64,000 nucleotides of DNA from the NCBI GenBank assembly GCA_024742605.1, contig JANSYC010000014.1, positions 1-64,000 on the forward strand. The letters are read 5' to 3'. Each line of letters opens with the position of its first letter. Within the stretch, counting starts at the first letter, position 1. The notes under the pieces were generated by a model that saw only the letters and a list, made by a program, of their open reading frames with translations, did no database searches and had not been told where the DNA came from. This DNA comes from Alphaproteobacteria bacterium. Lineage in GTDB: Bacteria > Pseudomonadota > Alphaproteobacteria > Thalassobaculales > Thalassobaculaceae. The position numbers and the translations under genes are program-made. Below are positions 1 through 64,000 of this stretch, one piece after another.

Positions 1-755
1 AAGGACGCATCGTCGGAGGCCAGGAACACGATGCCCATGGCGATCTCGTCAGCGGTCCCCAAACGGCCCAGCGCGTGGCTGGCGGCGCCCACGGCCTTGG
101 CGGCGTCGAGATCATTGCTGCGGGTCTGGTTCGCGCGCGCCTGGAAGGTTTGCGCACCCATGTCCGTGTCAATCACCCCCGGATGGACCGAGTTGACTCG
201 GATCGGGTCGCCCCGCCGACCGAAATACAGCGCCGTCGATTTTGTGAAGGTGGTCACCCCGCCCTTGGTCATGGAATAGAGCGGATCGAGCTGGGAGCCG
301 ACCAGGCCTGCAATCGACGACAGGTTGACGATCACGCTGCCCTTCGGGCTGCTCGCGCCGGAGTCCCTGAGTGCGGGCGCCGCCAGCCGGGTGCCCAGGA
401 AAACCCCGGTCAGATTGACTGAGACAAGGCGCTCCCATTCCTCGAGCTCGATCTCCTCGATCGATTTACCGAAGAAGACGCCCGCATTGTTTACCAGGAT
501 ATCGAGCTTCCCATAGGTCGAGACCGTGTGGTCGACCGCCGCCTGCCAGCTCTCCTCGGCACTCACATCCAGATGCACGAAGCTGCACCTGCTTCCGGCT
601 GCGGTGATCTCGGCCGCCGTCGCAGCACCCAGTTCGTCACGAACATCGCCGATGACGACGGCCGCCCCGGCCTCCGCCATGCGACGGGCCGCCTGCCCAC
701 CGATCCCCCGTGCCGCACCGGAAATCAGCGCCACCTTCCCCGTCAGATCGTTCAT
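1..755 (-). CDS. SDR-family NAD(P)-dependent oxidoreductase (partial, C-terminus off the window)
   Basis: Classical short-chain dehydrogenase/reductase, read on the minus strand from ATG at 753-755 and running off the left edge after about 251 residues, so only the last few residues are missing. The N-terminal cofactor motif reads SGAARGIGG, followed by the NNAG segment and a catalytic Ser with YSMTK supplying Tyr and Lys. A purine-rich AAGGA lies about 7 nt before the start. It follows the fused ABC transporter on the same strand with an 89 nt gap, so the two may be co-transcribed. The substrate cannot be read from the sequence; classical SDRs of this length oxidise alcohols or reduce ketones with NAD(P)(H). 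Confidence 0.85.
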   Translation of the reverse strand, partial: MNDLTGKVALISGAARGIGGQAARRMAEAGAAVVIGDVRDELGAATAAEITAAGSRCSFVHLDVSAEESWQAAVDHTVSTYGKLDILVNNAGVFFGKSIEEIELEEWERLVSVNLTGVFLGTRLAAPALRDSGASSPKGSVIVNLSSIAGLVGSQLDPLYSMTKGGVTTFTKSTALYFGRRGDPIRVNSVHPGVIDTDMGAQTFQARANQTRSNDLDAAKAVGAASHALGRLGTADEIAMGIVFLASDDAS

Positions 756-844
756 TGTATGGTCCTTCTTCGATGAGAAACCTGTCCGGCGATCATCCGA
801 CGTCGCCAAGGCCTTGTCGATCCCGCCAGCCCGATCGCGCCTCC

Positions 845-3800
845 CTATTCGGCGGCGCTGGCCCGCGCGCCGGCCATCTGACGCCCCACCAACCGGGCAT
901 AGAGACCGCCTTTGGCGAGCAGCGCCTCATGGGTTCCGATTTCCACCGCCCGGCCGCCGTCCAGCACGACGATCCGATCCGCCTCCCGGACCGTCGACAG
1001 CCGGTGGGCGATCACGAAAGTCGTGCGGCCTTTCTGCAAGCGGACCAGCGCCTTGCGCACCAGCTGCTCGTTGACCGCATCCAGGTGGCTTGTCGCCTCG
1101 TCCAGGATCAGCACCGGAGCGTCCTTGAGGAAAGCCCGGGCGATCGCCACCCGTTGCCGCTGACCGCCGGACAGTCGTGAGCCGCGTTCGCCGACCCCGG
1201 TGGCGAGCCCGTCGGGCAGCTGCGCCAGCAGATCGCCCAATGCCGCGTTCTTGACGGCGGCGAGAATTTCGCTCTGGGTCGCGTCCGGCTTGGCGATCCG
1301 GATGTTGGCTTCGAGCGTGTCGTTGAACAGGTAGGTCTCTTGGGCGACCAGGGCCGTCCGGTCCCGCACCTGATCCAGCCGGTAATCCCGAAGATCGACC
1401 CCATCCAAGGTGACTGTCCCGCTCTCCGGGTCCCAGAATCGCATCAACAGTTGCGCGGTCGTGGTCTTGCCGGCGCCGCTGGGCCCGACCAGGGCGACGG
1501 TGTCCCCGGGTGAGGCCGTGAACGAAACCCGGTCCAGAGCGGGCCGCGATGTGCCGGGATACCGGAATGTCACGTCAACCAGTTCCATCTCAGCCCCGCC
1601 GGTGCGCGAAACGGCGCCGGTAGGGCCGGGTCCGTCGGACACAACCGGCTGTTCGATCTCGACCGCATGGATCCGGCGGGTTGCGCCCAGGGTGTCGGCC
1701 AATTGGCGCCCGACCTGGGCGATCTCGGACACCGGCAGAAATGCCGCCAGGGCCAGCAAGGTCAGCAGGGGAATCACGGTCGGGTCGATCGCCCCGCTGG
1801 ATGCCAGACCGGCACCCACCGTCACCACCGCCAGTCCACCGAGGCCTGTCAGGACCTCCAACAGGCTGTGCTGGGCGGTCAGTTCCCGGAAGAACGGCAG
1901 CCGCAGTTCGGCATGACGCGCGGTCAGCCGGTCGAATTCGGCGGCCCGATCCTGCTCCCGGCCGTTGGCCACCACCTCGCCGAGGCCCTGGATGGTGTCG
2001 ACCGCATGAGCTGCAAGCTCGCCCGCCGCCTCCCGCGCCTGGGAACCGAGCGTGTCGACCCGCCCCCGCATCAGCCAGGGACTCACGCCGACCGCCAACA
2101 GGAACGGCACCAAGGCCACCGCCAGCCAGATATTCGCCATGCCGAGAATCACCAGCACGGCCGTCGGAACCAGCAGGGCAACGAAGGCCGGGACCACCGT
2201 GTGGGCGAAAAAATACTCGACCAGCTCGATATCATGGGTCGCGATGCCCATCAGGTCGCCTGTCCGACGCCGTACCAGATATGCCGGGGCCAGCGTGTCG
2301 AGGATATTGAAGATCTTGATCCGCATCTCGGCCAGCAGCCGGAACGCCACGTCATGGGCTAGCCAGGACTCCGCCCAGTGCAGAATACCGGCCAGGGGGG
2401 CGGTGACGAACAGCCACGGAATCAGATGGCCCCACGATTCACCCTGCTTCAGTGCCATCACGATCAGTGCGCTGACCACGCCAACCCCGATGAACGCCAG
2501 CACGCGGGTGACGCCGAACACGAAGGTCCAGGTCATGCGCTGCCACCAGGGCCCGATCATCGCCATCAACAGCACCACCAACCGGCCCCATCCGAGCCCG
2601 TCCGCCCGGACGATGCCCTCGGTCGGTGCGCCGAGCATATCGGCGGCGGCGGACTGATTTCCTGCCTGCACGGCTGCATTGGCGGCCGCATCGGACGGAG
2701 CCTTGGGCCGGTCGAACACATCGTCGGTACCGTCCGCGTCCCGGGCCTGCTCAGCCATCAGAGTGGCGTAGACGCCGTCCTTTCCGATCAGTTCCGCATG
2801 CTGGCCTTCCTCAACAACGGCGCCATTCTCGAGGACCAGAATCCGATCGCAGTCGATCACGCTGGACAGGCGATGGGCCAAGACCAACGTGGTTCGGCCC
2901 TGCATCAGAACGTCCAGGGCCGCCTGGATCGTCGCCTCGTTCTCCGCATCCACAGCCGATAGCGCTTCGTCGAGGATCAGGATCGGCGCGTCCCGCAGGA
3001 TCGCCCTGGCGATGGCCACCCGCTGACGCTGGCCGCCCGACAGCTTGATCCCCTTCTCGCCGACCATGGTGTCATAACCCTGCTGCAGACCGGTCACGAA
3101 ATCATGGATGTTGGCTGCTGTCGCGGCGGCAATCAGATCCTCCTCGGAGGCGTCCGGACGCCCCATGCGGATGTTCTCGCCGACGGTGCCGTGAAACAGG
3201 AACGCGTCCTGCTGCACCACCGCCACCCGAGACCGGATCTCAGACATCGGAAGCTGTTTCAGATCCTCACCGCCGATCCGGACCGTGCCCCCGTCCGGGT
3301 CGTAGAACCGCAGGAGCAGACGCACGATCGAGGATTTACCGATTCCGCTGGGTCCGACAAATCCGACCCGTTCGCCGGGTTTGACCGTGAAGGACAGGTC
3401 CTTGTGGATCGCCCGTTCGGTGCCCGGATACGCGAACCGTACGCCCTCGAAGGTCACCGACGGTTCAAGCGCCGCAACCGTGCGCGCAGGCGCGTCTGCC
3501 ACCAGCGGCTCGGCGTCCATCATTCGGTGGATCGCATAGGCTGCGGACAGGCCCACCATGCCTTCGTGCAGCACCGTGCGCAGATCCCGCATCGGCCGGA
3601 ACATCTCGATGCCCACCATCAGGATCATCAGCAACGCCGTCAGATCCATCGCGCCCGCATCGACGCGATACGCCCCCAGGGCCAGCGCCGCCGCCGCGCC
3701 GAGCGCAATCATGGTGTCGGAGATGCCGCGCGCCAGGGTATTGGCCCCGAGCACCCACATGGTCGCCTGGAACAGCGCGTGCGCCTTGGTCTCCAGGCTG

Positions 3801-4456
3801 GCCGCCCGCTCCCGCGACCGGCCGAACGCCTTCAGGGTGGCCAAGCCCTGAATCGAGTCCAGCAGTTCGGAGGCGAATTCGGAATAGGCGGCCGAGCGGG
3901 CCTTGGCGGACTTGGTGTTCAATTTATGCCAAAGCGCCGGCAGGAACAGAGCCAGGAAGGCGAACAGCACCATGGTCGCCGCAACCCAAGCATCGAGAAA
4001 CACCACGAAACCGAAAATCAGAAGCGGTGTCAGCAAGGTGACCAGCATCTGGGGGATGTATTTGCCGAAATAGGTTTCCAGCTGCTCGACCCCGTCCACC
4101 AGGGTCATGGTCAGATCGCCGGAACGTTGCGCCCCAATATGGCCCGGCCCGAGTTCGGCGACCTTTTCAACCAGCTTGAGGCGCAGCTTGCGTTGCACCA
4201 GGGCCGCAGTTTCGTGCGCCACCATGGCGCGCCACTGCTCGAAAACCCCGCGCAGGACCATGGCCGCCGCGACCAGGGCGATCGGTCCCGCCAACTGGCT
4301 GAGATCGTCTCCGGCATAGACACGCGCGATCAGCCAACCGAGCAGCGCCAGCCGGGCGATCCCCAGTCCGACCGCGGCGAGTCCGATCGCGACCGCGCCG
4401 GCGATCCGCCAGCGCACACCTTCGGTGAACACCCAAAGCTTCGGCTCGAAATGCAT
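845..4456 (-). CDS. Fused double ABC exporter (TMD-NBD-TMD-NBD), CydDC-like
   Basis: A single 1203-residue polypeptide carrying two complete ABC exporter half-transporters. The first membrane domain covers roughly residues 15-310 and the first nucleotide-binding domain 330-565 (Walker [10 protein letters not shown], signature LSGGQRQR, Walker B LILDEALS). After a linker of about 60 residues come a second membrane domain (640-920) and a second NBD (950-1190; [25 protein letters not shown]). Both ATP sites look canonical. The halves resemble the CydD and CydC subunits, which form a heterodimer exporting thiols in other bacteria; here one chain would make the whole pump. No cytochrome bd genes are nearby, so the substrate is open. 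GGAG precedes the start by 8 nt. The gene is divergent from a LysR gene and upstream of an SDR gene. Confidence 0.88.
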
Positions 4457-4502
4457 GACAGATTCTCCGCAGAGGACTCGATTGCCTCATTGCTAACCGC
4501 TT

Positions 4503-4557
4503 CAATTTCGTTCGGCATTGGAATAAATCGATGACTCGGTGAACGAAATTGTTCACC
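4503..4557. promoter_or_regulatory. Overlapping inverted repeats between the ABC and LysR genes (candidate operator)
   Basis: Two perfect inverted repeats sit in the divergent gap. The arms CAATTTCGTTC (4503-4513) and GAACGAAATTG (4541-4551) are 11 nt long with 27 nt between them. Overlapping the right arm is a tighter dyad, GGTGAAC-N6-GTTCACC (4538-4557). LysR regulators commonly bind this kind of spaced dyad in the intergenic region they share with a target. The position also argues for starting LysR at 4590 rather than at the upstream GTG (4539), which lies inside the dyad. Confidence 0.55.
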
Positions 4558-4589
4558 CCAATACCGAAACCTTCTGGCAGTATATCCCG

Positions 4590-5534
4590 ATGATCAGTGA
4601 CTGGGACAATCTCCGGGTGTTTCTGGCCCTGGCCGAAGAAGGTACGCTCAGCGGAGCGGCCAAGCGGCTGCGCGTCAGCCATCCGACGATCGCGCGCCGC
4701 ATCAAGGCGTTGGAGAGCGAGCTCGGGACCCGGCTGTTCGATCAGTACCCCGACCGGTTCCAGCCGACCGAGAAAGCGCTCGAACTGCTGCACGACGTGA
4801 AGGCGATGGAGGCGGCCTCACTCGCCTTCCAACGTCGCAATGACGGGTTGTCAGGCGATCATCTCGGGACCGTGCGGATCTCGATCGACGAAACCCTGGC
4901 GGAATTCATGACCCGTCATCTGACCGAGGTGCGGGAGAACCATCGCTGTATCGAGTTCGAGATCACCGTCACCCATATGTCCGCCAATCTCTCCAAGCGA
5001 GAGGCGGATCTGATGATCCGCAGCCGGGTGCCGGATCACGCCAGCCTGATCGGCCGCAAGATCGGCGTGGTCGCGCACGCCGTTTACGGCGAGACTAGGT
5101 TCTCGGACTATGCCGAACGGCGCCCGGAAGACCTGAAGGAGCTGCCCTGGATCGGGTTCGACGACGATCACCAATACATGCCCGGCCAGGCCTGGCAGAG
5201 CCGGCTTCTCGGCAATCGCAAATCGGAGCTGCGCACCAACAACGGGGTGGTGCTGGCCAATGCGATTCGAAGCGGCAACGGGATCGGCGTTCTGCCCTGT
5301 TTCCTGGGCGATATCGACCCGCACCTGATCCGCCTCTCTCCGATCCTGGAGGAGGCGACGACCGCGCAATGGCTTCTGGTGCATGAGGACTTGCGCGGGG
5401 TGCCGAAAATCCGGATCGTGATGGACGAACTGATCCGCCTGTTCCACGACCGCCGTGCCGAACTCGAAGGGTATTCTGTCAAACCTCTCGCCGCCCCATC
5501 GGCCTCCCGGCCGACTCTCGTCAAATCGGCCTGA
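4590..5534 (+). CDS. LysR-family transcriptional regulator
   Basis: 314-residue regulator with an N-terminal winged helix-turn-helix (about residues 3-60, containing LAEEGTLSGAAKRL and the recognition helix around SHPTIARRIKALE) and a C-terminal effector-binding domain. The start at 4590 gives the family's usual N-terminus, DWDNLRVFLALAEEG. An upstream in-frame GTG at 4539 would add 17 residues but overlaps the dyad. A serine rather than a glutamine stands before HPTIARR, typical of the subgroup that includes MetR-unlike single-domain activators. It is divergent from the fused ABC exporter and 22 nt upstream of a TauD-like dioxygenase, so either or both are plausible targets. The inducer is unknown. 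Confidence 0.85.
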   Translation: MISDWDNLRVFLALAEEGTLSGAAKRLRVSHPTIARRIKALESELGTRLFDQYPDRFQPTEKALELLHDVKAMEAASLAFQRRNDGLSGDHLGTVRISIDETLAEFMTRHLTEVRENHRCIEFEITVTHMSANLSKREADLMIRSRVPDHASLIGRKIGVVAHAVYGETRFSDYAERRPEDLKELPWIGFDDDHQYMPGQAWQSRLLGNRKSELRTNNGVVLANAIRSGNGIGVLPCFLGDIDPHLIRLSPILEEATTAQWLLVHEDLRGVPKIRIVMDELIRLFHDRRAELEGYSVKPLAAPSASRPTLVKSA

Positions 5535-5556
5535 TCATCGCCTCGGAGTTTCAGTC

Positions 5557-6585
5557 ATGGGGACCGCCCAGCCCGCTTTCATAATCCGCCCTCTGCCGGG
5601 CGCAAACTTCGGCGGCGTGATCGAGATTGCCGCCGGCATCGACGCGCCGGAACGGACGGAAGCGGCCATTGCGGCGGCGGAAGCGGCACCGGACGCCCTG
5701 CTGTCGTCCTTCTACGATGCGCACGGCTTCCTCCTGCTCAAGGGCATGCACGCGATCAGCGAACAGCCGGACCTGCTGGTTCGGCTCAGCCGTCTGTTCG
5801 GCCCCGAGGTCGAGGACTATCGCCAGACCCTGACCGGCGCCAGCGACATTCACCCGGAAGTGCCGGAAATTCTGGTGGTCTCGAACATTCCGCCCGCCAC
5901 AAAGAACGTTCCGGCCCGGCCGAACCCGCCGCTGAATCCGGACGGCTCTCTGCCGGTCCAGTTTCCCCATCGCCGGGGCTGGCATACCGACCAGAGCTAC
6001 CGCAGGCCACCGCCGGATATCTCGCTGTTCTATGCCGAACTGCCCTGTCCCAAGGGCCAGGGCCAGACGCTCTACGCCGACGGGATCGCGGCGTATGACG
6101 CGCTGGACGGGGCGATGAAATCCCGGATCGCCGGTCTGGACGGCCTGCACGTGAGGCTGAAGACTGGGCGCTCGGAATACGCCGTCCGCGCGGGAGAGCC
6201 GGCCCGGGCCCTGGAAGCCCACGAACGGGCGCAGCGACAGCCGGTCGTCCGCACCCATCCGGTGACCGGCCTGAAAGCGCTTTATCTCTGCGAGGCCGGA
6301 CAGATGGATTGGGTCGACGGCCCGCTGGTCGGGATGGAGCCCGGGGTCGACGGCGACGGCGCCAAGCTGCTCTACGAGCTTATGACCCACTACACCCGGC
6401 CCGAGTTCACCTATGCCCATGACTGGGACGCGGGCGATCTGGTTATCTACGACAACCGATCGATGATCCATGCTGCCACCTGGTACGATGGCGAGCACGA
6501 GCGGCGCCGGATGTGGCGGACCACCGTCCACGGCAACCCGGGTCCGCTCTACGATGGGGAAGCGCGAAGCTGGGTCCGGGCCTGA
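5557..6585 (+). CDS. TauD/TfdA-family Fe(II)/2-oxoglutarate dioxygenase
   Basis: 342-residue enzyme of the TauD/TfdA family, which couples 2-oxoglutarate decarboxylation to hydroxylation of a small substrate. The iron ligands are visible: HTD at about residues 143-145 (GWHTDQSY) and a distal His near 305 (NRSMIHAA), with the 2-oxoglutarate-binding Arg in RRRMWRTTV near residue 320. The ATG at 5557 has CGGAG 9 nt upstream and follows the LysR stop by 22 nt; longer in-frame extensions would run back into the LysR gene. The insert around residues 110-135 (a proline-rich loop) is longer than in TauD itself, so taurine is not a safe guess. It is probably co-transcribed with the LysR gene. Confidence 0.82.
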   Translation: MGTAQPAFIIRPLPGANFGGVIEIAAGIDAPERTEAAIAAAEAAPDALLSSFYDAHGFLLLKGMHAISEQPDLLVRLSRLFGPEVEDYRQTLTGASDIHPEVPEILVVSNIPPATKNVPARPNPPLNPDGSLPVQFPHRRGWHTDQSYRRPPPDISLFYAELPCPKGQGQTLYADGIAAYDALDGAMKSRIAGLDGLHVRLKTGRSEYAVRAGEPARALEAHERAQRQPVVRTHPVTGLKALYLCEAGQMDWVDGPLVGMEPGVDGDGAKLLYELMTHYTRPEFTYAHDWDAGDLVIYDNRSMIHAATWYDGEHERRRMWRTTVHGNPGPLYDGEARSWVRA

Positions 6586-6936
6586 CGCGGCTCGGCACGC
6601 TGACCTGCGTCCGCTACCGCGGCGACTCGAAATCCGACAGAGTTGATCAGACGGTACCATCACCCTGCAAAGGCTATTAAATCCGCATAACCACGTATGT
6701 AAACTTTTTTTATATTATTGCTGTAAAATCAGATTTTTCAATTAAAGACTGCATATACCATCGGCAGGTTCGTGTCTGACTCTCTTTAGCTTTTAGGCGG
6801 CTGTCTTCAACATCACCGCGCTTGAGATGGCCCAGGACCGATACATCCTAAGATTTCACCATCATTGATTTTTCTTTGAAAAAGGCATATTTAAATCATA
6901 GATTGCTAATAAAAGATCGACAAGCCCGAGTGCGCA
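6586..6936. other. AT-rich intergenic region
   Basis: About 350 nt without a convincing gene. The first 70 nt are GC-rich; from about 6660 the sequence turns unusually AT-rich for this window, with T-runs near 6707-6713 and 6868-6877. It probably holds the promoter of the GAF-EAL gene and may be a binding region for nucleoid-associated proteins. No rho-independent terminator was seen for the dioxygenase gene. Confidence 0.6.
6876..6904 (+). promoter_or_regulatory. Candidate sigma-70 promoter for the GAF-EAL gene
   Basis: TTGAAA (6876-6881), a 17 nt spacer and TAGATT (6899-6904), which matches the sigma-70 consensus at five and four of six positions. It ends 32 nt before the start codon. The AT-rich setting raises the chance of a random match. 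Confidence 0.4.
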
Positions 6937-8838
6937 ATGAATGAAACGCCCCCCAAAAAATACGGACCGACCCCCGCGGCGCTCACCCAGAGCCATGACC
7001 CCAGGTCTTCGGGTGGCCTCAAGACCAATCAGGCTCTGGACCTCCGAAGCCTGGGGCTCTTCGACAGCCCGACCGATCCACAAATTGATCTGATAACCGC
7101 GCTGGTTTCCAAGACGCTGGGCTTCCCCACCGTGTTCTTCTCTCGCCCCGGCGCAAACCAAAAATGGTTCAAGCTGTTTTTCAATATAAAGGTGTGGAAC
7201 CGGGATGAGGAGACCGACCTTCCCGACCAGGTCTACGAAAAGGAAAACTTCCTGCTCATCCCGAATACGCTAATTGAGGCACGGTTCGCCTCAAATCCGC
7301 TCGTCACGAATGCACCGCATATCAGATCCTATGCCGAGCGGGTCGTCCGGTCCCCGTCAGGGCTCCTTCTGGGCAGCCTGTGCTGCATCGACTACAGGCC
7401 GCGCGACTTCGAGCAGCACGAGCTGGATTGCCTGAACATGTTCGCTAGCCTTATCGAAGCCAAGTTCCAGTCCCGGATCGCCGGAGAATTTGTGGATCTG
7501 ATTCAAGACCAAACGCCGCATCAGGATTTGGACATCCTGATCGACAATGACATTTTCAAGGTCCGATGCGCGGCGCTGCTTGAGTCACATCCCGAAAAAC
7601 GGTTCACCTGCATTCACATCAGCATGCCGGAAGAACGTACCGTCGCGCGCACCTTCGGCCACGAAGTCCACAAGGATCTCATCTCGGAAATCGTGCGTCG
7701 GGTGAAACTGGGCCTGAGAGATCGCGGCTACATCGTCGGAGCAGGGGCCTATACCGGACTCGTCGCGTTCGCCACATCGGCCGGCCCGAGCGATCGAAAC
7801 ACAGGTGTCGCAGCCGACCTGGTCAACGCGATCGGTCAGCGCATCCAAACCTCCACGGTCATCGTCAGCACGCCGGTTCTGGTCGGCCTCGCACCACTGC
7901 CGGAGCAAGACTCGCCGCTGGAGGCCGGCTTTCTCAATGCCATGACCGCGACCGAGACCGTGACCAGCCTGGTCGCCGGCACGCGGGCTGTTTTTTTTTC
8001 CGAGGGCATGGACCGGATCGCGGAGCGCAGGCGGCAGGTTGCCCATGCGCTCCCACTGGCGTTGGCTCACGATACCTTGACCCTCAGTTATCAACCGAAA
8101 ATCCGGCTTTCGGACAGCCGGGTGAAAGGTGCGGAAGCCCTGCTGAGATGGCACGACAGGAGACTGGGGCATGTTTCGCCGCTCGATGTGATTTCCACCG
8201 CCAGGGATACCGGGCTCCTGCCGGAAGTCGAGCACTGGGTGCTGCGAACCGCCTGCGCCCAGATCCGCGCTTGGCATATCAAGGGTTACGAGCTGGGTCC
8301 GGTGTCCGTCAATCTGACGACGGAAACTCTGCAAAGAGAGGGATTTGTCGAACTGATCGCCAGCCTGATTCAGGAATTCGAGCTCCCAAGACACTCATTG
8401 GAGTTCGAAATTCTGGAATCCTCGATCATCGATCAAATGAACATAATGGTCGACCGGTTGCGGTGCCTGAAGGATCTCGGCGTGCAGATCAGCCTGGATG
8501 ATTTCGGCACTGGCCATTCGTCCCTGTCGTATTTGCACCAGCTTCCGATCGATACCTTGAAGATAGACCGGTCCTTCGTGACCGATATCGTGACGGATAC
8601 TCAGAAGGGCGTGCTGGTTCGCCAGATCATTGAGATCGGCACCAATCTACGAAAAAACGTGGTTGCCGAGGGTGTCGAAAACATCGGTCAATATCTGATC
8701 CTCCGATCGTACCAGTGCGATATGATCCAGGGCCATTATTTCTCGAGGCCGCTCAACACCGAGGACTTCACATCGCTGCTGCGGGACAGGGCCGGGATTA
8801 TTCCCCCGCGAGACCTGACGGATCTGCTCACGGCGTAA
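6937..8838 (+). CDS. GAF - degenerate GGDEF-like - EAL cyclic-di-GMP phosphodiesterase
   Basis: 633-residue soluble protein. Residues about 30-180 look like a GAF sensor domain (SGLLLGSLCCID is typical of its core). Residues 200-360 have GGDEF-like spacing but no GGDEF motif, so this part is probably catalytically dead. Residues 370-620 form an EAL domain with the expected catalytic set: EALLRW, the Asn of SVNLTTET, the Glu of EFEILESS, DDFGTGHSS, the Lys of LKIDRSF, AEGVEN and the Gln of MIQGHYFSRP. An active c-di-GMP phosphodiesterase that turns over the signal in response to a GAF ligand or partner is therefore predicted. There are no membrane segments. The upstream region is AT-rich and contains a candidate promoter; the ribosome-binding site is weak. 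Confidence 0.85.
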   Translation: MNETPPKKYGPTPAALTQSHDPRSSGGLKTNQALDLRSLGLFDSPTDPQIDLITALVSKTLGFPTVFFSRPGANQKWFKLFFNIKVWNRDEETDLPDQVYEKENFLLIPNTLIEARFASNPLVTNAPHIRSYAERVVRSPSGLLLGSLCCIDYRPRDFEQHELDCLNMFASLIEAKFQSRIAGEFVDLIQDQTPHQDLDILIDNDIFKVRCAALLESHPEKRFTCIHISMPEERTVARTFGHEVHKDLISEIVRRVKLGLRDRGYIVGAGAYTGLVAFATSAGPSDRNTGVAADLVNAIGQRIQTSTVIVSTPVLVGLAPLPEQDSPLEAGFLNAMTATETVTSLVAGTRAVFFSEGMDRIAERRRQVAHALPLALAHDTLTLSYQPKIRLSDSRVKGAEALLRWHDRRLGHVSPLDVISTARDTGLLPEVEHWVLRTACAQIRAWHIKGYELGPVSVNLTTETLQREGFVELIASLIQEFELPRHSLEFEILESSIIDQMNIMVDRLRCLKDLGVQISLDDFGTGHSSLSYLHQLPIDTLKIDRSFVTDIVTDTQKGVLVRQIIEIGTNLRKNVVAEGVENIGQYLILRSYQCDMIQGHYFSRPLNTEDFTSLLRDRAGIIPPRDLTDLLTA

Positions 8839-9031
8839 CTCCTCCGAACGACCGAGCGACTTGTATCAAAACGACCGGACAGTCACCTCCGCGCTGTACA
8901 TTTCAGCTGTCCGCATCTATGGTATGCGCCGCTTTAACTCAGATCACGCGCTCAAGGCGCGGCACTGCTGATCCCGCCGAGGGCAACGCATTTCCCGACC
9001 GGCCGATCGCAGGCACCCCGAAAGATATGAC

Positions 9032-11092
9032 ATGACGGAATTCGAAGGCGTTGTTCCCGCGCTCGGTAAGGCATTGGCCAAGCGCGGATACGAGACGCTG
9101 ACCCCGGTTCAGCAGGCGGTTCTGGCCTCCGAGATGCGCGATGCCGACGCCCTGGTCTCGGCCCAGACAGGGTCGGGCAAGACGGTTGCCTTCGGTCTGA
9201 CCATGGCTCCTACCCTGCTGGACGGCGCAGATCATTTCGAGCGCGTTCCGGCACCGCTGGCCTTGGCGGTGGCCCCGACCCGGGAACTGGCGCTTCAGGT
9301 GAAGCGCGAGTTGGAATGGCTCTATGAGTTCACAGGGGCTTCGGTGGTTTCCTGCGTCGGTGGAATGGACATGCGGACCGAGCGCTGGGCGCTGGAGCGC
9401 GGCGCCCACATCGTGGTCGGGACGCCGGGGCGCCTGAAGGACCATATCGAACGGGGGTCCCTGGACATGACCCGCATGAAGGTCGTCGTGCTGGACGAGG
9501 CCGACGAGATGCTCGATCTCGGTTTCCGGGAGGATCTCGAGTTCATCCTCAAGTCGGCGCCGGAGAGCCGCCGCACCCTGATGTTCTCGGCCACCGTTCC
9601 CAGGACCATCGCCTCCCTGGCCCAGCGCTACCAGCGGGATGCGGTCCGCATCACCACCGCGGGCGAACAGCGCCAGCACGGCGACATCGAGTACCGCGCG
9701 CTGGCCTGTGCCCCGAACGACCGGGAAAATGCCATCATCAATGTGCTGCGGCACGTGGATGCGGCGTCCGCCATCGTGTTCTGCGGAACCCGGGCGACCG
9801 TGAACCATTTGACCAGCCGATTCACCAACCGCGGGATCTCCGTGGTGGCCCTCTCAGGAGAGCTGAGCCAAAGCGCCCGGACCCATGCCCTTCAGTCTCT
9901 GCGGGACGGGCGTGCGAAAGTCTGTATCGCGACCGATGTCGCGGCGCGCGGGATCGACCTGCCGAACCTGGAACTGGTGATTCACGCCGATCTGCCGAAG
10001 AATCCGGAATCGCTCCTGCATCGGAGTGGCCGAACCGGGCGCGCCGGACGTAAGGGCGTGTCGACCCTGATCGTGCCCTACTCCCGGCGGCGCCATACCG
10101 AACGGCTGCTGGCGAATGCGGGGATCGAAGCGACCTGGGGCAAACCTCCCTCGGCCGACGAAATCCTGGCGCTGGACCGCCAGCGCATCCTGGAGGACTC
10201 GGATCTCGGCGGGGAGACCACCGAGGAGGAGCGCGCATTCGCAGCGGAGCTGCTGGGACGCCATGACGCCCAGGCTGTCGCCGTCGCGTTTCTGCGCAAG
10301 CGCATGGCCGGACTGGCGGCACCGGAAGAGCTGATGGATGGACCCTCCGGCGGTGAACGCCATGAGCGGGCCGACCGGGGCGAGCGTGGAGATCGCGGCG
10401 ACCGCAGCAATCGCGCGGAACGCGGAGAGCGCGGACCGCGTGATGAACCACGCAAACGTCGGGATGATTTCGAGGGCGGGGTCTGGCTGCGTCTGTCGGT
10501 CGGCCGCAGCCACAGCGCCGAAGCCCGCTGGCTGCTGCCGATGCTCTGCCGCGCCGGCAACATTACCAAGACCGATGTCGGGGCCATCAAGATCCACGAG
10601 ACCGAAACCCATGTGGAGATGCACCCGAACGCGGTCGATAAGTTCCTGGAAGCCGTAGGGCCGACCCGCAAGGTCGAGAAGACCATCACCGTCGACCGCG
10701 TTCCGGGAGGTGGTGCCTCGGCTCCGGTCGCGATCGCCCCGGAGCCGCGCGCCCCGCGCGCGCCCCGCCCTCCGCAAGCCGCAACCGAGCCCGGTGCCCG
10801 CCCGATGAGGCGCAGGCGCGACGGGGATGGCGATTTCGGACGGCCCGCTAGAGACGTCTTCACGCCACCGGTCGACACCAGCCCGATCGCCAGCACCAAC
10901 GACGGCGTGGCAGCGGAGCGCAAGCCGAAGACACCGAAAAAGCCAAAAGAAAATTCGGGCAAGGCCGGGGCAAAATTCGGAAAAGCGAAGTTCGGAAAGC
11001 CGAAATTCGGTGACGGAAAACCCGGCAAAGGCAAGCCGAAGAAAGCGCATCGCAAGGGAACATCAGCGCCGAAGCCTCCTCAATCGGACTGA
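9032..11092 (+). CDS. DEAD-box ATP-dependent RNA helicase with DbpA-type RNA-binding domain
   Basis: 686-residue DEAD-box helicase of the DeaD/CsdA group, which remodels structured RNA and ribosomal assembly intermediates, often in the cold. All core motifs are visible: Q motif TPVQQA, AQTGSGKT, PTRELALQ, TPGR, DEAD near residue 155, SAT near 185, ATDVAARGID and HRSGRTGRAG near 330. Residues about 483-556 match a DbpA-type RNA-binding domain (VWLRLSVGRS). A charged linker rich in Arg-Gly-Glu and Arg-Gly-Asp repeats (about 440-475) precedes that domain, and the last 60 residues are Lys/Gly/Pro-rich, adding a non-specific RNA-binding tail. The ATG at 9032 is preferred; an ATG five bases upstream is out of frame and stops at once. 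Confidence 0.93.
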   Translation: MTEFEGVVPALGKALAKRGYETLTPVQQAVLASEMRDADALVSAQTGSGKTVAFGLTMAPTLLDGADHFERVPAPLALAVAPTRELALQVKRELEWLYEFTGASVVSCVGGMDMRTERWALERGAHIVVGTPGRLKDHIERGSLDMTRMKVVVLDEADEMLDLGFREDLEFILKSAPESRRTLMFSATVPRTIASLAQRYQRDAVRITTAGEQRQHGDIEYRALACAPNDRENAIINVLRHVDAASAIVFCGTRATVNHLTSRFTNRGISVVALSGELSQSARTHALQSLRDGRAKVCIATDVAARGIDLPNLELVIHADLPKNPESLLHRSGRTGRAGRKGVSTLIVPYSRRRHTERLLANAGIEATWGKPPSADEILALDRQRILEDSDLGGETTEEERAFAAELLGRHDAQAVAVAFLRKRMAGLAAPEELMDGPSGGERHERADRGERGDRGDRSNRAERGERGPRDEPRKRRDDFEGGVWLRLSVGRSHSAEARWLLPMLCRAGNITKTDVGAIKIHETETHVEMHPNAVDKFLEAVGPTRKVEKTITVDRVPGGGASAPVAIAPEPRAPRAPRPPQAATEPGARPMRRRRDGDGDFGRPARDVFTPPVDTSPIASTNDGVAAERKPKTPKKPKENSGKAGAKFGKAKFGKPKFGDGKPGKGKPKKAHRKGTSAPKPPQSD

Positions 11093-11134
11093 GGTCCGCC
11101 GAATGAACCGGTCCGCAGCGGACGTCAAAAGCGA

Positions 11135-11162
11135 CCGGGCGGATCTCGCTTGGTCCGCCCGG
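11135..11162. other. GC-rich stem-loop downstream of the helicase gene
   Basis: A 9 nt perfect inverted repeat, CCGGGCGGA (11135-11143) and TCCGCCCGG (11154-11162), with a 10 nt loop. No T-tract follows on either strand, so it is not a standard intrinsic terminator. It may protect the helicase mRNA 3' end or act in the leader of the next gene. Confidence 0.45.
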
Positions 11163-11247
11163 ATCGGAATGTTTCACATTTTGGGTGGGACCGGCGGAAA
11201 GTGGCGTATAGTCGGCTTGTCTCAACCAACCGCCGTCCGCGCCGAGG

Positions 11248-13053
11248 ATGAAGTCCAGGATGCCTGCATTTCTGTCCATGTGCCTCGGCCTCATGCTCTT
11301 GGGCACCGGATGGATCACCGCCGCGGGCGTCCATCCGGCGGCCGCCGCCAGTTCCGAATCCTTCGATGTCGGCGGCACGATTGACGGGGTTTATCTTCTC
11401 GACCCCGCGACTTTTGCCGTTGCGGAACCCGGTCGGGACTGGGATGCGAACGCGGAAGGCTGGAAACCCATCGCCCTGAGAGATCTGGACCGAGGGCTTT
11501 CCGGCAAGCCGTTCCTGATCCGGTTTTCGGTCACGAATTCAGCCGATGGACCCCGAACGGTCGTATTCGCGCACGATCTCGCCTTTCTCGACACGATGGA
11601 CATACGAATGGCATCCTCGACCGGTGCGGTCCGGGCCCTGACCATCACCAACAACCAGCCGTTTTCCTCTCGACCGGTCGCTTTTCCGGGGCTGGCCTAC
11701 AGAAGCACCTTGGCTCCGGACGAGGTGCAAGACTTCACCCTCCGCGTGGGAATGGACACCACGCGCAGGATGAACATCGGCGTCAGGCTATGGGACGATG
11801 CCTCATTCGAGGCCTATGAGGCCGCCCATCAGTTAAAATTCTCGTCCATCAGCATTGTCCTCGCAACGATGGCCGTTCTTTGGTTGATTTTTTCAATCAT
11901 CATGAAACAGAAAAGCCTTTTATACTATTCCGGGTACCTGTTTTTCCTGAGCGTGACTATTTTCATATTTTACGGCTTTGCCTTCCAGTTCATTTTTCCG
12001 GACCATCCCGGGATTCACGAGATAAGCTTTCAGGGCACGGCATTGGCCGCGATGAGCTGCGCCCTGATGTTCTCGACGTATTACCTATCCCTGAAATCCC
12101 AAGCCCCGCGGATCCATAGGGGAAACAAGATCGTCGCGGCTGTGTTGGCCGGTGGCGCGGTCTACGGCATGCTGGGCGGCGCGCAAGAGGTCACTGTTCC
12201 TCTGATGATGGCGTCTCTGTTCGTTCCGTTCTGGCTCTGGGTCTGCTCCCTCCTGGTGATCCGGCAGGACCAATCCCTGTCGGTCTTATTGTTCTGCGTT
12301 GCCTGGGGAACGATGGGCCTGACGACCGCCGTCCTGGTCCTGCAGATCGCCTTCAGATTCCTGCCGATCGACTGGGCCCCAAGCTCGAACTATGACGTGA
12401 TCATGATTGCCTCCCTGATCGAGGTCTTGATCCTGACGGTCTCCGTTGCCCTGTCGATCCGCCTGCTGCGTCAGGAACGGGATACCGCCAATGCGGCAGC
12501 GACCGCCGATCCACTGACCGGGCTCTTGAACCGACGCGGGTTTCAACAGACCGCCGAGATCCTGCTGCAAACACCGGTCGAGGGTCGTTGGTGCCTGGCC
12601 TTGCTCGATCTCGATCGCTTCAAGGCCATCAACGATACATTCGGCCATGGGGCCGGCGATCAGGTCCTGGTCGATTTTGCCGAACTGCTGCGCGACGTTT
12701 GTCGAGAGCAGGACATGGTGTGCCGTATGGGCGGGGAGGAATTCGCCATTCTGTTCGCTGCGCCTGCGGCTGCCGATGCGCTGGAGCGGTGCGATCGCCT
12801 GCGCGCACGGTTCTCCGAAGAGCCCAGCATCTCCGACGACAAGCTGATCACACACAATGTCAGCGTCGGCCTCGCCACACATGACACCAGTATCGCCGGA
12901 CCGGCATCCTTGGAACGGCTGTTGCGCCGTGCGGACAGTGCGCTTTATCGGGCCAAGCGCGCGGGGCGGAACCGGGTGATCCTCTGCGAGGAGGATGAAA
13001 AGCCGGAACCCGATGTGATCCTGCAGCTTCGACTGGGGGCGAAATCGAGTTAG
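11248..13053 (+). CDS. Membrane diguanylate cyclase (7TMR-DISM sensor plus GGDEF)
   Basis: 601-residue inner-membrane sensor. It has a signal peptide (about 1-33), a periplasmic 7TMR-DISM extracellular domain (about 45-190), seven or so transmembrane helices (about 195-405) and a cytoplasmic GGDEF domain (about 430-590). The active site reads GGEEF near residue 495. An RxxD inhibitory site (REQD) stands exactly five residues before it, so product feedback inhibition is expected. The enzyme should make c-di-GMP in response to an extracellular, probably carbohydrate-like, ligand. A second ATG at 11260 has a better-placed AGGA and would shorten the protein by four residues. It lies near the GAF-EAL phosphodiesterase gene, so the two may tune the same pool. 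Confidence 0.9.
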   Translation: MKSRMPAFLSMCLGLMLLGTGWITAAGVHPAAAASSESFDVGGTIDGVYLLDPATFAVAEPGRDWDANAEGWKPIALRDLDRGLSGKPFLIRFSVTNSADGPRTVVFAHDLAFLDTMDIRMASSTGAVRALTITNNQPFSSRPVAFPGLAYRSTLAPDEVQDFTLRVGMDTTRRMNIGVRLWDDASFEAYEAAHQLKFSSISIVLATMAVLWLIFSIIMKQKSLLYYSGYLFFLSVTIFIFYGFAFQFIFPDHPGIHEISFQGTALAAMSCALMFSTYYLSLKSQAPRIHRGNKIVAAVLAGGAVYGMLGGAQEVTVPLMMASLFVPFWLWVCSLLVIRQDQSLSVLLFCVAWGTMGLTTAVLVLQIAFRFLPIDWAPSSNYDVIMIASLIEVLILTVSVALSIRLLRQERDTANAAATADPLTGLLNRRGFQQTAEILLQTPVEGRWCLALLDLDRFKAINDTFGHGAGDQVLVDFAELLRDVCREQDMVCRMGGEEFAILFAAPAAADALERCDRLRARFSEEPSISDDKLITHNVSVGLATHDTSIAGPASLERLLRRADSALYRAKRAGRNRVILCEEDEKPEPDVILQLRLGAKSS

Positions 13054-13221
13054 CCGTTGGTCGTGGAACGGGCGGCGTGGGCGAACCGATACATGTCGCA
13101 AATCGGAAAACCCGAGACCGGGAAACGGGTCACCGTCCACGCATTGCAAACATGGCCGTCGGATGGCATGCCCCAGAGGGTTCCAGTTCGAGAGAAGCCA
13201 CAACCGGGAGGGGTTTAGACC

Positions 13222-14895
13222 ATGGTCATGTCCGACATTGAAATCGCGCGGGACGCGAAGATGCAGCCGATCATGGATGTCGGTGCGAAACTGGGCATTC
13301 CTTCGGAAGATCTCATTCCCTACGGTCATACCAAGGCGAAGATCGATCTCGGCTATCTGGCGAGTCTGGAAGACCGGCCTGACGGAAAGCTGATCCTGGT
13401 CACCGGCATCAACCCGACGGCAGCCGGCGAAGGCAAGACGACCACCACCGTCGGCCTCGGCGACGCGCTCAACCGGATCGGCAAGAAGGCGGCGATCTGT
13501 CTGCGGGAACCGTCACTCGGTCCGTGCTTCGGGGTAAAGGGTGGGGCGGCCGGCGGAGGCTATGCCCAGGTGGTGCCGATGGAAGACATCAACCTCCACT
13601 TCACCGGAGATTTCCACGCAATCGCAGCGGCCAACAACCTGCTGGCGGCGATGCTGGACAACCATGTCTACTGGGGCAACGCCCTGCAGATCGATCCGCG
13701 CCGGATCGGCTGGAAGCGGGCGATCGACATGAACGACCGGGCCCTGCGCTCGATCGTCGGCTCGCTCGGCGGGGTCGCTAACGGGTTCCCGCGCGAGGAC
13801 GGGTTCGACATCGTGGTCGCCTCCGAGATCATGGCAATTCTGTGCCTGTCGACCGATATCGAGGACCTGAAGCGCCGGTTGGGACGGATCGTGGTTGCCT
13901 ATACCCGCGACAAGACACCGGTGACGGCCGCCGAACTGGAGGCCGACGGCGCCATGACCGTGCTGCTGAAGGACGCGCTCGCCCCGAATCTGGTGCAGAC
14001 CCTTGAGAACAATCCGGCCTTCATTCATGGCGGCCCGTTCGCCAACATCGCCCATGGCTGCAATTCGGTGATGGCGACCCGCGCGGGGCTCAAGCTCGGC
14101 GACTACGTGGTCACCGAGGCCGGGTTCGGCGCCGATCTGGGCGCCGAGAAGTTCTTCGACATCAAGTGCCGCAAGGCCGGTCTCCGGCCCGCCGCCGCCG
14201 TAGTGGTCGGCACCATCCGTGCGCTCAAGATGCATGGCGGGGTGAAAAAGGAAGACCTGGGCCAGGAGAACATTGCAGCGGTGCGCGAAGGCGTGTCCAA
14301 CATCGCCCGGCATGTGGAGAACACCAAGAAGTTCGGGGTGCCGGTTGCGGTCGCCCTCAACCGCTTCATCACCGACACCGATGCCGAGATCGAAGCGGTG
14401 CGCGACGAACTGGCGAGCCTGGGGGTCGAGGCGATCGAATGCACCCATTGGTCCGACGGCTCGAAGGGAACGGAAGCATTGGCCCACCATGTGGTCGGCC
14501 TGGTCGAAGGGGACACGGCGGATTTCAAGCCGCTCTACCCGTCCGAGATGCCGTTGCTGGACAAGGTCCGGACAATCGCACGCGAGATCTACCGCGCCGA
14601 CGACGTGTCCGCAGACGCCAAGGTCCGGGCCCAGTTCAAGGATATCGAGGCCATGGGGGGTGCGGATTATCCTGTCTGCATCGCCAAGACCCAGTACAGC
14701 TTCTCGACCGACCCGAACGCCAAGGGGGCGCCCACCGGCCACACTCTGCCGATCCGGGAGGTCCGGCTTTCGAACGGCGCCGAGTTCGTGGTCGTGGTCT
14801 GCGGCGAAATCATGACCATGCCCGGCCTGCCGCGGGTGCCGGCCGCAAATAAGATCACCCTGAACGCGAAGGGCCAGATCGAGGGGCTTTTCTAG
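13222..14895 (+). CDS. fhs: Formate--tetrahydrofolate ligase
   Basis: 557-residue formyltetrahydrofolate synthetase, which makes 10-formyl-THF from formate, THF and ATP. The N-terminal P-loop ([11 protein letters not shown], near residues 65-75) and the family's length and block structure ([47 protein letters not shown]) are unmistakable. A GGGAGGGG ribosome-binding site lies about 10 nt upstream. The stop codon overlaps the purD stop in a shared CTAG. 10-formyl-THF feeds purine synthesis, so the purD neighbour makes sense, and it links to the MetF-like/corrinoid operon about 10 kb downstream. Confidence 0.97.
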
Positions 14896-16193
14896 CCCCG
14901 CTCCAGCGCCCGCCAGGCGATGTCGCGGCGGCAGAAGCCGTCCGGCCAGTCGATCGCGTCGACCGCCTTATAAGCGGCGTCGCGGGCGTCGGAGATCGAG
15001 CCGGCGATCGCCGTCACACCCAGCACCCGGCCTCCGATGGCGAGCAGCCGCCCGTCACCGTCGCGGGTGGTCCCGGCATGAAACACCTGGATGTCGCCGC
15101 CGATCTCGGCCGCGGCGCCGTCCGGACCACCGACCTTCTCGACATTCCGGATCACGGTGTTCTTCTCGTAGGCGCCCGGATAGCCCTTGGCGGCCATCAC
15201 CACGGTCAGCGCCGGTTCGTCGAACCAGCGCAGATCGAAATGGGCGAGCTGACCTTCGGCTGAGGCGATCAGCGCCGGCAGAAGGTCGCTCATCAGACGC
15301 ATGACCAGGACCTGACATTCCGGATCGCCGAAGCGGACGTTGTACTCGATCAGGCTCGGTCCCTCTTCCGTGATCATAAGCCCTGCGAACAGCACGCCTT
15401 TGAAGGTCCGATCCTCCGCCGCCATGCCGCGCACGGTGGGCTCGATGATCTCGGCCATGATCCGCTCCGACATGGCCGCATCGACCACCGGGGCCGGAGA
15501 GTAGGCGCCCATACCGCCGGTGTTCGGCCCGACATCGCCGTCGCCGACCCGCTTGTGATCCTGGGCTGCGACCAGCGGGATCGCGTTGGTCCCATCGACC
15601 AGCGCGAAGAAGCTCGCCTCCTCACCCACCAGGAAGGCCTCGACCACGATCTCAAGGCCGGCATCCCCGAAGGCCCGATCCGCCATGATGCTGTCGACCG
15701 CCTCCAGCGCCTGCTCGACCGTCTCGGCGATGATCACGCCCTTGCCCGCGGCCAAACCATCAGCCTTGACCACGATCGGGACACCCTGCTCGCGGATATA
15801 GGCTTTGGCAGCTTCGGTATCGGTGAACCGCCCGTAAGCCGCCGTGGGAATGGCATGGCGCGCACAGAAATCCTTGGTAAAGGCTTTCGAGCCCTCCAGG
15901 ATCGCGGCAGCAGCGGTCGGCCCGAAGGCCTTGATGCCCGCAGCGGTCAGCTTGTCGACCAGACCGGCGACCAACGGCGCCTCCGGGCCGACCACCACGA
16001 AGTCGATCTCCTCGTCCCGGGTGAACCGAACCAGCGCATCAAGATCGTCCATCGCGATCGGCACGCAGGTCGCCTCGTCCGCGATACCGGCATTGCCCGG
16101 CGCGCAGAACAGGGCCGAGGTCAGCGGCGAGGCGGCGATCGCCCAGCACAGCGCATGTTCCCGCCCGCCCGATCCGACCACCAGAATCCGCAT
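14892..16193 (-). CDS. purD: Phosphoribosylamine--glycine ligase
   Basis: 433-residue GAR synthetase, second step of de novo purine synthesis: 5-phosphoribosylamine plus glycine plus ATP gives GAR. The N-terminus ([14 protein letters not shown]) is diagnostic, followed by the ATP-grasp core ([13 protein letters not shown], the [14 protein letters not shown] block near residues 225-240, and the metal-binding [10 protein letters not shown]). Length matches the family. An AGGAG lies 9 nt before the start on the minus strand. It is convergent with fhs and shares the CTAG stop tetranucleotide. It diverges from xseA across 63 nt. Confidence 0.98.
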
Positions 16194-16256
16194 ATTCTTC
16201 CACTCCTACCGATCCGAGTCCGTGACCAGGGCGGGTATGTCGCATAGAGTACCGGC

Positions 16257-17753
16257 ATGCAAGATCAGGCTCCAAACACCTCCCCCGGCAACCTGCCCGA
16301 ATTTACCGTTGGCGAGATCGGCCAGGCGGTCAAACGCACGGTCGAAAGCGCCTTCGACCGGGTGCGCGTCCGCGGTGAGATCAGCCGCCCGACGCGGGCG
16401 GGCTCCGGCCACATCTATTTCACCCTGAAGGACGATCAGGCGGTGCTCGATTCGGTCTGCTGGCGCGGAGCCGCAGGACGTCTGTCGGTCCAGCCGGAGG
16501 AGGGTATGGAGGTCATCGCCACCGGCAAGCTGACCACCTATCCAGGCCGGTCCAAATATCAGATGGTGGTCGACCAGCTGGAATTGGCGGGCGAGGGCGC
16601 GCTGCTGAAACTGCTGGAGGACCGGCGCAAGCGGCTGGGCGCCGAAGGCCTGTTCGACACCGACCGCAAGCGGCCCATTCCCTTTCTGCCGCGGGTGATC
16701 GGCGTCGTCACCTCGCCGACCGGGGCGGTGATCCGGGATATTCTGCATCGGATCGCCGACCGGTTCCCGGCGCATGTGCTGGTCTGGCCGGTGCTGGTCC
16801 AGGGCGACGCCGCAAAAGACCAGATCGCCAATGCCATTAAGGGTTTCAACGCCCTCCCCGCCTCCGGTGGCGTGATGCCGCGGCCGGATCTGCTGATCGT
16901 GGCGCGTGGCGGCGGCAGCCTGGAGGACCTCTGGGCGTTCAATGAGGAGATCGTGGTCCGGGCGACTGCGGCCTCCGACATTCCGCTGATCTCGGCGGTC
17001 GGGCACGAGACCGACATCACCCTGATCGACTTCGCCTCCGACCGGCGCGCACCCACGCCCACGGCAGCGGCGGAGATGGCGGTGCCGGTGCGGTCCGAGC
17101 TGATCGCCCAGATCGCGGACGACACCGCCCGTCTGATTCACGCAATGAACCGGCGACTGGCCGAAAGCGGCAATCAGGTCACGGGGCTGGCCCGCGGCTT
17201 GGGCGATCCGATGGCGCGGATCGAGCAGGAACAGCAGCGAGTGGATTTCGCCGTGCGCGCGCTCAAGGGCGGAATCGGTGCCCGGCTCGACCGGCTGTCC
17301 GATACCATCAACCGTCGGATCCCCAGCCCGATGGAAATCCTGGCCCGCACCGAAGGCCGGCTGGACACGCTGGCCCGCGGCCTGCGGCTGCAGCCGGTGG
17401 AACGGGCGATCGAGGACGGGGTTCGGAATCTGGCGCGGCTGGGTGCGACCGGACAACGGGCGGCCGAGAGACGTTTGACGCAGCTGGCGGACCGGTTGGG
17501 CAGCCTGGACCGGGTTCTGGAAGCGAATTCGTTCGAGCGGGTGCTGGACCGCGGTTTCGCGCTGGTCAGGGATGCCGAAGGCGCCCCGGTCAAGGCCGCC
17601 AACGACCTGACCGACGGACAGGGCGTCAGCCTGCAGTTCCGGGACGGCGCGCGGGATGCGGTCATCGGCAGCACGCCGACAGCCACGAAGCCAAGCCGGC
17701 CCAAGCCAAAACCGAGCCGGTCCGCCCCGCCCGAACAGGAGACCTTGTTGTGA
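16257..17753 (+). CDS. xseA: Exodeoxyribonuclease VII large subunit
   Basis: 498-residue large, catalytic subunit of the single-strand-specific exonuclease VII. An N-terminal OB fold (about 15-110, with YFTLKDDQA) is followed by the conserved catalytic region (VVTSPTGAVIRDI, RGGGSLEDLW, SAVGHETDITL, DRRAPTPTAAAE) and a long helical region, then a short basic tail. The small subunit gene xseB is not in this window. The next gene begins inside its stop codon (GTGA overlap). Confidence 0.96.
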   Translation: MQDQAPNTSPGNLPEFTVGEIGQAVKRTVESAFDRVRVRGEISRPTRAGSGHIYFTLKDDQAVLDSVCWRGAAGRLSVQPEEGMEVIATGKLTTYPGRSKYQMVVDQLELAGEGALLKLLEDRRKRLGAEGLFDTDRKRPIPFLPRVIGVVTSPTGAVIRDILHRIADRFPAHVLVWPVLVQGDAAKDQIANAIKGFNALPASGGVMPRPDLLIVARGGGSLEDLWAFNEEIVVRATAASDIPLISAVGHETDITLIDFASDRRAPTPTAAAEMAVPVRSELIAQIADDTARLIHAMNRRLAESGNQVTGLARGLGDPMARIEQEQQRVDFAVRALKGGIGARLDRLSDTINRRIPSPMEILARTEGRLDTLARGLRLQPVERAIEDGVRNLARLGATGQRAAERRLTQLADRLGSLDRVLEANSFERVLDRGFALVRDAEGAPVKAANDLTDGQGVSLQFRDGARDAVIGSTPTATKPSRPKPKPSRSAPPEQETLL

Positions 17754-18574
17754 TCCGCGCGATGCTGCTTTCGCTCTGTCTGCTGGCCTCGACATCGGCT
17801 TGGGCTGAGACGACCTTTTCCGTCGGCCCGGGCGGCGGGTTTACTCAGGGAGGCCTGGTGATCGGCCAGACCGACCCCGGAGCACGAGTCACGCTGGACG
17901 GACGCGATGTTCAGGTCTCGCCCGAGGGTGTGTTCGTGTTCGGTTTCACCCGCGATTTCGGGCCCTCCGCGACGCTGAACGTCACCGCCCCGGACGGCAG
18001 CGTCGACACACGGACGTTCGAGATCAAACCGCGCGACTTCAACGTCCAGCGGATCGACGGCCTGCCCCAGAACATGGTGACCCCGCCCGAGGACCTGCTA
18101 GCCCGCATCCGCCAGGACAGTGCGGAGGTTGCCGCCGCCCGGGCTCACGCCACGCCAGAGCCGATGTTCCTGACCGGCTGGCTGTGGCCCGCCAAGGGGC
18201 GGATAAGCGGGGTCTACGGCAGCCAGCGCATCCTGAACGGCGAACCGCGTCAGCCCCATTACGGGATCGACATCGCCGCCCCGACCGGCAGCCCCGTGGT
18301 CGCGCCCGCCGACGGCATCGTGCGGATGGCGGTCACCGACCATTACTATACAGGCGGCACCCTCATCCTCGACCACGGCTACGGCCTGTCCAGCGCCTTC
18401 CTGCACATGGAGCGGGTGGATGTGAAGGTTGGCGACCGGCTGAAACGCGGCGACCCCATGGGCACCATTGGCGCCACTGGCCGCGCCACCGGCCCGCATC
18501 TGGACTGGCGTATCAACTGGTTCGACCAACGGCTCGACCCAGGGCTTTTGATGACGGGAACGCCGGAGGGTTAG
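17750..18574 (+). CDS. Secreted M23-family peptidase (LytM-type)
   Basis: 274-residue periplasmic protein with a signal peptide (about 1-19, ending near SAWA) and a C-terminal M23 domain of about 100 residues. The zinc-site residues are visible: His and Asp in HYGIDIAAPTG (about 169-173) and the final His in TGPHLDWRI (about 249). The family cleaves peptidoglycan cross-bridges or acts as an amidase activator. The second His of the usual HxH is replaced by Asp (HLD), which is common in this alphaproteobacterial group. The GTG start overlaps the xseA stop by 4 nt, so the two are probably translationally coupled. Confidence 0.88.
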   Translation: MIRAMLLSLCLLASTSAWAETTFSVGPGGGFTQGGLVIGQTDPGARVTLDGRDVQVSPEGVFVFGFTRDFGPSATLNVTAPDGSVDTRTFEIKPRDFNVQRIDGLPQNMVTPPEDLLARIRQDSAEVAAARAHATPEPMFLTGWLWPAKGRISGVYGSQRILNGEPRQPHYGIDIAAPTGSPVVAPADGIVRMAVTDHYYTGGTLILDHGYGLSSAFLHMERVDVKVGDRLKRGDPMGTIGATGRATGPHLDWRINWFDQRLDPGLLMTGTPEG

Positions 18575-18646
18575 CCCGAACGGGTTGAAGCCGCGCCGCG
18601 CCCGGCCATATCAAACCGTAGGTAACCAACCCAAAAGGAGGTCGCC

Positions 18647-18937
18647 ATGGTGGACAAATTGTCCGGCGACGCGCGCACCGAAGCCTTGGCGGAACTCGAC
18701 GGATGGACCGAGGACGAGTCGCGGGACGCGATCGGCAAGACCTTTCAGTTCAAGACCTTCAACGAGGCGTTCGGGTTCATGACCCGGGTCGCGATGAAGG
18801 CCGAGCGGATGGATCACCACCCCGAATGGTTCAACGTCTACAACAAGGTCGTGGTCACGCTGGCGACCCATGACGCGGGCGGTGTCAGCGAACTCGACAT
18901 CGAACTCGCAAAGTTCATGGACAAGACCGCCGGCTAA
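18647..18937 (+). CDS. phhB: 4a-hydroxytetrahydrobiopterin dehydratase (pterin carbinolamine dehydratase)
   Basis: 96-residue member of the PCD/DCoH family, which dehydrates 4a-hydroxy-tetrahydropterin to regenerate the cofactor of aromatic amino acid hydroxylases. The signature [14 protein letters not shown] carries the active-site histidines, and length is typical. A strong AAAGGAGG ribosome-binding site lies just upstream. No phenylalanine hydroxylase gene is nearby, so in this setting it may serve general pterin or folate recycling. A short hairpin follows the stop. Confidence 0.92.
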
Positions 18938-18955
18938 AACACCGGCGTTCTCTTC
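18928..18955 (+). terminator. Weak intrinsic terminator after phhB
   Basis: A 6 nt stem CGCCGG (18928-18933) and CCGGCG (18942-18947) spans the stop codon of phhB and is followed by TTCTCTT. The stem is short and the T-tract interrupted, so termination is possible but not certain. Confidence 0.35.
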
Positions 18956-18957
18956 GG

Positions 18958-19016
18958 CAGGCTCAGAGCGATAAAGATTGGCGCCTTTTTATCGTGGTGA
19001 GCCTGTCGCACCACGA
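18958..19016. repeat. Nested palindromic intergenic element (REP-like)
   Basis: Three perfect inverted repeats are nested between the convergent phhB and acetoacetyl-CoA synthetase genes: CAGGCTCA/TGAGCCTG (18958-18965 and 18998-19005), CGATAAA/TTTATCG (18969-18975 and 18988-18994) and TCGTGGTG/CACCACGA (18992-18999 and 19009-19016). The CAGGCTCACCACGA-type core resembles dispersed palindromes found between genes in several alphaproteobacteria. It could terminate transcription from both sides. Confidence 0.6.
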
Positions 19017-19033
19017 CCCCGTCCCCGCCGCGC

Positions 19034-21004
<1,971 letters not shown>

Positions 21005-21170
21005 CGAACTTCTCCTCGCACGCGTCGGATCCCTTGCACGTTGATAACCATAGCCGTCTGTAGAGCGCAACGCCGACGGACTCCATGAATGTGGAACTTA
21101 CACTGGTGTTAATGCTATTTAACCAAACGGGGCGTCCGGATTTTACGTGCACTGTTTGGGGGTATGTCGC

Positions 21171-22718
21171 GTGGCCGAACTCGTGGGTTTCGAGATTCAG
21201 ATTCAGGTCAGCGGATCTTGGGAGACCGTGGAAAGGTTCACGCCCACCGAACTGTCCGATGCGAAGTCACAGTTCGCCCTGGCGCGCCCAGACCAAAAAG
21301 GGGACGGGATCCGGCTGATCGAGGAACGTGTCGATGACGAAGGCGTGTTCCGCACCCGCACGCTGGGTTTCCGCAAATCCGCCCCAACGGGGCAGCCGAC
21401 GGACAAAGCTCCCAAAGCGGCCCCAGCGCCCCTGACCTCCGCCGCGAGAACCTCCGTCGCAACCCTCCCGAAGCCAAACGCCCGCACCGGCGGATCCGAG
21501 GCGAGGCCCAAGGCCGATCCAAAGCACCGACCGGCGGCAAGCGCTGGAAAGAAAAGCGGCGCCGGTCAGCTCAACATGACGCCGGCGCAGCAGATGAAGG
21601 CGTCGGGCTCCCGCTTTTCGTTCTCGGATCTGATCACCTATCTGTTTTCACCGACCCGTGACGCCACCGGCGCGATCCCAACCCTGCAGGCGGCCGCCAC
21701 CTCGGGCAACATGGTCGGCGGCGCCGTGGCGCAGCTTCCTCCGCCACCAGCGCCCGTCGCCAAACGGGGCGATCTGGACGTCTACGAGGACGAAGCGGAA
21801 CTGGCGAGTGCGGATCTGGTTGCAGCGGATGCGACGGTCCGGCAGTTCCGCAGTTTCGTGGAGACCCTGAACGGGCTGGACTCCCTCGCCGAAGCCCGAG
21901 CCAACCCGAAGTTCGTACATGGGATCAGCCTGTTCACCATCGGCGCCCTGTTCTCGATCGAAGAGCAGATCGACATCTTCTCCAAGCGCGGCAAAGCTGT
22001 GGTGCATGTCTGCCTGGAGCTCTTCGTCGATATGCACGAGACGATCGCCCATTTCGTGGGCTCGCTGGAGAAATACCTTCAGGATCCGGATGCCGCCGGT
22101 TGGATTCGATCCGGTTCGCGCTGTTTCCGGATGTATCGGGACGCCGATTTCAAAGGGCTTGAGCGCGAATTCGGAGAGTCTTTCGGCGTCTACGACAAGA
22201 TCCAGGAAACCCTCGGCGGTCGGGTTAAGGTCGGCATCCTGTTCACCGATATCGTGAACTCGACCGCCATGACCGGCGAGTTGGGCGACGATCTCGCCCA
22301 GCAGGTGATCGACCATCACGACAGCACGGTCGAGGGACTGGCCCGCCGCTTCGGAGGGCGCAAGGTCAAACATCTCGGCGACGGGCTGATGCTCAGCTTC
22401 GGCAGCGCCCACGCCATGGCGGGCTGCGCCGTCGCCGTGGTGGACGCCATGAAGGGACTGCACAGGCACCCGGAAGTGCCGCCTTATCAGATCCGCTGCG
22501 GCGGCCATTTTGGGGAGGCGATCCGCAAGGCCGACGATTTCTTCGGCAGCACGGTACAGCTCGCAGCCCGGGTGTCGGGCTCGGCGGGAAATAACGAGGC
22601 ACGGGTCTGCTCGCTTCTGATCGACGAGAAGAAGCAGGTGTTCGCCCGGTTCGAGGATTGCGGTGCAGCCACTCTCAAAGGGTTTGATCAGCCGATGCTT
22701 CTGGCCAGATACCGCTAG
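21171..22718 (+). CDS. Class III adenylate/guanylate cyclase with an unassigned N-terminal region
   Basis: 515-residue cytoplasmic protein. The C-terminal 155 residues are a class III nucleotidyl cyclase domain: metal-binding Asp in LFTDIVNSTAMTG (about 357) and HLGDGLML (about 403), purine-recognition Lys in KVKHLGDG, and FFGSTVQLAARV (about 457) with Gln where animal cyclases have the transition-state Asn. Gln is seen in many bacterial members, so activity is plausible. The first 60 residues form a compact basic/acidic block, then comes a 120-residue Ala/Pro/Lys-rich linker, then a helical region (about 220-350) that I cannot assign. The start is uncertain: GTG at 21171 follows a GGGGG tract; a GTG at 21147 would add eight residues. 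The stop shares CTAG with the DUF3429 gene. Confidence 0.83.
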   Translation: MAELVGFEIQIQVSGSWETVERFTPTELSDAKSQFALARPDQKGDGIRLIEERVDDEGVFRTRTLGFRKSAPTGQPTDKAPKAAPAPLTSAARTSVATLPKPNARTGGSEARPKADPKHRPAASAGKKSGAGQLNMTPAQQMKASGSRFSFSDLITYLFSPTRDATGAIPTLQAAATSGNMVGGAVAQLPPPPAPVAKRGDLDVYEDEAELASADLVAADATVRQFRSFVETLNGLDSLAEARANPKFVHGISLFTIGALFSIEEQIDIFSKRGKAVVHVCLELFVDMHETIAHFVGSLEKYLQDPDAAGWIRSGSRCFRMYRDADFKGLEREFGESFGVYDKIQETLGGRVKVGILFTDIVNSTAMTGELGDDLAQQVIDHHDSTVEGLARRFGGRKVKHLGDGLMLSFGSAHAMAGCAVAVVDAMKGLHRHPEVPPYQIRCGGHFGEAIRKADDFFGSTVQLAARVSGSAGNNEARVCSLLIDEKKQVFARFEDCGAATLKGFDQPMLLARYR

Positions 22719-23182
22719 ACGACAAGCCGCACCAAACTCGCCGCCAAGCTCGCGATCACCAGCAGCGTCAAAATCTTCCGCAGGGCCAGATACCAGCGCG
22801 GAAACCAGCCCTGATCGCGGGCGCGCAGGTCCATGAAATAGGCCGCCGTCACGCCCACGACTAAGGTCAGGACGGCAGGCAGCGGATTCATCAGCGCCGC
22901 CAACCATGCCAGAAGCGCGGGCATGACCGACCAGCCGAGCCGAAACCAGATCTGCTCGGCCTCCTCGCGTGCCGCCAGAACGCTGCCCCAGTGGACCGCG
23001 CCAAGAAAGGACAGGATCACGACCCCGTAAAACAACTGGGCCTCGAACGCCTTCCACGCCCAGAACGGTGCGCTGTCGAACAGGGCCCAGAAAACCGCCG
23101 CACATCCCGCAAACGGAATGACGCCGCCCAACCCGAGAACACGCGCCGGAAACGGGACATCTGCAAGGGTGGCGTTGGTCAT
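22715..23182 (-). CDS. DUF3429 inner-membrane protein
   Basis: 155-residue protein with four or five predicted transmembrane helices. The LGLGGVIPFAG start, the GAVHWG motif and the pattern of helices fit the DUF3429 family, which has no known function. It is convergent with the class III cyclase gene, sharing CTAG as stop, and divergent from the HSD10-like SDR gene across 92 nt. Confidence 0.75.
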   Translation of the reverse strand: MTNATLADVPFPARVLGLGGVIPFAGCAAVFWALFDSAPFWAWKAFEAQLFYGVVILSFLGAVHWGSVLAAREEAEQIWFRLGWSVMPALLAWLAALMNPLPAVLTLVVGVTAAYFMDLRARDQGWFPRWYLALRKILTLLVIASLAASLVRLVV

Positions 23183-23274
23183 GGTCTGGGCGGACTCCGC
23201 TTGTCACTTGTCTCGCGTCTGAAACACCGATTTGGTATGCAGGAGAAGACTTGTCCAGAAAAGGGGTACGGTAA

Positions 23275-24048
23275 ATGGCCGATCGGATGAACCTCGAAGG
23301 CGCCGCCGCACTGGTCACTGGAGGTGGCGGAGGACTGGGGGCCGCGACCGCACGGGCCCTGGCCGCCCGCGGGGCGAAGGTCGCCGTGCTGGACGTGAAC
23401 GAGGAACAGGCCAACGCGGTGGCGACCGAGATCGATGGCCTGGCCCTGTTCTGCGACGTAACGAGCTCGGAGTCCGCGACCGGCGCTCTGGCCCATGCGC
23501 GCGAAGCACACGGCCCGGCGAGCGTACTGGTCAACTGCGCCGGCGTGGCCCCCGCCATGCGGATTCTGGGGCGCGACGGCCCGATGGATCTCGAAGACTT
23601 CCGACAGGTGATCAACATCAACCTGATAGGAACCTTCAATCTGACCCGACTGGCAGCAGCCGACATGGCGGGCTTGGAGCCTGACGACGAGGGCCAGCGA
23701 GGGGTGGTCATCTCCACCGCAAGCGTCGCCGCCTTCGAAGGCCAGATCGGTCAGGCCGCCTATGCCGCCTCCAAAGGCGGGGTGCACGCCCTGACCATCG
23801 TGGCGGCCCGGGAATTCGCCAGATCCGGCATCCGGGTCTGCACGATCGCGCCGGGCCTGTTCGGCACGCCGATGCTCTTGGGCATGCCCCAGGAGGTCCA
23901 GGACAGCCTGGCCGCCCAGGTCCCGTTTCCGTCCCGTTTCGGCGCGCCCGAGGAATTTGCCCGATTGGCCCTGTCGATCTGCGACAACCCGATGCTGAAC
24001 GGCGAGACCATCCGACTGGACGGCGCGATCCGTATGGGACCACGCTAA
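23275..24048 (+). CDS. SDR oxidoreductase, HSD10 / type II 3-hydroxyacyl-CoA dehydrogenase-like
   Basis: 257-residue classical SDR. The cofactor loop TGGGGGLGAA, the Asp of VLDVNEEQ (NAD preference), VNCAGVAPA and the catalytic Ser/Tyr/Lys (STASVAAFEGQIG then YAASKGG) are intact. The GQIGQAAYAASK and CTIAPGLFGTPML blocks are typical of the HSD10 branch, which oxidises short 3-hydroxyacyl-CoAs in isoleucine and branched fatty acid breakdown. The final GETIRLDGAIRMGPR is also typical. No acyl-CoA dehydrogenase or thiolase lies beside it, so it appears to work as a single gene. The convergent thioesterase gene ends 13 nt away. Confidence 0.85.
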   Translation: MADRMNLEGAAALVTGGGGGLGAATARALAARGAKVAVLDVNEEQANAVATEIDGLALFCDVTSSESATGALAHAREAHGPASVLVNCAGVAPAMRILGRDGPMDLEDFRQVININLIGTFNLTRLAAADMAGLEPDDEGQRGVVISTASVAAFEGQIGQAAYAASKGGVHALTIVAAREFARSGIRVCTIAPGLFGTPMLLGMPQEVQDSLAAQVPFPSRFGAPEEFARLALSICDNPMLNGETIRLDGAIRMGPR

Positions 24049-24061
24049 GCCGCGCTGGCCG

Positions 24062-24544
24062 TTACAGGATCATGCATGTTGTCGAGGCATGGGCGTAGAT
24101 CTTGCCGGCAGCATCCGTCAGCTTGCCCTCGGCGGTCGCGGAACGTCGTCCCCGATGAATCATCGTACCCACGGCACGCACCGGACCGGTGTCCCGGGTG
24201 ATACCGCGCGTGATGTTCACTTTGTACTCCAGCGTGGTGTAGCCGGTACCCTGAGGCAGCGTCGAATGCACCGCACAGCCCATGCAGCTGTCGAGAATGA
24301 TGCCGTACCAGCCGCCATGCAGCGTACCGGCCGGATTGATCATGAAGTCGTTCCAGCCGCCTTCGAAGACGGCGCGCCCCTCCTCGACCTCCACCAGCCT
24401 GAATCCGACCGTGGCACCCACACCAGGCTGCGGCAGCGCACCGGAGGCGATCCGCTGCAGCAGGTCCAGACCGCCCAGATCCCGGGTGGCGGCGGCCAGC
24501 TCTTCGGGGTCCTGCCACACGTAGCTTCGGGTGCGTTCGGTCAT
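24062..24544 (-). CDS. Hotdog-fold thioesterase (PaaI-like)
   Basis: 160-residue hotdog-fold protein of the PaaI/YbdB group, which hydrolyses acyl- or aryl-CoA thioesters. The core motif NPAGTLHGGWYGIILDSC carries the His-Gly-Gly and the catalytic acidic residue of the family, followed by TLEYKVNITRGI on the central strand. The ATG at 24544 has AGAGG about 9 nt upstream; longer in-frame reading would add 41 residues of unlikely composition. It is divergent from the MetF-like gene and convergent with the HSD10-like SDR. Confidence 0.83.
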   Translation of the reverse strand: MTERTRSYVWQDPEELAAATRDLGGLDLLQRIASGALPQPGVGATVGFRLVEVEEGRAVFEGGWNDFMINPAGTLHGGWYGIILDSCMGCAVHSTLPQGTGYTTLEYKVNITRGITRDTGPVRAVGTMIHRGRRSATAEGKLTDAAGKIYAHASTTCMIL

Positions 24545-24690
24545 CGTGGAGCCTCTTCGCTTCGGTCCAATTGAAAGAAATCCGACCCAGGACTGCCATG
24601 TGTCGCTTTTAGGCGCGAACGAGGCGTCGCGTGACAATCGAAATCCAGGGAAAAGCCTCAGATGCATAGACTGTTCAGTGGGAGGGTCTT

Positions 24691-25641
24691 ATGGCATTTC
24701 GGAATTCGCCCGCCAATACCGCATCCGCGTCGATCTCCGATGTCGTGGCCCTTATGGACGGGTTCTCGGTCGAGACCACACCCACCTCCGCGTCCAAGGT
24801 CGCGAGTTTCGCGGACCATCTGGCCCAGGGCACCACGGTCAACGTGACCTTTCTGCCGGGCAATGACCCGGCGGACACGATCGCGGTTGCAGCACGACTC
24901 CGCAACGAGGGATTCGAGCCGGTACCCCATGTCGCCGCTCGCTCCGTTACAGACCGGGCCATGCTGGACCGTTTTCTCGGTCGCCTTAAGGATGAGGCGG
25001 GCGTCACCCAGGCGCTTGTGATCGCCGGCGGTCTCGACCAGCCGACTGGCGCGTTCGCATCCTCGATGGAGTTGATGGAGACCGGTCTGTTCCAGCAGCA
25101 TGGCATCATGAAGCTGGGAGTCGCAGGTCATCCCGAGGGCACCCCGGACATCCCGGAGCAGGCGCTGAAGGAGGCGCTGCTCTGGAAGAACCGGTTCGCC
25201 CAGGAGACCGGGACCGAGGTCTATATCGAGACCCAGTTCTGCTTCGACGCGGATGCGATCATCGCATGGGACAGGAGGATCCGGGGCTGGGGCAACACCT
25301 TGCCGATCCACCTGGGGGTTCCGGGCTTGGCCAGTCTCAAAACCCTCCTGAAATTCGCGCAAATGTCCGGAATCGGGCCGTCCATCCGGGTGCTGACCCG
25401 CCAGGCGCGCAATATCGCAAAACTGATGCTGGTACAGGCCCCCGACCGGCTGATCCTTGAGCTGGCCGCCTATCAGGCCACGGATCCCGCTTGCGGGATC
25501 GAGAAACTGCACTTCTACCCATTCGGCGGTCTCGCCAAATCGGCGGAATGGGCCAACATGCTGGCCGCCGGTGCCTTCGAGATCGATGCGCCCCGGTTCG
25601 AGATCAAGCCGGCTGCCGCCCAGATCCGCGCTGTTTCCTGA
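24691..25641 (+). CDS. Methylenetetrahydrofolate reductase-like protein (MetF family)
   Basis: 316-residue protein with the MetF TIM-barrel pattern: SVETTPTSASK near the N-terminus, NVTFLPGNDPADT, PHVAARSV where MetF has the conserved HxxxR segment, QALVIAGG, and GVAGHPEGTPDIP (the family's HPE block). It would interconvert 5,10-methylene- and 5-methyl-THF using FAD. Because it opens an operon with a methyl-THF:corrinoid methyltransferase and a corrinoid activase, it probably runs in the oxidative direction, taking methyl groups from a demethylation pathway, rather than serving methionine synthesis. GGGAGG precedes the start. Confidence 0.85.
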   Translation: MAFRNSPANTASASISDVVALMDGFSVETTPTSASKVASFADHLAQGTTVNVTFLPGNDPADTIAVAARLRNEGFEPVPHVAARSVTDRAMLDRFLGRLKDEAGVTQALVIAGGLDQPTGAFASSMELMETGLFQQHGIMKLGVAGHPEGTPDIPEQALKEALLWKNRFAQETGTEVYIETQFCFDADAIIAWDRRIRGWGNTLPIHLGVPGLASLKTLLKFAQMSGIGPSIRVLTRQARNIAKLMLVQAPDRLILELAAYQATDPACGIEKLHFYPFGGLAKSAEWANMLAAGAFEIDAPRFEIKPAAAQIRAVS

Positions 25642-25677
25642 ACGCGCGTTCCTCATTTCACGTCCGGAGCCCAATTC

Positions 25678-26586
25678 ATGGTCGACACGATCCTCAGTTC
25701 CGCCACCCGGGAGGTCGTGATCGGCTTCGACCGTCCGTTCTGCGTGATCGGCGAGCGGATCAACCCGACCGGCCGCAAGCTTTTGGCGGCAGAGATGGCT
25801 CAGGGCGATTACAGCCGGGTCGAGAGCGATGCCCGCGCCCAGGTCGAAGCCGGGGCCAATATGCTGGATGTGAATGCCGGCATTCCGATGACCGACGAGC
25901 CCCGCATCCTGGCGGAATCCATCCAACTGGTTCAGTCCATCACCGACCTGCCCCTGTCGATCGACAGCTCGATCGTCGAGGCGCTGGAGGCAGGGCTATC
26001 GGTCTACAAAGGCAAGGCCCTGGTGAATTCGGTCACCGGCGAGGAGGAGCGTCTCGAGGTCGTCCTGCCACTGATCAAGAAATACGGGGCGGCCGTGGTC
26101 GCGATTTCAAACGACGAAACCGGGATTTCCGAAGATCCGGACGTCCGCTATGAGGTGGCCAAGAAGATCGTCGAGCGGGCGGCCGATTTCGGGATCGACC
26201 GGGCCGACGTGGTGGTCGACCCCCTGGTGATGCCGGTGGGCGCCCTGAATATGGCCGGCACGTCTGCGATGAAGCTGATTTCCCGGTTGCGGAACGAACT
26301 CGGTGTGAACACCACCTGCGGGGCGTCCAACATCTCCTTCGGTCTGCCGAACCGGCACGCGCTCAATGCCGCGTTCCTGACCATGGCGGTCGGCGCCGGC
26401 ATGACGTCCGCGATCATGAACCCGCTGCATTCCGAGGAGATGGCCGGCATCCTGGGCGCAAACGTGATGATGGGACACGATCCGGAATGTCGGCAATGGA
26501 TCAAGCGGTTCCGCGAACCGGCCGCCGAGGGTCAGGAGGCCGCCGGCGCGCGCGGCGGTCGCGAACGGCGACGCCGGCGCGCCTAG
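25678..26586 (+). CDS. Methyltetrahydrofolate:corrinoid methyltransferase
   Basis: 302-residue pterin-binding TIM barrel of the MtgA/AcsE/MetH-middle-domain type, which moves a methyl group between a corrinoid protein and THF. Visible blocks are GERINPTGRK near residue 25, the MLDVNAGIPMTDEP strand, SIDSSIVEALEAGL, NSVTGEEER and VVDPLVMPVGAL. There is no corrinoid-binding domain, so a separate corrinoid protein is needed and none is in this window. The last 15 residues are an arginine-rich tail (RGGRERRRRRA) beyond the barrel. It starts 36 nt after the MetF-like gene and ends 38 nt before the activase gene, so all three are probably one operon. Confidence 0.88.
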   Translation: MVDTILSSATREVVIGFDRPFCVIGERINPTGRKLLAAEMAQGDYSRVESDARAQVEAGANMLDVNAGIPMTDEPRILAESIQLVQSITDLPLSIDSSIVEALEAGLSVYKGKALVNSVTGEEERLEVVLPLIKKYGAAVVAISNDETGISEDPDVRYEVAKKIVERAADFGIDRADVVVDPLVMPVGALNMAGTSAMKLISRLRNELGVNTTCGASNISFGLPNRHALNAAFLTMAVGAGMTSAIMNPLHSEEMAGILGANVMMGHDPECRQWIKRFREPAAEGQEAAGARGGRERRRRRA

Positions 26587-26624
26587 GGCCCGGCCTCAAC
26601 CACAAGGGAGGCGTTCCGATCTCG

Positions 26625-28727
26625 ATGAACGAACAGCAGGTACCGGGTTTCCCCATGATCGGCCTGGACTCGACCGAAGGTGCCGGAGTTTCGTCGATCG
26701 GCGAAGCCTTTGTCGTGTTCACGCCGTCCGGCCGTCGAGGCCGCTTCCCGATCGGAACGCCGGTGCTCGAAGCCGCCCGCAAGTTGGGCGTCGATATCGA
26801 TTCGGTCTGTGGCGGTCGGGGCATCTGCGGACGCTGTCAGGTCGAGCCCAGCCTGGGAGAGTTCTCGAAATTTCAGGTCGACAGCCGGGGCGATCATCTG
26901 AGCGATCCTGGGCGGGCGGAACTGCGCTATGCCGAAAAGCGGGGATTGGCACAGGGTCGGCGGCTGAGTTGTTCCACCAAGCTTCTGGGCGACGCGGTCA
27001 TTGATGTCCCGGAGACCAGTCAGGTCCACCGCCAGATCGTCCGAAAACGGGCCGAGGCCCGGAACATCGAGATCAAGCCGATCGACAAATTGCATTATGT
27101 CGAGGTGACAGAGCCGGACATGCACGATCCGTCCGGCGATTTCCGTAGGCTGTGTGAGGCGCTGCGGGCGCAGTGGCCGGACTGGAACATCGCCGACGAT
27201 GTGGCCTGCGATCTGCCGGTGCTGCAGGTCCTGCAGAAGGCGCTCCGCACGGGCGATTGGAAGGTCACGGTCTGTGTCCGGGAAGGCAACCGGGTGATCG
27301 GCGTCTGGCCCGGATTCCGGGACACGATCTACGGGCTGGCGGTCGATGTCGGCTCGACCACCATGTCGGCCCATCTGTGCGAGCTGCATACCGGGGAGGT
27401 GGTGGCCTCCGCCGGGGTGATGAACCCGCAGATCCGCTTCGGCGAGGATCTGATGAGCCGGGTCTCCTACATCATGATGAACCCGGGCGGCGATGTTGAA
27501 CTGACCCGCGTGGTGCGGCAGGCGATCAATCATCTGGCGGCCCAGGTCGCCGAAGAAGCCGGCGTAGCGGTCGACGAGGTCATCGACTTGGTGTTCGTCG
27601 GCAACCCCATCATGCATCACCTTCTGCTGGGCATCGATCCGGTTGAGCTCGGGGGGGCCCCGTTCGCCCTGGCGGTCGACACAGCGGTTAACATCCACGC
27701 CATCGAGCTCGATCTGACCCTGAACCCGAACGCGCGGGTCTACGGCCTGCCCTGTATCGCCGGTCATGTCGGTGCCGACACCGCCGCCGTGATCCTGTCC
27801 GAGGCCCCGCACCTCCAGGACGAGCTCACCCTGATCGTCGACGTCGGCACGAATGCCGAGATCGTCCTGGGCAACAAGACCCGGCTGCTGGCGGCCAGTT
27901 CGCCCACTGGGCCCGCCTTCGAAGGCGCGCAGATTTCCAGCGGACAACGCGCGGCACCGGGTGCCATCGAGCGGGTCCGGATCGATCCCGATAGCCTCAC
28001 CCCATGCTTCAAAGTGATCGGCAGCGATCTCTGGTCGAATGAAGACGGCTTCGAGGCCGAGGTGGTCCGCACCGGCGTCACCGGCATTTGCGGCTCCGGC
28101 ATCATCGAGGTGCTGGGCGAAATGTATCTGGCGGGAATTCTGAAGGCGGACGGCACGATTGACGGGACTGCCGCCGCATCAGGCAAGGCAGAAGCCTGGC
28201 GCATCAAGCCCGACGGCCGTACCTTCGCCTTCGAGCTGACCCCGGACGTCTCCGTGATTCAAACCGATATTCGCGCGATCCAGCTCGCCAAAGCGGCTCT
28301 GTACGCCGGGTGCCGATTGCTGATGGACAAGTTCGGGGTCGACAGTGTCGACCGCATCCTGCTGGCGGGCGCGTTCGGCAGTCATATCGATGTGAAATAC
28401 GCCATGTTGCTGGGCATGATTCCGGATTGCCGTCTGGACAAGGTCTGGTCGGTCGGCAATGCCGCCGGCACCGGCGCGCGCATGGCGCTGTTGAACCGGG
28501 ACGACCGGTCCGAGATCGAGCGGGTCGTCCGTCGCGTGGAGAAGGTCGAGACGGCTGTGGAACCACGGTTCCAGGAGCATTTCGTCGAAGCTATGGCGAT
28601 CCCACATGCAACCGATCCGTATCCCAACCTTTCGGCCGCAGTCGACCTACCGGCGCGCCCAAGCCCTGAAGATCTGGCGGGTGGGGGATCCGGCGAGGGC
28701 CGTCGGCGCCGGCGTAGAGAGCGCTGA
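26625..28727 (+). CDS. Corrinoid-protein reductive activase (2Fe-2S ferredoxin plus ASKHA, RACo/RamA-like)
   Basis: 700-residue protein. An N-terminal plant-type ferredoxin domain carries the cysteines CGGRGICGRC (about 61-70) and LSC (about 115) for a 2Fe-2S cluster. A linker region precedes an actin-like ATPase (ASKHA, DUF4445) domain from about residue 235 (VDVGSTTMSAHL, FVGNPIMHH, IVDVGTNAEIVLGN, GICGSGIIEV). Such proteins use ATP to reduce inactive Co(II) corrinoid back to Co(I). This implies a working corrinoid methyltransferase system in the cell. The C-terminus ends in GEGRRRRRRER, echoing the tail of the preceding protein. The ATG at 26625 is chosen; GGGAGG is 14 nt upstream, a rather long spacing. 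Confidence 0.88.
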   Translation: MNEQQVPGFPMIGLDSTEGAGVSSIGEAFVVFTPSGRRGRFPIGTPVLEAARKLGVDIDSVCGGRGICGRCQVEPSLGEFSKFQVDSRGDHLSDPGRAELRYAEKRGLAQGRRLSCSTKLLGDAVIDVPETSQVHRQIVRKRAEARNIEIKPIDKLHYVEVTEPDMHDPSGDFRRLCEALRAQWPDWNIADDVACDLPVLQVLQKALRTGDWKVTVCVREGNRVIGVWPGFRDTIYGLAVDVGSTTMSAHLCELHTGEVVASAGVMNPQIRFGEDLMSRVSYIMMNPGGDVELTRVVRQAINHLAAQVAEEAGVAVDEVIDLVFVGNPIMHHLLLGIDPVELGGAPFALAVDTAVNIHAIELDLTLNPNARVYGLPCIAGHVGADTAAVILSEAPHLQDELTLIVDVGTNAEIVLGNKTRLLAASSPTGPAFEGAQISSGQRAAPGAIERVRIDPDSLTPCFKVIGSDLWSNEDGFEAEVVRTGVTGICGSGIIEVLGEMYLAGILKADGTIDGTAAASGKAEAWRIKPDGRTFAFELTPDVSVIQTDIRAIQLAKAALYAGCRLLMDKFGVDSVDRILLAGAFGSHIDVKYAMLLGMIPDCRLDKVWSVGNAAGTGARMALLNRDDRSEIERVVRRVEKVETAVEPRFQEHFVEAMAIPHATDPYPNLSAAVDLPARPSPEDLAGGGSGEGRRRRRRER

Positions 28728-28879
28728 TCGTCGACTGCCGATCATCACTGCCTCGGCGGCCATCGAAGCACCTCAAAACCAAATCCAATGCACGACAAGC
28801 CTTAAGTTTAACTTTGTGTGATGCTTTCTGGTGCAGAAACGCAGTATATTGAATTTTAAATGTTTTCGAGGGAGTTGTC

Positions 28880-29890
28880 GTGGCGGGACGGTCATCACTA
28901 GGAGCGGGCAAGGATCGCCTTGCAGGCCTGCGGGCGGCCGCACGTGGGGATGAGGTCGAGACTAAGCCGATCGACGCCGCGATCGACCCGAGTGAACAGC
29001 GCAATCGTAACGAGGTTATCGTCTCCGCGATCGAACGGGCGGTGGCCGAGATCGACGACCGTTTGGGCCGGTTCTTCCGGTCAGCCATTGCTAAGGTGCG
29101 GCCCGACGAGGACCTTTTGAGCCTGGGATCGCATGGGCGGTCGGATTTCGGCCGTTGGTATACCGAGCGCAAGGACCGGGCACCTGTCGATCAGCCAGCC
29201 TTCGAGGCTCTTGTCGCTTTGCACGAGGCGCTGCTGAACCATATCGCCCTTTTGGCCGAACGCTCCTGGAAGGCCCCTAAAGTTCCTGTCGAGGAATACG
29301 ACGCGCTGCAGGACAAAGTCCGCGCTTTTCATGAGCATGCTGCCCGGCTCATCCGGGCGTTTCGGGCGGCGATCAGCGATATCGATCCTCTGACCGGCGC
29401 GCAGACCCGGCACGTCATGCACCGCGAACTGCGCCGGGAGATGCAGCGGGCACGCAGAACCGGCCACCCGGGTTGCCTCTGCTTGGCCGATATCGACAAG
29501 TTCAAATCGATCAACGACACCCACGGTCACAGCGTCGGCGACCGGGTGCTGGCGGCCACCGCCTCGATTCTGATCGACAGCCTGCGACCCTATGACAGCG
29601 TCTACCGGTTCGGCGGCGAGGAGTTCCTGTTGTGCCTGCCGGAAACCGGACCCGAGGAAGCCCGGCGAGTGTTGAACCGGGTCCGCGAGACGATCGCCGG
29701 CACACCGATATCGGTGGACGATGGCGACACCCTTTCGGTGACGGTCTCATTCGGGTTGACCATGATGACCCCGAGACGTCCGGTCCAGGACCTGATCGAA
29801 CGGGCGGACGAGGCGCTCTATGCCGCAAAGCAGGCCGGACGCAACCGGGTCGAGGTCTGGCGCGCCGAGGGAACCGCGACCCCAGGCTGA
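28880..29890 (+). CDS. DgcZ-like diguanylate cyclase with a CZB-like domain lacking zinc ligands
   Basis: 336-residue soluble protein. The N-terminal half (about 45-165) aligns by pattern with the CZB domain of E. coli DgcZ (FGRWY and the helical block around LHEALLNHIALLAERSW), but the positions where I recall the zinc Cys and His ligands are Ser, Ile and Leu. The C-terminal GGDEF domain (about 170-330) has GGEEF near residue 250 and an RxxD site (RPYD) five residues before it, so synthesis of c-di-GMP with product inhibition is expected. The GTG at 28880 has GAGGGAG about 6 nt upstream. The upstream intergenic region is AT-rich and contains AAGTTTAACTT, a perfect odd palindrome. Confidence 0.85.
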   Translation: MAGRSSLGAGKDRLAGLRAAARGDEVETKPIDAAIDPSEQRNRNEVIVSAIERAVAEIDDRLGRFFRSAIAKVRPDEDLLSLGSHGRSDFGRWYTERKDRAPVDQPAFEALVALHEALLNHIALLAERSWKAPKVPVEEYDALQDKVRAFHEHAARLIRAFRAAISDIDPLTGAQTRHVMHRELRREMQRARRTGHPGCLCLADIDKFKSINDTHGHSVGDRVLAATASILIDSLRPYDSVYRFGGEEFLLCLPETGPEEARRVLNRVRETIAGTPISVDDGDTLSVTVSFGLTMMTPRRPVQDLIERADEALYAAKQAGRNRVEVWRAEGTATPG

Positions 29891-30008
29891 GCGTGCAGGC
29901 GGGATCGACGCGCGCGCCGTGACTGTTCAGCGCGCCTGAATCGAGTGTCGACGGCCTGCCCGCTACTGTATTATCCGAACAGCAAGGCAGTCATTATAAG
30001 GATCGGGC

Positions 30009-30293
30009 GTGGCAATTGATGCAAACCGGCTTAAGGAATTGGACAATATGGTCCGACGGATGGGGGCGCTGGCCTCGATCTTCGGGGTCCGGTCCGACTC
30101 CATCGGCAACTCTCACTTCGGAGCCTTCCGCGACCTGATGGACCTCTACACGGACATGTGTGGGCGCCAATTGAAGGAAGGCAATGATTTCCTAGATGAC
30201 GGTGTGAAACCTACTGAGGACGATGTGGCACGAGTCAATCTCGTGTTCGAGCGGATCTTCGGTTTCACCCCAGAGAATTTCAAGGCGAAGTAG
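30009..30293 (+). CDS. Small hypothetical protein, helical
   Basis: 94-residue protein from a GTG start. Composition is balanced and charged, with no signal peptide or membrane segment; three or four helices are likely. I do not recognise a family. Its end overlaps the convergent LysR gene by 14 nt. Codon use and length suggest a real gene, though with no homologue in view this remains moderate. Confidence 0.6.
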   Translation: MAIDANRLKELDNMVRRMGALASIFGVRSDSIGNSHFGAFRDLMDLYTDMCGRQLKEGNDFLDDGVKPTEDDVARVNLVFERIFGFTPENFKAK

Positions 30294-31269
30294 TGGAGTC
30301 CCGGTCCTCGCCTGGCATCCCGATTGCCGACATATGCGCATCGCGCTGAACCTCGGCGAACAGGAAGTCCCGGAACGCCCTAACCTTCGGCCGCTCGATG
30401 GCCCCTTCGGGACAGACGAAGTAATAGGCGGATTGGGTCGGCAGTTCCAGGTCGAACGGTTTGACAAGCCGCCCGGCGGCCAGATCGCTCGCAACCAGCA
30501 CGCTGCGCCCCAAGGCCACGCCCAGACCTTCAGCCGCGGCCTGCAACACCATTTCCGAGTGGTTGAAGACCAGATCGCGGGTTGACTGCACGGTCGTGAT
30601 GTCGAGCCCTGCCGCCTCCAGCCACGTATCCCAGTCCTCCGGCAGATCGTCGTGCAGGAAGGTCTGGTTGGCCAGATCTTGCGGCTTCAGAAGCGGTGTC
30701 GGCCCGGTCAGCATTTTCGGGCTGCACACCACGAATACCACTTCGGTTAGCAGGCGTTCGACCCGCAGCCCCTTGTAGTTCCCGCTGCCGTAGCGAATTC
30801 CGACATCCATACCGTCGCTGCCGAAGTCGATCAGCGTGTCGTTGATCGACAGTCGGACCTCGATATCCGGATGCTGCGCGCCAAAGCGGCCAAGCCTGGG
30901 CACCAACCATTTCGCGGCGAAGCTGGTGAAGGTGGATACACGCAGCACACCCGCCTTATCCCGTTCCTTGAGTTTCGTGGTGGCGTCATTGATCCGGTCC
31001 AGCGCCTCCCGCAACGGCGGGAAGTACGCCTGGCCGGCATCTGTGAGAAGCAGGTTCCGATTCTGTCGCTTGAACAGCGACATCCCGAGATATTCCTCAA
31101 GCGCTTTGATCTGATGGCTCACGGCGGCCTGGGTGACGTGGAGTTCCTCCGCCGCCTTCGTGAAGCTGAGATGGCGGGCCGCAGCTTCGAAGGAGCGCAG
31201 GGCATTCAGGGGGGGCAAGCGCCGCAATGAAGCCTCATCAGCCGGTGGATCCGGGGTCTCTGCCCCCAC
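30280..31269 (-). CDS. GcvA-type LysR transcriptional regulator
   Basis: 329-residue LysR regulator of the GcvA subgroup. The helix-turn-helix reads FTKAAEELHVTQAAVSHQI, preceded by LPPLNALRSFEAAARHLS, which is the usual GcvA-type opening. The C-terminal effector domain has the GcvA-like pattern VDVGIRYGSG(N)YKGL. Start is GTG at 31269 without an obvious Shine-Dalgarno; an internal TTG is possible. A T-N11-A palindrome lies 8 nt upstream, consistent with autoregulation. No dedicated target gene is divergent from it except the DUF1127 gene nearly 200 nt away. Confidence 0.87.
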   Translation of the reverse strand: MGAETPDPPADEASLRRLPPLNALRSFEAAARHLSFTKAAEELHVTQAAVSHQIKALEEYLGMSLFKRQNRNLLLTDAGQAYFPPLREALDRINDATTKLKERDKAGVLRVSTFTSFAAKWLVPRLGRFGAQHPDIEVRLSINDTLIDFGSDGMDVGIRYGSGNYKGLRVERLLTEVVFVVCSPKMLTGPTPLLKPQDLANQTFLHDDLPEDWDTWLEAAGLDITTVQSTRDLVFNHSEMVLQAAAEGLGVALGRSVLVASDLAAGRLVKPFDLELPTQSAYYFVCPEGAIERPKVRAFRDFLFAEVQRDAHMSAIGMPGEDRDSTTSP

Positions 31270-31276
31270 GCAATAT

Positions 31277-31289
31277 TGTCACCGTGACA
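31277..31289. promoter_or_regulatory. LysR-type T-N11-A box
   Basis: TGTCA-CCG-TGACA is a perfect interrupted palindrome with T and A exactly eleven bases apart, the classical LysR recognition box. It sits just upstream of the GcvA-type LysR start codon, fitting autorepression. Confidence 0.5.
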
Positions 31290-31397
31290 TATACATTATT
31301 TTTTCTAATCGAGTGTATGAGAAAGTATCGTTTGAGAGCCTTCTAATGTCGATCTATTTCTAACAGCAACGGAGCGGGTTTAAGCGAACTTTCTCCA

Positions 31398-31416
31398 TAA
31401 GCGGTGAAGCCGCTTA
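31398..31416. other. Stem-loop in the leader region of the DUF1127 gene
   Basis: TAAGCGG and CCGCTTA form a perfect 7 nt stem with loop TGAAG, ending 49 nt before the DUF1127 start. The surrounding 190 nt are AT-rich. It could be a leader hairpin or an operator. Confidence 0.4.
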
Positions 31417-31465
31417 GCCCTGGCCCTGAGATATAGGGTTACAATTTTGTTAATAGGAGGCTCGC

Positions 31466-31690
31466 ATGAACACCATGATCTCGAAGAGCGCTTTCGGCCG
31501 GTCCGCATTCGCCCCGTCCTACCAGCCCGCCTCGATCCTGGAGCGGGTCCGTCACACGGTCCTGGTCTCCCTCGAGCGGTTCGAGCAGCGGCTCGCCCTG
31601 TCGGACCTCGACGACCGCATGCTGAATGACATCGGCGTCGATCGGGTCGCACGGGCCCGCGAAGTCGGCAAACCCTTCTGGACCGCCTGA
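31466..31690 (+). CDS. DUF1127 small protein
   Basis: 74-residue protein whose C-terminal half carries the DUF1127 signature LDDRMLNDIGVDRV followed by the AREVGKPFW ending. The N-terminal 30 residues are a variable, serine/proline-rich extension, so it is a little longer than the minimal 45-residue family members. AGGAGG lies 4 nt before the ATG. Small DUF1127 proteins such as CcaF1 of Rhodobacter bind RNA and are co-transcribed with regulatory RNAs; a structured region follows here too. Regulation is likely to involve stress sigma factors, as in relatives, but no promoter was assigned with confidence. Confidence 0.85.
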   Translation: MNTMISKSAFGRSAFAPSYQPASILERVRHTVLVSLERFEQRLALSDLDDRMLNDIGVDRVARAREVGKPFWTA

Positions 31691-31735
31691 GCGCACCCAT
31701 AAGGTCGTCGGCAAGCTCCCTACTTGTCCGATGAA

Positions 31736-31860
31736 CGGGTCTTCCTTGAGACCCGCTAGGCTGCCGGCCGCCCTCCCCCCCACCCGGGCGGCCGCGCAGA
31801 CCTAATGACTTCCCCGAATGATCGTGACTTCACGGCCGGATCCCTGCGATCCGGCCTTTT
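31736..31860 (+). ncRNA. Candidate 3'-UTR small RNA downstream of DUF1127 (C-rich loop hairpin)
   Basis: Three perfect hairpins follow the DUF1127 stop in tandem: CGGGTCT/AGACCCG (31736-31742 and 31749-31755), a 9 nt GC stem at 31765-31773/31786-31794 displaying the C-rich loop TCCCCCCCACCC, and the intrinsic terminator at 31834-31860. In Rhodobacter sphaeroides the CcsR small RNAs are processed from the transcript of a DUF1127 gene and show C-rich, anti-Shine-Dalgarno-like loops. The architecture here matches that idea; expression is not shown. Confidence 0.45.
31834..31860 (+). terminator. Rho-independent terminator
   Basis: Perfect 9 nt stem GGCCGGATC (31834-31842) and GATCCGGCC (31848-31856), loop CCTGC, followed by TTTTCC. 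This is the clearest intrinsic terminator in the window and should end the DUF1127 transcript. Confidence 0.82.
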
Positions 31861-31962
31861 CCTTGTCTGAGCGACGGCACTCCGATTCACTCTCGACATT
31901 CTCGGGTTGCAGTCCATTTGATGTCTGGGAGACCTGTCCATCCCGAAGCCGGAGTGCACCTC

Positions 31963-32871
31963 GTGATCCGCCATTCAGCGTCTCGAAGCAAATTCATCAC
32001 CGTAATCGGACTGGCCGGACTCATCCCGGCGTTACTGGTCGCGGGATCTTCATCTCTTGCTCACGCCAATCAGGCAGGAAGCGATCGGGCCACATCGGTC
32101 GTCTCTCGGTCCCCGATTTCCGAGGGCTCGCAGCCCGTGCGGGCGAGCTATGACGTCTATTTCGGCGGCTTTCATGTGCTGAGCAGCACTGCGATGTATG
32201 AGCGCGGCGAGACCGATTACGCGGTTTCGGCGACCGGACGGACCCAGGGCATTCTGGAGTTCTTCTTCGAATGGGCGGGCGAGACCAGGACGACCGGCCG
32301 GTTCAACGGCCCGCGCGTGTTTCCGATTTTGCACGAAAGCCGCGGACAGGGCAGTTCGGAAGAGCGGCGCATGTCGATTCGCTACGACGAGTCCGGCGAA
32401 GTGGCGGACCTTGTCGTGGAGCCGACACCAGATCCAGAAGAAGTCACCCCGCTACCGGAAAACGCGGACGATGGAACCATCGACCCGTTGACCGTCTTCG
32501 CCGATCTAGGTCGCTCCGTCAGCGAAGGGCGTGGGTGTACCGGAACCTATGCGGTGTTCGACGGCAAGCGGCGCTACGACCTCACGGTTTCCGACAGGGG
32601 CGAGGAAGTCCTGCAGCCGACCAGCTACTCGGTCTTCAGCGGCCCCGCCTTGGCCTGTCATGTGGAATGGGACATGAAAGGCGGCGCGCGCCGGGAGAAG
32701 AACAAATACAGCCGCACCGCCAGAGACCGCACCGTCTACGTCGCCGCCCCTTTCGAGGGGGCCGAGCCGATCCCGGTCGCCATGAGCATTGAGACCGACT
32801 ACGGTACCCTGATGGCGCATCTGACAAGTGTGGAGGCTGGCGGAAGACGGCTGGCGGTGCCGACCGACTAG
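31963..32871 (+). CDS. Secreted DUF3108-family protein
   Basis: 302-residue exported protein. Residues 1-35 form a signal peptide ending near SSLAHA. The mature part begins with VRASYDVYFGGFHVL and continues with the FSATGRTQGILEFFF-like pattern expected of DUF3108, a periplasmic or outer-membrane-associated beta-rich family of unknown function. The GTG at 31963 is chosen because GGAG lies 8 nt upstream; TTG at 31918 or ATG at 31921 would add 14-15 residues ahead of the signal peptide. The stop shares CTAG with the convergent small gene. Confidence 0.75.
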   Translation: MIRHSASRSKFITVIGLAGLIPALLVAGSSSLAHANQAGSDRATSVVSRSPISEGSQPVRASYDVYFGGFHVLSSTAMYERGETDYAVSATGRTQGILEFFFEWAGETRTTGRFNGPRVFPILHESRGQGSSEERRMSIRYDESGEVADLVVEPTPDPEEVTPLPENADDGTIDPLTVFADLGRSVSEGRGCTGTYAVFDGKRRYDLTVSDRGEEVLQPTSYSVFSGPALACHVEWDMKGGARREKNKYSRTARDRTVYVAAPFEGAEPIPVAMSIETDYGTLMAHLTSVEAGGRRLAVPTD

Positions 32872-33113
32872 CCGATTCGACCGGCCTCCCGCAGCAGGGA
32901 TCTGCCGCGCTGGGTGAGCAACACCACGGATACCCCGGCCGACCGGCTACGTGCGACCAGTTCCCGGTCCACTGCGGTTTCCCAGACCGGCAAGCGCGGG
33001 CAGGAGGTGCGCCAGACATCCATAACCTCGGAATAGGGCTTGGGCTCGGACGCCAGCCAGGTCAGAAAATCGAGCACGAGGGGTTCGATTGTGCGCGCTT
33101 CTTCGTCGATCAT
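32868..33113 (-). CDS. Small hypothetical protein, possible winged-helix fold
   Basis: 81-residue protein. The C-terminal half has a pattern like the wing of a MarR/PadR-type domain (VSVVLLTQRGRSLLREAG), and the N-terminal half is helical with WLASEPKPYSEVMDVWRTS. I cannot name a family. The ATG at 33113 has GGAGG 5 nt upstream; an ATG at 33125 would add four residues. It lies 17 nt after the TauE-like gene on the same strand, so they probably form an operon. Its stop shares CTAG with the DUF3108 gene. Confidence 0.65.
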   Translation of the reverse strand: MIDEEARTIEPLVLDFLTWLASEPKPYSEVMDVWRTSCPRLPVWETAVDRELVARSRSAGVSVVLLTQRGRSLLREAGRIG

Positions 33114-33130
33114 GGTGTCCTCCATTTCGC

Positions 33131-33883
33131 TTATAGCCCAAGGTCCTGGAACAGAAGCCACCCGCCCTGACCCAAATAGATCACCGATACCACCGTGATG
33201 ATGCGTACTGCCCAAAGGCGGTAGTTGGTGTCCGACATGGCCTGCAACACCGGCTTCGCGAGCACGGTACCAAGGAGCGATGCCGTGATCGCCACCCCGA
33301 CCAGCACAGGGTCGAGCACGGCGCTCTCGGCAATCAGGCTGCTGAAATAGAGCGTCTTCAATCCATGCCCGGCGACCTGGCAGACCCCTTTGGTTGCGAT
33401 GATCTCGCGCCGATCGAGCGTGCCGTTCAGGAAGAACTGATCGAGCACCGGACCCGCGACACCGGTCAGCAGCATCATCGACATGCACAGTACGCCGTAG
33501 GCGAAACCACCGCGCGCACGCTCCGGATTTCCGCGAAGCCGGTCGGGTAGAAGGCGCCCAGCGAACGGCAGGGCGCCCAGCATCAGCAGGGCGACAGCCT
33601 TGGTTGGGATCAACTGCCAAACGGTCCAGACACCCAGCACGATCAAGCAGCCGCCCAGATACCCGCCCGCGGTTCGCCAGCGAACGTGTCGCCACCAAAG
33701 GGTCGCGCGCCACAGATTCGAGGACAGCTGGGTCACCCCGTGCAGTGCCATAGCATCCTGAACCGGCAGCATGGTAACGAGCACGCCAACCAGGATCATG
33801 CCGCCGGCCATGCCGAAGATTCCCGACAGGAACGACGTCGACACCATAACGAAGCAAACGAGTGCAATCAGCACAACCGACAT
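33131..33883 (-). CDS. TauE/SafE-family sulfite/organosulfonate exporter
   Basis: 250-residue inner-membrane protein with seven or eight predicted transmembrane helices. The first repeat has the family's glycine motif (SGIFGMAGGMILVG), and the second repeat shows the matching SLLGTVLAKPVL region. Relatives export sulfite, sulfoacetate or other organic anions. GAGG sits 8 nt before the ATG at 33883; reading further upstream on the same frame runs into the divergent LysR gene and is not coding. It is co-oriented with an 81-residue gene and divergent from a GcvA-type LysR gene, which may control it. Confidence 0.85.
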   Translation of the reverse strand: MSVVLIALVCFVMVSTSFLSGIFGMAGGMILVGVLVTMLPVQDAMALHGVTQLSSNLWRATLWWRHVRWRTAGGYLGGCLIVLGVWTVWQLIPTKAVALLMLGALPFAGRLLPDRLRGNPERARGGFAYGVLCMSMMLLTGVAGPVLDQFFLNGTLDRREIIATKGVCQVAGHGLKTLYFSSLIAESAVLDPVLVGVAITASLLGTVLAKPVLQAMSDTNYRLWAVRIITVVSVIYLGQGGWLLFQDLGL

Positions 33884-33976
33884 CGGGTTTCCTCTTTTCC
33901 CTTCTTTCTGCGCCCTCTTTCGGCCTACCGCAAACAGAGTTACGCTGGGCTGACCATCAGATTTCTTGAGGCTAAA

Positions 33977-34876
33977 ATGCGGGCGCTGCCCTATCTCAAT
34001 GGCATCCGTGCCTTCGAGGCGACGGCCCGAGCCGGCAGCTTCGCAGGTGCCGGCCAGGAACTCGGTGTCTCTCCGGCCGCGATCAGCCGCATGGTGAAGC
34101 TGCTTGAGGAGCGTCTGGGTGTGGTGCTGTTTCAGCGCAGGGCGAACCGTTTGGTCGCGACCGAATCCGGCCGGACCTATGCAAACGGTATTGGCCGATT
34201 GTTCGACGAGATGGAACAGCTGACCCAATCGATCCGCCAGCAGGTGGCCCAGAGAGTTCTGACGGTCGGCGTCGGCCCGACCTTCGCCGTGCGGTGGCTG
34301 ATTCCACGTCTGGCGGAATTTCAGCGCCTGGCCCCCGACATCGAGGTTCGAATTACGGCCGGCGGAATGCGCACCCTGTTTCGGGACGATTGGAGTTGCG
34401 GCATTCAACTTGGGGACGGCAACTGGCCGGGCTTGCAGGCCGAGCGGTTGTTTCCCGCCGACCTGACGCCGGTCTGCACCTCCGCCAGCGCGTGCGGGCT
34501 CCGCAACCCAAACGATCTCCGGCCCGGACACTTGCTGCGGGTGAGCCACGCCGAAACCGATTGGCCGCTCTGGTTTTCGGCGGCGAAGGCACCTGACCCC
34601 GGTGCCGCCGGACCGGTATTCGACACCTATGGCCAGGCGCTCCAAGCAGCCTCAGACGGGCTCGGGGTCGCCCTGGGCATTCGCCCCTATATCGACGATG
34701 ATCTGGCGGCCGGACGCCTGACGGCCCCGTTCGAGATTTCGGTTCCCAAAGGCATGCACTGGTACCTGGTCCACCGGTCCGACAACCCGGTGGATTCGAG
34801 CTTCACCATCTTCCGGGATTGGATTCGGACCGTCATCCAGCCGTCCGACGCTGGACGCCCGGCCGCCATCGCGTAA
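33977..34876 (+). CDS. GcvA-type LysR transcriptional regulator
   Basis: 299-residue LysR regulator: RALPYLNGIRAFEATARAG opening, helix-turn-helix with GSFAGAGQELGVSPAAISRMV (split here as the recognition helix SPAAISRMVKLLE), and a GcvA-like effector domain. GAGG lies 5 nt before the ATG; a much longer in-frame extension to 33686 would lie over the TauE gene and is rejected. It is divergent from the TauE exporter (93 nt gap) and 37 nt upstream of the CoA transferase genes on the same strand, so it could govern either unit. Confidence 0.86.
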   Translation: MRALPYLNGIRAFEATARAGSFAGAGQELGVSPAAISRMVKLLEERLGVVLFQRRANRLVATESGRTYANGIGRLFDEMEQLTQSIRQQVAQRVLTVGVGPTFAVRWLIPRLAEFQRLAPDIEVRITAGGMRTLFRDDWSCGIQLGDGNWPGLQAERLFPADLTPVCTSASACGLRNPNDLRPGHLLRVSHAETDWPLWFSAAKAPDPGAAGPVFDTYGQALQAASDGLGVALGIRPYIDDDLAAGRLTAPFEISVPKGMHWYLVHRSDNPVDSSFTIFRDWIRTVIQPSDAGRPAAIA

Positions 34877-34913
34877 AGTAGCCCCCTTTTCAGAGACCCA
34901 ATCCGAGGCCCCG

Positions 34914-35600
34914 ATGCCCATCGATAAGATCACTCCGTCCGTCACCGAGGCCGTGCAGGGGGTGAAAGACGGAATGACCATCATGATTTCCGGATTCGGC
35001 TTCGCGGGTGTGCCCAACGACCTGATCCACGGCGTGCTCGACAGCGGAGCAAAGGATCTCACAGTGATCTCGAACAACGCCGGCACCGGTACCGAAGGCC
35101 TGGCGGCACTGGTCGGAAGCGGCCGTGTCACCCGGATCATCTGCAGCTATCCGCGCTCCAAGGGCTCCGACCTGTTCGACGCGCGATACGCCGCGGGAGA
35201 GATCGAACTCGAACTTGTGCCGCAGGGGACGTTGTCCGAGCGGATGCGGGCGGCGGGTGCCGGGATCGGCGGCTTCTTCACACCGACCGGCGCGGGAACC
35301 GAGCTTGCGGCCGGCAAGGAGACCCGGATGATTGACGGGCGCGAATACGTACTGGAAGCGCCGCTCCGCGCCGACATGGCGCTGGTCCAGGCACAGGAGG
35401 CGGACCGCTGGGGCAACCTGCTCTATCGCAAGGCCGCCCGGAACTTTGGGCCCGTCATGGCGATGGCGGCGGATTTGACCGTCGTGCAGGTAAAGCGGAT
35501 CGTGGCCCTGGGTGAGATGGACCCAGAGGCTGTCGTCACCCCCGGCATCTTCGTCGACCGGGTGGTGCATATCGACAACAACCGGGAGTGGGACATATGA
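34914..35600 (+). CDS. 3-oxoacid CoA-transferase, subunit A
   Basis: 228-residue alpha subunit of a two-component family I CoA transferase (ScoA/PcaI/AtoD type). The CoA-binding glycine block ISGFGFAGVPNDL and the later TPTGAGTELAAGKE and DRWGNLLYRKAARNF segments are characteristic. It would move CoA between succinyl-CoA and acetoacetate or 3-oxoadipate. The stop overlaps the start of subunit B (ATGA). No other 3-oxoadipate genes are nearby; with bdhA and acetoacetyl-CoA synthetase elsewhere in the window, a ketone-body role is the more likely. Confidence 0.93.
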   Translation: MPIDKITPSVTEAVQGVKDGMTIMISGFGFAGVPNDLIHGVLDSGAKDLTVISNNAGTGTEGLAALVGSGRVTRIICSYPRSKGSDLFDARYAAGEIELELVPQGTLSERMRAAGAGIGGFFTPTGAGTELAAGKETRMIDGREYVLEAPLRADMALVQAQEADRWGNLLYRKAARNFGPVMAMAADLTVVQVKRIVALGEMDPEAVVTPGIFVDRVVHIDNNREWDI

Positions 35601-36289
35601 GTGTCGCGGATCTGGAACTCGGCGTCACCAAGCTGACGCGCCCGCAGATCGCCCGCCGCGCGGCCGAGCTGATCCCAGACGGCAGCTTCGTCAATCTCGG
35701 CATCGGCATCCCGACCCTGGCCGCCAACGTGATGCCCGCCGGCAAGGATGTGGTGCTGCACAGTGAGAACGGGATTCTGGGTGTCGGACCGACTCCACCG
35801 GAGGCGGAGCGGGATCGCGACCTGATCAATGCGTCCAAGGACTACGTCACCCTGCTGCCGGGGGGCTCATATTGCGTGCACTCCGATGCCTTTGCGATGA
35901 TCCGGGGCGGCCACCTGGATCTGGCCCTGCTGGGCGCGTTCGAGGTCGCCGGCAATGGCGATCTTGCGAACTGGACCACCGGCGACCGGCGTTTTCCGCC
36001 GGGTGTGGGCGGGGCAATGGATCTGGCGGTCGGAGCCAAGGCAATCTGGGTACTGACCGACCACACCACCAAGAAGGGCGAGCCCAAGATCGTGAACGCC
36101 TGCAAATACCCGCTGACCGCCAAGGGCGTGGTCAAGCGGATCTTCACCGATCTGGCCCTGATCGACCTGACCGAGGACGGTTTGCTGGTCCGGGAGATGG
36201 TGCCGGGCCTGACCATCGACGCGCTGCAGGCGGTCACCGAGCCGAAGCTGGCCCTCGCCGAGGACTGGCAGGAACTGGCCGCCGCCTGA
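35597..36289 (+). CDS. 3-oxoacid CoA-transferase, subunit B
   Basis: 230-residue beta subunit. The catalytic Glu is in HSENGILGVGP, which forms the enzyme-CoA thioester, and the GGSYCVHSDAFAMIRGGH block and TDLALIDLTEDG segment are typical. The ATG at 35597 overlaps the TGA of subunit A by 4 nt, so translation is coupled and subunits would be made in equal amounts. A GTG three codons upstream is in frame but less likely. The stop abuts the convergent PiT-like gene with no spacing. Confidence 0.94.
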   Translation: MSVADLELGVTKLTRPQIARRAAELIPDGSFVNLGIGIPTLAANVMPAGKDVVLHSENGILGVGPTPPEAERDRDLINASKDYVTLLPGGSYCVHSDAFAMIRGGHLDLALLGAFEVAGNGDLANWTTGDRRFPPGVGGAMDLAVGAKAIWVLTDHTTKKGEPKIVNACKYPLTAKGVVKRIFTDLALIDLTEDGLLVREMVPGLTIDALQAVTEPKLALAEDWQELAAA

Positions 36290-37300
36290 TCAATCCGGCG
36301 AAACCACGGTCGGGACATTGGATTCGTGCTCGTAGCCGCCGGTATAGGCGGCCAGATAGGGCATGGAGAACGCGATCGCGATGCTGATCACCAGTCCGGC
36401 GACAGCCTTGGTGACATCCGAGAACGCCGTACGACCTGCGGTCTTCATGCTGGAGACGTGGAGCGAGATGACCAGCGCGAACTCCCGGCCGGCGAGCAGC
36501 CCTAGGAACACCCAAGTCGTGCTCATCGGCACGTTCGAAAGCTCCTTGAAGAAAATCAGGATCAGAGCGTAGGCGAAGTCGATCAGGGTGGCCGAGCGGA
36601 TATCCTGGGTATTGGTCTTTGAGGTCACGATGCCCTGGATGGCCCCGCCACGCTGGTAGAACAAGATCGCGTGCAGCCCCAGCATCACAACCAGCGCGAA
36701 AATCAGCATGGAGGCATCCAACTGGCGCGGCAGATAGGCGAAGATGTTCGCCAGATCCTGGACCAGCCATTGGCTCCACAGGAATCCGGTCGAGATCCAT
36801 TGCAGCGCTACCCAGTATCCCCGCGGCGGCGCGTCCTTGGTGGCGAGAAATTTGGCGTAGAAAATTCGTCCGATCAGGACGTACACCACGATTCCCACGG
36901 CGAAGGCCACCCCGTACCCGATCAGGGATTTGGTCAGCATGCTGGGCAATGCGGCGGCGGCGAAGGAGGTCAGGATCAGGAAGGTCGTGCTGACCGGAAT
37001 GCCGAACCGGGTCAGAAGCAGCACCACCAGGGGCGGCATGATCAAGGCCCAGGTGAACAGCGTCGGCATCGGAAATTTCTCGAGCCGGCCATAAGAGATA
37101 TCGCCGTCATAGGCAATCCAGCCATAGAGGAAGACCGCCACCAGAATGGCGCAGGCGAACAGCCAGAGAACCCACCAAGGCCGATGGCTGTTCGAACTGA
37201 GAAACGTCCCGAGAGTTTGAATGGCGTCATTCGCCACCACCGAATAGGCGGCGAGCAAGAAGCCAATCAACATCAGGCCATGGTGCATGTCCAAGGGCAT
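36290..37300 (-). CDS. Polytopic membrane protein, PiT-like
   Basis: 336-residue protein with about nine predicted transmembrane helices. Two short repeated signatures, ANDAIQTLGTF near the N-terminus and PVSTTFLIL/PMSTTWVFL in both halves, resemble the duplicated ND-x5-GT and PVSTT motifs of PiT phosphate permeases. A cation- or proton-coupled anion transporter is therefore the best guess, but the match is by motif only. GGGAG lies 7 nt before the start. The end abuts CoA transferase subunit B; upstream is a 256 nt gap before the lipoprotein gene. Confidence 0.6.
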   Translation of the reverse strand: MPLDMHHGLMLIGFLLAAYSVVANDAIQTLGTFLSSNSHRPWWVLWLFACAILVAVFLYGWIAYDGDISYGRLEKFPMPTLFTWALIMPPLVVLLLTRFGIPVSTTFLILTSFAAAALPSMLTKSLIGYGVAFAVGIVVYVLIGRIFYAKFLATKDAPPRGYWVALQWISTGFLWSQWLVQDLANIFAYLPRQLDASMLIFALVVMLGLHAILFYQRGGAIQGIVTSKTNTQDIRSATLIDFAYALILIFFKELSNVPMSTTWVFLGLLAGREFALVISLHVSSMKTAGRTAFSDVTKAVAGLVISIAIAFSMPYLAAYTGGYEHESNVPTVVSPD

Positions 37301-37556
37301 GAGGGCACTCCCGTATCCGACGGCGAAATCGCTACTGCTGCTTTAGAGCTTTCGAATGAAGGTTTGTCCATAAGTTCCTACGCGGCCCGCTCTATGGGTC
37401 GGGGCCACCATGGTTGCCGATTGGCACCACCGCTCCCAGGCGGTGATCCTGCCCTATGCTGCATGTCATGACGTTCAAGTTAAGGTTGATTTCGAGAGTT
37501 GTGCGTGGTTTGTTCTCCTATAGCGTGTTTTGAAACAGCAAAGGTAACGGTCGGCG

Positions 37557-37952
37557 ATGAAATTCTTCGATCGCAATCTGGTGATAGGGCTCCGAAACTC
37601 AGTGCCAAAGCTTTTCGGCCTGGGAGGTCTGCTCCTCCTCTCCGGGTGCGCCACCACCGAGTTTTATCAGGCGCGAGACGCCTGCCGGGCCGAGTGGTAT
37701 GCGCGAATTCCGGAGAGGATCGAACAGCGGCTCGTTAATGAGACCCGCTACGAGGAGCGTTTCACCGGGGAAACCGTGTGCACCACGAACAACGATGTTA
37801 CGAACTGCGTGCAGCAAACACGCCGGGTTCCCGTGACCTATCCGGTCGTCAAGAACTTCGACCTGAATGAGCCCAAGCGGACGCCGCGCATCAATGCCTG
37901 CGTGATCGATTTGTGCCTGAACAGATTTGGGAATCCCGACTGCAAGCCCTGA
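37557..37952 (+). CDS. Small putative lipoprotein
   Basis: 131-residue protein with a lipobox, LLLLSGCATT, giving a predicted lipidated Cys near residue 31. The mature part is cysteine-rich (six further cysteines, including CTTNNDVTNC and CVIDLC), suggesting disulfides in the periplasm, and has an RRVPVTYPVV stretch. I do not recognise the family. The 256 nt upstream include CACCGC/GCGGTG, a short inverted repeat, and a TATAGC that may be a promoter element. Confidence 0.68.
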   Translation: MKFFDRNLVIGLRNSVPKLFGLGGLLLLSGCATTEFYQARDACRAEWYARIPERIEQRLVNETRYEERFTGETVCTTNNDVTNCVQQTRRVPVTYPVVKNFDLNEPKRTPRINACVIDLCLNRFGNPDCKP

Positions 37953-38142
37953 GGTCAGGTCTGCGTCAATGAACGGTCATAGAAGGGATTTCCCACCTGG
38001 TCCCGGCCGCATCATCGTTTAAGGGTCAAAACTCACCCTCACGTCGGATTCCAATAAATCAACGCACGGACGCCCACATTAGCGCCTGTAGTGATCTCTG
38101 TGGAATTACGAAAAAGCGGCGCCTGCGATGGGTGCCCTCGTT

Positions 38143-39140
38143 CTAACTCCGATCCGGTGCGATCATTTCGATATCGTCGATGCGCCACGCACCCGCGCTG
38201 TTCATGAACAGAATCCCGTCGAACGGATCCGCGAAACCCGAATCCTGAATCTCGATGAATGTGCGCCCGTTCAGCGAGACCTGCATGACATTGTCGGCGT
38301 TTCGGCTCCACCCAACGTGTTGAACCGATCCGGTGGTCAGATCCCAGGCTGTGTCTGCGCGCGCAACCAGGCGGCTGTCTTGTCCCTCCTCCACCGCGAT
38401 CAGGTCGACGACCCCATTCGTAAGGGCGATCCGATATCCGGTATTCGCAGTATTCTGGAAGACCCCGAGATTCAAGCGGACTGACGTGTCACCACTGACC
38501 GTGAACCGAGCGCGCAGGGGGAAGGCATTCGGAATCTTGGCGTAGGTGACGATGGCGGCGGGTGATGTCCCGGAAAATACGGACCGATCGGTCGCCTGCT
38601 CCAGGACACCCTTCAGGATCTGCCGAGCAAAATCTTCCGGCGAACTGGGCGCGTCCACGCTTGACCCTGGAATGTCGCTGGACAGGCTCCCATCCTGAAC
38701 AGAAAACGTGCCGCGCAGAACCTGCCATCTGACATTCTGCGTGTAATCACCGTCGTCGAAGGTGTCGGACACCAGCACAGTCGGGTCGTCCGACTGGGCG
38801 GCAGACGGCGTTTCCGTTTCGGTGGTTTCGGACCCCTTCAGATTGGCCAAGAGCTCGGGGCTGGCTGTACCGTCTCGGAAAGGCGCTGATCGGTCTGATA
38901 TCGGCGCAGCGCCGACCGGGTCTTCGCGCCCATCAATCCGTCTTCCGGACCGGCATCATATCCCAAGCGGTTCAGACGTCTTTGAGCACGTTGGACCCGC
39001 GCATCGAAGGCGACCGCAAAGATCGATGACTGAGACAGATCCGAGGTCGGCTTCAGCGTGACCGGCGGCGCCGCGTGGCTCGGGACCGCCCCACCGGCCA
39101 GAATCCCGGAAACGACCATTAAAGATGCGATCCATCGCAT
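38143..39140 (-). pseudogene. Secreted peptidoglycan-binding protein with a LamG-like C-terminal region, frameshifted
   Basis: Two reading frames on the minus strand form one gene. The first (from ATG at 39140) has a signal peptide and a peptidoglycan-binding domain (VQRAQRRLNRLGYDAGPEDG), but loses the frame inside the domain's last helix near 38871. Reading on in the other frame restores the expected ending, ETGTASPELLANL, and continues to 38143 through a beta-rich region (SDTFDDGDYTQNVRWQV, AWRIDDIEMIAP) like concanavalin/LamG domains. One missing G would explain it: ACGGT instead of ACGGGT. The second frame has no proper start codon of its own. Either a true pseudogene or a sequencing error in a short G-run; an intact product would have about 332 residues. 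Confidence 0.8.
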
Positions 39141-39358
39141 GTGTAAAAGACCCTCACCTCAAGACGTATGAAAATTCTTGCTGATGAGGAGAACGCAGGA
39201 GCATCGCCGCGGTTCCCGACGCCAGCCGGAGCAGAGCGCACCGAGGCCCTCCCTGCCGATGTCGCCGCCCTTGGGTGCGCTCTCTTGACCCTCCGGCGGC
39301 ACGGTGCTCGACTTCCGGCCAACACGCCAAAAAAAACCGGGTTTCTGGAGGAACGGGA

Positions 39359-41089
39359 ATGACCAAGCCGCGCAAGCGCTATGAGGATCTGCGGAGCTAC
39401 CGATGGTACGGGGTGGACGACCTGCGGTCGTTCGGCCACCGCTCCCGGACCTTGCAGATGGGCTATTCCCGCGAGGACTGGGCCGGCAAACCGGTGATCG
39501 GCATCGTCAACACCTGGTCCGAGATCAACCCTTGCCACAGCCACTTCAAGCAGCGGGCCGAGGAGGTCAAGCGGGGCATCTGGCAGGCGGGTGGGTTCCC
39601 GGTCGAGATGCCGGCGATCTCACTCAGCGAGCCGATGCAGAAGCCGACCACCATGCTGTACCGCAATCTGCTGGCGATGGAGTGCGAAGAGCTGCTGCGC
39701 TCCTATCCCTGTGATGGTGCCGTGCTGATGGGCGGTTGCGACAAGACCACGCCCGCGCTCCTGATGGGGGCGGCATCGATGAACATCCCCTCGATCTTCG
39801 TGCCGGCCGGCCCGATGCTGCGCGGCAATTGGCGTGGCAAGAGCCTGGGGTCCGGCTCCGACACCTGGAAGTACTGGGCCGAGCTGAAGGTCGGCAACAT
39901 CACCCGCAAGGATTGGGATGAGATTGAGGACGGGATTGCCCGGACCCCCGGTACCTGCATGACCATGGGTACCGCCCCCACCATGATGAGCTCGGCCGAG
40001 GCGCTCGGCATGACGCTTCCCGGTGCAAGCGCAATTCCCGCCGCCGACAGCAACCACGCCCGCATGGCCAGCCTGACCGGCCGCCGGATCGTGGACATGG
40101 TGTGGGAGGATCTGACCCCCACAGATGTGATGACCGAGCAGGCCTTCGAGAACGCGATCACGGTGGTGATGGCGCTCGGCGGGTCGACGAACGCCGCCGT
40201 CCACCTGGTGGCGATGGCCGGACGGCTGGGCGTTCCGATCGATCTCGAGCGGTTCGACGCGATCAGCCGGCGTACCCCCTGGCTTGCCGATATCCGGCCC
40301 AGCGGTCGCTTCCTCATGGAGGATTTCTATTACGCGGGCGGGCTGCCGGCGATGATGTCGGAGCTTAAGGATAAGCTGCATCTGGATGCGGTCACGGTCA
40401 GCGGGAAAACCCTGGGTGAGGACATTGCCGATGCCGATGTCTACAATGAGGAGGTCATCCATCGTGCCAAATCCCCGCTCTCGGCCGAAGGCGGGCTCGC
40501 CACACTGCGGGGTAATCTGGCGCCTGACGGGGCCGTCATCAAGCAGAGCGCGTGCGATCCGTCCCTTCTGAAGCACACCGGCCCGGCCGTTGTCTTCAAG
40601 GACTACAACGACATGTCCGCACGGGTCGACGATCCGGATCTGGACGTCACCAAGGACAGCGTGCTGATCCTGCAGAACGCCGGCCCGCAGGGCGGGCCCG
40701 GTATGCCGGAATGGGGCATGCTGCCGATCCCCAAGAAGATTCTGGAGACCGGCGTGCGCGACATGGTGCGCATCTCGGACGCCCGCATGTCCGGGACCAG
40801 CTATGGCACCTGCGTGCTGCACGTGGCGCCGGAGAGCTTCGTCGGCGGGCCGCTCGCCCTGGTCAAGGATGGCGATATGGTCACGCTCGATGTGCAGGAG
40901 CGCATTCTTCGGGTTGAGATCACCGAGGAGGAGATGGCCAAGCGCAAGGCCGCCTGGACCCCGCCGCAACGCAAGTTCGAGCGGGGCTTCGGCCAGATCT
41001 ACGCCAACCACATCACCCAGGCCGACAAGGGCTGCGATTTCGATGTCCTGATGGGTACAGCACCGACGCCGGAGCCGGAGATTCACTGA
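39359..41089 (+). CDS. IlvD/Edd-family sugar-acid dehydratase (L-arabonate/xylonate dehydratase-like)
   Basis: 576-residue dehydratase of the IlvD/Edd family. The iron-sulfur cysteines are in place: C59 (NPCHSH), C127 (GGCDKTTP) and about C199 ([10 protein letters not shown]). Other family blocks are [16 protein letters not shown] and [17 protein letters not shown]. The [17 protein letters not shown] opening is the one seen in sugar-acid dehydratases rather than in true dihydroxy-acid dehydratase, so a pentonate or hexonate substrate giving a 2-keto-3-deoxy acid is likely. GGAGG is 8 nt upstream of the ATG. The SDR gene 13 nt downstream is probably co-transcribed. Confidence 0.88.
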
Positions 41090-41102
41090 AGAGACTCACA
41101 CC

Positions 41103-41807
41103 ATGACCGATCACAAGACTGCCATCGTCACCGCCGCCGGCTCCGGCATGGGGGCGGCGATTGCCCGCAAGTTGGCGGAGGACGGCTACAAGGTCGCGAT
41201 CCTCAGCTCGTCCGGCAAGGGCGAGGCGCTGGCGCAGGAGCTGGGCGGAGTCGGGCTGACCGGATCCAATCTCGATCCGGCGGCACTGGAGGCGATCCTG
41301 CACCGCACGATGGCGACATGGGGCCGGGTTGACGCGGTGGTGAACAGTGCCGGGCACGGTCCGAAAGGTCCGGTTCTGAACCTTACGGACGAGGATTGGC
41401 ATCTGGGTCTCGACGTCTATCTGCTCAACGTGATCCGTATGACCCGTCTGGTGGTGCCGATCATGGAGCAAGCGGGGGGCGGCTCGATCGTCAACATTTC
41501 CACTTATGCGGCCTTCGAGCCGGACCCCGCCTTTCCGACCTCGGGCGTGTTCCGTGCTGGCCTGGCAGCCTTCACCAAGCTGGTGGCGGACAAGTACGCG
41601 CCTGCCGGGATCCGCATCAACAATCTGCTCCCCGGCTTCATCGACAGCCGTCCAGAGAAGGAAGAGTTCCGCGCCCGAATTCCCATGGGCCGCTATGGCA
41701 CCGTGGCCGAAATCGCCGACGCGGCCGCCTACCTGGTGTCCGACAGATCGAGCTACATGACCGGCCAGAACATTCGCGTCGACGGCGGGATCACCCGATC
41801 GGTGTGA
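41103..41807 (+). CDS. SDR-family protein with atypical active site
   Basis: 234-residue SDR. The fold markers are present: [11 protein letters not shown] for cofactor binding, VNSAGHGP, and DGGITRSV at the end. At the catalytic position, however, the usual YxxxK is replaced: the segment reads [13 protein letters not shown], with Ser for Tyr and Arg for Lys, so normal SDR catalysis is doubtful. It may have a different chemistry or act as a non-catalytic partner. It follows the sugar-acid dehydratase by 13 nt and so probably belongs to the same pathway. Convergent with a metallopeptidase gene 4 nt away. Confidence 0.85.
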
Positions 41808-41811
41808 CGGG

Positions 41812-42624
41812 CTATTCCCGATACTGCTCGACCAGATAATCGGCGTACTCGGCGCAGATCAAGATGGCTTTGTCGTCGGGAACATAGAACGCGTTCACCT
41901 CGTCGCAGAAGGTGAAGGTCACGGTGACGGCCTGGGGGAGATGGATGAACGTGTTCCAGTGCGTGACCTCATCCGAGAGGATTTCGAGCATATAGGCCTG
42001 CGCTTCGGTGGCAGCCCGATGGTCTGAGGTGAAGCTGAAGACCGCATTGCCGGTCGCAGGGTCGTAGAGTTCGTCCAGAATGCCACCCCAGGACTCTTCA
42101 GCCAGCTCCCGTTCTTCGGCGCAGCCGGCAGCTCGATCATCGGGAAGTTCAAAGTCGTTCCGGAATCCCTCCCTTGTGGCTGGATCGCCGCCGTAGTGCA
42201 GGCAAATCAAGGTATAGAACCTCTGAAGATCCAACCCGTGCACGCCCCAATAGGCCGTCTCATTCCCGTCATCATTCCACTGCGCATCGATCAGCATGCT
42301 CAGAGCCGCGTCATAGGCGATCAGGTCGGAATCCTCTTTCTCGTAAATCTCGTCGAACAGCACAACGCTGAGCACATCGGCGGCGTCCTCTTCCTGTCCG
42401 TAGATCGGAATGTTCAGCACGTCGATCAGGGCGTGGCCGAGCTCGTGATAGAAGATCGCCAGCGTGTTACTTTCGATATACCCCAGTGTCTCGTCGTCGA
42501 GCGCCGGTTTGCTCCGCCGCTCAGCCTCGGCCGGAGACATTGAGCCGAATGTCGCGATCACCGCGAGCGCCGCCGAAAAGACACAGCGGAAAGCCCCACG
42601 CCGGACCGTCATCGACGTTGCCAT
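41812..42624 (-). CDS. Secreted DUF4344-family metallopeptidase
   Basis: 270-residue exported zincin. A signal peptide (about 1-34, ending SPAEA) precedes the catalytic motif HELGHALIDVL (HExxH); the following GQEEDAADVLSV supplies the likely third ligand. This arrangement fits DUF4344 putative metallopeptidases, whose targets are unknown. The ATG at 42624 gives a clean signal peptide; an ATG at 42612 is possible. The mature protein is acidic. Confidence 0.8.
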   Translation of the reverse strand: MATSMTVRRGAFRCVFSAALAVIATFGSMSPAEAERRSKPALDDETLGYIESNTLAIFYHELGHALIDVLNIPIYGQEEDAADVLSVVLFDEIYEKEDSDLIAYDAALSMLIDAQWNDDGNETAYWGVHGLDLQRFYTLICLHYGGDPATREGFRNDFELPDDRAAGCAEERELAEESWGGILDELYDPATGNAVFSFTSDHRAATEAQAYMLEILSDEVTHWNTFIHLPQAVTVTFTFCDEVNAFYVPDDKAILICAEYADYLVEQYRE

Positions 42625-42766
42625 TATCCCCACCCCTCGAACACCGCGAACCGTCGATACTAGCTCCCGAACAGGTCGGCTCGACAACGACAAAGGTCAA
42701 TGCCGCTTCAACAGCCGCCGCAAACCGGTCTAAGCTGTGGCAAAAGTCTTTAGGGAGGATAAACGC

Positions 42767-43627
42767 ATGAGTTCAACAATTTCGGTCACCCCGCTGACCG
42801 GTTCGATCGGGGCCGAGATCGGTGGCGTTGACCTTGCCGTCCCCCTGTCGAATAGCCAGGCAGCTGAGGTTCATGCTGCCTTTCTGGAACATCACGTGAT
42901 TTTCTTTCGGGATCAGGACCTCTCCGAGCCGGACCGGCAGAAAGCTGCCGCACGGCTGTTTGGAGAGCCGGTTGCCATCCCCTTTGTGAAATCGCTCGCC
43001 GACCATCCCGAGATCATCGATATCGTCAAGGAACCGGAGGATGTGGGGAAGTACAATTTCGGCGGCAACTGGCACACCGATACGACATTCCTTGAAACAC
43101 CGGCCCTCGGTGCACTGTTGTATGCGCTGGAGGTGCCGAGCCGGGGCGGTGACACGCTGTTCGCGGATATGTCGGCTGCGTATGACACCCTGTCGGACGG
43201 ACTGAAATCGACCTTGAACGGCCTTCGGGCTCTGCACACCGGCAAGCGTTCCTATGGAAGCCAGTCGAAGTTTCAGGGCGGCAAGAACCAGTCCGTCTCG
43301 ATGCAGATCGACGCGACCGAAGAGGGCGACAAGCTGGTCTCTCACCCGGTCGTCCGAACCCATCCGGAGACCGGCCGAAAATCCCTTTTCTTGAACCCAA
43401 ACTACACTGTCAGCTTTGACGGCTGGACCGAAGCCGAGAGCAAGCCGCTGCTGGATTTCCTGCATGCCCATGCAATCCGGGACGAGTTCATCTGCCGCTT
43501 CCGCTGGGACGCGGGATCGGTCGCTGTCTGGGACAACCGCTGCACCATGCACCGGGCGGTCAACGATTATGAGGGCATGCGCCGTCACGTGCGTCGCGTG
43601 ACCTTGGATGGTGATCGGCCGCATTGA
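42767..43627 (+). CDS. TauD-family Fe(II)/2-oxoglutarate dioxygenase
   Basis: 286-residue TauD-type enzyme, closer to taurine dioxygenase than the one at 5557. It opens with ISVTPLTGSIGAEIGGVDL, a strongly conserved TauD start, and has HTD at about 102-104 (NWHTDTTF), a distal His near 261 (CTMHRAVND) and the 2-oxoglutarate Arg near 272 (RRHVRRVTL). It probably hydroxylates a taurine-like sulfonate or other small substrate, releasing sulfite or an aldehyde. TAGGGAGG precedes the ATG. A GFA-family gene follows 12 nt later, suggesting that an aldehyde product may be handled by it. Confidence 0.88.
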   Translation: MSSTISVTPLTGSIGAEIGGVDLAVPLSNSQAAEVHAAFLEHHVIFFRDQDLSEPDRQKAAARLFGEPVAIPFVKSLADHPEIIDIVKEPEDVGKYNFGGNWHTDTTFLETPALGALLYALEVPSRGGDTLFADMSAAYDTLSDGLKSTLNGLRALHTGKRSYGSQSKFQGGKNQSVSMQIDATEEGDKLVSHPVVRTHPETGRKSLFLNPNYTVSFDGWTEAESKPLLDFLHAHAIRDEFICRFRWDAGSVAVWDNRCTMHRAVNDYEGMRRHVRRVTLDGDRPH

Positions 43628-43639
43628 GAGGAGAATTGC

Positions 43640-44116
43640 ATGCATCTCAAGGGGTCCTGTCATTGCGGCGCGGTCGCGTTTTCCTGTGAAAGCAGGCACC
43701 CATATCCCTACATGCGCTGCTACTGCTCGATCTGCCGAAAAGTCGCGGGTGGCGGAGGATACGCGATCAATCTGGGCGGCGAGGCGGATACGCTGAAGGT
43801 TCGGGGCCAGGAGTATGTCCGCGTCTATCAGGTAAAGCAGCCGGACGGCAGTGAAAGCCCCTCAGGCCGCCGGTTCTGCGGACGGTGCGGCACCATGCTG
43901 TGGGTCTGGGACAACCGTTGGCCGGAGCTGATCCACCCGTTCGCGAGCGCAATCGACACCCCGCTGCCAGCCCCACCATCGAAGGTCCATTTGATGCTGG
44001 ATTACAAACCCGAATGGGTAGCGGTGGAGGCCGGTCCGGAGGACGGGTGCTTCGGCGAGTACCCTGAGGAATCGATTGCGGCCTGGCATCGGCGACGGGG
44101 CCTTGAGACCAGCTAG
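43640..44116 (+). CDS. GFA/CENP-V family zinc protein
   Basis: 158-residue protein of the glutathione-dependent formaldehyde-activating (GFA) family. Zinc-binding cysteines are in GSCHCGAVAF, MRCYCSICRK and RRFCGRCG, as expected for the beta-tent fold. The proposed activity, joining formaldehyde to glutathione, is disputed for many members. Its position 12 nt behind a TauD gene suggests that it processes or scavenges the dioxygenase's aldehyde by-product, but that is inference. Confidence 0.85.
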   Translation: MHLKGSCHCGAVAFSCESRHPYPYMRCYCSICRKVAGGGGYAINLGGEADTLKVRGQEYVRVYQVKQPDGSESPSGRRFCGRCGTMLWVWDNRWPELIHPFASAIDTPLPAPPSKVHLMLDYKPEWVAVEAGPEDGCFGEYPEESIAAWHRRRGLETS

Positions 44117-44130
44117 ACCTGTAGCCTTAA

Positions 44131-44529
44131 TCAAGTCGACGCCACCCACTCGCGGGCCGCGTCCATATCGAGGAACCATCGTCGGAGATTCGGATTCCCA
44201 TCAAGCCCGGCATCCTGCCATAGTCTGAGGATATATCCGTCGACATCCGAAGCGATTACGCAGGCGACCCTGAGAAACTTAGTTGGAGAGATCTGTTTCT
44301 GTCGGGTGAATATGTTCCGCAGATCCGAAAGAGTCAGACTGCTGAGATCCGCGTGACGCAGGTCCCACAGAACACCCCGCAGGCTGTCGTAACGCAAGTC
44401 TTCCTTAAGGGTCCGGATGACAACGAAAATATTCTCGAAAGCGAAACTGTCACGAAACTCAATCTCGCAAACAGATCCGTCCTCGGCGAAGTGCAGGCTG
44501 AAAGACGGCGATGCAGACTTCACTGTCAT
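44131..44529 (-). CDS. SpoIIAA/STAS-like small protein
   Basis: 132-residue soluble protein. The spacing of strands and helices and the RRWFLDMDAAREWVAS ending look like stand-alone STAS/SpoIIAA-like proteins, which bind small ligands or partner kinases. No phosphorylatable-Ser motif can be picked out. It is co-oriented with the CoxL-like gene and lies after two strong inverted repeats. Confidence 0.55.
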   Translation of the reverse strand: MTVKSASPSFSLHFAEDGSVCEIEFRDSFAFENIFVVIRTLKEDLRYDSLRGVLWDLRHADLSSLTLSDLRNIFTRQKQISPTKFLRVACVIASDVDGYILRLWQDAGLDGNPNLRRWFLDMDAAREWVAST

Positions 44530-44542
44530 CCTCGGAGAAACG

Positions 44543-44603
44543 GGAAACCTGATCTAGATAACAGGTTTCCAGCCATCCTGTCTTCTAGAGATTAGAAGGA
44601 TGG
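44543..44603. repeat. Two adjacent inverted repeats between the CoxL-like and STAS-like genes
   Basis: GGAAACCTG (44543-44551) and CAGGTTTCC (44562-44570) form a perfect 9 nt repeat around ATCTAGATAA. Next comes CCATCCT (44573-44579) with AGGATGG (44597-44603), containing a nested TTCTA/TAGAA. No T-tract follows on the minus strand. They may be a terminator or processing site for CoxL mRNA, or an operator of the STAS-like gene. Confidence 0.55.
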
Positions 44604-44634
44604 ACCTGAGAGTCTTGCGCCGCGGTTCTTCGGC

Positions 44635-46989
44635 TCAGCCTGCCTTAGCCGCCTCCATCGCTTTCCAGACAGTCTGCGGTGTCGCGGGCATATCGATATG
44701 GGTGACACCGTACTCAGCAAGAGCATCCACGATCGCGTTCATCACCGAGGGCAAGGCCCCGGCACACCCCGCCTCGCCGCAGCCCTTCGCCCCCACCAGA
44801 TTGGTGGTGCAGGGGACCGGATGGCTGTCATAGCGGAACATCGGCGCGTTGTCCGCCCGTGGCATGGCGTAGTCCATGAATGACCCGGTCAGCGGTTGTC
44901 CGGACTCGTCATAGACCGTGGTCTCCATCAACGCCTGGCCGAGCCCCTGGACGATGCCGCCATGGGCCTGGCCCTCGACCAACATCGGGTTCACGACGAT
45001 GCCGAAATCGTTGACCATGGAATAGCGCACGACCTCGACCACGCCGGTATCCGGATCGATCTCGACCTCGCAGACATGACAGCCGTTCGGGAACGCGCTC
45101 GGCCCGGTCTCGTGCGCCAGCGACACATCGATGCTCTGCGGCAATTCCGGAGGCAGGGAGAGACCCTGGTTCAGCTTGTCTGCAATCTCCAGCACGGTGA
45201 TGGTCCGGTCGGTGCCGGCGATCGCGAAGCGGCCGTCCGCGAATTCGATATCGGCCGCCGCCGCTTCCAGGATGTGGGCGGCGATCTGTTTGGCCTTATC
45301 CAGCATCTCCTGGCCGGCCTCGATGATCGCCCCGCCGGAGGACATCATGGACTTCGAGCCTCCCGTACCGCCGCCGGTGATGAGCTGATCGCTGTCGCCC
45401 TGCAGCAGACGGATACGGTCGAACGGGATCCCGGTACGCTGATGCAGGATCTGGGCGAACGGGGTCCAGTGACCCTGGCCGTAGTCTAGGGTTCCGGTGA
45501 TGATCGTGACAGTACCGTCCTTCTCGAACCGGATGCCGCCCATCTCCTTGCCCGGAGGCCCGGTGACCTCGAGATAGTCGCTCATCCCAAGGCCGCGCAA
45601 TTTGCCGCGCGCCGTGCTTTCCGCCTTGCGGGCCTCGAACCCGTGCCAGTCGGAGAAGGTCACCGCCTTCTCGAACACAGCCGGAAAATCGCCGCTGTCA
45701 TAAGTCATGCCGGATGGCGCCTTGTAGGGGATCTGGTCCGCGGTGATCTGGTTCCGACGGCGGATATCCAGACGGTCGATGCCCATTTCGCGCGCCGCGT
45801 TGTCCAGCAGACGCTCGACATAATAGTTCGCCTCCGGCCGTCCGGCACCACGATACGGGCCGATCGGCGAGGTGTTGGTGAACACGCATTTCGTATTGAG
45901 ATCGATGACTGGCGTCTTATAGACGGAAATCAGATTCTTGACCGCGTTCAACGTCGCCGGCTGCGGGCCGACCGGCGTCAGGTACGAACCGACATCCGCA
46001 TGGCAGTGGGTCCGCAGGGCCAGGATATGGCCGTCCTTGTCGAACGCCATCTCCGCGCTGACCTCATGGCCGCGGCCGTGATGATCGGAGAGAAAGGCAC
46101 CGGAGCGATCATCGGTCCATTTGACCGGTTTACCCAGCGCACGGGCGGCATGCAGAAGGGGGAAGTACTCCGGATACGGCCCGCCCTTCATGCCGAAGGA
46201 TCCGCCGACGTTCTTGGTGACCACACGGACCTTATCTGTGGGCACCTTCAAGACAGCGTTCGCGAGCGCGTTGCGCAGCCCAAACGCACCTTGGCTGCCG
46301 GCGGTGAAGGTGAACTTCTCGGTCGCCGGGTCGTACTCGGCAATCGCCGAGCGCGGCTCCATCGAAGCGACCACGACCCGGTTGTTGATCAAATCCAGCC
46401 TGGTGACGTGCGCCGCTTCCGCAAACGCCTTGGTGGCGGCGTCCGCGTCGCCATAGTGGAAGTCGAGGCAGACATTGTTGGCAATGCCGTCATAGAGCTG
46501 CGGCGCACCGTCCTTGGCCGCCTCTGTCGGGTTGGTGACGGCGGGCAGGGTTTCGATGTCCGGTATCACCGCCTCGGCGGCGTCTCGGGCCTGGTCCAGG
46601 GTTTCCGCGACGACGAACGCGACCGGGTCGCCCACGAAACGCACCTTGTCGACAGCCAGACCCGGACGTCCCGGCTTCGCCATATCGGAGCCATCGCGAT
46701 TCTTGAACGGAACCACACAGGGAATCGATCCGTAGGCCTCAAGATCCTTTGCGGTGTAGATGGCGATCACGCCGGGCATGCCCTCCGCCTCGGAGGTATC
46801 GATACCCTTCAATGTTCCATGGGCAATCGGGCTGCGGACCACATAGCCGTAGAGCTGTCCATCGACATTGATATCGTCGGTATATTGCCCTCTGCCGGTC
46901 AACAGGGTCGGATCCTCGCCCCTCGGAACCGGCTGGCCGATCCCGAATTTCATGGTGGCGAGTTCGTCCTCAGTGACCTGCACATTCAT
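44635..46989 (-). CDS. Molybdenum hydroxylase large subunit (CoxL/xanthine dehydrogenase family), stand-alone
   Basis: 784-residue molybdopterin-binding subunit of the xanthine oxidase family. The active-site loop reads PYRGAGRPEANY, as in form II CoxL-like proteins, not the AYRCSFR of true form I CO dehydrogenase. The catalytic Glu is in VGAKGCGEAGCAGALP near the C-terminus. Family members oxidise CO, purines, aldehydes or aromatics with the help of a 2Fe-2S and an FAD subunit; neither gene is in this region. The start at 46989 has GGAG 7 nt upstream; earlier in-frame codons lie within an operator-like palindrome. The substrate cannot be assigned. Confidence 0.9.
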   Translation of the reverse strand: MNVQVTEDELATMKFGIGQPVPRGEDPTLLTGRGQYTDDINVDGQLYGYVVRSPIAHGTLKGIDTSEAEGMPGVIAIYTAKDLEAYGSIPCVVPFKNRDGSDMAKPGRPGLAVDKVRFVGDPVAFVVAETLDQARDAAEAVIPDIETLPAVTNPTEAAKDGAPQLYDGIANNVCLDFHYGDADAATKAFAEAAHVTRLDLINNRVVVASMEPRSAIAEYDPATEKFTFTAGSQGAFGLRNALANAVLKVPTDKVRVVTKNVGGSFGMKGGPYPEYFPLLHAARALGKPVKWTDDRSGAFLSDHHGRGHEVSAEMAFDKDGHILALRTHCHADVGSYLTPVGPQPATLNAVKNLISVYKTPVIDLNTKCVFTNTSPIGPYRGAGRPEANYYVERLLDNAAREMGIDRLDIRRRNQITADQIPYKAPSGMTYDSGDFPAVFEKAVTFSDWHGFEARKAESTARGKLRGLGMSDYLEVTGPPGKEMGGIRFEKDGTVTIITGTLDYGQGHWTPFAQILHQRTGIPFDRIRLLQGDSDQLITGGGTGGSKSMMSSGGAIIEAGQEMLDKAKQIAAHILEAAAADIEFADGRFAIAGTDRTITVLEIADKLNQGLSLPPELPQSIDVSLAHETGPSAFPNGCHVCEVEIDPDTGVVEVVRYSMVNDFGIVVNPMLVEGQAHGGIVQGLGQALMETTVYDESGQPLTGSFMDYAMPRADNAPMFRYDSHPVPCTTNLVGAKGCGEAGCAGALPSVMNAIVDALAEYGVTHIDMPATPQTVWKAMEAAKAG

Positions 46990-47043
46990 GTCCGCACTCC
47001 ATGTCGGTTCCTCAATCGTCCAAACGGGCGTCGGACGAGGTTT

Positions 47044-47055
47044 ATTGTACACAAT
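47044..47055. promoter_or_regulatory. GntR-type operator-like palindrome upstream of the CoxL-like gene
   Basis: ATTGT-AC-ACAAT is a perfect palindrome 55 nt before the CoxL-like start. It fits the GT-N2-AC core common to GntR/FCD regulators. No GntR gene is in the window, so the regulator would be elsewhere. Confidence 0.4.
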
Positions 47056-47099
47056 TTGGGGTGATCATACGTCGTGACCACCCTCATTCCTCGGGAAAT

Positions 47100-47966
47100 T
47101 CACCCTTGCGGATCACGCTTGAGCGGCTGGCTGAGACAGCGGGGACCGCCGCCTGCCAAGGTGAACATGGTCAGTTCCGGATCGTAGACCGTGATTCCGA
47201 GCGCCCGCAGCCGCGCGTTCACGTCCCCCGCCTCCGCCGAGGAGATCACCCGGTCGCCGCCCAACGAGAGACAGTTGCAGGCCAATCGCATGGCTTCCTT
47301 GTAGGTGGTCGCGACCGCCTCGATGCCATGCCCTGCCAGCCAGTCGACCACATCGTCCTCCAGCACTTCGGTGCAGACCAGCGCCAACCGCTCGTTGACC
47401 ATCGAGATCAGCAGATCGAGATGCAGGAAATGCTCGGCGATCGGCACCAGGCGACACTCCCAGCCTTCCGCCTCGAACCATGCCCTGGCCTGCGCGGCTC
47501 CCTCGTTGCTGGTCCGATTGCCGGAAACCCCGATGGCCGCCACCCCCGGCTTGATCAGGTGCACGTCACCGCCTTCCAGGCTGCCGGCCGTGACCCAGTT
47601 CCAGATTGGCAGATCGACGGCCCCATGAAACCGCACGTGAGAGGCGACCTCGCCCCGTCGCTGCTCCCGGTACATCTGCCCGATCAGCACGCCCCAGGGG
47701 GTCACGATCGCCGGGTCGCGAGTGTAGACCGAATACTGAAGCGTCGGATCCGCCTCGGTCATATGAACCGTGACGCCGGCTTCCTCGAAAGCCGCGACAA
47801 AACCGCGATGCTGCTCCGCCGCGCGCTTCTCATCGAAGGCGATCCCCTTGCGCAGACTTTCCTTCGCCACAGCATTGGCGCCGAACCAACGGAAATGCTC
47901 CGGAGTTCTGAGGGCGACGTCCCGCAGGACGCCGGTGTCGCTGTCACAGCCCCACCTGTTGGTCAT
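47100..47966 (-). CDS. Amidinotransferase-fold hydrolase (dimethylarginine dimethylaminohydrolase-like)
   Basis: 288-residue guanidine-modifying enzyme. The catalytic residues of this fold are visible: Glu in SLEGGDVHLIK, His in HFLHLDLLIS and nucleophilic Cys near the end in GGPRCLSQPL, with DP of YTRDPAIV as the substrate-binding acidic residue. Dimethylarginine dimethylaminohydrolase or a related arginine deiminase activity is the likeliest. It sits between the acyl-CoA synthetase and CoxL-like genes on the same strand with gaps of 72 and 110 nt, so co-transcription is uncertain. Confidence 0.85.
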   Translation of the reverse strand: MTNRWGCDSDTGVLRDVALRTPEHFRWFGANAVAKESLRKGIAFDEKRAAEQHRGFVAAFEEAGVTVHMTEADPTLQYSVYTRDPAIVTPWGVLIGQMYREQRRGEVASHVRFHGAVDLPIWNWVTAGSLEGGDVHLIKPGVAAIGVSGNRTSNEGAAQARAWFEAEGWECRLVPIAEHFLHLDLLISMVNERLALVCTEVLEDDVVDWLAGHGIEAVATTYKEAMRLACNCLSLGGDRVISSAEAGDVNARLRALGITVYDPELTMFTLAGGGPRCLSQPLKRDPQG

Positions 47967-48038
47967 ATCGAACTTTTACCCGCTGAATGAAATTTGAAGA
48001 CCGTCGAGGGTGCCCTCCCTTTCAAGCCCTGCGCAAGC

Positions 48039-49559
48039 CTATCCCGCCATGTTCCGCAGTTCCGTCTTCAGAATCTTGCCGTAGTTGTTCTTCGGCAGAT
48101 CGTCGAGCCGATGGTAGGCCTTGGGCCTTTTGAAGCGGGCGATATTATCGAGGCAGAGCTGATCGAGATCCTCGTCCTCGACGGTCTCGCCCGGATGAAG
48201 TCGCAGGAAGGCGATGACCTCCTCGCCCCAATCCCTATGAGGCTTGCCGATCACCGCGCATTCCAGCACGGCGGGATGGCGAAGCAGCACCTCCTCGACC
48301 TCGCGGGGGTAGATGTTGGTGCCGCCGGAAATGATCACGTCTTTGGAACGGTCCTTCAGGGTCAGAAATCCGTCCTCGTCGAAGGCACCGACATCGCCGG
48401 TCCAGAGCCAACCGTCCCGCAGGGACGCCGCCGTGGCGTCGGGATTGTTCCAGTAGCCGGCCATGACCACGTCGCCCCGGCAGATCACCTCGCCGGTCTC
48501 ACCGTTGGGAACCGGCGCGCCGTCGTCGTCCACCACTCGGACCTCGACATCGGTGCGCGGAAAGCCGGTCGAGCCGATGCGATGCTCCCACCGTGGGTGC
48601 GCCGTGTCGGTGTAGATGTGCTTGGGCAGGCCAGTGATGGTCATCGGCGCCTCGCCCTGGCCGTAGATCTCCACCAGCTTGGGGCCAAGAATGTCCAGCG
48701 CGCGCTTTACGTCCTCCAGGTACATCGGCGCCCCGCCGTAGACGATCGTCTTCAGGTTCGACAGATCGGCCTCGCGGATGTTCGGCGTGTTGATCAGCCT
48801 TGTGACCATGGTCGGCGCGAAGAAGAAGCTACAGCCCTTCCAGTGTTCGATCAGCGCCAGGGTCTCAGCCACATCGAACCCGCCCGACGCGGGGACGATA
48901 TTGTTGGCGGCGCGCGCCACATGCGGCAAACCGTAGATGCCAGATCCGTGACTCATCGGGGCCGCGTGGATCATGCAATCTCCCGGATCAATCACGTCGA
49001 CATCTGCGAGGTAGTTCATGGTCTGGGACATTAGATTGCGATGGGTCAGCATCGCCCCTTTCGGCCGCCCCGTGGTGCCGGAGGTGTAGAACAGCCACGC
49101 CAGATCCTCGGGCTTCGTCTCAGCAATCGGCATCGGGGCGTGGGCCACCAGATCGGCATAGGCCTCCGTGCCCGTGGTGACGATATGCGCGAGCGTCGGG
49201 ATCTCCGTCCGAACCCCTGAGATGGACTCCGCAAGATCCGGTGTCGTGAATGCCACCCGGCTGCCGGAATGCTCCAGGATGTAGGCGTGCTCCTTGGCGT
49301 GCAGTTTGGCGTTCACCGGCACTGCGACCAGTCCCGCATGCCAGATCCCGTACATGACCTCGTAGTACTCGGCGACGTTCTTCATAACGATCGCGACGCG
49401 GTCGCCCGGCTCCAATCCAAGCGCACGCAGCCCCGACGCGACCCGCGACACCCGCTCGGCAAATATCCGGTAGTCCCACACCACATCGGTGCCGCGCGAG
49501 ATCGCCGGTCGCGCGCCGAACGCCCGCGCCATTTGCGCCAGAACAACCGCCTGATTCAT
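48039..49559 (-). CDS. AMP-dependent acyl-CoA synthetase
   Basis: 506-residue member of the acyl-adenylate-forming family: FYTSGTTGRPKGAMLTH for the ATP loop, YGQGEAPMTIT where the family has the YGxTE motif (Gln-Gly in place of Thr), TGDVGAFDEDGFL and the final catalytic Lys in NNYGKILKTELR. The substrate is likely a fatty or aromatic acid; GQGEAP is typical of a feruloyl/benzoate-like subgroup, but this is not decisive. The start at 49559 follows GGGAGG by 6 nt, preferable to the ATG at 49577. It heads the minus-strand run that continues through the DDAH-like gene. Confidence 0.87.
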   Translation of the reverse strand: MNQAVVLAQMARAFGARPAISRGTDVVWDYRIFAERVSRVASGLRALGLEPGDRVAIVMKNVAEYYEVMYGIWHAGLVAVPVNAKLHAKEHAYILEHSGSRVAFTTPDLAESISGVRTEIPTLAHIVTTGTEAYADLVAHAPMPIAETKPEDLAWLFYTSGTTGRPKGAMLTHRNLMSQTMNYLADVDVIDPGDCMIHAAPMSHGSGIYGLPHVARAANNIVPASGGFDVAETLALIEHWKGCSFFFAPTMVTRLINTPNIREADLSNLKTIVYGGAPMYLEDVKRALDILGPKLVEIYGQGEAPMTITGLPKHIYTDTAHPRWEHRIGSTGFPRTDVEVRVVDDDGAPVPNGETGEVICRGDVVMAGYWNNPDATAASLRDGWLWTGDVGAFDEDGFLTLKDRSKDVIISGGTNIYPREVEEVLLRHPAVLECAVIGKPHRDWGEEVIAFLRLHPGETVEDEDLDQLCLDNIARFKRPKAYHRLDDLPKNNYGKILKTELRNMAG

Positions 49560-49625
49560 CCCCAACCTCCCATTCATGCAGTCTTCTCGAACCGGGAGCC
49601 GAAAGCTAACAGGCGTCCGAACCGC

Positions 49626-50045
49626 TTACCACCGGCAGGTGAGCGTGTAGCCGTCGCGGATCGGATCGAACGGGCCGTCATAGCTCAGGAACAGGTGGGC
49701 ATCCGTTCGGGCCACGCCGCGCAAGGCCAGAGCCGCGCCGTCTCCGGAGATCTCGACATCCTGCCGCCCCGGGCCGTCGATCGCATATGGATAGAGGACA
49801 AGTGTATGGGGACCCGGCACGTCCTTGGCGAAACATTCGACGAAAAACGGGCCGGGACTGGGACGTAGACAGAGAATGTTGTAGCGCCCTTCCTGAACGA
49901 CGGCCGGCGTCCCGGCTTCGACCGACACACAGTCCTTCAGTCTGCCCGTTTGGGCGGACGCCGTCCCAACCTGAAGGATGCCGCCCATGAACAAGCCTAA
50001 AATCACAACCAGACCGGGACGGAAACTCCGCAGGTTCGTGGTCAT
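49626..50045 (-). CDS. Small secreted hypothetical protein
   Basis: 139-residue protein with a signal peptide (about 1-31, ending GTASAQ) and a beta-rich mature part with four cysteines (DCVSVEAG, NILCLRP, ECFAK, LTCRW). I do not recognise it. The ATG at 50045 gives the natural signal peptide; a longer frame from 50147 would extend over the histidine kinase's leader. It is divergent from the histidine kinase gene across about 85 nt. Confidence 0.62.
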   Translation of the reverse strand: MTTNLRSFRPGLVVILGLFMGGILQVGTASAQTGRLKDCVSVEAGTPAVVQEGRYNILCLRPSPGPFFVECFAKDVPGPHTLVLYPYAIDGPGRQDVEISGDGAALALRGVARTDAHLFLSYDGPFDPIRDGYTLTCRW

Positions 50046-50130
50046 CGTTCCGATTGTCCCTGTGTCATCTAGAGTCAAAGTATCGTATAGATTCGTGAGT
50101 CCTGTTGACCATCTTGCGCCATGTTGACGA

Positions 50131-51855
50131 GTGCAACCGCCCCTCATGAAGTTGTTTCCATCCTCTGACAGATCTGATCCGCGGGTGCCCCGGGTGAGTG
50201 CGGCACGGATTTTGATGCCGGTGATCGGGCTCGTTGTCCTCGCAATGTTGACCGTTGGGGCAACGGTCTACCTGGCGGCACAGCGCCTCGACCAGTCCGC
50301 CAAAGACTCCTCATACCGCTTGGCGCGGACGGCGCTTTCCCAAATCGAAAAGCAGATCGCCGTGCAGACGCGCGAGTATGCCTATTGGGACGCCACCCGG
50401 GAGAACGTGGTCGATCGGCTGGACATGGATTGGGTTGAGGCGAGTCTCGGGCGGTATTCGTTCGAAACCTTCGATTACGATGCCACGCTGGTCTTCGACC
50501 AGAACGACAGGCTCCTGCTCTTTACGACCGACGAGCGTCCTCGGAACGCCGGAGCTGCGGAACTGCTCTCCCGATCCGACGCAACCGCAGTCCTGGATAG
50601 GCTCGCTCGGCCGATCGCCCAGGTGCGCGCCGGACCGATGGAAAATCCAGGCTCCGCATCGGCCTGCATCCGGATCGGAGAAACAGTCTATGTCGCGGGG
50701 ATTGCGCCGATCACTCCCGAGCACCCCACCGGGGACCAGCTCATACCGGCCCCAAGACCGGTTCTGATCTATCTACGGGCCCTTGATGACCCGCGCATGC
50801 AGAGGATCGGAGAAGCTTTCGAGATCCACAACTTCCATGTTTCGCAGAACGATGATGTTCCGGTCCATCACGCTCAAATGACCCTCAGGGATCCGAACGG
50901 CACTGTAATCGGGCACATGCGGTGGGCGGTGATCACTCCAACACAAAGCTTTTTCGAGACGATCTCGATGCCCTTCCTCGGCGTGGGGCTGCTTCTATTG
51001 GCTTTGGCGGGTTGGGTGATGAGCGGCATCCTGCGCCGTCAAGAGGAGCTGGCTGACCGGGTCGGCCAGCTCGCCACGATCAACACACAGCTGCTCGACA
51101 GTGAGGCCCAGGCGCGCTCCGCCCTCCAGCGGGCGGAACACGCGACCCGCACGAAGAACAATTTTCTCGCCAGTGTCAGCCATGAGCTGCGCACCCCGTT
51201 GACCGCGATCATCGGTTTCTCCCAAATCCTCAAGCTGAGACGGAGACCTGGAAAGACGGCAAGCCGCGAGGACGAGTATGCGGAGATTATCCACGATTCA
51301 AGCCAGCATCTGCTCAATTTGGTAAACGACATCCTCGATCTCGCCAAGATCGAGAGCGGCGGGTACGAAATGCAGGAAGTCTGGCTTGATCTCAACCGAG
51401 AGGCCAAGTCAGTTCAGAGCCTTATGGGAACCGAGGCCATGAAACGTGGCGTGGCCTTGAATGTCGTGACCCTAAACAATCCGCCGGCACTGCTCGGCGA
51501 CAGCCGATCGATCAAGCAGATTCTGACCAACCTGGTGTCAAACGCACTCAAGTTCACCGCAGCTGGAGGACAAACTGACATCCGGATCACTCTGAGGGGC
51601 CGATCGATCGTTCTCGAAGTGGAAGACACCGGCACCGGGATCGCGGAAGACGACCTGGAGGTGATCTGGGAGCCGTTCAATCGCACCCGCAATCCGGATC
51701 TCGCCAAGACCGAGGGCAGCGGCCTCGGTCTCCATCTCGTCAAAGTCCTCGCCGACCTGCACGGTTGCGAGATTGAACTCGAGAGCGAAGTGGGACGCGG
51801 AACCCGGATCGCGATTGTTTTCCCGCCCGAACGGGTGAGATCCGTCGCGGCCTGA
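50131..51855 (+). CDS. Membrane sensor histidine kinase with CHASE4-like domain
   Basis: 574-residue sensor kinase. Two transmembrane helices (about 28-50 and 285-305) flank a periplasmic CHASE4-like domain; the YAYWDATRENV motif and later AGIAPI pattern are typical. A short coiled-coil leads to the HisKA H-box (SHELRTPLTA, His near 350) and a HATPase_c domain with N-box (NLVSNALKFT), G1 (VEDTGTGI) and G2 (EGSGLGLHLVK). There is no receiver domain and no response regulator gene beside it, so its partner is unknown. The start may be GTG at 50131 or ATG at 50146; neither has a clear Shine-Dalgarno. Confidence 0.9.
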   Translation: MQPPLMKLFPSSDRSDPRVPRVSAARILMPVIGLVVLAMLTVGATVYLAAQRLDQSAKDSSYRLARTALSQIEKQIAVQTREYAYWDATRENVVDRLDMDWVEASLGRYSFETFDYDATLVFDQNDRLLLFTTDERPRNAGAAELLSRSDATAVLDRLARPIAQVRAGPMENPGSASACIRIGETVYVAGIAPITPEHPTGDQLIPAPRPVLIYLRALDDPRMQRIGEAFEIHNFHVSQNDDVPVHHAQMTLRDPNGTVIGHMRWAVITPTQSFFETISMPFLGVGLLLLALAGWVMSGILRRQEELADRVGQLATINTQLLDSEAQARSALQRAEHATRTKNNFLASVSHELRTPLTAIIGFSQILKLRRRPGKTASREDEYAEIIHDSSQHLLNLVNDILDLAKIESGGYEMQEVWLDLNREAKSVQSLMGTEAMKRGVALNVVTLNNPPALLGDSRSIKQILTNLVSNALKFTAAGGQTDIRITLRGRSIVLEVEDTGTGIAEDDLEVIWEPFNRTRNPDLAKTEGSGLGLHLVKVLADLHGCEIELESEVGRGTRIAIVFPPERVRSVAA

Positions 51856-51873
51856 CGCGATGCGCATTCTTCT

Positions 51874-52512
51874 CTAAAGCCCGTTCCGTTCGCAGAGGTC
51901 CGACAGGGAACACGCCTCGCATCGGGGTTTCCGAGATCTGCAAATCTGCTTGCCGTGCTCCAGTAACCAAATATGGGCACCCCAGGCGTATTTCGGCGGA
52001 ACCTTGGGCTCCAGGTCGCGGGCGGTTTGCGCCTCGGTCTTGCCCCGTGCGAGCCCGAGGCGGTTGCAGACCCGATTCACATGGGTATCGACCGCCACGA
52101 CCGGCTGATCGAACACGAAGCGGAGCAGAATATCCGTCGATTTGCGCCCGACACCCGGCAAGGCTTCAAGGCTTTTCCGATCCGATGGCACCACGCCGCC
52201 ATGCCGCTCCAAGAGCGCCGCGCAAAGTTTGTGAACGCTTTTGGCCTTCATGTTGTAAAGCCCGCAGGCCTTGATCAGCCCGGCAATCTCGCGCTCGTCC
52301 AGCGCAAGGATCGCGGCCGGCGAGTCGGCCACCGCAAACAGGCTGTCCCGAGCCCGTGCCGTCATCTCGTCCCGGCTTTGCGCCGACAACACGACCGAGA
52401 TCAGACTGCGGAACGGGTTCGTACCGATCTTCGATTTCGGGGCCTCCAGATGCTCCGGAGCCGCTTTCGAAAGACGGTGAAACAGGCTCTCAATAGCGTC
52501 TGTGCTTAGCAT
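51874..52512 (-). CDS. nth: Endonuclease III (DNA glycosylase/AP lyase)
   Basis: 212-residue base-excision repair enzyme removing oxidised pyrimidines. The helix-hairpin-helix LPGVGRKSTDILL contains the catalytic Lys, the catalytic Asp is in VAVDTHVNRVCNRLGL, and a 4Fe-4S cluster site with the family spacing C-x6-C-x2-C-x5-C closes the protein (CRSRKPRCEACSLSDLC). Length matches the family from the ATG at 52512; a TTG at 52545 would add eleven residues without a clear ribosome-binding site. It is convergent with the sensor kinase gene, 18 nt apart. Confidence 0.95.
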   Translation of the reverse strand: MLSTDAIESLFHRLSKAAPEHLEAPKSKIGTNPFRSLISVVLSAQSRDEMTARARDSLFAVADSPAAILALDEREIAGLIKACGLYNMKAKSVHKLCAALLERHGGVVPSDRKSLEALPGVGRKSTDILLRFVFDQPVVAVDTHVNRVCNRLGLARGKTEAQTARDLEPKVPPKYAWGAHIWLLEHGKQICRSRKPRCEACSLSDLCERNGL

Positions 52513-52592
52513 GCGAGACAAGTAGACCGGAGATGCATCGTTCAACAGGGCCGGTTGAGAAAAATCCCGTCATGTCCTCGCCCTGGTCTCCA

Positions 52593-53768
52593 TCACAGGA
52601 AGATTTTGCGGACGTCAATGGAGCTCTCGTGTCCGATGCAGTCGAAATGCGCGTCAAGCCAGCTTTCCGCCGATTGCCGACCTATTTCCTTCAGATGGCT
52701 CAGAAAAGCCCGCTCGGCATTCATCTTTGAAGACGCAGCCAATTCGCCCATTTGGGCGGCATCCTGGATCATGTGAATACGGGTCATCCGATACGCCTCT
52801 GGGTCCAACTTGCCCCCCGCGATCAGCCGATTGACGAAATGGACGGCCCTCATCTCCCGCATCAGCGTGGAGTTGAAGGTGATCTCGTTCACCCGATCCA
52901 GGATCTCACGGGCCGTGTTGGGCACGTGGTCCCGGTACAAAGGGTTGATCTGGACGATCAGCACATCACGGCAATCGGCGTTGTAGGCGAGCGGAAAGAT
53001 CGCCGGGTTGCCCATGTATCCGCCGTCGTAATAGGCCTCACCATCAATCTCGATCGCCTGGAACATCAGCGGCAAGCATGCCGACGCCATGACCGCGTCG
53101 AGCGTGATGTCCTTATTGCCGAAGACTTTTATCTTACCGCTGCGGACGTTCGTCGCACTGAAGAACAGTTTGATGCCACTGGCATGGCAGGCGTTCTGGA
53201 CGTCCACGACATCGCCCAGCACATCTCGCAGCGGATTGATGTTGAGCGGGTTCAGCTGATACGGCGAAAGCACCCGGTTCATCATGTCCATCATCATAAA
53301 TCCGGGCGACATATCGACCCGCCAGTTCCCCATCAGCCGATCAATCACAGTGCGCTGAATCGGACTGGAGCGTCCGACATCCGCGATCCGGTCCCAGAAC
53401 TTGTCGAGCGCCGCCCGCGCTCCGCGCCGACCGTCATCAGCCCAACCGGAGGCCATCACGATCGCGTTCATCGCCCCTGCACTGGTGCCGCTGATCGCCT
53501 CGAACTCAATCCGTCCGTCCTCGAGCAGCTTGTCCAGAACCCCCCAGGTAAAGGCCCCGTGAGATCCGCCGCCCTGCAGCGCGAGATTCAAAGTACGGGG
53601 CTTTTGATGATGCGGCCGCTTTGATCGGCGCAAGCCGGGACCCATAGCCCCGGTCGCTTCGTCCCGTACCCGTTCGGGGACCTCGACGTCGCGGATTACG
53701 GGATCCTGCAGGTCACCCTGCTGCGTCCCGCTCTGAACCCCTGTGCCTGGGCCACTCCGATTGCTCAT
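52593..53768 (-). CDS. Patatin-like phospholipase/hydrolase, coupled to bdhA
   Basis: 391-residue patatin-fold hydrolase. The oxyanion-hole glycines (LQGGGSHGAF, about 60), catalytic Ser in GTSAG (about 93) and the dyad Asp in DGGY (about 246) are intact. The first 45 residues are a charged, low-complexity N-terminus and there is no signal peptide. The ATG at 53768 overlaps the bdhA stop by 4 nt (ATGA), so the two are translationally coupled. Pairing with 3-hydroxybutyrate dehydrogenase recurs in alphaproteobacteria, to my knowledge, and suggests a role in mobilising polyhydroxybutyrate or its granule lipids. Confidence 0.87.
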   Translation of the reverse strand: MSNRSGPGTGVQSGTQQGDLQDPVIRDVEVPERVRDEATGAMGPGLRRSKRPHHQKPRTLNLALQGGGSHGAFTWGVLDKLLEDGRIEFEAISGTSAGAMNAIVMASGWADDGRRGARAALDKFWDRIADVGRSSPIQRTVIDRLMGNWRVDMSPGFMMMDMMNRVLSPYQLNPLNINPLRDVLGDVVDVQNACHASGIKLFFSATNVRSGKIKVFGNKDITLDAVMASACLPLMFQAIEIDGEAYYDGGYMGNPAIFPLAYNADCRDVLIVQINPLYRDHVPNTAREILDRVNEITFNSTLMREMRAVHFVNRLIAGGKLDPEAYRMTRIHMIQDAAQMGELAASSKMNAERAFLSHLKEIGRQSAESWLDAHFDCIGHESSIDVRKIFL

Positions 53769-54550
53769 CGAGCCGTCCAACCCCCGTCCATCGAGATCGG
53801 TGCACCGGTGATCGAAGTCCCGGAAGGTCCCGCCAGGAAAACGGTCATGGCTGCGACCTCGTCAACCTCGACGAATTTCTTGCTCGGTTGGCTCGCCAGG
53901 ATCACGTTCCGGACAACCTCGTCTTCGGACATCTTGTTCGCCTTCGCCTGCTCGGCGATCTGGCCCTCGACCAACGGGGTCTTCACGAATCCGGGGCAAA
54001 TCGCGTTGCAGGTGATCCCGGACTCCGCCAATTCGAGAGCCACGGTCTTTGTCAGGCCCAAAACACCGTGTTTCGCGGCGACATAAGCCGCCTTATAGGG
54101 CGACGCGACCAGACCATGGGCGGAGGCGATGTTGATGATTCGACCGAACCCGCGCGCCTTCATGCCGGGCACAGCAGCCTTGATGGTGTGGAAGTTGGAG
54201 GACAGGTTGATCGCCAGAATCAGATCCCAACGGGTATCCGGGAAATCCTCGATTTTCTCGACGGTCTGGATACCGGCATTGTTGACCAGGATGTCGACGG
54301 CGCCGAAGGCTTTCTCGGTGTCGTGCACCAATTGTTTGGCGGTCTCCCCCTTCGACATGTCCGCATCCGAATAGAGGCATTTCACGCCATGTTCGGCCTC
54401 CATGCCGGCGCGCAACGCCTCGATCTGATCGGCATCGCCGAAACCGTTGAGCATGATGTTGGCACCCGCCGCCGCCAAGGCCTTGGCGATCCCTTCGCCG
54501 ATACCGCTGGTGGAACCGGTGACGACGGCGCATTTGCCCTTAAGGCTCAT
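53765..54550 (-). CDS. bdhA: D-3-hydroxybutyrate dehydrogenase
   Basis: 261-residue SDR oxidising D-3-hydroxybutyrate to acetoacetate with NAD. TGSTSGIGEGIA, NNAGIQTVEKIEDFP, the catalytic IASAHGLVASPYKAAYVAAK (Ser, Tyr, Lys) and CPGFVKTPLVEGQI are diagnostic for this family. The product can be activated by the acetoacetyl-CoA synthetase or the CoA transferase encoded elsewhere in this window. The patatin gene begins within its stop codon. A TGCA-A-TGCA sequence (54617-54625) lies 67 nt upstream of the start. Confidence 0.95.
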   Translation of the reverse strand: MSLKGKCAVVTGSTSGIGEGIAKALAAAGANIMLNGFGDADQIEALRAGMEAEHGVKCLYSDADMSKGETAKQLVHDTEKAFGAVDILVNNAGIQTVEKIEDFPDTRWDLILAINLSSNFHTIKAAVPGMKARGFGRIINIASAHGLVASPYKAAYVAAKHGVLGLTKTVALELAESGITCNAICPGFVKTPLVEGQIAEQAKANKMSEDEVVRNVILASQPSKKFVEVDEVAAMTVFLAGPSGTSITGAPISMDGGWTAR

Positions 54551-54700
54551 GATTTCTCTCCGTTGTGGTGACCTGATACTGAGATTTGATCCTGGCGCAT
54601 CACTCGCTCATCATGTTGCAATGCACAAGACGAATTTCAAACGCTGAAGCTCCGAGCACCCGATATTCCCATATGCCCCCATAGCGGCTATGAGTGGGGC

Positions 54701-55147
54701 ATGTGTGCGCAATCAGCCCGACCAAATATCATCGCCCCGACTGGAGACCAGTTGGGGGCGCTCGCCGAAGACGCCCTCGGTGGCATTCCCGAACCGTTGC
54801 TGCGCCCGCTCGGCGGACTCGCCATCCTGATCGAGGACTTTCCCGACGAGGAGATCTGCGAGGCGATGGATTTGGATTCACCTTTCGATCTGCTCGGCCT
54901 CTATCAAGGGGTCCCGCTCGGACACCGATCTACCGGGGAAACCCCCGCGGACCTGGACCGTGTTTTTCTGTTCCGCAGGCCGATCCTGGACTACTGGATC
55001 GAGAGCGGCGAGGATCTTTATACCGTTGTCCGCCACGTGTTGATCCACGAGATAGGCCACCATTACGGCTATTCCGACGCCGAGATGGAAGCCCTGGAAC
55101 GCCAGGCCGAGGACGACGAAGACAATATGACCGCCGGCCGCGCCTGA
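54701..55147 (+). CDS. Zincin-like metallopeptidase (PF06262-type)
   Basis: 148-residue cytoplasmic protein. The HEIGHHYGYSDAEMEAL motif (HExxH with a nearby acidic ligand) and the IEDFPDEE and GLYQGVPL blocks are those of the possible-zincin family PF06262. No substrate is known. It lies 24 nt upstream of the P4H-like oxygenase gene on the same strand, so a three-gene unit with it and the ferredoxin-like gene is possible. Confidence 0.87.
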   Translation: MCAQSARPNIIAPTGDQLGALAEDALGGIPEPLLRPLGGLAILIEDFPDEEICEAMDLDSPFDLLGLYQGVPLGHRSTGETPADLDRVFLFRRPILDYWIESGEDLYTVVRHVLIHEIGHHYGYSDAEMEALERQAEDDEDNMTAGRA

Positions 55148-55171
55148 CGGACGGTACGGGAGCCGTATCTC

Positions 55172-55942
55172 ATGACGCCCTCGCCAGACGTCCTCGCGAG
55201 TCTCGGTCCCGAAGATGTCCGGGACGACCCGTTTCCGCATGTGACGCTCGCAAACTGTTTGCCAGCCCAGCTTTACAGCGTCTTGAGCAAGGCGCTGCCA
55301 ACGCCCCGCTTCGGGCCGGACACGCCGTCGAACATGTTGTCCCTGGCAAGCCCATTTGAGCCCCCCCTCGCCGGCCGCCTTAATCCGCAGTGGCAAACAT
55401 TCCTCGACCATCACGTTTCAGACGCCTTCTTCGCCTCGGTGCTGCGGGTCATGGGCCCCTCCATCAGCAAGATATACCCGGATCTGGCGCAGAAAATCGG
55501 CAGCTCCCTTGAGGACGCGACCGTCTCCTGGCGCGGGGCGGGCCAAGAGACGGATGTCCAACTCGACGCACAGTTCGCCTTCAATTCTCCGGTGAGAGCG
55601 ATGTCCAGCGTCCGCGGCCCGCATGTGGACAAGCCGAGGCGGCTGGTCAGCGGGCTTCTCTACATGCCGCAGTCCGATGACGCGGCGGGCGGGGAGTTGA
55701 TGCTGTACCGCCTGAAGGGGAAGCCGAAGCTCCGGGGGGTTATGGTCGATCCGGATGATGTCGCCGAGGTCTCGCGCATACCTTATGAAGCGAACCGACT
55801 GATTTTGTTTCTGAACGGTCCCACCAGCGTGCACGGAGTGTTGCCACGTCAGGTGACGGACTCGGTGCGGCGCTACGTCAACCTGTTCGTGGACGTACGT
55901 ACGCCTCTGTTCCAGACAGCCGCCGATGCCGGCGCGGCTTGA
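55172..55942 (+). CDS. P4H-like 2-oxoglutarate/Fe(II) oxygenase
   Basis: 256-residue protein with the prolyl-4-hydroxylase-type double-stranded beta-helix. The iron site is H150-x-D152 (RGPHVDKPRR) and a distal His near 221 (TSVHGVLPRQ), with a basic VTDSVRRYVNLFV strand for 2-oxoglutarate. The N-terminus, DDPFPHVTLANCLP, has the PFPH entry motif seen in P4H-type oxygenases that act on proteins or sugars. Its stop overlaps the next gene's start by 17 nt, which strongly implies a joint role. No close functional relative can be named. Confidence 0.8.
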   Translation: MTPSPDVLASLGPEDVRDDPFPHVTLANCLPAQLYSVLSKALPTPRFGPDTPSNMLSLASPFEPPLAGRLNPQWQTFLDHHVSDAFFASVLRVMGPSISKIYPDLAQKIGSSLEDATVSWRGAGQETDVQLDAQFAFNSPVRAMSSVRGPHVDKPRRLVSGLLYMPQSDDAAGGELMLYRLKGKPKLRGVMVDPDDVAEVSRIPYEANRLILFLNGPTSVHGVLPRQVTDSVRRYVNLFVDVRTPLFQTAADAGAA

Positions 55943-56576
55943 GGCTCTCTCGACAGTACTTGAAGACTTGGGGCTGAGGCTCCGGGGCGGTTTTGCAGTC
56001 GATCCCTCTGACGGCTTGGATCCCATCAAAGCGGTGCTGATGATCGGGAATGCGGGGCCGTCGATGTGGACGCGTTTCCAAGCCGAGCGGCGGGATGAGC
56101 CGGATCCGCTGGACCGTTGGGTCCGGCGGCATCTGACGCCGATCGCGGAGTCCTTGAGCGCGCGGCTTGCGATGCCGAGCGATGGGCCGCCATATCTGCC
56201 GTTTCAGCGCTGGGCGATGCGGGCAGAACCGGTGCACCAATCTCCCCTCGGGCTCTTGATCCATCCGAGTTACGGGCTGTGGCACGCCTACCGTGCGGCC
56301 TTTCTTCTGAGCGAAACTCAGGTCTTTCCGCCTCGGGTCGAGACTCCGTCGCCTTGCGCGACCTGTGCGGACAGGCCCTGTCTTGACAGATGTCCGGTCG
56401 CCGCGTTCTCGGTCGACGGCTATGACGCGAAGGCCTGCACGGCGCATCTTGCCAAGCCGGCCGGCACGGATTGCGCCTCGCTCGGTTGCCGGGCCCGGCG
56501 GGCCTGCCCGATTGGGGAAGATTGGCGGCCCGTGTCGGATCAGACGGCGTTTCACATGTCCGCATTCATCGGCTGA
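55926..56576 (+). CDS. 4Fe-4S ferredoxin-like protein (QueG C-terminal-like)
   Basis: 216-residue protein. The C-terminal third has two cysteine sets, CATCADRPCLDRCP and CTAH...CASLGCRARRACP, which together fit two 4Fe-4S clusters, similar in spacing to the ferredoxin part of epoxyqueuosine reductase QueG. The N-terminal 140 residues include IHPSYGLWHAYRAAFLL and have no cobalamin-binding domain that I can recognise, so it is not QueG itself. It could deliver electrons to, or assemble with, the P4H-like oxygenase whose gene it overlaps by 17 nt. It is convergent with an FAD oxidoreductase gene 4 nt away. Confidence 0.8.
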   Translation: MPARLEALSTVLEDLGLRLRGGFAVDPSDGLDPIKAVLMIGNAGPSMWTRFQAERRDEPDPLDRWVRRHLTPIAESLSARLAMPSDGPPYLPFQRWAMRAEPVHQSPLGLLIHPSYGLWHAYRAAFLLSETQVFPPRVETPSPCATCADRPCLDRCPVAAFSVDGYDAKACTAHLAKPAGTDCASLGCRARRACPIGEDWRPVSDQTAFHMSAFIG

Positions 56577-56580
56577 CCGC

Positions 56581-57900
56581 TTACGCCGGCGCCATCATCC
56601 GATCGATCCGATCGCGGATCTGGTACCAGGCGCCGACCGTCGGCAGGAACCACGGCGTGCCCCTGTACAACGGGTTCGTTGGAAACGGCAGCCCCTCGAA
56701 GGCGCTCGGCCGGTTGGCCTTGCCCAGAATCTTGCGCGCGGTCTGGTGCCCCAGATGGCTCATCATCACCACCCCGCTGCCGTTACAGCCGAGCGCGTAA
56801 TGAACCCCGTCCACGGTCCCCATGTGCGGCACCCGGTCGAAGGTGAACGCGACATTTCCAGTCCAGCCATGGCTGATCTTCACGCCCGCGAGCTGCGGGA
56901 AAATGCCGAGCATATACTTGTAAAGCACCGGTGCCGTTTCGACCGCTGTCCGCGACCGGAAGCTGGCCCGGCCACCGAAGATAACCCTTGTGCCGTCGGG
57001 AGACGGCCGAAAGTAATAGAGCACCCGTTTGGTGTCCGCGATCATCCGCAGGTCGGGAAACAGCTCCCGGACCCGATCCTCCCCCAGCGGCTCGGTCGCG
57101 ATGATGTAGCTTGCGATCGGAATTACCCGACGTTGATGCCACGGCATCTCGCGCCCGGTGTATCCGTTGGTTCCAAGCACGACCTCCCGCGCCCGCACCA
57201 CGCCGCGGCTGGTGTGCAGCGTCATGTCCCCAGCCGAACCGTCGACCTTGTGGACCCGGCAGTTGCCGCTCAGGACCACGCCGGCGCGCAGACAGGCCTG
57301 CCGCAATCCTTTGTGATACAGAGCCGGGTGCACACCGCCGGACCGGTCAATCGTCATCCCACCGTGATAGTAGTCGGTATTCACATGCGCCTTTTGACCG
57401 CTGCGTGAGACAATTGCCGCGCCGGCCTCGGCACGGTCGTTCAGCGCGGCCACCTTCCGCGCCTGGACGCGGTGAGCGGACGGCGTGTGCGCGCCGACGA
57501 ACCGCCCAGTGCGGGCATAGTGGCAGTCGATCCCCTCCCGCGCGATCAACTGCTCGAAATGGGCATAGGATTCTCCCGCTTCCTCGATCATCGCTTCGAC
57601 CCGGTCCTTGCCGTACCGCTGCTCGCTGTCACCGCCCTTGCCGACATTCACCCCACCCGAGACCATGCCGCCGGATCGTGTGCTGGCGCCTTCACCAAAT
57701 CGATCGGCGTCCATGACCAGCACCCGCACACCTTCGCGTGCGAGTTCGAGAGCAGCCGACATCCCCGTATAGCCGCTCCCGATTACGGCGACATCGACCT
57801 CCTCCGGCGGCGGTGCGTCACCTTCCAAGTCCGGCGGGGCCGCCTCCCACCAATAGGGCGTGTCCTTGAAATCCGGCGTGGCGATCTCGCTCAGGGGCAT
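56581..57900 (-). CDS. FAD-dependent amine/amino-acid oxidoreductase (DAO family, PuuB-like)
   Basis: 439-residue flavoprotein. The N-terminal dinucleotide fold VIGSGYTGMSAALELA follows DTPYWWEAAPPD, an opening typical of the gamma-glutamylputrescine oxidase group. The STRSGGMVSGG segment marks FAD-binding in this family, and GCNGSGVVMM the C-terminal FAD contact. It would oxidise a primary or secondary amine to an imine plus H2O2, or pass electrons to a quinone. GGAG is 7 nt before the ATG. It is divergent from the iron-uptake operon, sharing a 291 nt intergenic region. Confidence 0.85.
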   Translation of the reverse strand: MPLSEIATPDFKDTPYWWEAAPPDLEGDAPPPEEVDVAVIGSGYTGMSAALELAREGVRVLVMDADRFGEGASTRSGGMVSGGVNVGKGGDSEQRYGKDRVEAMIEEAGESYAHFEQLIAREGIDCHYARTGRFVGAHTPSAHRVQARKVAALNDRAEAGAAIVSRSGQKAHVNTDYYHGGMTIDRSGGVHPALYHKGLRQACLRAGVVLSGNCRVHKVDGSAGDMTLHTSRGVVRAREVVLGTNGYTGREMPWHQRRVIPIASYIIATEPLGEDRVRELFPDLRMIADTKRVLYYFRPSPDGTRVIFGGRASFRSRTAVETAPVLYKYMLGIFPQLAGVKISHGWTGNVAFTFDRVPHMGTVDGVHYALGCNGSGVVMMSHLGHQTARKILGKANRPSAFEGLPFPTNPLYRGTPWFLPTVGAWYQIRDRIDRMMAPA

Positions 57901-58124
57901 TGGCAAGCTCCGGGTGGAATCTTGATGTGGGTGCATCGCGCTGAAACGGACCGCACGTACAAACCTGGATGGGCGATCATATTATCCCGGCTGATACCGG
58001 TCGTATCCAATATTTTGATGTTGCAAGCGCGAAGATTTTCTCGAGAGCGCCAAACGGAGATCTCCGCCCCCGCACAATCCAGACCGACCACCAGCATTTC
58101 AACAAAGTCTGCCCCGAATCCCAT

Positions 58125-58153
58125 TTGACATTGTGAGAACAGCTTGCAATAAG
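58125..58153 (+). promoter_or_regulatory. Sigma-70 promoter of the iron-uptake operon
   Basis: TTGACA (58125-58130), a perfect -35, a 17 nt spacer and AATAAG (58148-58153), four of six to the -10 consensus. It lies just before the Fur-box-like sequence and 38 nt before the start codon of the substrate-binding protein gene. Confidence 0.6.
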
Positions 58154-58160
58154 GGTTGCT

Positions 58161-58179
58161 GATGATACCCATTCTCATT
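58161..58179. promoter_or_regulatory. Fur-box-like sequence
   Basis: The 19 nt stretch GATGATACCCATTCTCATT agrees with the classical Fur-type consensus AATGAGAATCATTCTCATT at 15 of 19 positions, the whole right half being perfect. It lies immediately downstream of the -10 element, where a repressor would block transcription, and ahead of an iron-binding protein gene, so iron repression is likely. Confidence 0.6.
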
Positions 58180-58191
58180 AAGGAGTCACTT

Positions 58192-59250
58192 ATGATCCAG
58201 AACCGAACGGTAGGGTCATTGCTTTGCGCCGCACTGCTGGGGACCGGCATTGTCGGCGGCGCGACCGATGTCATGTCCGGCAGCGGACAGGCCTTTGCGG
58301 CCGACGGCGAGGTCAATGTCTACTCGCTTCGCCAGCCGTTTCTGATCCAACCGATGCTGGAAGCTTTCACCGAAGAGACCGGGATCAAGGTCAACGTGGT
58401 GTTCGCCAAGGACGGCGTGATCGAGCGGTTGAAGGCCGAGGGCCTCAACAGCCCGGCGGATGTGATCCTGACGGTTGACATCGGTCGGCTGAACGACGCG
58501 GTCGAAGCCGGTGTGGTCGCCACGGTGGAAGACGAGACCATCAATACAAACCTGCCGGCGTCGTTCCGCGACCCCGAGGGCCGCTGGTTCGGTCTGACCA
58601 CCCGCGCGCGGATCATCTACGCCTCCAAGGACCGCGTGCGGCCGGGCGAGATCACCAGCTACGAGCAGTTGGCTGATCCCAAATGGAAGGGTCGCATCTG
58701 CACCCGCTCCGGCAAGCACCCCTACAATGTCGCGCTGTTCGCGGCCATGATCGGTCATCATGGCGAAGCCAAGGCGGAGCAGTGGCTCGCCAACGTCAAG
58801 CAGAACCTGGCCCGCAAACCGCAGGGCAATGACCGGGCGCAGGTCAAGGCGATCAAGGAAGGCGAATGCGACATCGCCGTCGGCAACAATTACTACTACG
58901 GCAAGATGCTCGACAACGAAGAGCAGAAGCCCTGGGCCGACTCGGTTTCGCTGGTGTTCCCGACCATTGCCGATGGCGGCACCCATGTGAACGTCTCCGG
59001 TATGGCGATGGCTAGGAACGCGCCGAACCCGGAGAATGCCCTCCAGCTGATGCGGTACCTGACCGGTGAGACTGCGCAGGAAATGTATGCGGAACTGAAC
59101 TACGAATATCCCTCCAATCCGGTCGTGCCGTGGTCCGAAAAGGTCAAGTCCTGGGGCACCTTCACACCAGACGATCTCTCCTTGGCCGCGATCGCCGAGT
59201 TGCGGGATGAGGCGACCAAGATGGCCGACCGCGTCGACTATGACGGCTAG
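58192..59250 (+). CDS. Fe(3+) ABC transporter, periplasmic substrate-binding protein
   Basis: 352-residue extracellular solute-binding protein of the FbpA/FutA/AfuA type. A signal peptide (about 1-36, ending near GQAFA) precedes the mature start GEVNVYSLRQP. The tyrosine pair in VGNNYYYGKML, which ligands ferric iron in this family, is present, as are FEWTGI-like EEETGIKVNVVF and the LTTRARIIYAS segment. AAGGAG lies 6 nt before the ATG. Promoter and Fur box upstream point to iron-starvation induction. The permease gene follows with 6 nt spacing. Confidence 0.9.
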   Translation: MIQNRTVGSLLCAALLGTGIVGGATDVMSGSGQAFAADGEVNVYSLRQPFLIQPMLEAFTEETGIKVNVVFAKDGVIERLKAEGLNSPADVILTVDIGRLNDAVEAGVVATVEDETINTNLPASFRDPEGRWFGLTTRARIIYASKDRVRPGEITSYEQLADPKWKGRICTRSGKHPYNVALFAAMIGHHGEAKAEQWLANVKQNLARKPQGNDRAQVKAIKEGECDIAVGNNYYYGKMLDNEEQKPWADSVSLVFPTIADGGTHVNVSGMAMARNAPNPENALQLMRYLTGETAQEMYAELNYEYPSNPVVPWSEKVKSWGTFTPDDLSLAAIAELRDEATKMADRVDYDG

Positions 59251-59256
59251 GATCTG

Positions 59257-61011
59257 ATGGGCCTGCAAACCGGCGCCCTGGTGGCCGACGGACGGGGCGG
59301 AACCCTGCCCGGGTCCGTCCCGCCGCCTCCCGGGCTCGATCACAGAAAACACATCAAGGCGGTGTCCGGAGACGGGCGCCGCTTTTGGCACGTTCTGGCG
59401 CTGGTGGTGGTGTCGCTTGTCCTACTGCCGGTCGCGACCATCATCTGGCGCGCGCTGTTCCCGACCGAGAATATCTGGCCTCACCTCGCCTCCACCGTCC
59501 TGCCGGGCTACGTCTCGAACACGGTGATCTTGATGGTCGGGGTCGGTCTGGGAACCTTCGTGATCGGCACGGGCACCGCGTGGCTGGTGGCCATGTGCCG
59601 GTTCCCGGGTCGCGGCGTTTTGGCCTGGGCCCTGATGCTTCCCCTTGCGATGCCGGGATACGTGATCGCCTATGTCTACACCGATCTCCTGGAATTCTCC
59701 GGGCCTGTCCAAGGTCTGCTTCGGGATCTGACTGGCTTCGAGACCAAGCGGGACTACTGGTTCCCGGAAATCCGCTCCCTCGGCGGCGCGATCGCCATGC
59801 TGACGCTGGTGCTCTACCCCTATGTCTATGCCCTGGCACGCGCCACCTTTCTGGAGCAATCGGTCTGCGTGATCGAGGTCAGTCGGACGCTGGGGCGGGG
59901 CACTTGGAGCGCCTTTCGGAACGTCGCGTTGCCGCTGGCCCGCCCGGCAATCGTGGTCGGCGTCACTCTGGCGATGATGGAATGCCTGAACGATTTCGGG
60001 ACCATTGATTTTTTCGCCGTGCGCACCCTGACCGCCGGAATCTTCGATGTCTGGTATGGTATGGGGAATCCAGGGGGAGCCGCGCAGATCGCTCTTGTGA
60101 TGCTGGGCTTCGTGGTCCTGCTGATCTGGGCGGAGCGCCGGTCGCGGCAGCGACAGAGATTTCATCACACCAGCTCCAAGATGCGGCCGATCGACGGGAT
60201 ACCGCTGCACGGTTTGAAGGCTGGTGCTGCCACCTGTCTCTGCGTACTGCCGGTGATCCTTGGGTTCGTGATCCCAGCTGCCGTCCTGACCGACTACGCT
60301 TTCACAAGCCCGGTCGCAGTCTGGTCCACTGATTTTCTGGGCTTCGCGATGAACAGTCTGATGTTGGCCACCATCGCCGCCCTGGTCGCAGTCGGGATCG
60401 CCACCTTGCTCGCCTATGCCGCACGGCAACGGGCCGGAACGCTGTTGCTGGCTCTGGTGCGTCTGTCCGGACTGGGTTACGCGATCCCGGGGGCGGTGGT
60501 CGCGATCGGCGTCCTGATCCCATTCGCGGCGTTCGACAACACCCTCGACGCCCTCTTGCGGGAAACACTCGGCGTTTCGACCGGCCTGCTGCTGAGCGGA
60601 ACGATCACCGCCCTGATCTTCGCCTACACGGTGCGCTTTCTGGCAATATCCCTGGGCGCCGTCGAGGCCGGGTTCGCTCGGGTGACGCCTGGGATGGAAC
60701 ATGCCGCCCGGACGCTCGGTCATTCGCCGGGCGCCACATTGCGCCGGGTGCACCTGCCGATGATCCGAGGCAGTCTGCTGACCGGCGGGTTGCTGGTCTT
60801 CGTCGACACCATGAAGGAGTTGCCGGCGACCCTGGTACTCCGCCCCTTCAACTTCGATACCTTGGCGACATTCGTCTACCAATACGCCTCCGACGAGGCC
60901 TTGGAGGCCTGCGCACCGGCAGCATTGGCAATTGTGATCACCGGGCTGATCCCGGTGCTGCTGCTGGCCCGGTCGATCGGCGATGCCCGGGTGACAAAAC
61001 CCCGGCCCTAG
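59257..61011 (+). CDS. Fe(3+) ABC transporter permease (two-domain, FbpB-like)
   Basis: 584-residue inner-membrane permease with about twelve helices arranged as two fused binding-protein-dependent transport domains, the usual form for ferric iron permeases. The first half carries LNDFGTIDFFAVRTLT and the second VDTMKELPATLVLRPFNFD, which are the cytoplasmic loops that contact the ATPase. A 45-residue N-terminal cytoplasmic extension precedes the first helix. It follows the binding protein by 6 nt. An FbpC-type ATPase gene is not next; the downstream gene is a convergent ParA-like gene, so the ATPase must be encoded elsewhere. Confidence 0.92.
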   Translation: MGLQTGALVADGRGGTLPGSVPPPPGLDHRKHIKAVSGDGRRFWHVLALVVVSLVLLPVATIIWRALFPTENIWPHLASTVLPGYVSNTVILMVGVGLGTFVIGTGTAWLVAMCRFPGRGVLAWALMLPLAMPGYVIAYVYTDLLEFSGPVQGLLRDLTGFETKRDYWFPEIRSLGGAIAMLTLVLYPYVYALARATFLEQSVCVIEVSRTLGRGTWSAFRNVALPLARPAIVVGVTLAMMECLNDFGTIDFFAVRTLTAGIFDVWYGMGNPGGAAQIALVMLGFVVLLIWAERRSRQRQRFHHTSSKMRPIDGIPLHGLKAGAATCLCVLPVILGFVIPAAVLTDYAFTSPVAVWSTDFLGFAMNSLMLATIAALVAVGIATLLAYAARQRAGTLLLALVRLSGLGYAIPGAVVAIGVLIPFAAFDNTLDALLRETLGVSTGLLLSGTITALIFAYTVRFLAISLGAVEAGFARVTPGMEHAARTLGHSPGATLRRVHLPMIRGSLLTGGLLVFVDTMKELPATLVLRPFNFDTLATFVYQYASDEALEACAPAALAIVITGLIPVLLLARSIGDARVTKPRP

Positions 61012-61063
61012 CGTTCAGAGGATGCCTTAGGTGAGCGCACGCTCCCGCCTGCCGATGCAGCCG

Positions 61064-61717
61064 CTACTTCGCTTTCATCACCTCGGCGGCCAACGCCCGG
61101 ATTTCCACGGCGGCGGTCCCGCGCTTCTGGTGTTCGGTGACCCCTTTGCCCTCGGCCATCGACGCGGCAAGCGCCACCCGATTGCCGATCCGGGTCTTGG
61201 CGAGGCTGGCCGACATCTCGGCAATCCTCGACAGCATCGCTTCGGTCAGGTTGGTCCGCGGCGGCACCCGGTTGAGCACAAGCAAGGCTGGTGTCTTCTC
61301 AGCGGCGGCGAGCTTCAGGGTCGGCAAGGTCGCCCACACGTCCATTGGCGAAGGCTGCACCGGAATCAGGACCAGATCGGCCGCGCGCACCGCTATCTTC
61401 GCCTCGGTTTCCGCATGTGGCGGGCTGTCGATGACCACAACGTCATGGTCCCGCGCCAAACGCTCCACCTCACCGGCGGTCCGCCAACCGCCGAGCCGAT
61501 GCACCGTAACGCCACCCTTGCCACGACCGTTCCTGGGTACCGGAATGCCGAGTTCATCCCGCATCTCCCACCAGGTCGACAGCGAAGCCTGCGGATCGAT
61601 GTCCACAACCGCCACCGACTTGCCGCTTTCAGCCCAGGCAATTGCGAGATGCGCAGCCAACGTGGTCTTTCCGGCCCCGCCCTTCTGCTGCGCAATGGTG
61701 ACAATCCGCGCAGTCAT
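61064..61717 (-). CDS. ParA-family ATPase, stand-alone
   Basis: 217-residue P-loop ATPase of the ParA/MinD class. The deviant Walker A is QKGGAGKTT (about 11-19), with DIDPQASLSTW for Walker A' and VVIDSPPHAETE for Walker B. The short N-terminus lacks the helix-turn-helix of plasmid ParA, so it resembles chromosomal small ParA-like proteins that position protein clusters or replicate partition in cells. No parB or parS-like repeat lies beside it. Upstream is a 124 nt gap before the divergent TsaC-like gene. Confidence 0.87.
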   Translation of the reverse strand: MTARIVTIAQQKGGAGKTTLAAHLAIAWAESGKSVAVVDIDPQASLSTWWEMRDELGIPVPRNGRGKGGVTVHRLGGWRTAGEVERLARDHDVVVIDSPPHAETEAKIAVRAADLVLIPVQPSPMDVWATLPTLKLAAAEKTPALLVLNRVPPRTNLTEAMLSRIAEMSASLAKTRIGNRVALAASMAEGKGVTEHQKRGTAAVEIRALAAEVMKAK

Positions 61718-61841
61718 CGATATCTCCCCAGGAAGTGTCGAAGTGGCATCATACCAACTCCCCGCTTATGTTGCACTGCAAAAACATACCGCCCCCAGAG
61801 AAGGCTTGACCGCGCGCCGGGTTTCCCGCACCTGACCGTGC

Positions 61842-62807
61842 ATGGCAGCCATCCACCCGATTTCCGATTCAGCCGCCCGCCACCATGCCGCCGCCCTGCT
61901 GCGGTCCGGTGAACTGGTCGCTTTTCCGACCGAGACAGTATACGGGTTGGGCGCAGACGCGACCGACGAGTCCGCCGTCGCGCGGATCTTCGAGGTCAAG
62001 GAACGCCCCCGATTCAACCCATTGATCAGCCACGTGCCATCTATCGAGGCGGCCTTTGCCCTTGGCCAAGCCGACGCGCGGGCCGAGACCATCGCCGAGG
62101 TCTTTTGGCCAGGTCCGCTGACCTTGGTGCTGAAGCGCAACGCCACGTGTCCAATCGCATGGTTGACGAGCGCGGGACTCGACAGCATCGCCCTAAGGGT
62201 CCCGGGGGCTGCCTTGGCGCGGGACCTGCTGATCGAGGTTGGCCGTCCGATCGCCGCCCCCAGTGCCAACCGGTCCGGACGGATCAGCCCGACGACCGCC
62301 GATCATGTTGCGCTCGAACTCGGAGACCGCATCCCAATGATCCTGGACGGTGGGCCCTGCGATGTGGGGCTCGAAAGCACGGTGCTCGACTTGTCCGGCA
62401 CGACCGCGCGCCTGCTGCGGCCCGGCGGGATCAGCCGGTCGGAAATCGAAGCACTGATCGGCCCGGTTGCGCTGGCGCAGGCCGGCGAGACCATCTCCGG
62501 CCCGGGAATGCTGGCCAGCCATTATGCGCCTGATGCTCCTCTACGCCTGAACGCAACCGCCTGTCAGCCGGGCGAGGCATTCCTGGATTTCGGCGCCACA
62601 CTCTCCGGTACGGCCGCACAAGATCTCAGCCCCTCAGGCAACCTGATGGAGGCCGCGGCCAACCTTTTCGCCTTGCTGCGCGCGCTTGATCGCCCTGCTG
62701 TGAGACGGATTGCGGTCGCCCCGATCCATCTGAACGGTGATCCAGAATCCGGTCTTGCCGCCGCCATCAACGACCGGCTGAGGCGGGCGGCCGCCCCCCG
62801 CGGCTAG
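61842..62807 (+). CDS. L-threonylcarbamoyladenylate synthase (Sua5/TsaC)
   Basis: 321-residue enzyme making threonylcarbamoyl-AMP from threonine, bicarbonate and ATP for the t6A37 modification of tRNAs. The YrdC-like core occupies about residues 10-200 (PTETVYGLGADATD, PRFNPLISHV, SIALRVPGAAL, APSANRSGRISPT); the C-terminal extension to residue 320 identifies the longer Sua5 form. SKLESTVLDL-like GLESTVLDLSG follows. A short hairpin with a T-tract lies after the stop. Confidence 0.93.
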   Translation: MAAIHPISDSAARHHAAALLRSGELVAFPTETVYGLGADATDESAVARIFEVKERPRFNPLISHVPSIEAAFALGQADARAETIAEVFWPGPLTLVLKRNATCPIAWLTSAGLDSIALRVPGAALARDLLIEVGRPIAAPSANRSGRISPTTADHVALELGDRIPMILDGGPCDVGLESTVLDLSGTTARLLRPGGISRSEIEALIGPVALAQAGETISGPGMLASHYAPDAPLRLNATACQPGEAFLDFGATLSGTAAQDLSPSGNLMEAAANLFALLRALDRPAVRRIAVAPIHLNGDPESGLAAAINDRLRRAAAPRG

Positions 62808-62810
62808 CTG

Positions 62811-62838
62811 GTCGGTCGGAACCGGCATTTTTCTTTTT
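62811..62838 (+). terminator. Weak intrinsic terminator after the Sua5 gene
   Basis: A short stem CGGT/ACCG (62813-62816 and 62821-62824) precedes GGCATTTTTCTTTTT. The T-tract is good and the stem is only 4 nt, so termination is plausible but weak. Confidence 0.3.
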
Positions 62839-62912
62839 CCATCGCCGCCGGGAGACGAACGGCGATCGGCCGGGCTATGCTTTGCATGCTCATCCTTCCG
62901 GAGGGATCCGAC

Positions 62913-63722
62913 ATGCTCACCCGCCCGATCACCGATTCCGAGATCCGCAGCTACCAGGAAGACGGCATCGTCTGTCTGCGCGGGCTGTTCGACCCGAAGG
63001 CCGTCGAGACCATGCGAAACGCCGCCGAGGAGTGCATGGCGGCCGATCCAACCGATCTGACCATGGAGATCGCGCGGATGCAGGAGCAGGAAGGACGATT
63101 CTTTTTCGACACGTTCCTGTGGCTGCGGAACCAGAAATGCCACGATTTCGTCCACCACTCGATCGCCGCCGAGATCGCGGGGCGGGTGATGGGAGCCTCC
63201 AAGGTCAATATCTTCTTCGACCAATGGCTCATCAAGGAGCCCGGCACGCAGATCGAGACGCCCTGGCACCACGACATGCCCTATTGGCCGGTCCTGGGAG
63301 ATCATGTCTGCACCCTCTGGCTGGCGCTCGACCCGGTGACAGCCGAGTCCGGCGCGGTGGAATACATCAAGGGCTCTCATCGGTGGGGACAGCGGCTGAA
63401 ACCGCAAAGCTTCAGCGGCCAGACCAAATTCGATGAGGACCTTCCCCAGGTTCCGGATATCGAGGCGGAACGGGACCGACACGAGATGATCCAACACACT
63501 CTGGAACCGGGAGACTGCACGGTGCACCACGGGCTGCTGGTCCACCATGCCCCCGGCAACAGCGCGACCGATCGACGACGGCGCGCCTATGTCACCCGCT
63601 GGACGGGCGACGACGCCAAATTTCACCCCCATGACGGCGTCCAGCATATGCCGCCCCTCCCCGACATCCGGGCCGGCGGGCCCCTCGACAGCGATCTGTG
63701 GCCCGTGATCTGGCGGGTATGA
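62913..63722 (+). CDS. Phytanoyl-CoA dioxygenase (PhyH) family protein
   Basis: 269-residue Fe(II)/2-oxoglutarate oxygenase of the PhyH family. The iron ligands are HHD of PWHHDMPYWP (about 118-120) and a distal His in CTVHHGLLVHHAP (about 205), with an Arg-rich strand (TDRRRRAYVTRW) for 2-oxoglutarate. Members hydroxylate lipids, amino acids or natural products. The ATG at 62913 has CGGAGGGA upstream; a start 12 codons earlier would lack one. The next gene, an N-carbamoyl-D-amino-acid hydrolase-like gene, follows by 10 nt, so an amino-acid or hydantoin-derived substrate deserves thought. Confidence 0.85.
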   Translation: MLTRPITDSEIRSYQEDGIVCLRGLFDPKAVETMRNAAEECMAADPTDLTMEIARMQEQEGRFFFDTFLWLRNQKCHDFVHHSIAAEIAGRVMGASKVNIFFDQWLIKEPGTQIETPWHHDMPYWPVLGDHVCTLWLALDPVTAESGAVEYIKGSHRWGQRLKPQSFSGQTKFDEDLPQVPDIEAERDRHEMIQHTLEPGDCTVHHGLLVHHAPGNSATDRRRRAYVTRWTGDDAKFHPHDGVQHMPPLPDIRAGGPLDSDLWPVIWRV

Positions 63723-63732
63723 GGAGGCAGGA

Positions 63733-64000
63733 ATGCGCGCACTCACCATCGCCGCCGCTCAACTCGGCCCGATCGACCGGGTGCACGGTCGTGCCGACGT
63801 CGTCGAGCGGCTGATCGGTCTGATGCGCACCGCCAAGGCGCGCGGTGCGGATCTGATCGTGTATCCGGAACTGGCGCTCACAACCTTTTTTCCGCGCTGG
63901 TATATCGAGGATCCAGCCGAACTGGATAGTTACTACGAGCGGGAGATGCCGGGACCGGAGACGGCCCCACTTTTCGCCGAAGCCAAACGGCTGAGCATCG
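63733..64000 (+). CDS. Carbon-nitrogen hydrolase, N-carbamoyl-D-amino-acid hydrolase-like (partial, C-terminus off the window)
   Basis: First 89 residues of a nitrilase-superfamily enzyme. The catalytic Glu is in LIVYPELALTTFFPRWY; this and the ELDSYYEREMPGP stretch closely match D-carbamoylase, which cleaves N-carbamoyl-D-amino acids to D-amino acid, CO2 and ammonia. The Lys and Cys of the catalytic triad lie beyond the window. A GAGGAGG ribosome-binding site 5 nt before the ATG overlaps the PhyH stop codon, so it is probably an operon with the PhyH gene. Confidence 0.85.
   Translation, partial: MRALTIAAAQLGPIDRVHGRADVVERLIGLMRTAKARGADLIVYPELALTTFFPRWYIEDPAELDSYYEREMPGPETAPLFAEAKRLSI

Follow-up and report, generated by a model that had tools for sequence, protein, structure and literature searches.

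Three co-directional open reading frames occupy positions 24691-28727 on the plus strand of the window (the whole 64,000-nucleotide stretch of DNA that was analysed), with intergenic gaps of 36 and 38 nt. The genes and the features of their products are given in Table 1. A first-pass annotation made from the sequence had described the locus as a corrinoid-dependent one-carbon operon, and this is borne out by matches of the products to profiles of methylenetetrahydrofolate reductase (MTHFR)-like, MtgD and RACo-like proteins.

Table 1. Coordinates of the genes and arginine-rich tails of the metF2-mtgD-ramA operon (positions in the window).
Feature	Position	Strand	Description	Profile or domain
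metF2	24691..25641	+	predicted divergent methylenetetrahydrofolate reductase, 316 aa, without Arg tail	PF02219, 34.6 bits
mtgD	25678..26586	+	methyl-THF:corrinoid methyltransferase, 302 aa	NF005719, PF00809
MtgD tail	26518..26583	+	disordered, Arg-rich C-terminus from about residue 281; last residues GGRERRRRRA	
ramA	26625..28727	+	RACo/RamA-like ATP-dependent corrinoid activase, 700 aa	PF14574, PF17651, PF17650, Fer2
RamA tail	28671..28724	+	Arg-rich C-terminal tail, PEDLAGGGSGEGRRRRRRER; RRRRRRER at 28701-28724	

In profile searches, the metF2 product scored 39.3 bits against TIGR00676, the model of canonical MetF, where the cut-off is 293.7, and passed the threshold of 24 bits for the Pfam MTHFR family. 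These scores indicate a divergent MTHFR paralogue and not the canonical MetF. MtgD reached 375 bits against its family model, well over the cut-off of 259, and is 71-86% identical to its counterparts across 80 homologous loci. RamA carries four RACo/Fer2 Pfam domains (Fer2, linker, middle and C-terminal) and its RACo C-terminal match is the only one in the genome. It falls short of the methylamine activase model TIGR04270 (111.9 bits, cut-off 500) and of the AcsV model NF040756 (384.3 bits, cut-off 800), and by domain content it is classed as a RACo-type relative. The longest open frame for RamA begins at 26487. As this frame overlaps mtgD, and the Shine-Dalgarno-like AAGGGAGG lies just upstream of the ATG at 26625, the latter is the likely start of ramA. 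The nearest relatives of the locus are found in alphaproteobacteria such as Nisaea, BAL199 and Dongia. In most other mtg operons, the MTHFR is a long form accompanied by an MTHFR C-terminal-domain protein instead of MetF2; two reductase types therefore serve one and the same Mtg system.

Both proteins downstream of MetF2 end in arginine runs. The run of RamA lies exactly where it had been annotated; that of MtgD had been placed one codon late, at 26569, and RRRRRA is encoded by 26566-26583. Both tails lie beyond the conserved domains, as had been proposed. Solved homologues align up to about residue 280 of 302 in MtgD and about residue 662 of 700 in RamA, and AlphaFold gives a confident barrel for MtgD followed by pLDDT values of 44-54 from residue 281 on.

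Dispersed Mtg genes in the source genome

The source genome (4.47 Mb, 187 contigs) contains the full Mtg set at dispersed sites. MtgC, which has a B12 cap (PF02607) and a B12 domain (PF02310), is encoded on contig 15 next to a DUF1638 protein, and no second stand-alone corrinoid protein for the partners turned up in the genome search. Three MttB proteins, all far over the cut-off, are encoded on contigs 57, 58 and 78, and the homocysteine methyltransferase MtgE on contig 12 (PF02574, 194.5 bits). With MtgD, MtgC, MttB, a RamA-like activase, DUF1638 and MtgE all present, the operon is the metF2-mtgD-ramA operon of the aerobic Mtg system. The first-pass annotation had noted that the substrate methyltransferase and the corrinoid protein were missing, which is true of the window; the genome search it proposed recovered three MttB proteins and one MtgC. 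An operon lacking its methyltransferase in the biological sense was therefore rejected, since MttB, MtgC and MtgE are found elsewhere in the genome and such dispersal of the parts is seen in roseobacters as well (PMC5764234, PMC12478193). Sets of this kind had been called best known in anaerobes; the Mtg system is an established one of aerobic bacteria.

A separate MetH with a B12 activation domain is encoded by two ORFs on contig 79. At this site (L018:4523-10197) one ORF encodes the homocysteine part and the other the folate, cobalamin and activation part, and the ORFs lie beside a canonical metF. The Mtg set as the sole methionine synthase was rejected because this MetH co-occurs with it. 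As the genome holds both the whole Mtg set and a separate MetH, the gene content makes it most likely that the window operon is catabolic, with methyl groups passing to MtgC, then to methyl-THF and on to methylene-THF. A link of the operon to methionine synthesis is possible.

Two further observations were made on the gene sets. A 2.8 Mb alphaproteobacterial genome (G034) has 15 MttB-family matches, some of them partial, and one MtgC, an extreme example of many putative demethylases served by a lone corrinoid protein. A small protein annotated as a virulence factor (VF, PF13769) sits in mtg operons and has a copy in the source genome (L012:7073-7417). In Terrarubrum it forms the N-terminal part of a fusion with RamA (L224:10755-13037), and a weak VF-like match of 22.9 bits, under the cut-off, is seen at the C-terminus of the corrinoid protein of Gemmatirosa (L227). 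These associations suggest that the VF family takes part in the transfer of methyl groups by corrinoids or in corrinoid reactivation, and not in virulence.

Conservation and specificity of the arginine-rich ends

Eighty homologous loci were fetched from Alpha-, Beta-, Gamma- and 'Delta'-proteobacteria, with GC contents of 38-71%. The tail is kept in all 79 intact MtgD proteins, with 5-9 Arg, almost no Lys and a median length of 23 residues, and in all 64 measurable RamA proteins, with 4-9 Arg in the last stretch. Thus, the tails are retained in every intact orthologue of MtgD and RamA examined, the check that the first-pass annotation had put forward. RamA also has its tail in each of the 11 other alphaproteobacterial families whose sampled genome has the protein.

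The occurrence of the tail in neighbouring genes of the homologous loci was scored in a mechanical gene call, where an Arg-rich C-terminus was defined as at least 5 Arg in the last 18 residues. RamA (62/66) and MtgD (57/61) pass this threshold. In the same loci it is reached by 1 of 51 DUF1638 proteins and by none of the MtgC (0/48), VF (0/42), long MTHFR (0/38; family identity taken from annotated equivalents) and MetF2 (0/28) proteins; for the MetF2, DUF1638, VF and MTHFR neighbours pooled, the count is 1/159. The background was estimated from 344 called genes in 450 kb of the source genome. Only RamA and MtgE have at least 6 Arg in the last 15 residues among these genes; MtgD, which the gene caller had dropped from the set owing to its overlap, comes third. 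The tails are thus more than a chance occurrence.

CGN-rich Arg runs are easily gained at 64% GC, and the tails could in principle be neutral products of GC-rich sequence or of read-through into low-complexity DNA. Against this, they are present in genomes of 38-49% GC, the Arg count shows no rise with GC (Spearman -0.26 for MtgD and -0.06 for RamA), unrelated neighbours are without tails, and retention extends across the four proteobacterial groups. As the tails hold from 38 to 71% GC, with an Arg count that does not follow GC, drift is excluded; GC drift or chance was rejected as their cause, being GC-independent, specific and rare among the 344 genes as they are, and a neutral origin has next to no probability.

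The matching tails that had been noticed on two consecutive partners are indeed present, but they are not confined to these two. MtgE of the source genome ends in GRAGRRRRRG. The class was sampled evenly, and 12 other genomes of the sample have an MtgE orthologue. With the source genome counted, the tail is kept in 11 of the 12 genomes with an intact end; the exceptions are G061, where it is lost, and G064, where the protein is truncated. Bmt of S. meliloti ends in ARERRRRA. In MttB, it is the N-terminus that is Arg-rich. All three MttB proteins of the source genome have an Arg/Gly-rich extension at their start (e.g. MTEGETRVGPEGRRGRRRAGG). The proteobacterial MttB proteins examined, those of S. 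meliloti, Paracoccus, Phaeobacter, Ruegeria and Cereibacter among them, share this feature. At least 4 Arg are present in 52 of 54 alignments, in which some proteins are counted twice; in the two exceptions an internal start was chosen by the script and the Arg-rich stretch is visible upstream. Structure 4yyc carries an Arg-rich N-terminus matching the S. meliloti MttB sequence. As 59 of the 344 background genes pass a loose test for Arg-rich N-termini, a noisy comparison with uncertain start codons, the claim for the MttB N-terminus is drawn from its conservation.

The distribution of the charged ends follows the need to contact MtgC: MttB, MtgD, MtgE and RamA have them, and MetF2, which need not contact it, does not. 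DUF1638 is likewise without a tail. Folate polyglutamates are anionic and MtgD handles folate, so that capture and channelling of folate polyglutamates by the tails was considered. Since RamA, MtgE and MttB are tailed and have no folate substrate, while the folate enzyme MetF2 is untailed, such a function is very unlikely.

The acidic arm of MtgC and its possible role in docking

MtgC has an acidic N-terminal arm, e.g. MAGDDGEDIVLSELEDDELVLQMHDD. In all 49 homologues with a clear start, the arm is 21-28 residues long and has a net charge of -7 to -13 (median -10), with 0.29 basic residues on average. Among the 344 genes, MtgC alone has an N-terminus in which a 24-residue stretch reaches a charge of -9 or below. 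Wherever MtgC, MtgD and RamA are all complete (39 loci), the arm and both tails occur together, and their charges are reciprocal. The core of MtgC is acidic too, with a median charge of -10. In a model of an MtgC homologue, only about the first eight residues are disordered, and they lead into the first cap helices.

The first-pass annotation had suggested docking of the tails on an acidic corrinoid protein. The arm of MtgC makes such a dock plausible, and docking itself is our reading of the pattern. We consider it probable, at somewhat under 0.6, that the tails tether the client enzymes to the acidic arm of MtgC and thereby replace the covalent linkers of MetH. The operon supplies three soluble components of the Mtg system. 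MttB-type enzymes would pass methyl groups from betaine-like substrates to the common MtgC, and MtgD would catalyse methyl exchange between MtgC and tetrahydrofolate. Oxidation of methyl-THF to methylene-THF by MetF2 would follow, and MtgE could draw the methyl group from MtgC to form methionine. MtgC with oxidised cobalt would be re-reduced by RamA, using ATP and its Fe-S domain. MtgC, one small protein, has to meet every partner in turn. The flexible Arg-rich ends, C-terminal in MtgD, RamA and MtgE and N-terminal in MttB, may loosely hold the MtgC arm, and such docking would raise the local concentration of clients while allowing the corrinoid domain to swap partners. Docking on the arm is the simplest reading, because the tails track the partners that contact MtgC and the corresponding modules of MetH are tied by linkers. 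The loss of the MtgE tail in G061 counts against docking, and the arm need not be the dock, as MtgC is acidic as a whole.

Covariation of charge between the genomes gave no consistent signal. The correlation of the arm with the MtgD tail was -0.29 (Spearman, p 0.08), and that with the RamA tail +0.35 (p 0.03), although an inverse relation was expected. A true relation could be masked by saturation or by common descent.

The tails could instead bind another polyanion, such as RNA, polyphosphate, the nucleoid or acidic membrane lipid, and so gather the enzymes of the pathway in one place without any binding of tail to MtgC. Arg/Gly-rich disordered ends are typical of nucleic-acid and membrane binders, and the ends of MttB resemble RG-rich motifs. 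A localisation signal of this kind would, however, be expected on MtgC or MetF2 too; the tails are limited to the enzymes that contact MtgC, with MetF2 of the same pathway lacking one, and MtgC has the sole strongly acidic N-terminus among the 344 genes. Polyanion binding is thus judged unlikely. The low-complexity ends of several partners are oppositely charged, which would also fit a multivalent assembly, a condensate or large metabolon, in place of one-to-one docking, and corrinoid and MttB proteins are often oligomeric. With an arm of 21-28 residues, of which about the first eight are predicted to be disordered, MtgC offers little for such an assembly, which appears more doubtful still.

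Returning to docking on the MtgC arm, an extension of it is that the Arg-rich terminus acts as a client tag, so that any enzyme gaining one would be recruited to the arm. This is proposed tentatively, at somewhat less than even odds. If true, one corrinoid protein could serve many demethylases, methionine synthesis and reactivation, through a non-covalent equivalent of the linkers in MetH, one that would have evolved within the proteobacterial Mtg lineage. Reciprocal charge on exactly those partners would be a sequence mark for further MtgC clients, and the pattern gives a direct and cheap test of the way in which several demethylases, a folate enzyme, a methionine-forming enzyme and an activase share one small corrinoid protein.

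Relation to known corrinoid systems

The operon belongs to a system that is already in the literature, and its tail and arm feature is apparently undescribed and very widely conserved. No report of Arg-rich ends in the Mtg system was found in the open-licence literature, though one may exist elsewhere. Phaeobacter inhibens has its methionine synthase divided among separate homocysteine, pterin and B12 proteins, and a RamA-like protein and DUF1638 are required as well (Price et al. 2018, PMC5764234). The source genome likewise has separate pterin, B12 and homocysteine proteins with a RamA-like protein and DUF1638. P. inhibens depends on the split enzyme for methionine, whereas the source genome adds a MetH with an activation domain. 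The same MtgC and MtgD have a further task in Ruegeria pomeroyi, the demethylation of glycine betaine (Mausz et al. 2025, PMC12478193). When this species grows on that substrate, the abundance of MttB-type proteins, MetF2 (its gene adjoining mtgD), RamA and DUF1638 is raised; Mtg is reported to be a major ocean route of glycine betaine demethylation (PMC12478193). The present genome shares with R. pomeroyi the same proteins, metF2 beside mtgD, several MttB proteins with one MtgC, and dispersed genes. It differs in having metF2-mtgD-ramA in one operon and in the presence of MetH. The main text of PMC12478193 makes no mention of Arg tails or an acidic arm.

The anaerobic systems, D. hafniense MtgABC, AcsE/RACo of acetogens and RamA of methanogens, have homologous domains. 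Unlike the Mtg proteins, the solved structures of the anaerobic homologues stop or start near the domain boundary and are without Arg-rich ends: AcsE has 262 aa with the match reaching 260, RACo (3zyy) 631 aa with the match reaching 622, and glycine betaine methyltransferase 9yce matches from residue 6, though crystallised constructs may be trimmed. The controls outside Proteobacteria are few and consist of plasmid records and PDB sequences. The anaerobe Acetoanaerobium and Gemmatirosa (Gemmatimonadota) have neither the RamA tail nor the MtgC arm. Thiodictyon, which has a different corrinoid set, is without tail and arm. The haloarchaeon Halomicrococcus has no tails but does have an acidic corrinoid protein; a plasmid of it (L220:11155-15861) has a comparable set in a row, made up of genes for this corrinoid protein, an ASKHA activase, DUF1638 and an MtrH-like methyltransferase.

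Like MetH, the set described here comprises homocysteine, folate, cobalamin and activation modules. Unlike MetH, in which the modules are covalently linked, these are separate proteins with charged ends. If docking on the arm is correct, the modules of a fused enzyme would here be held by disordered charged ends rather than by linkers.
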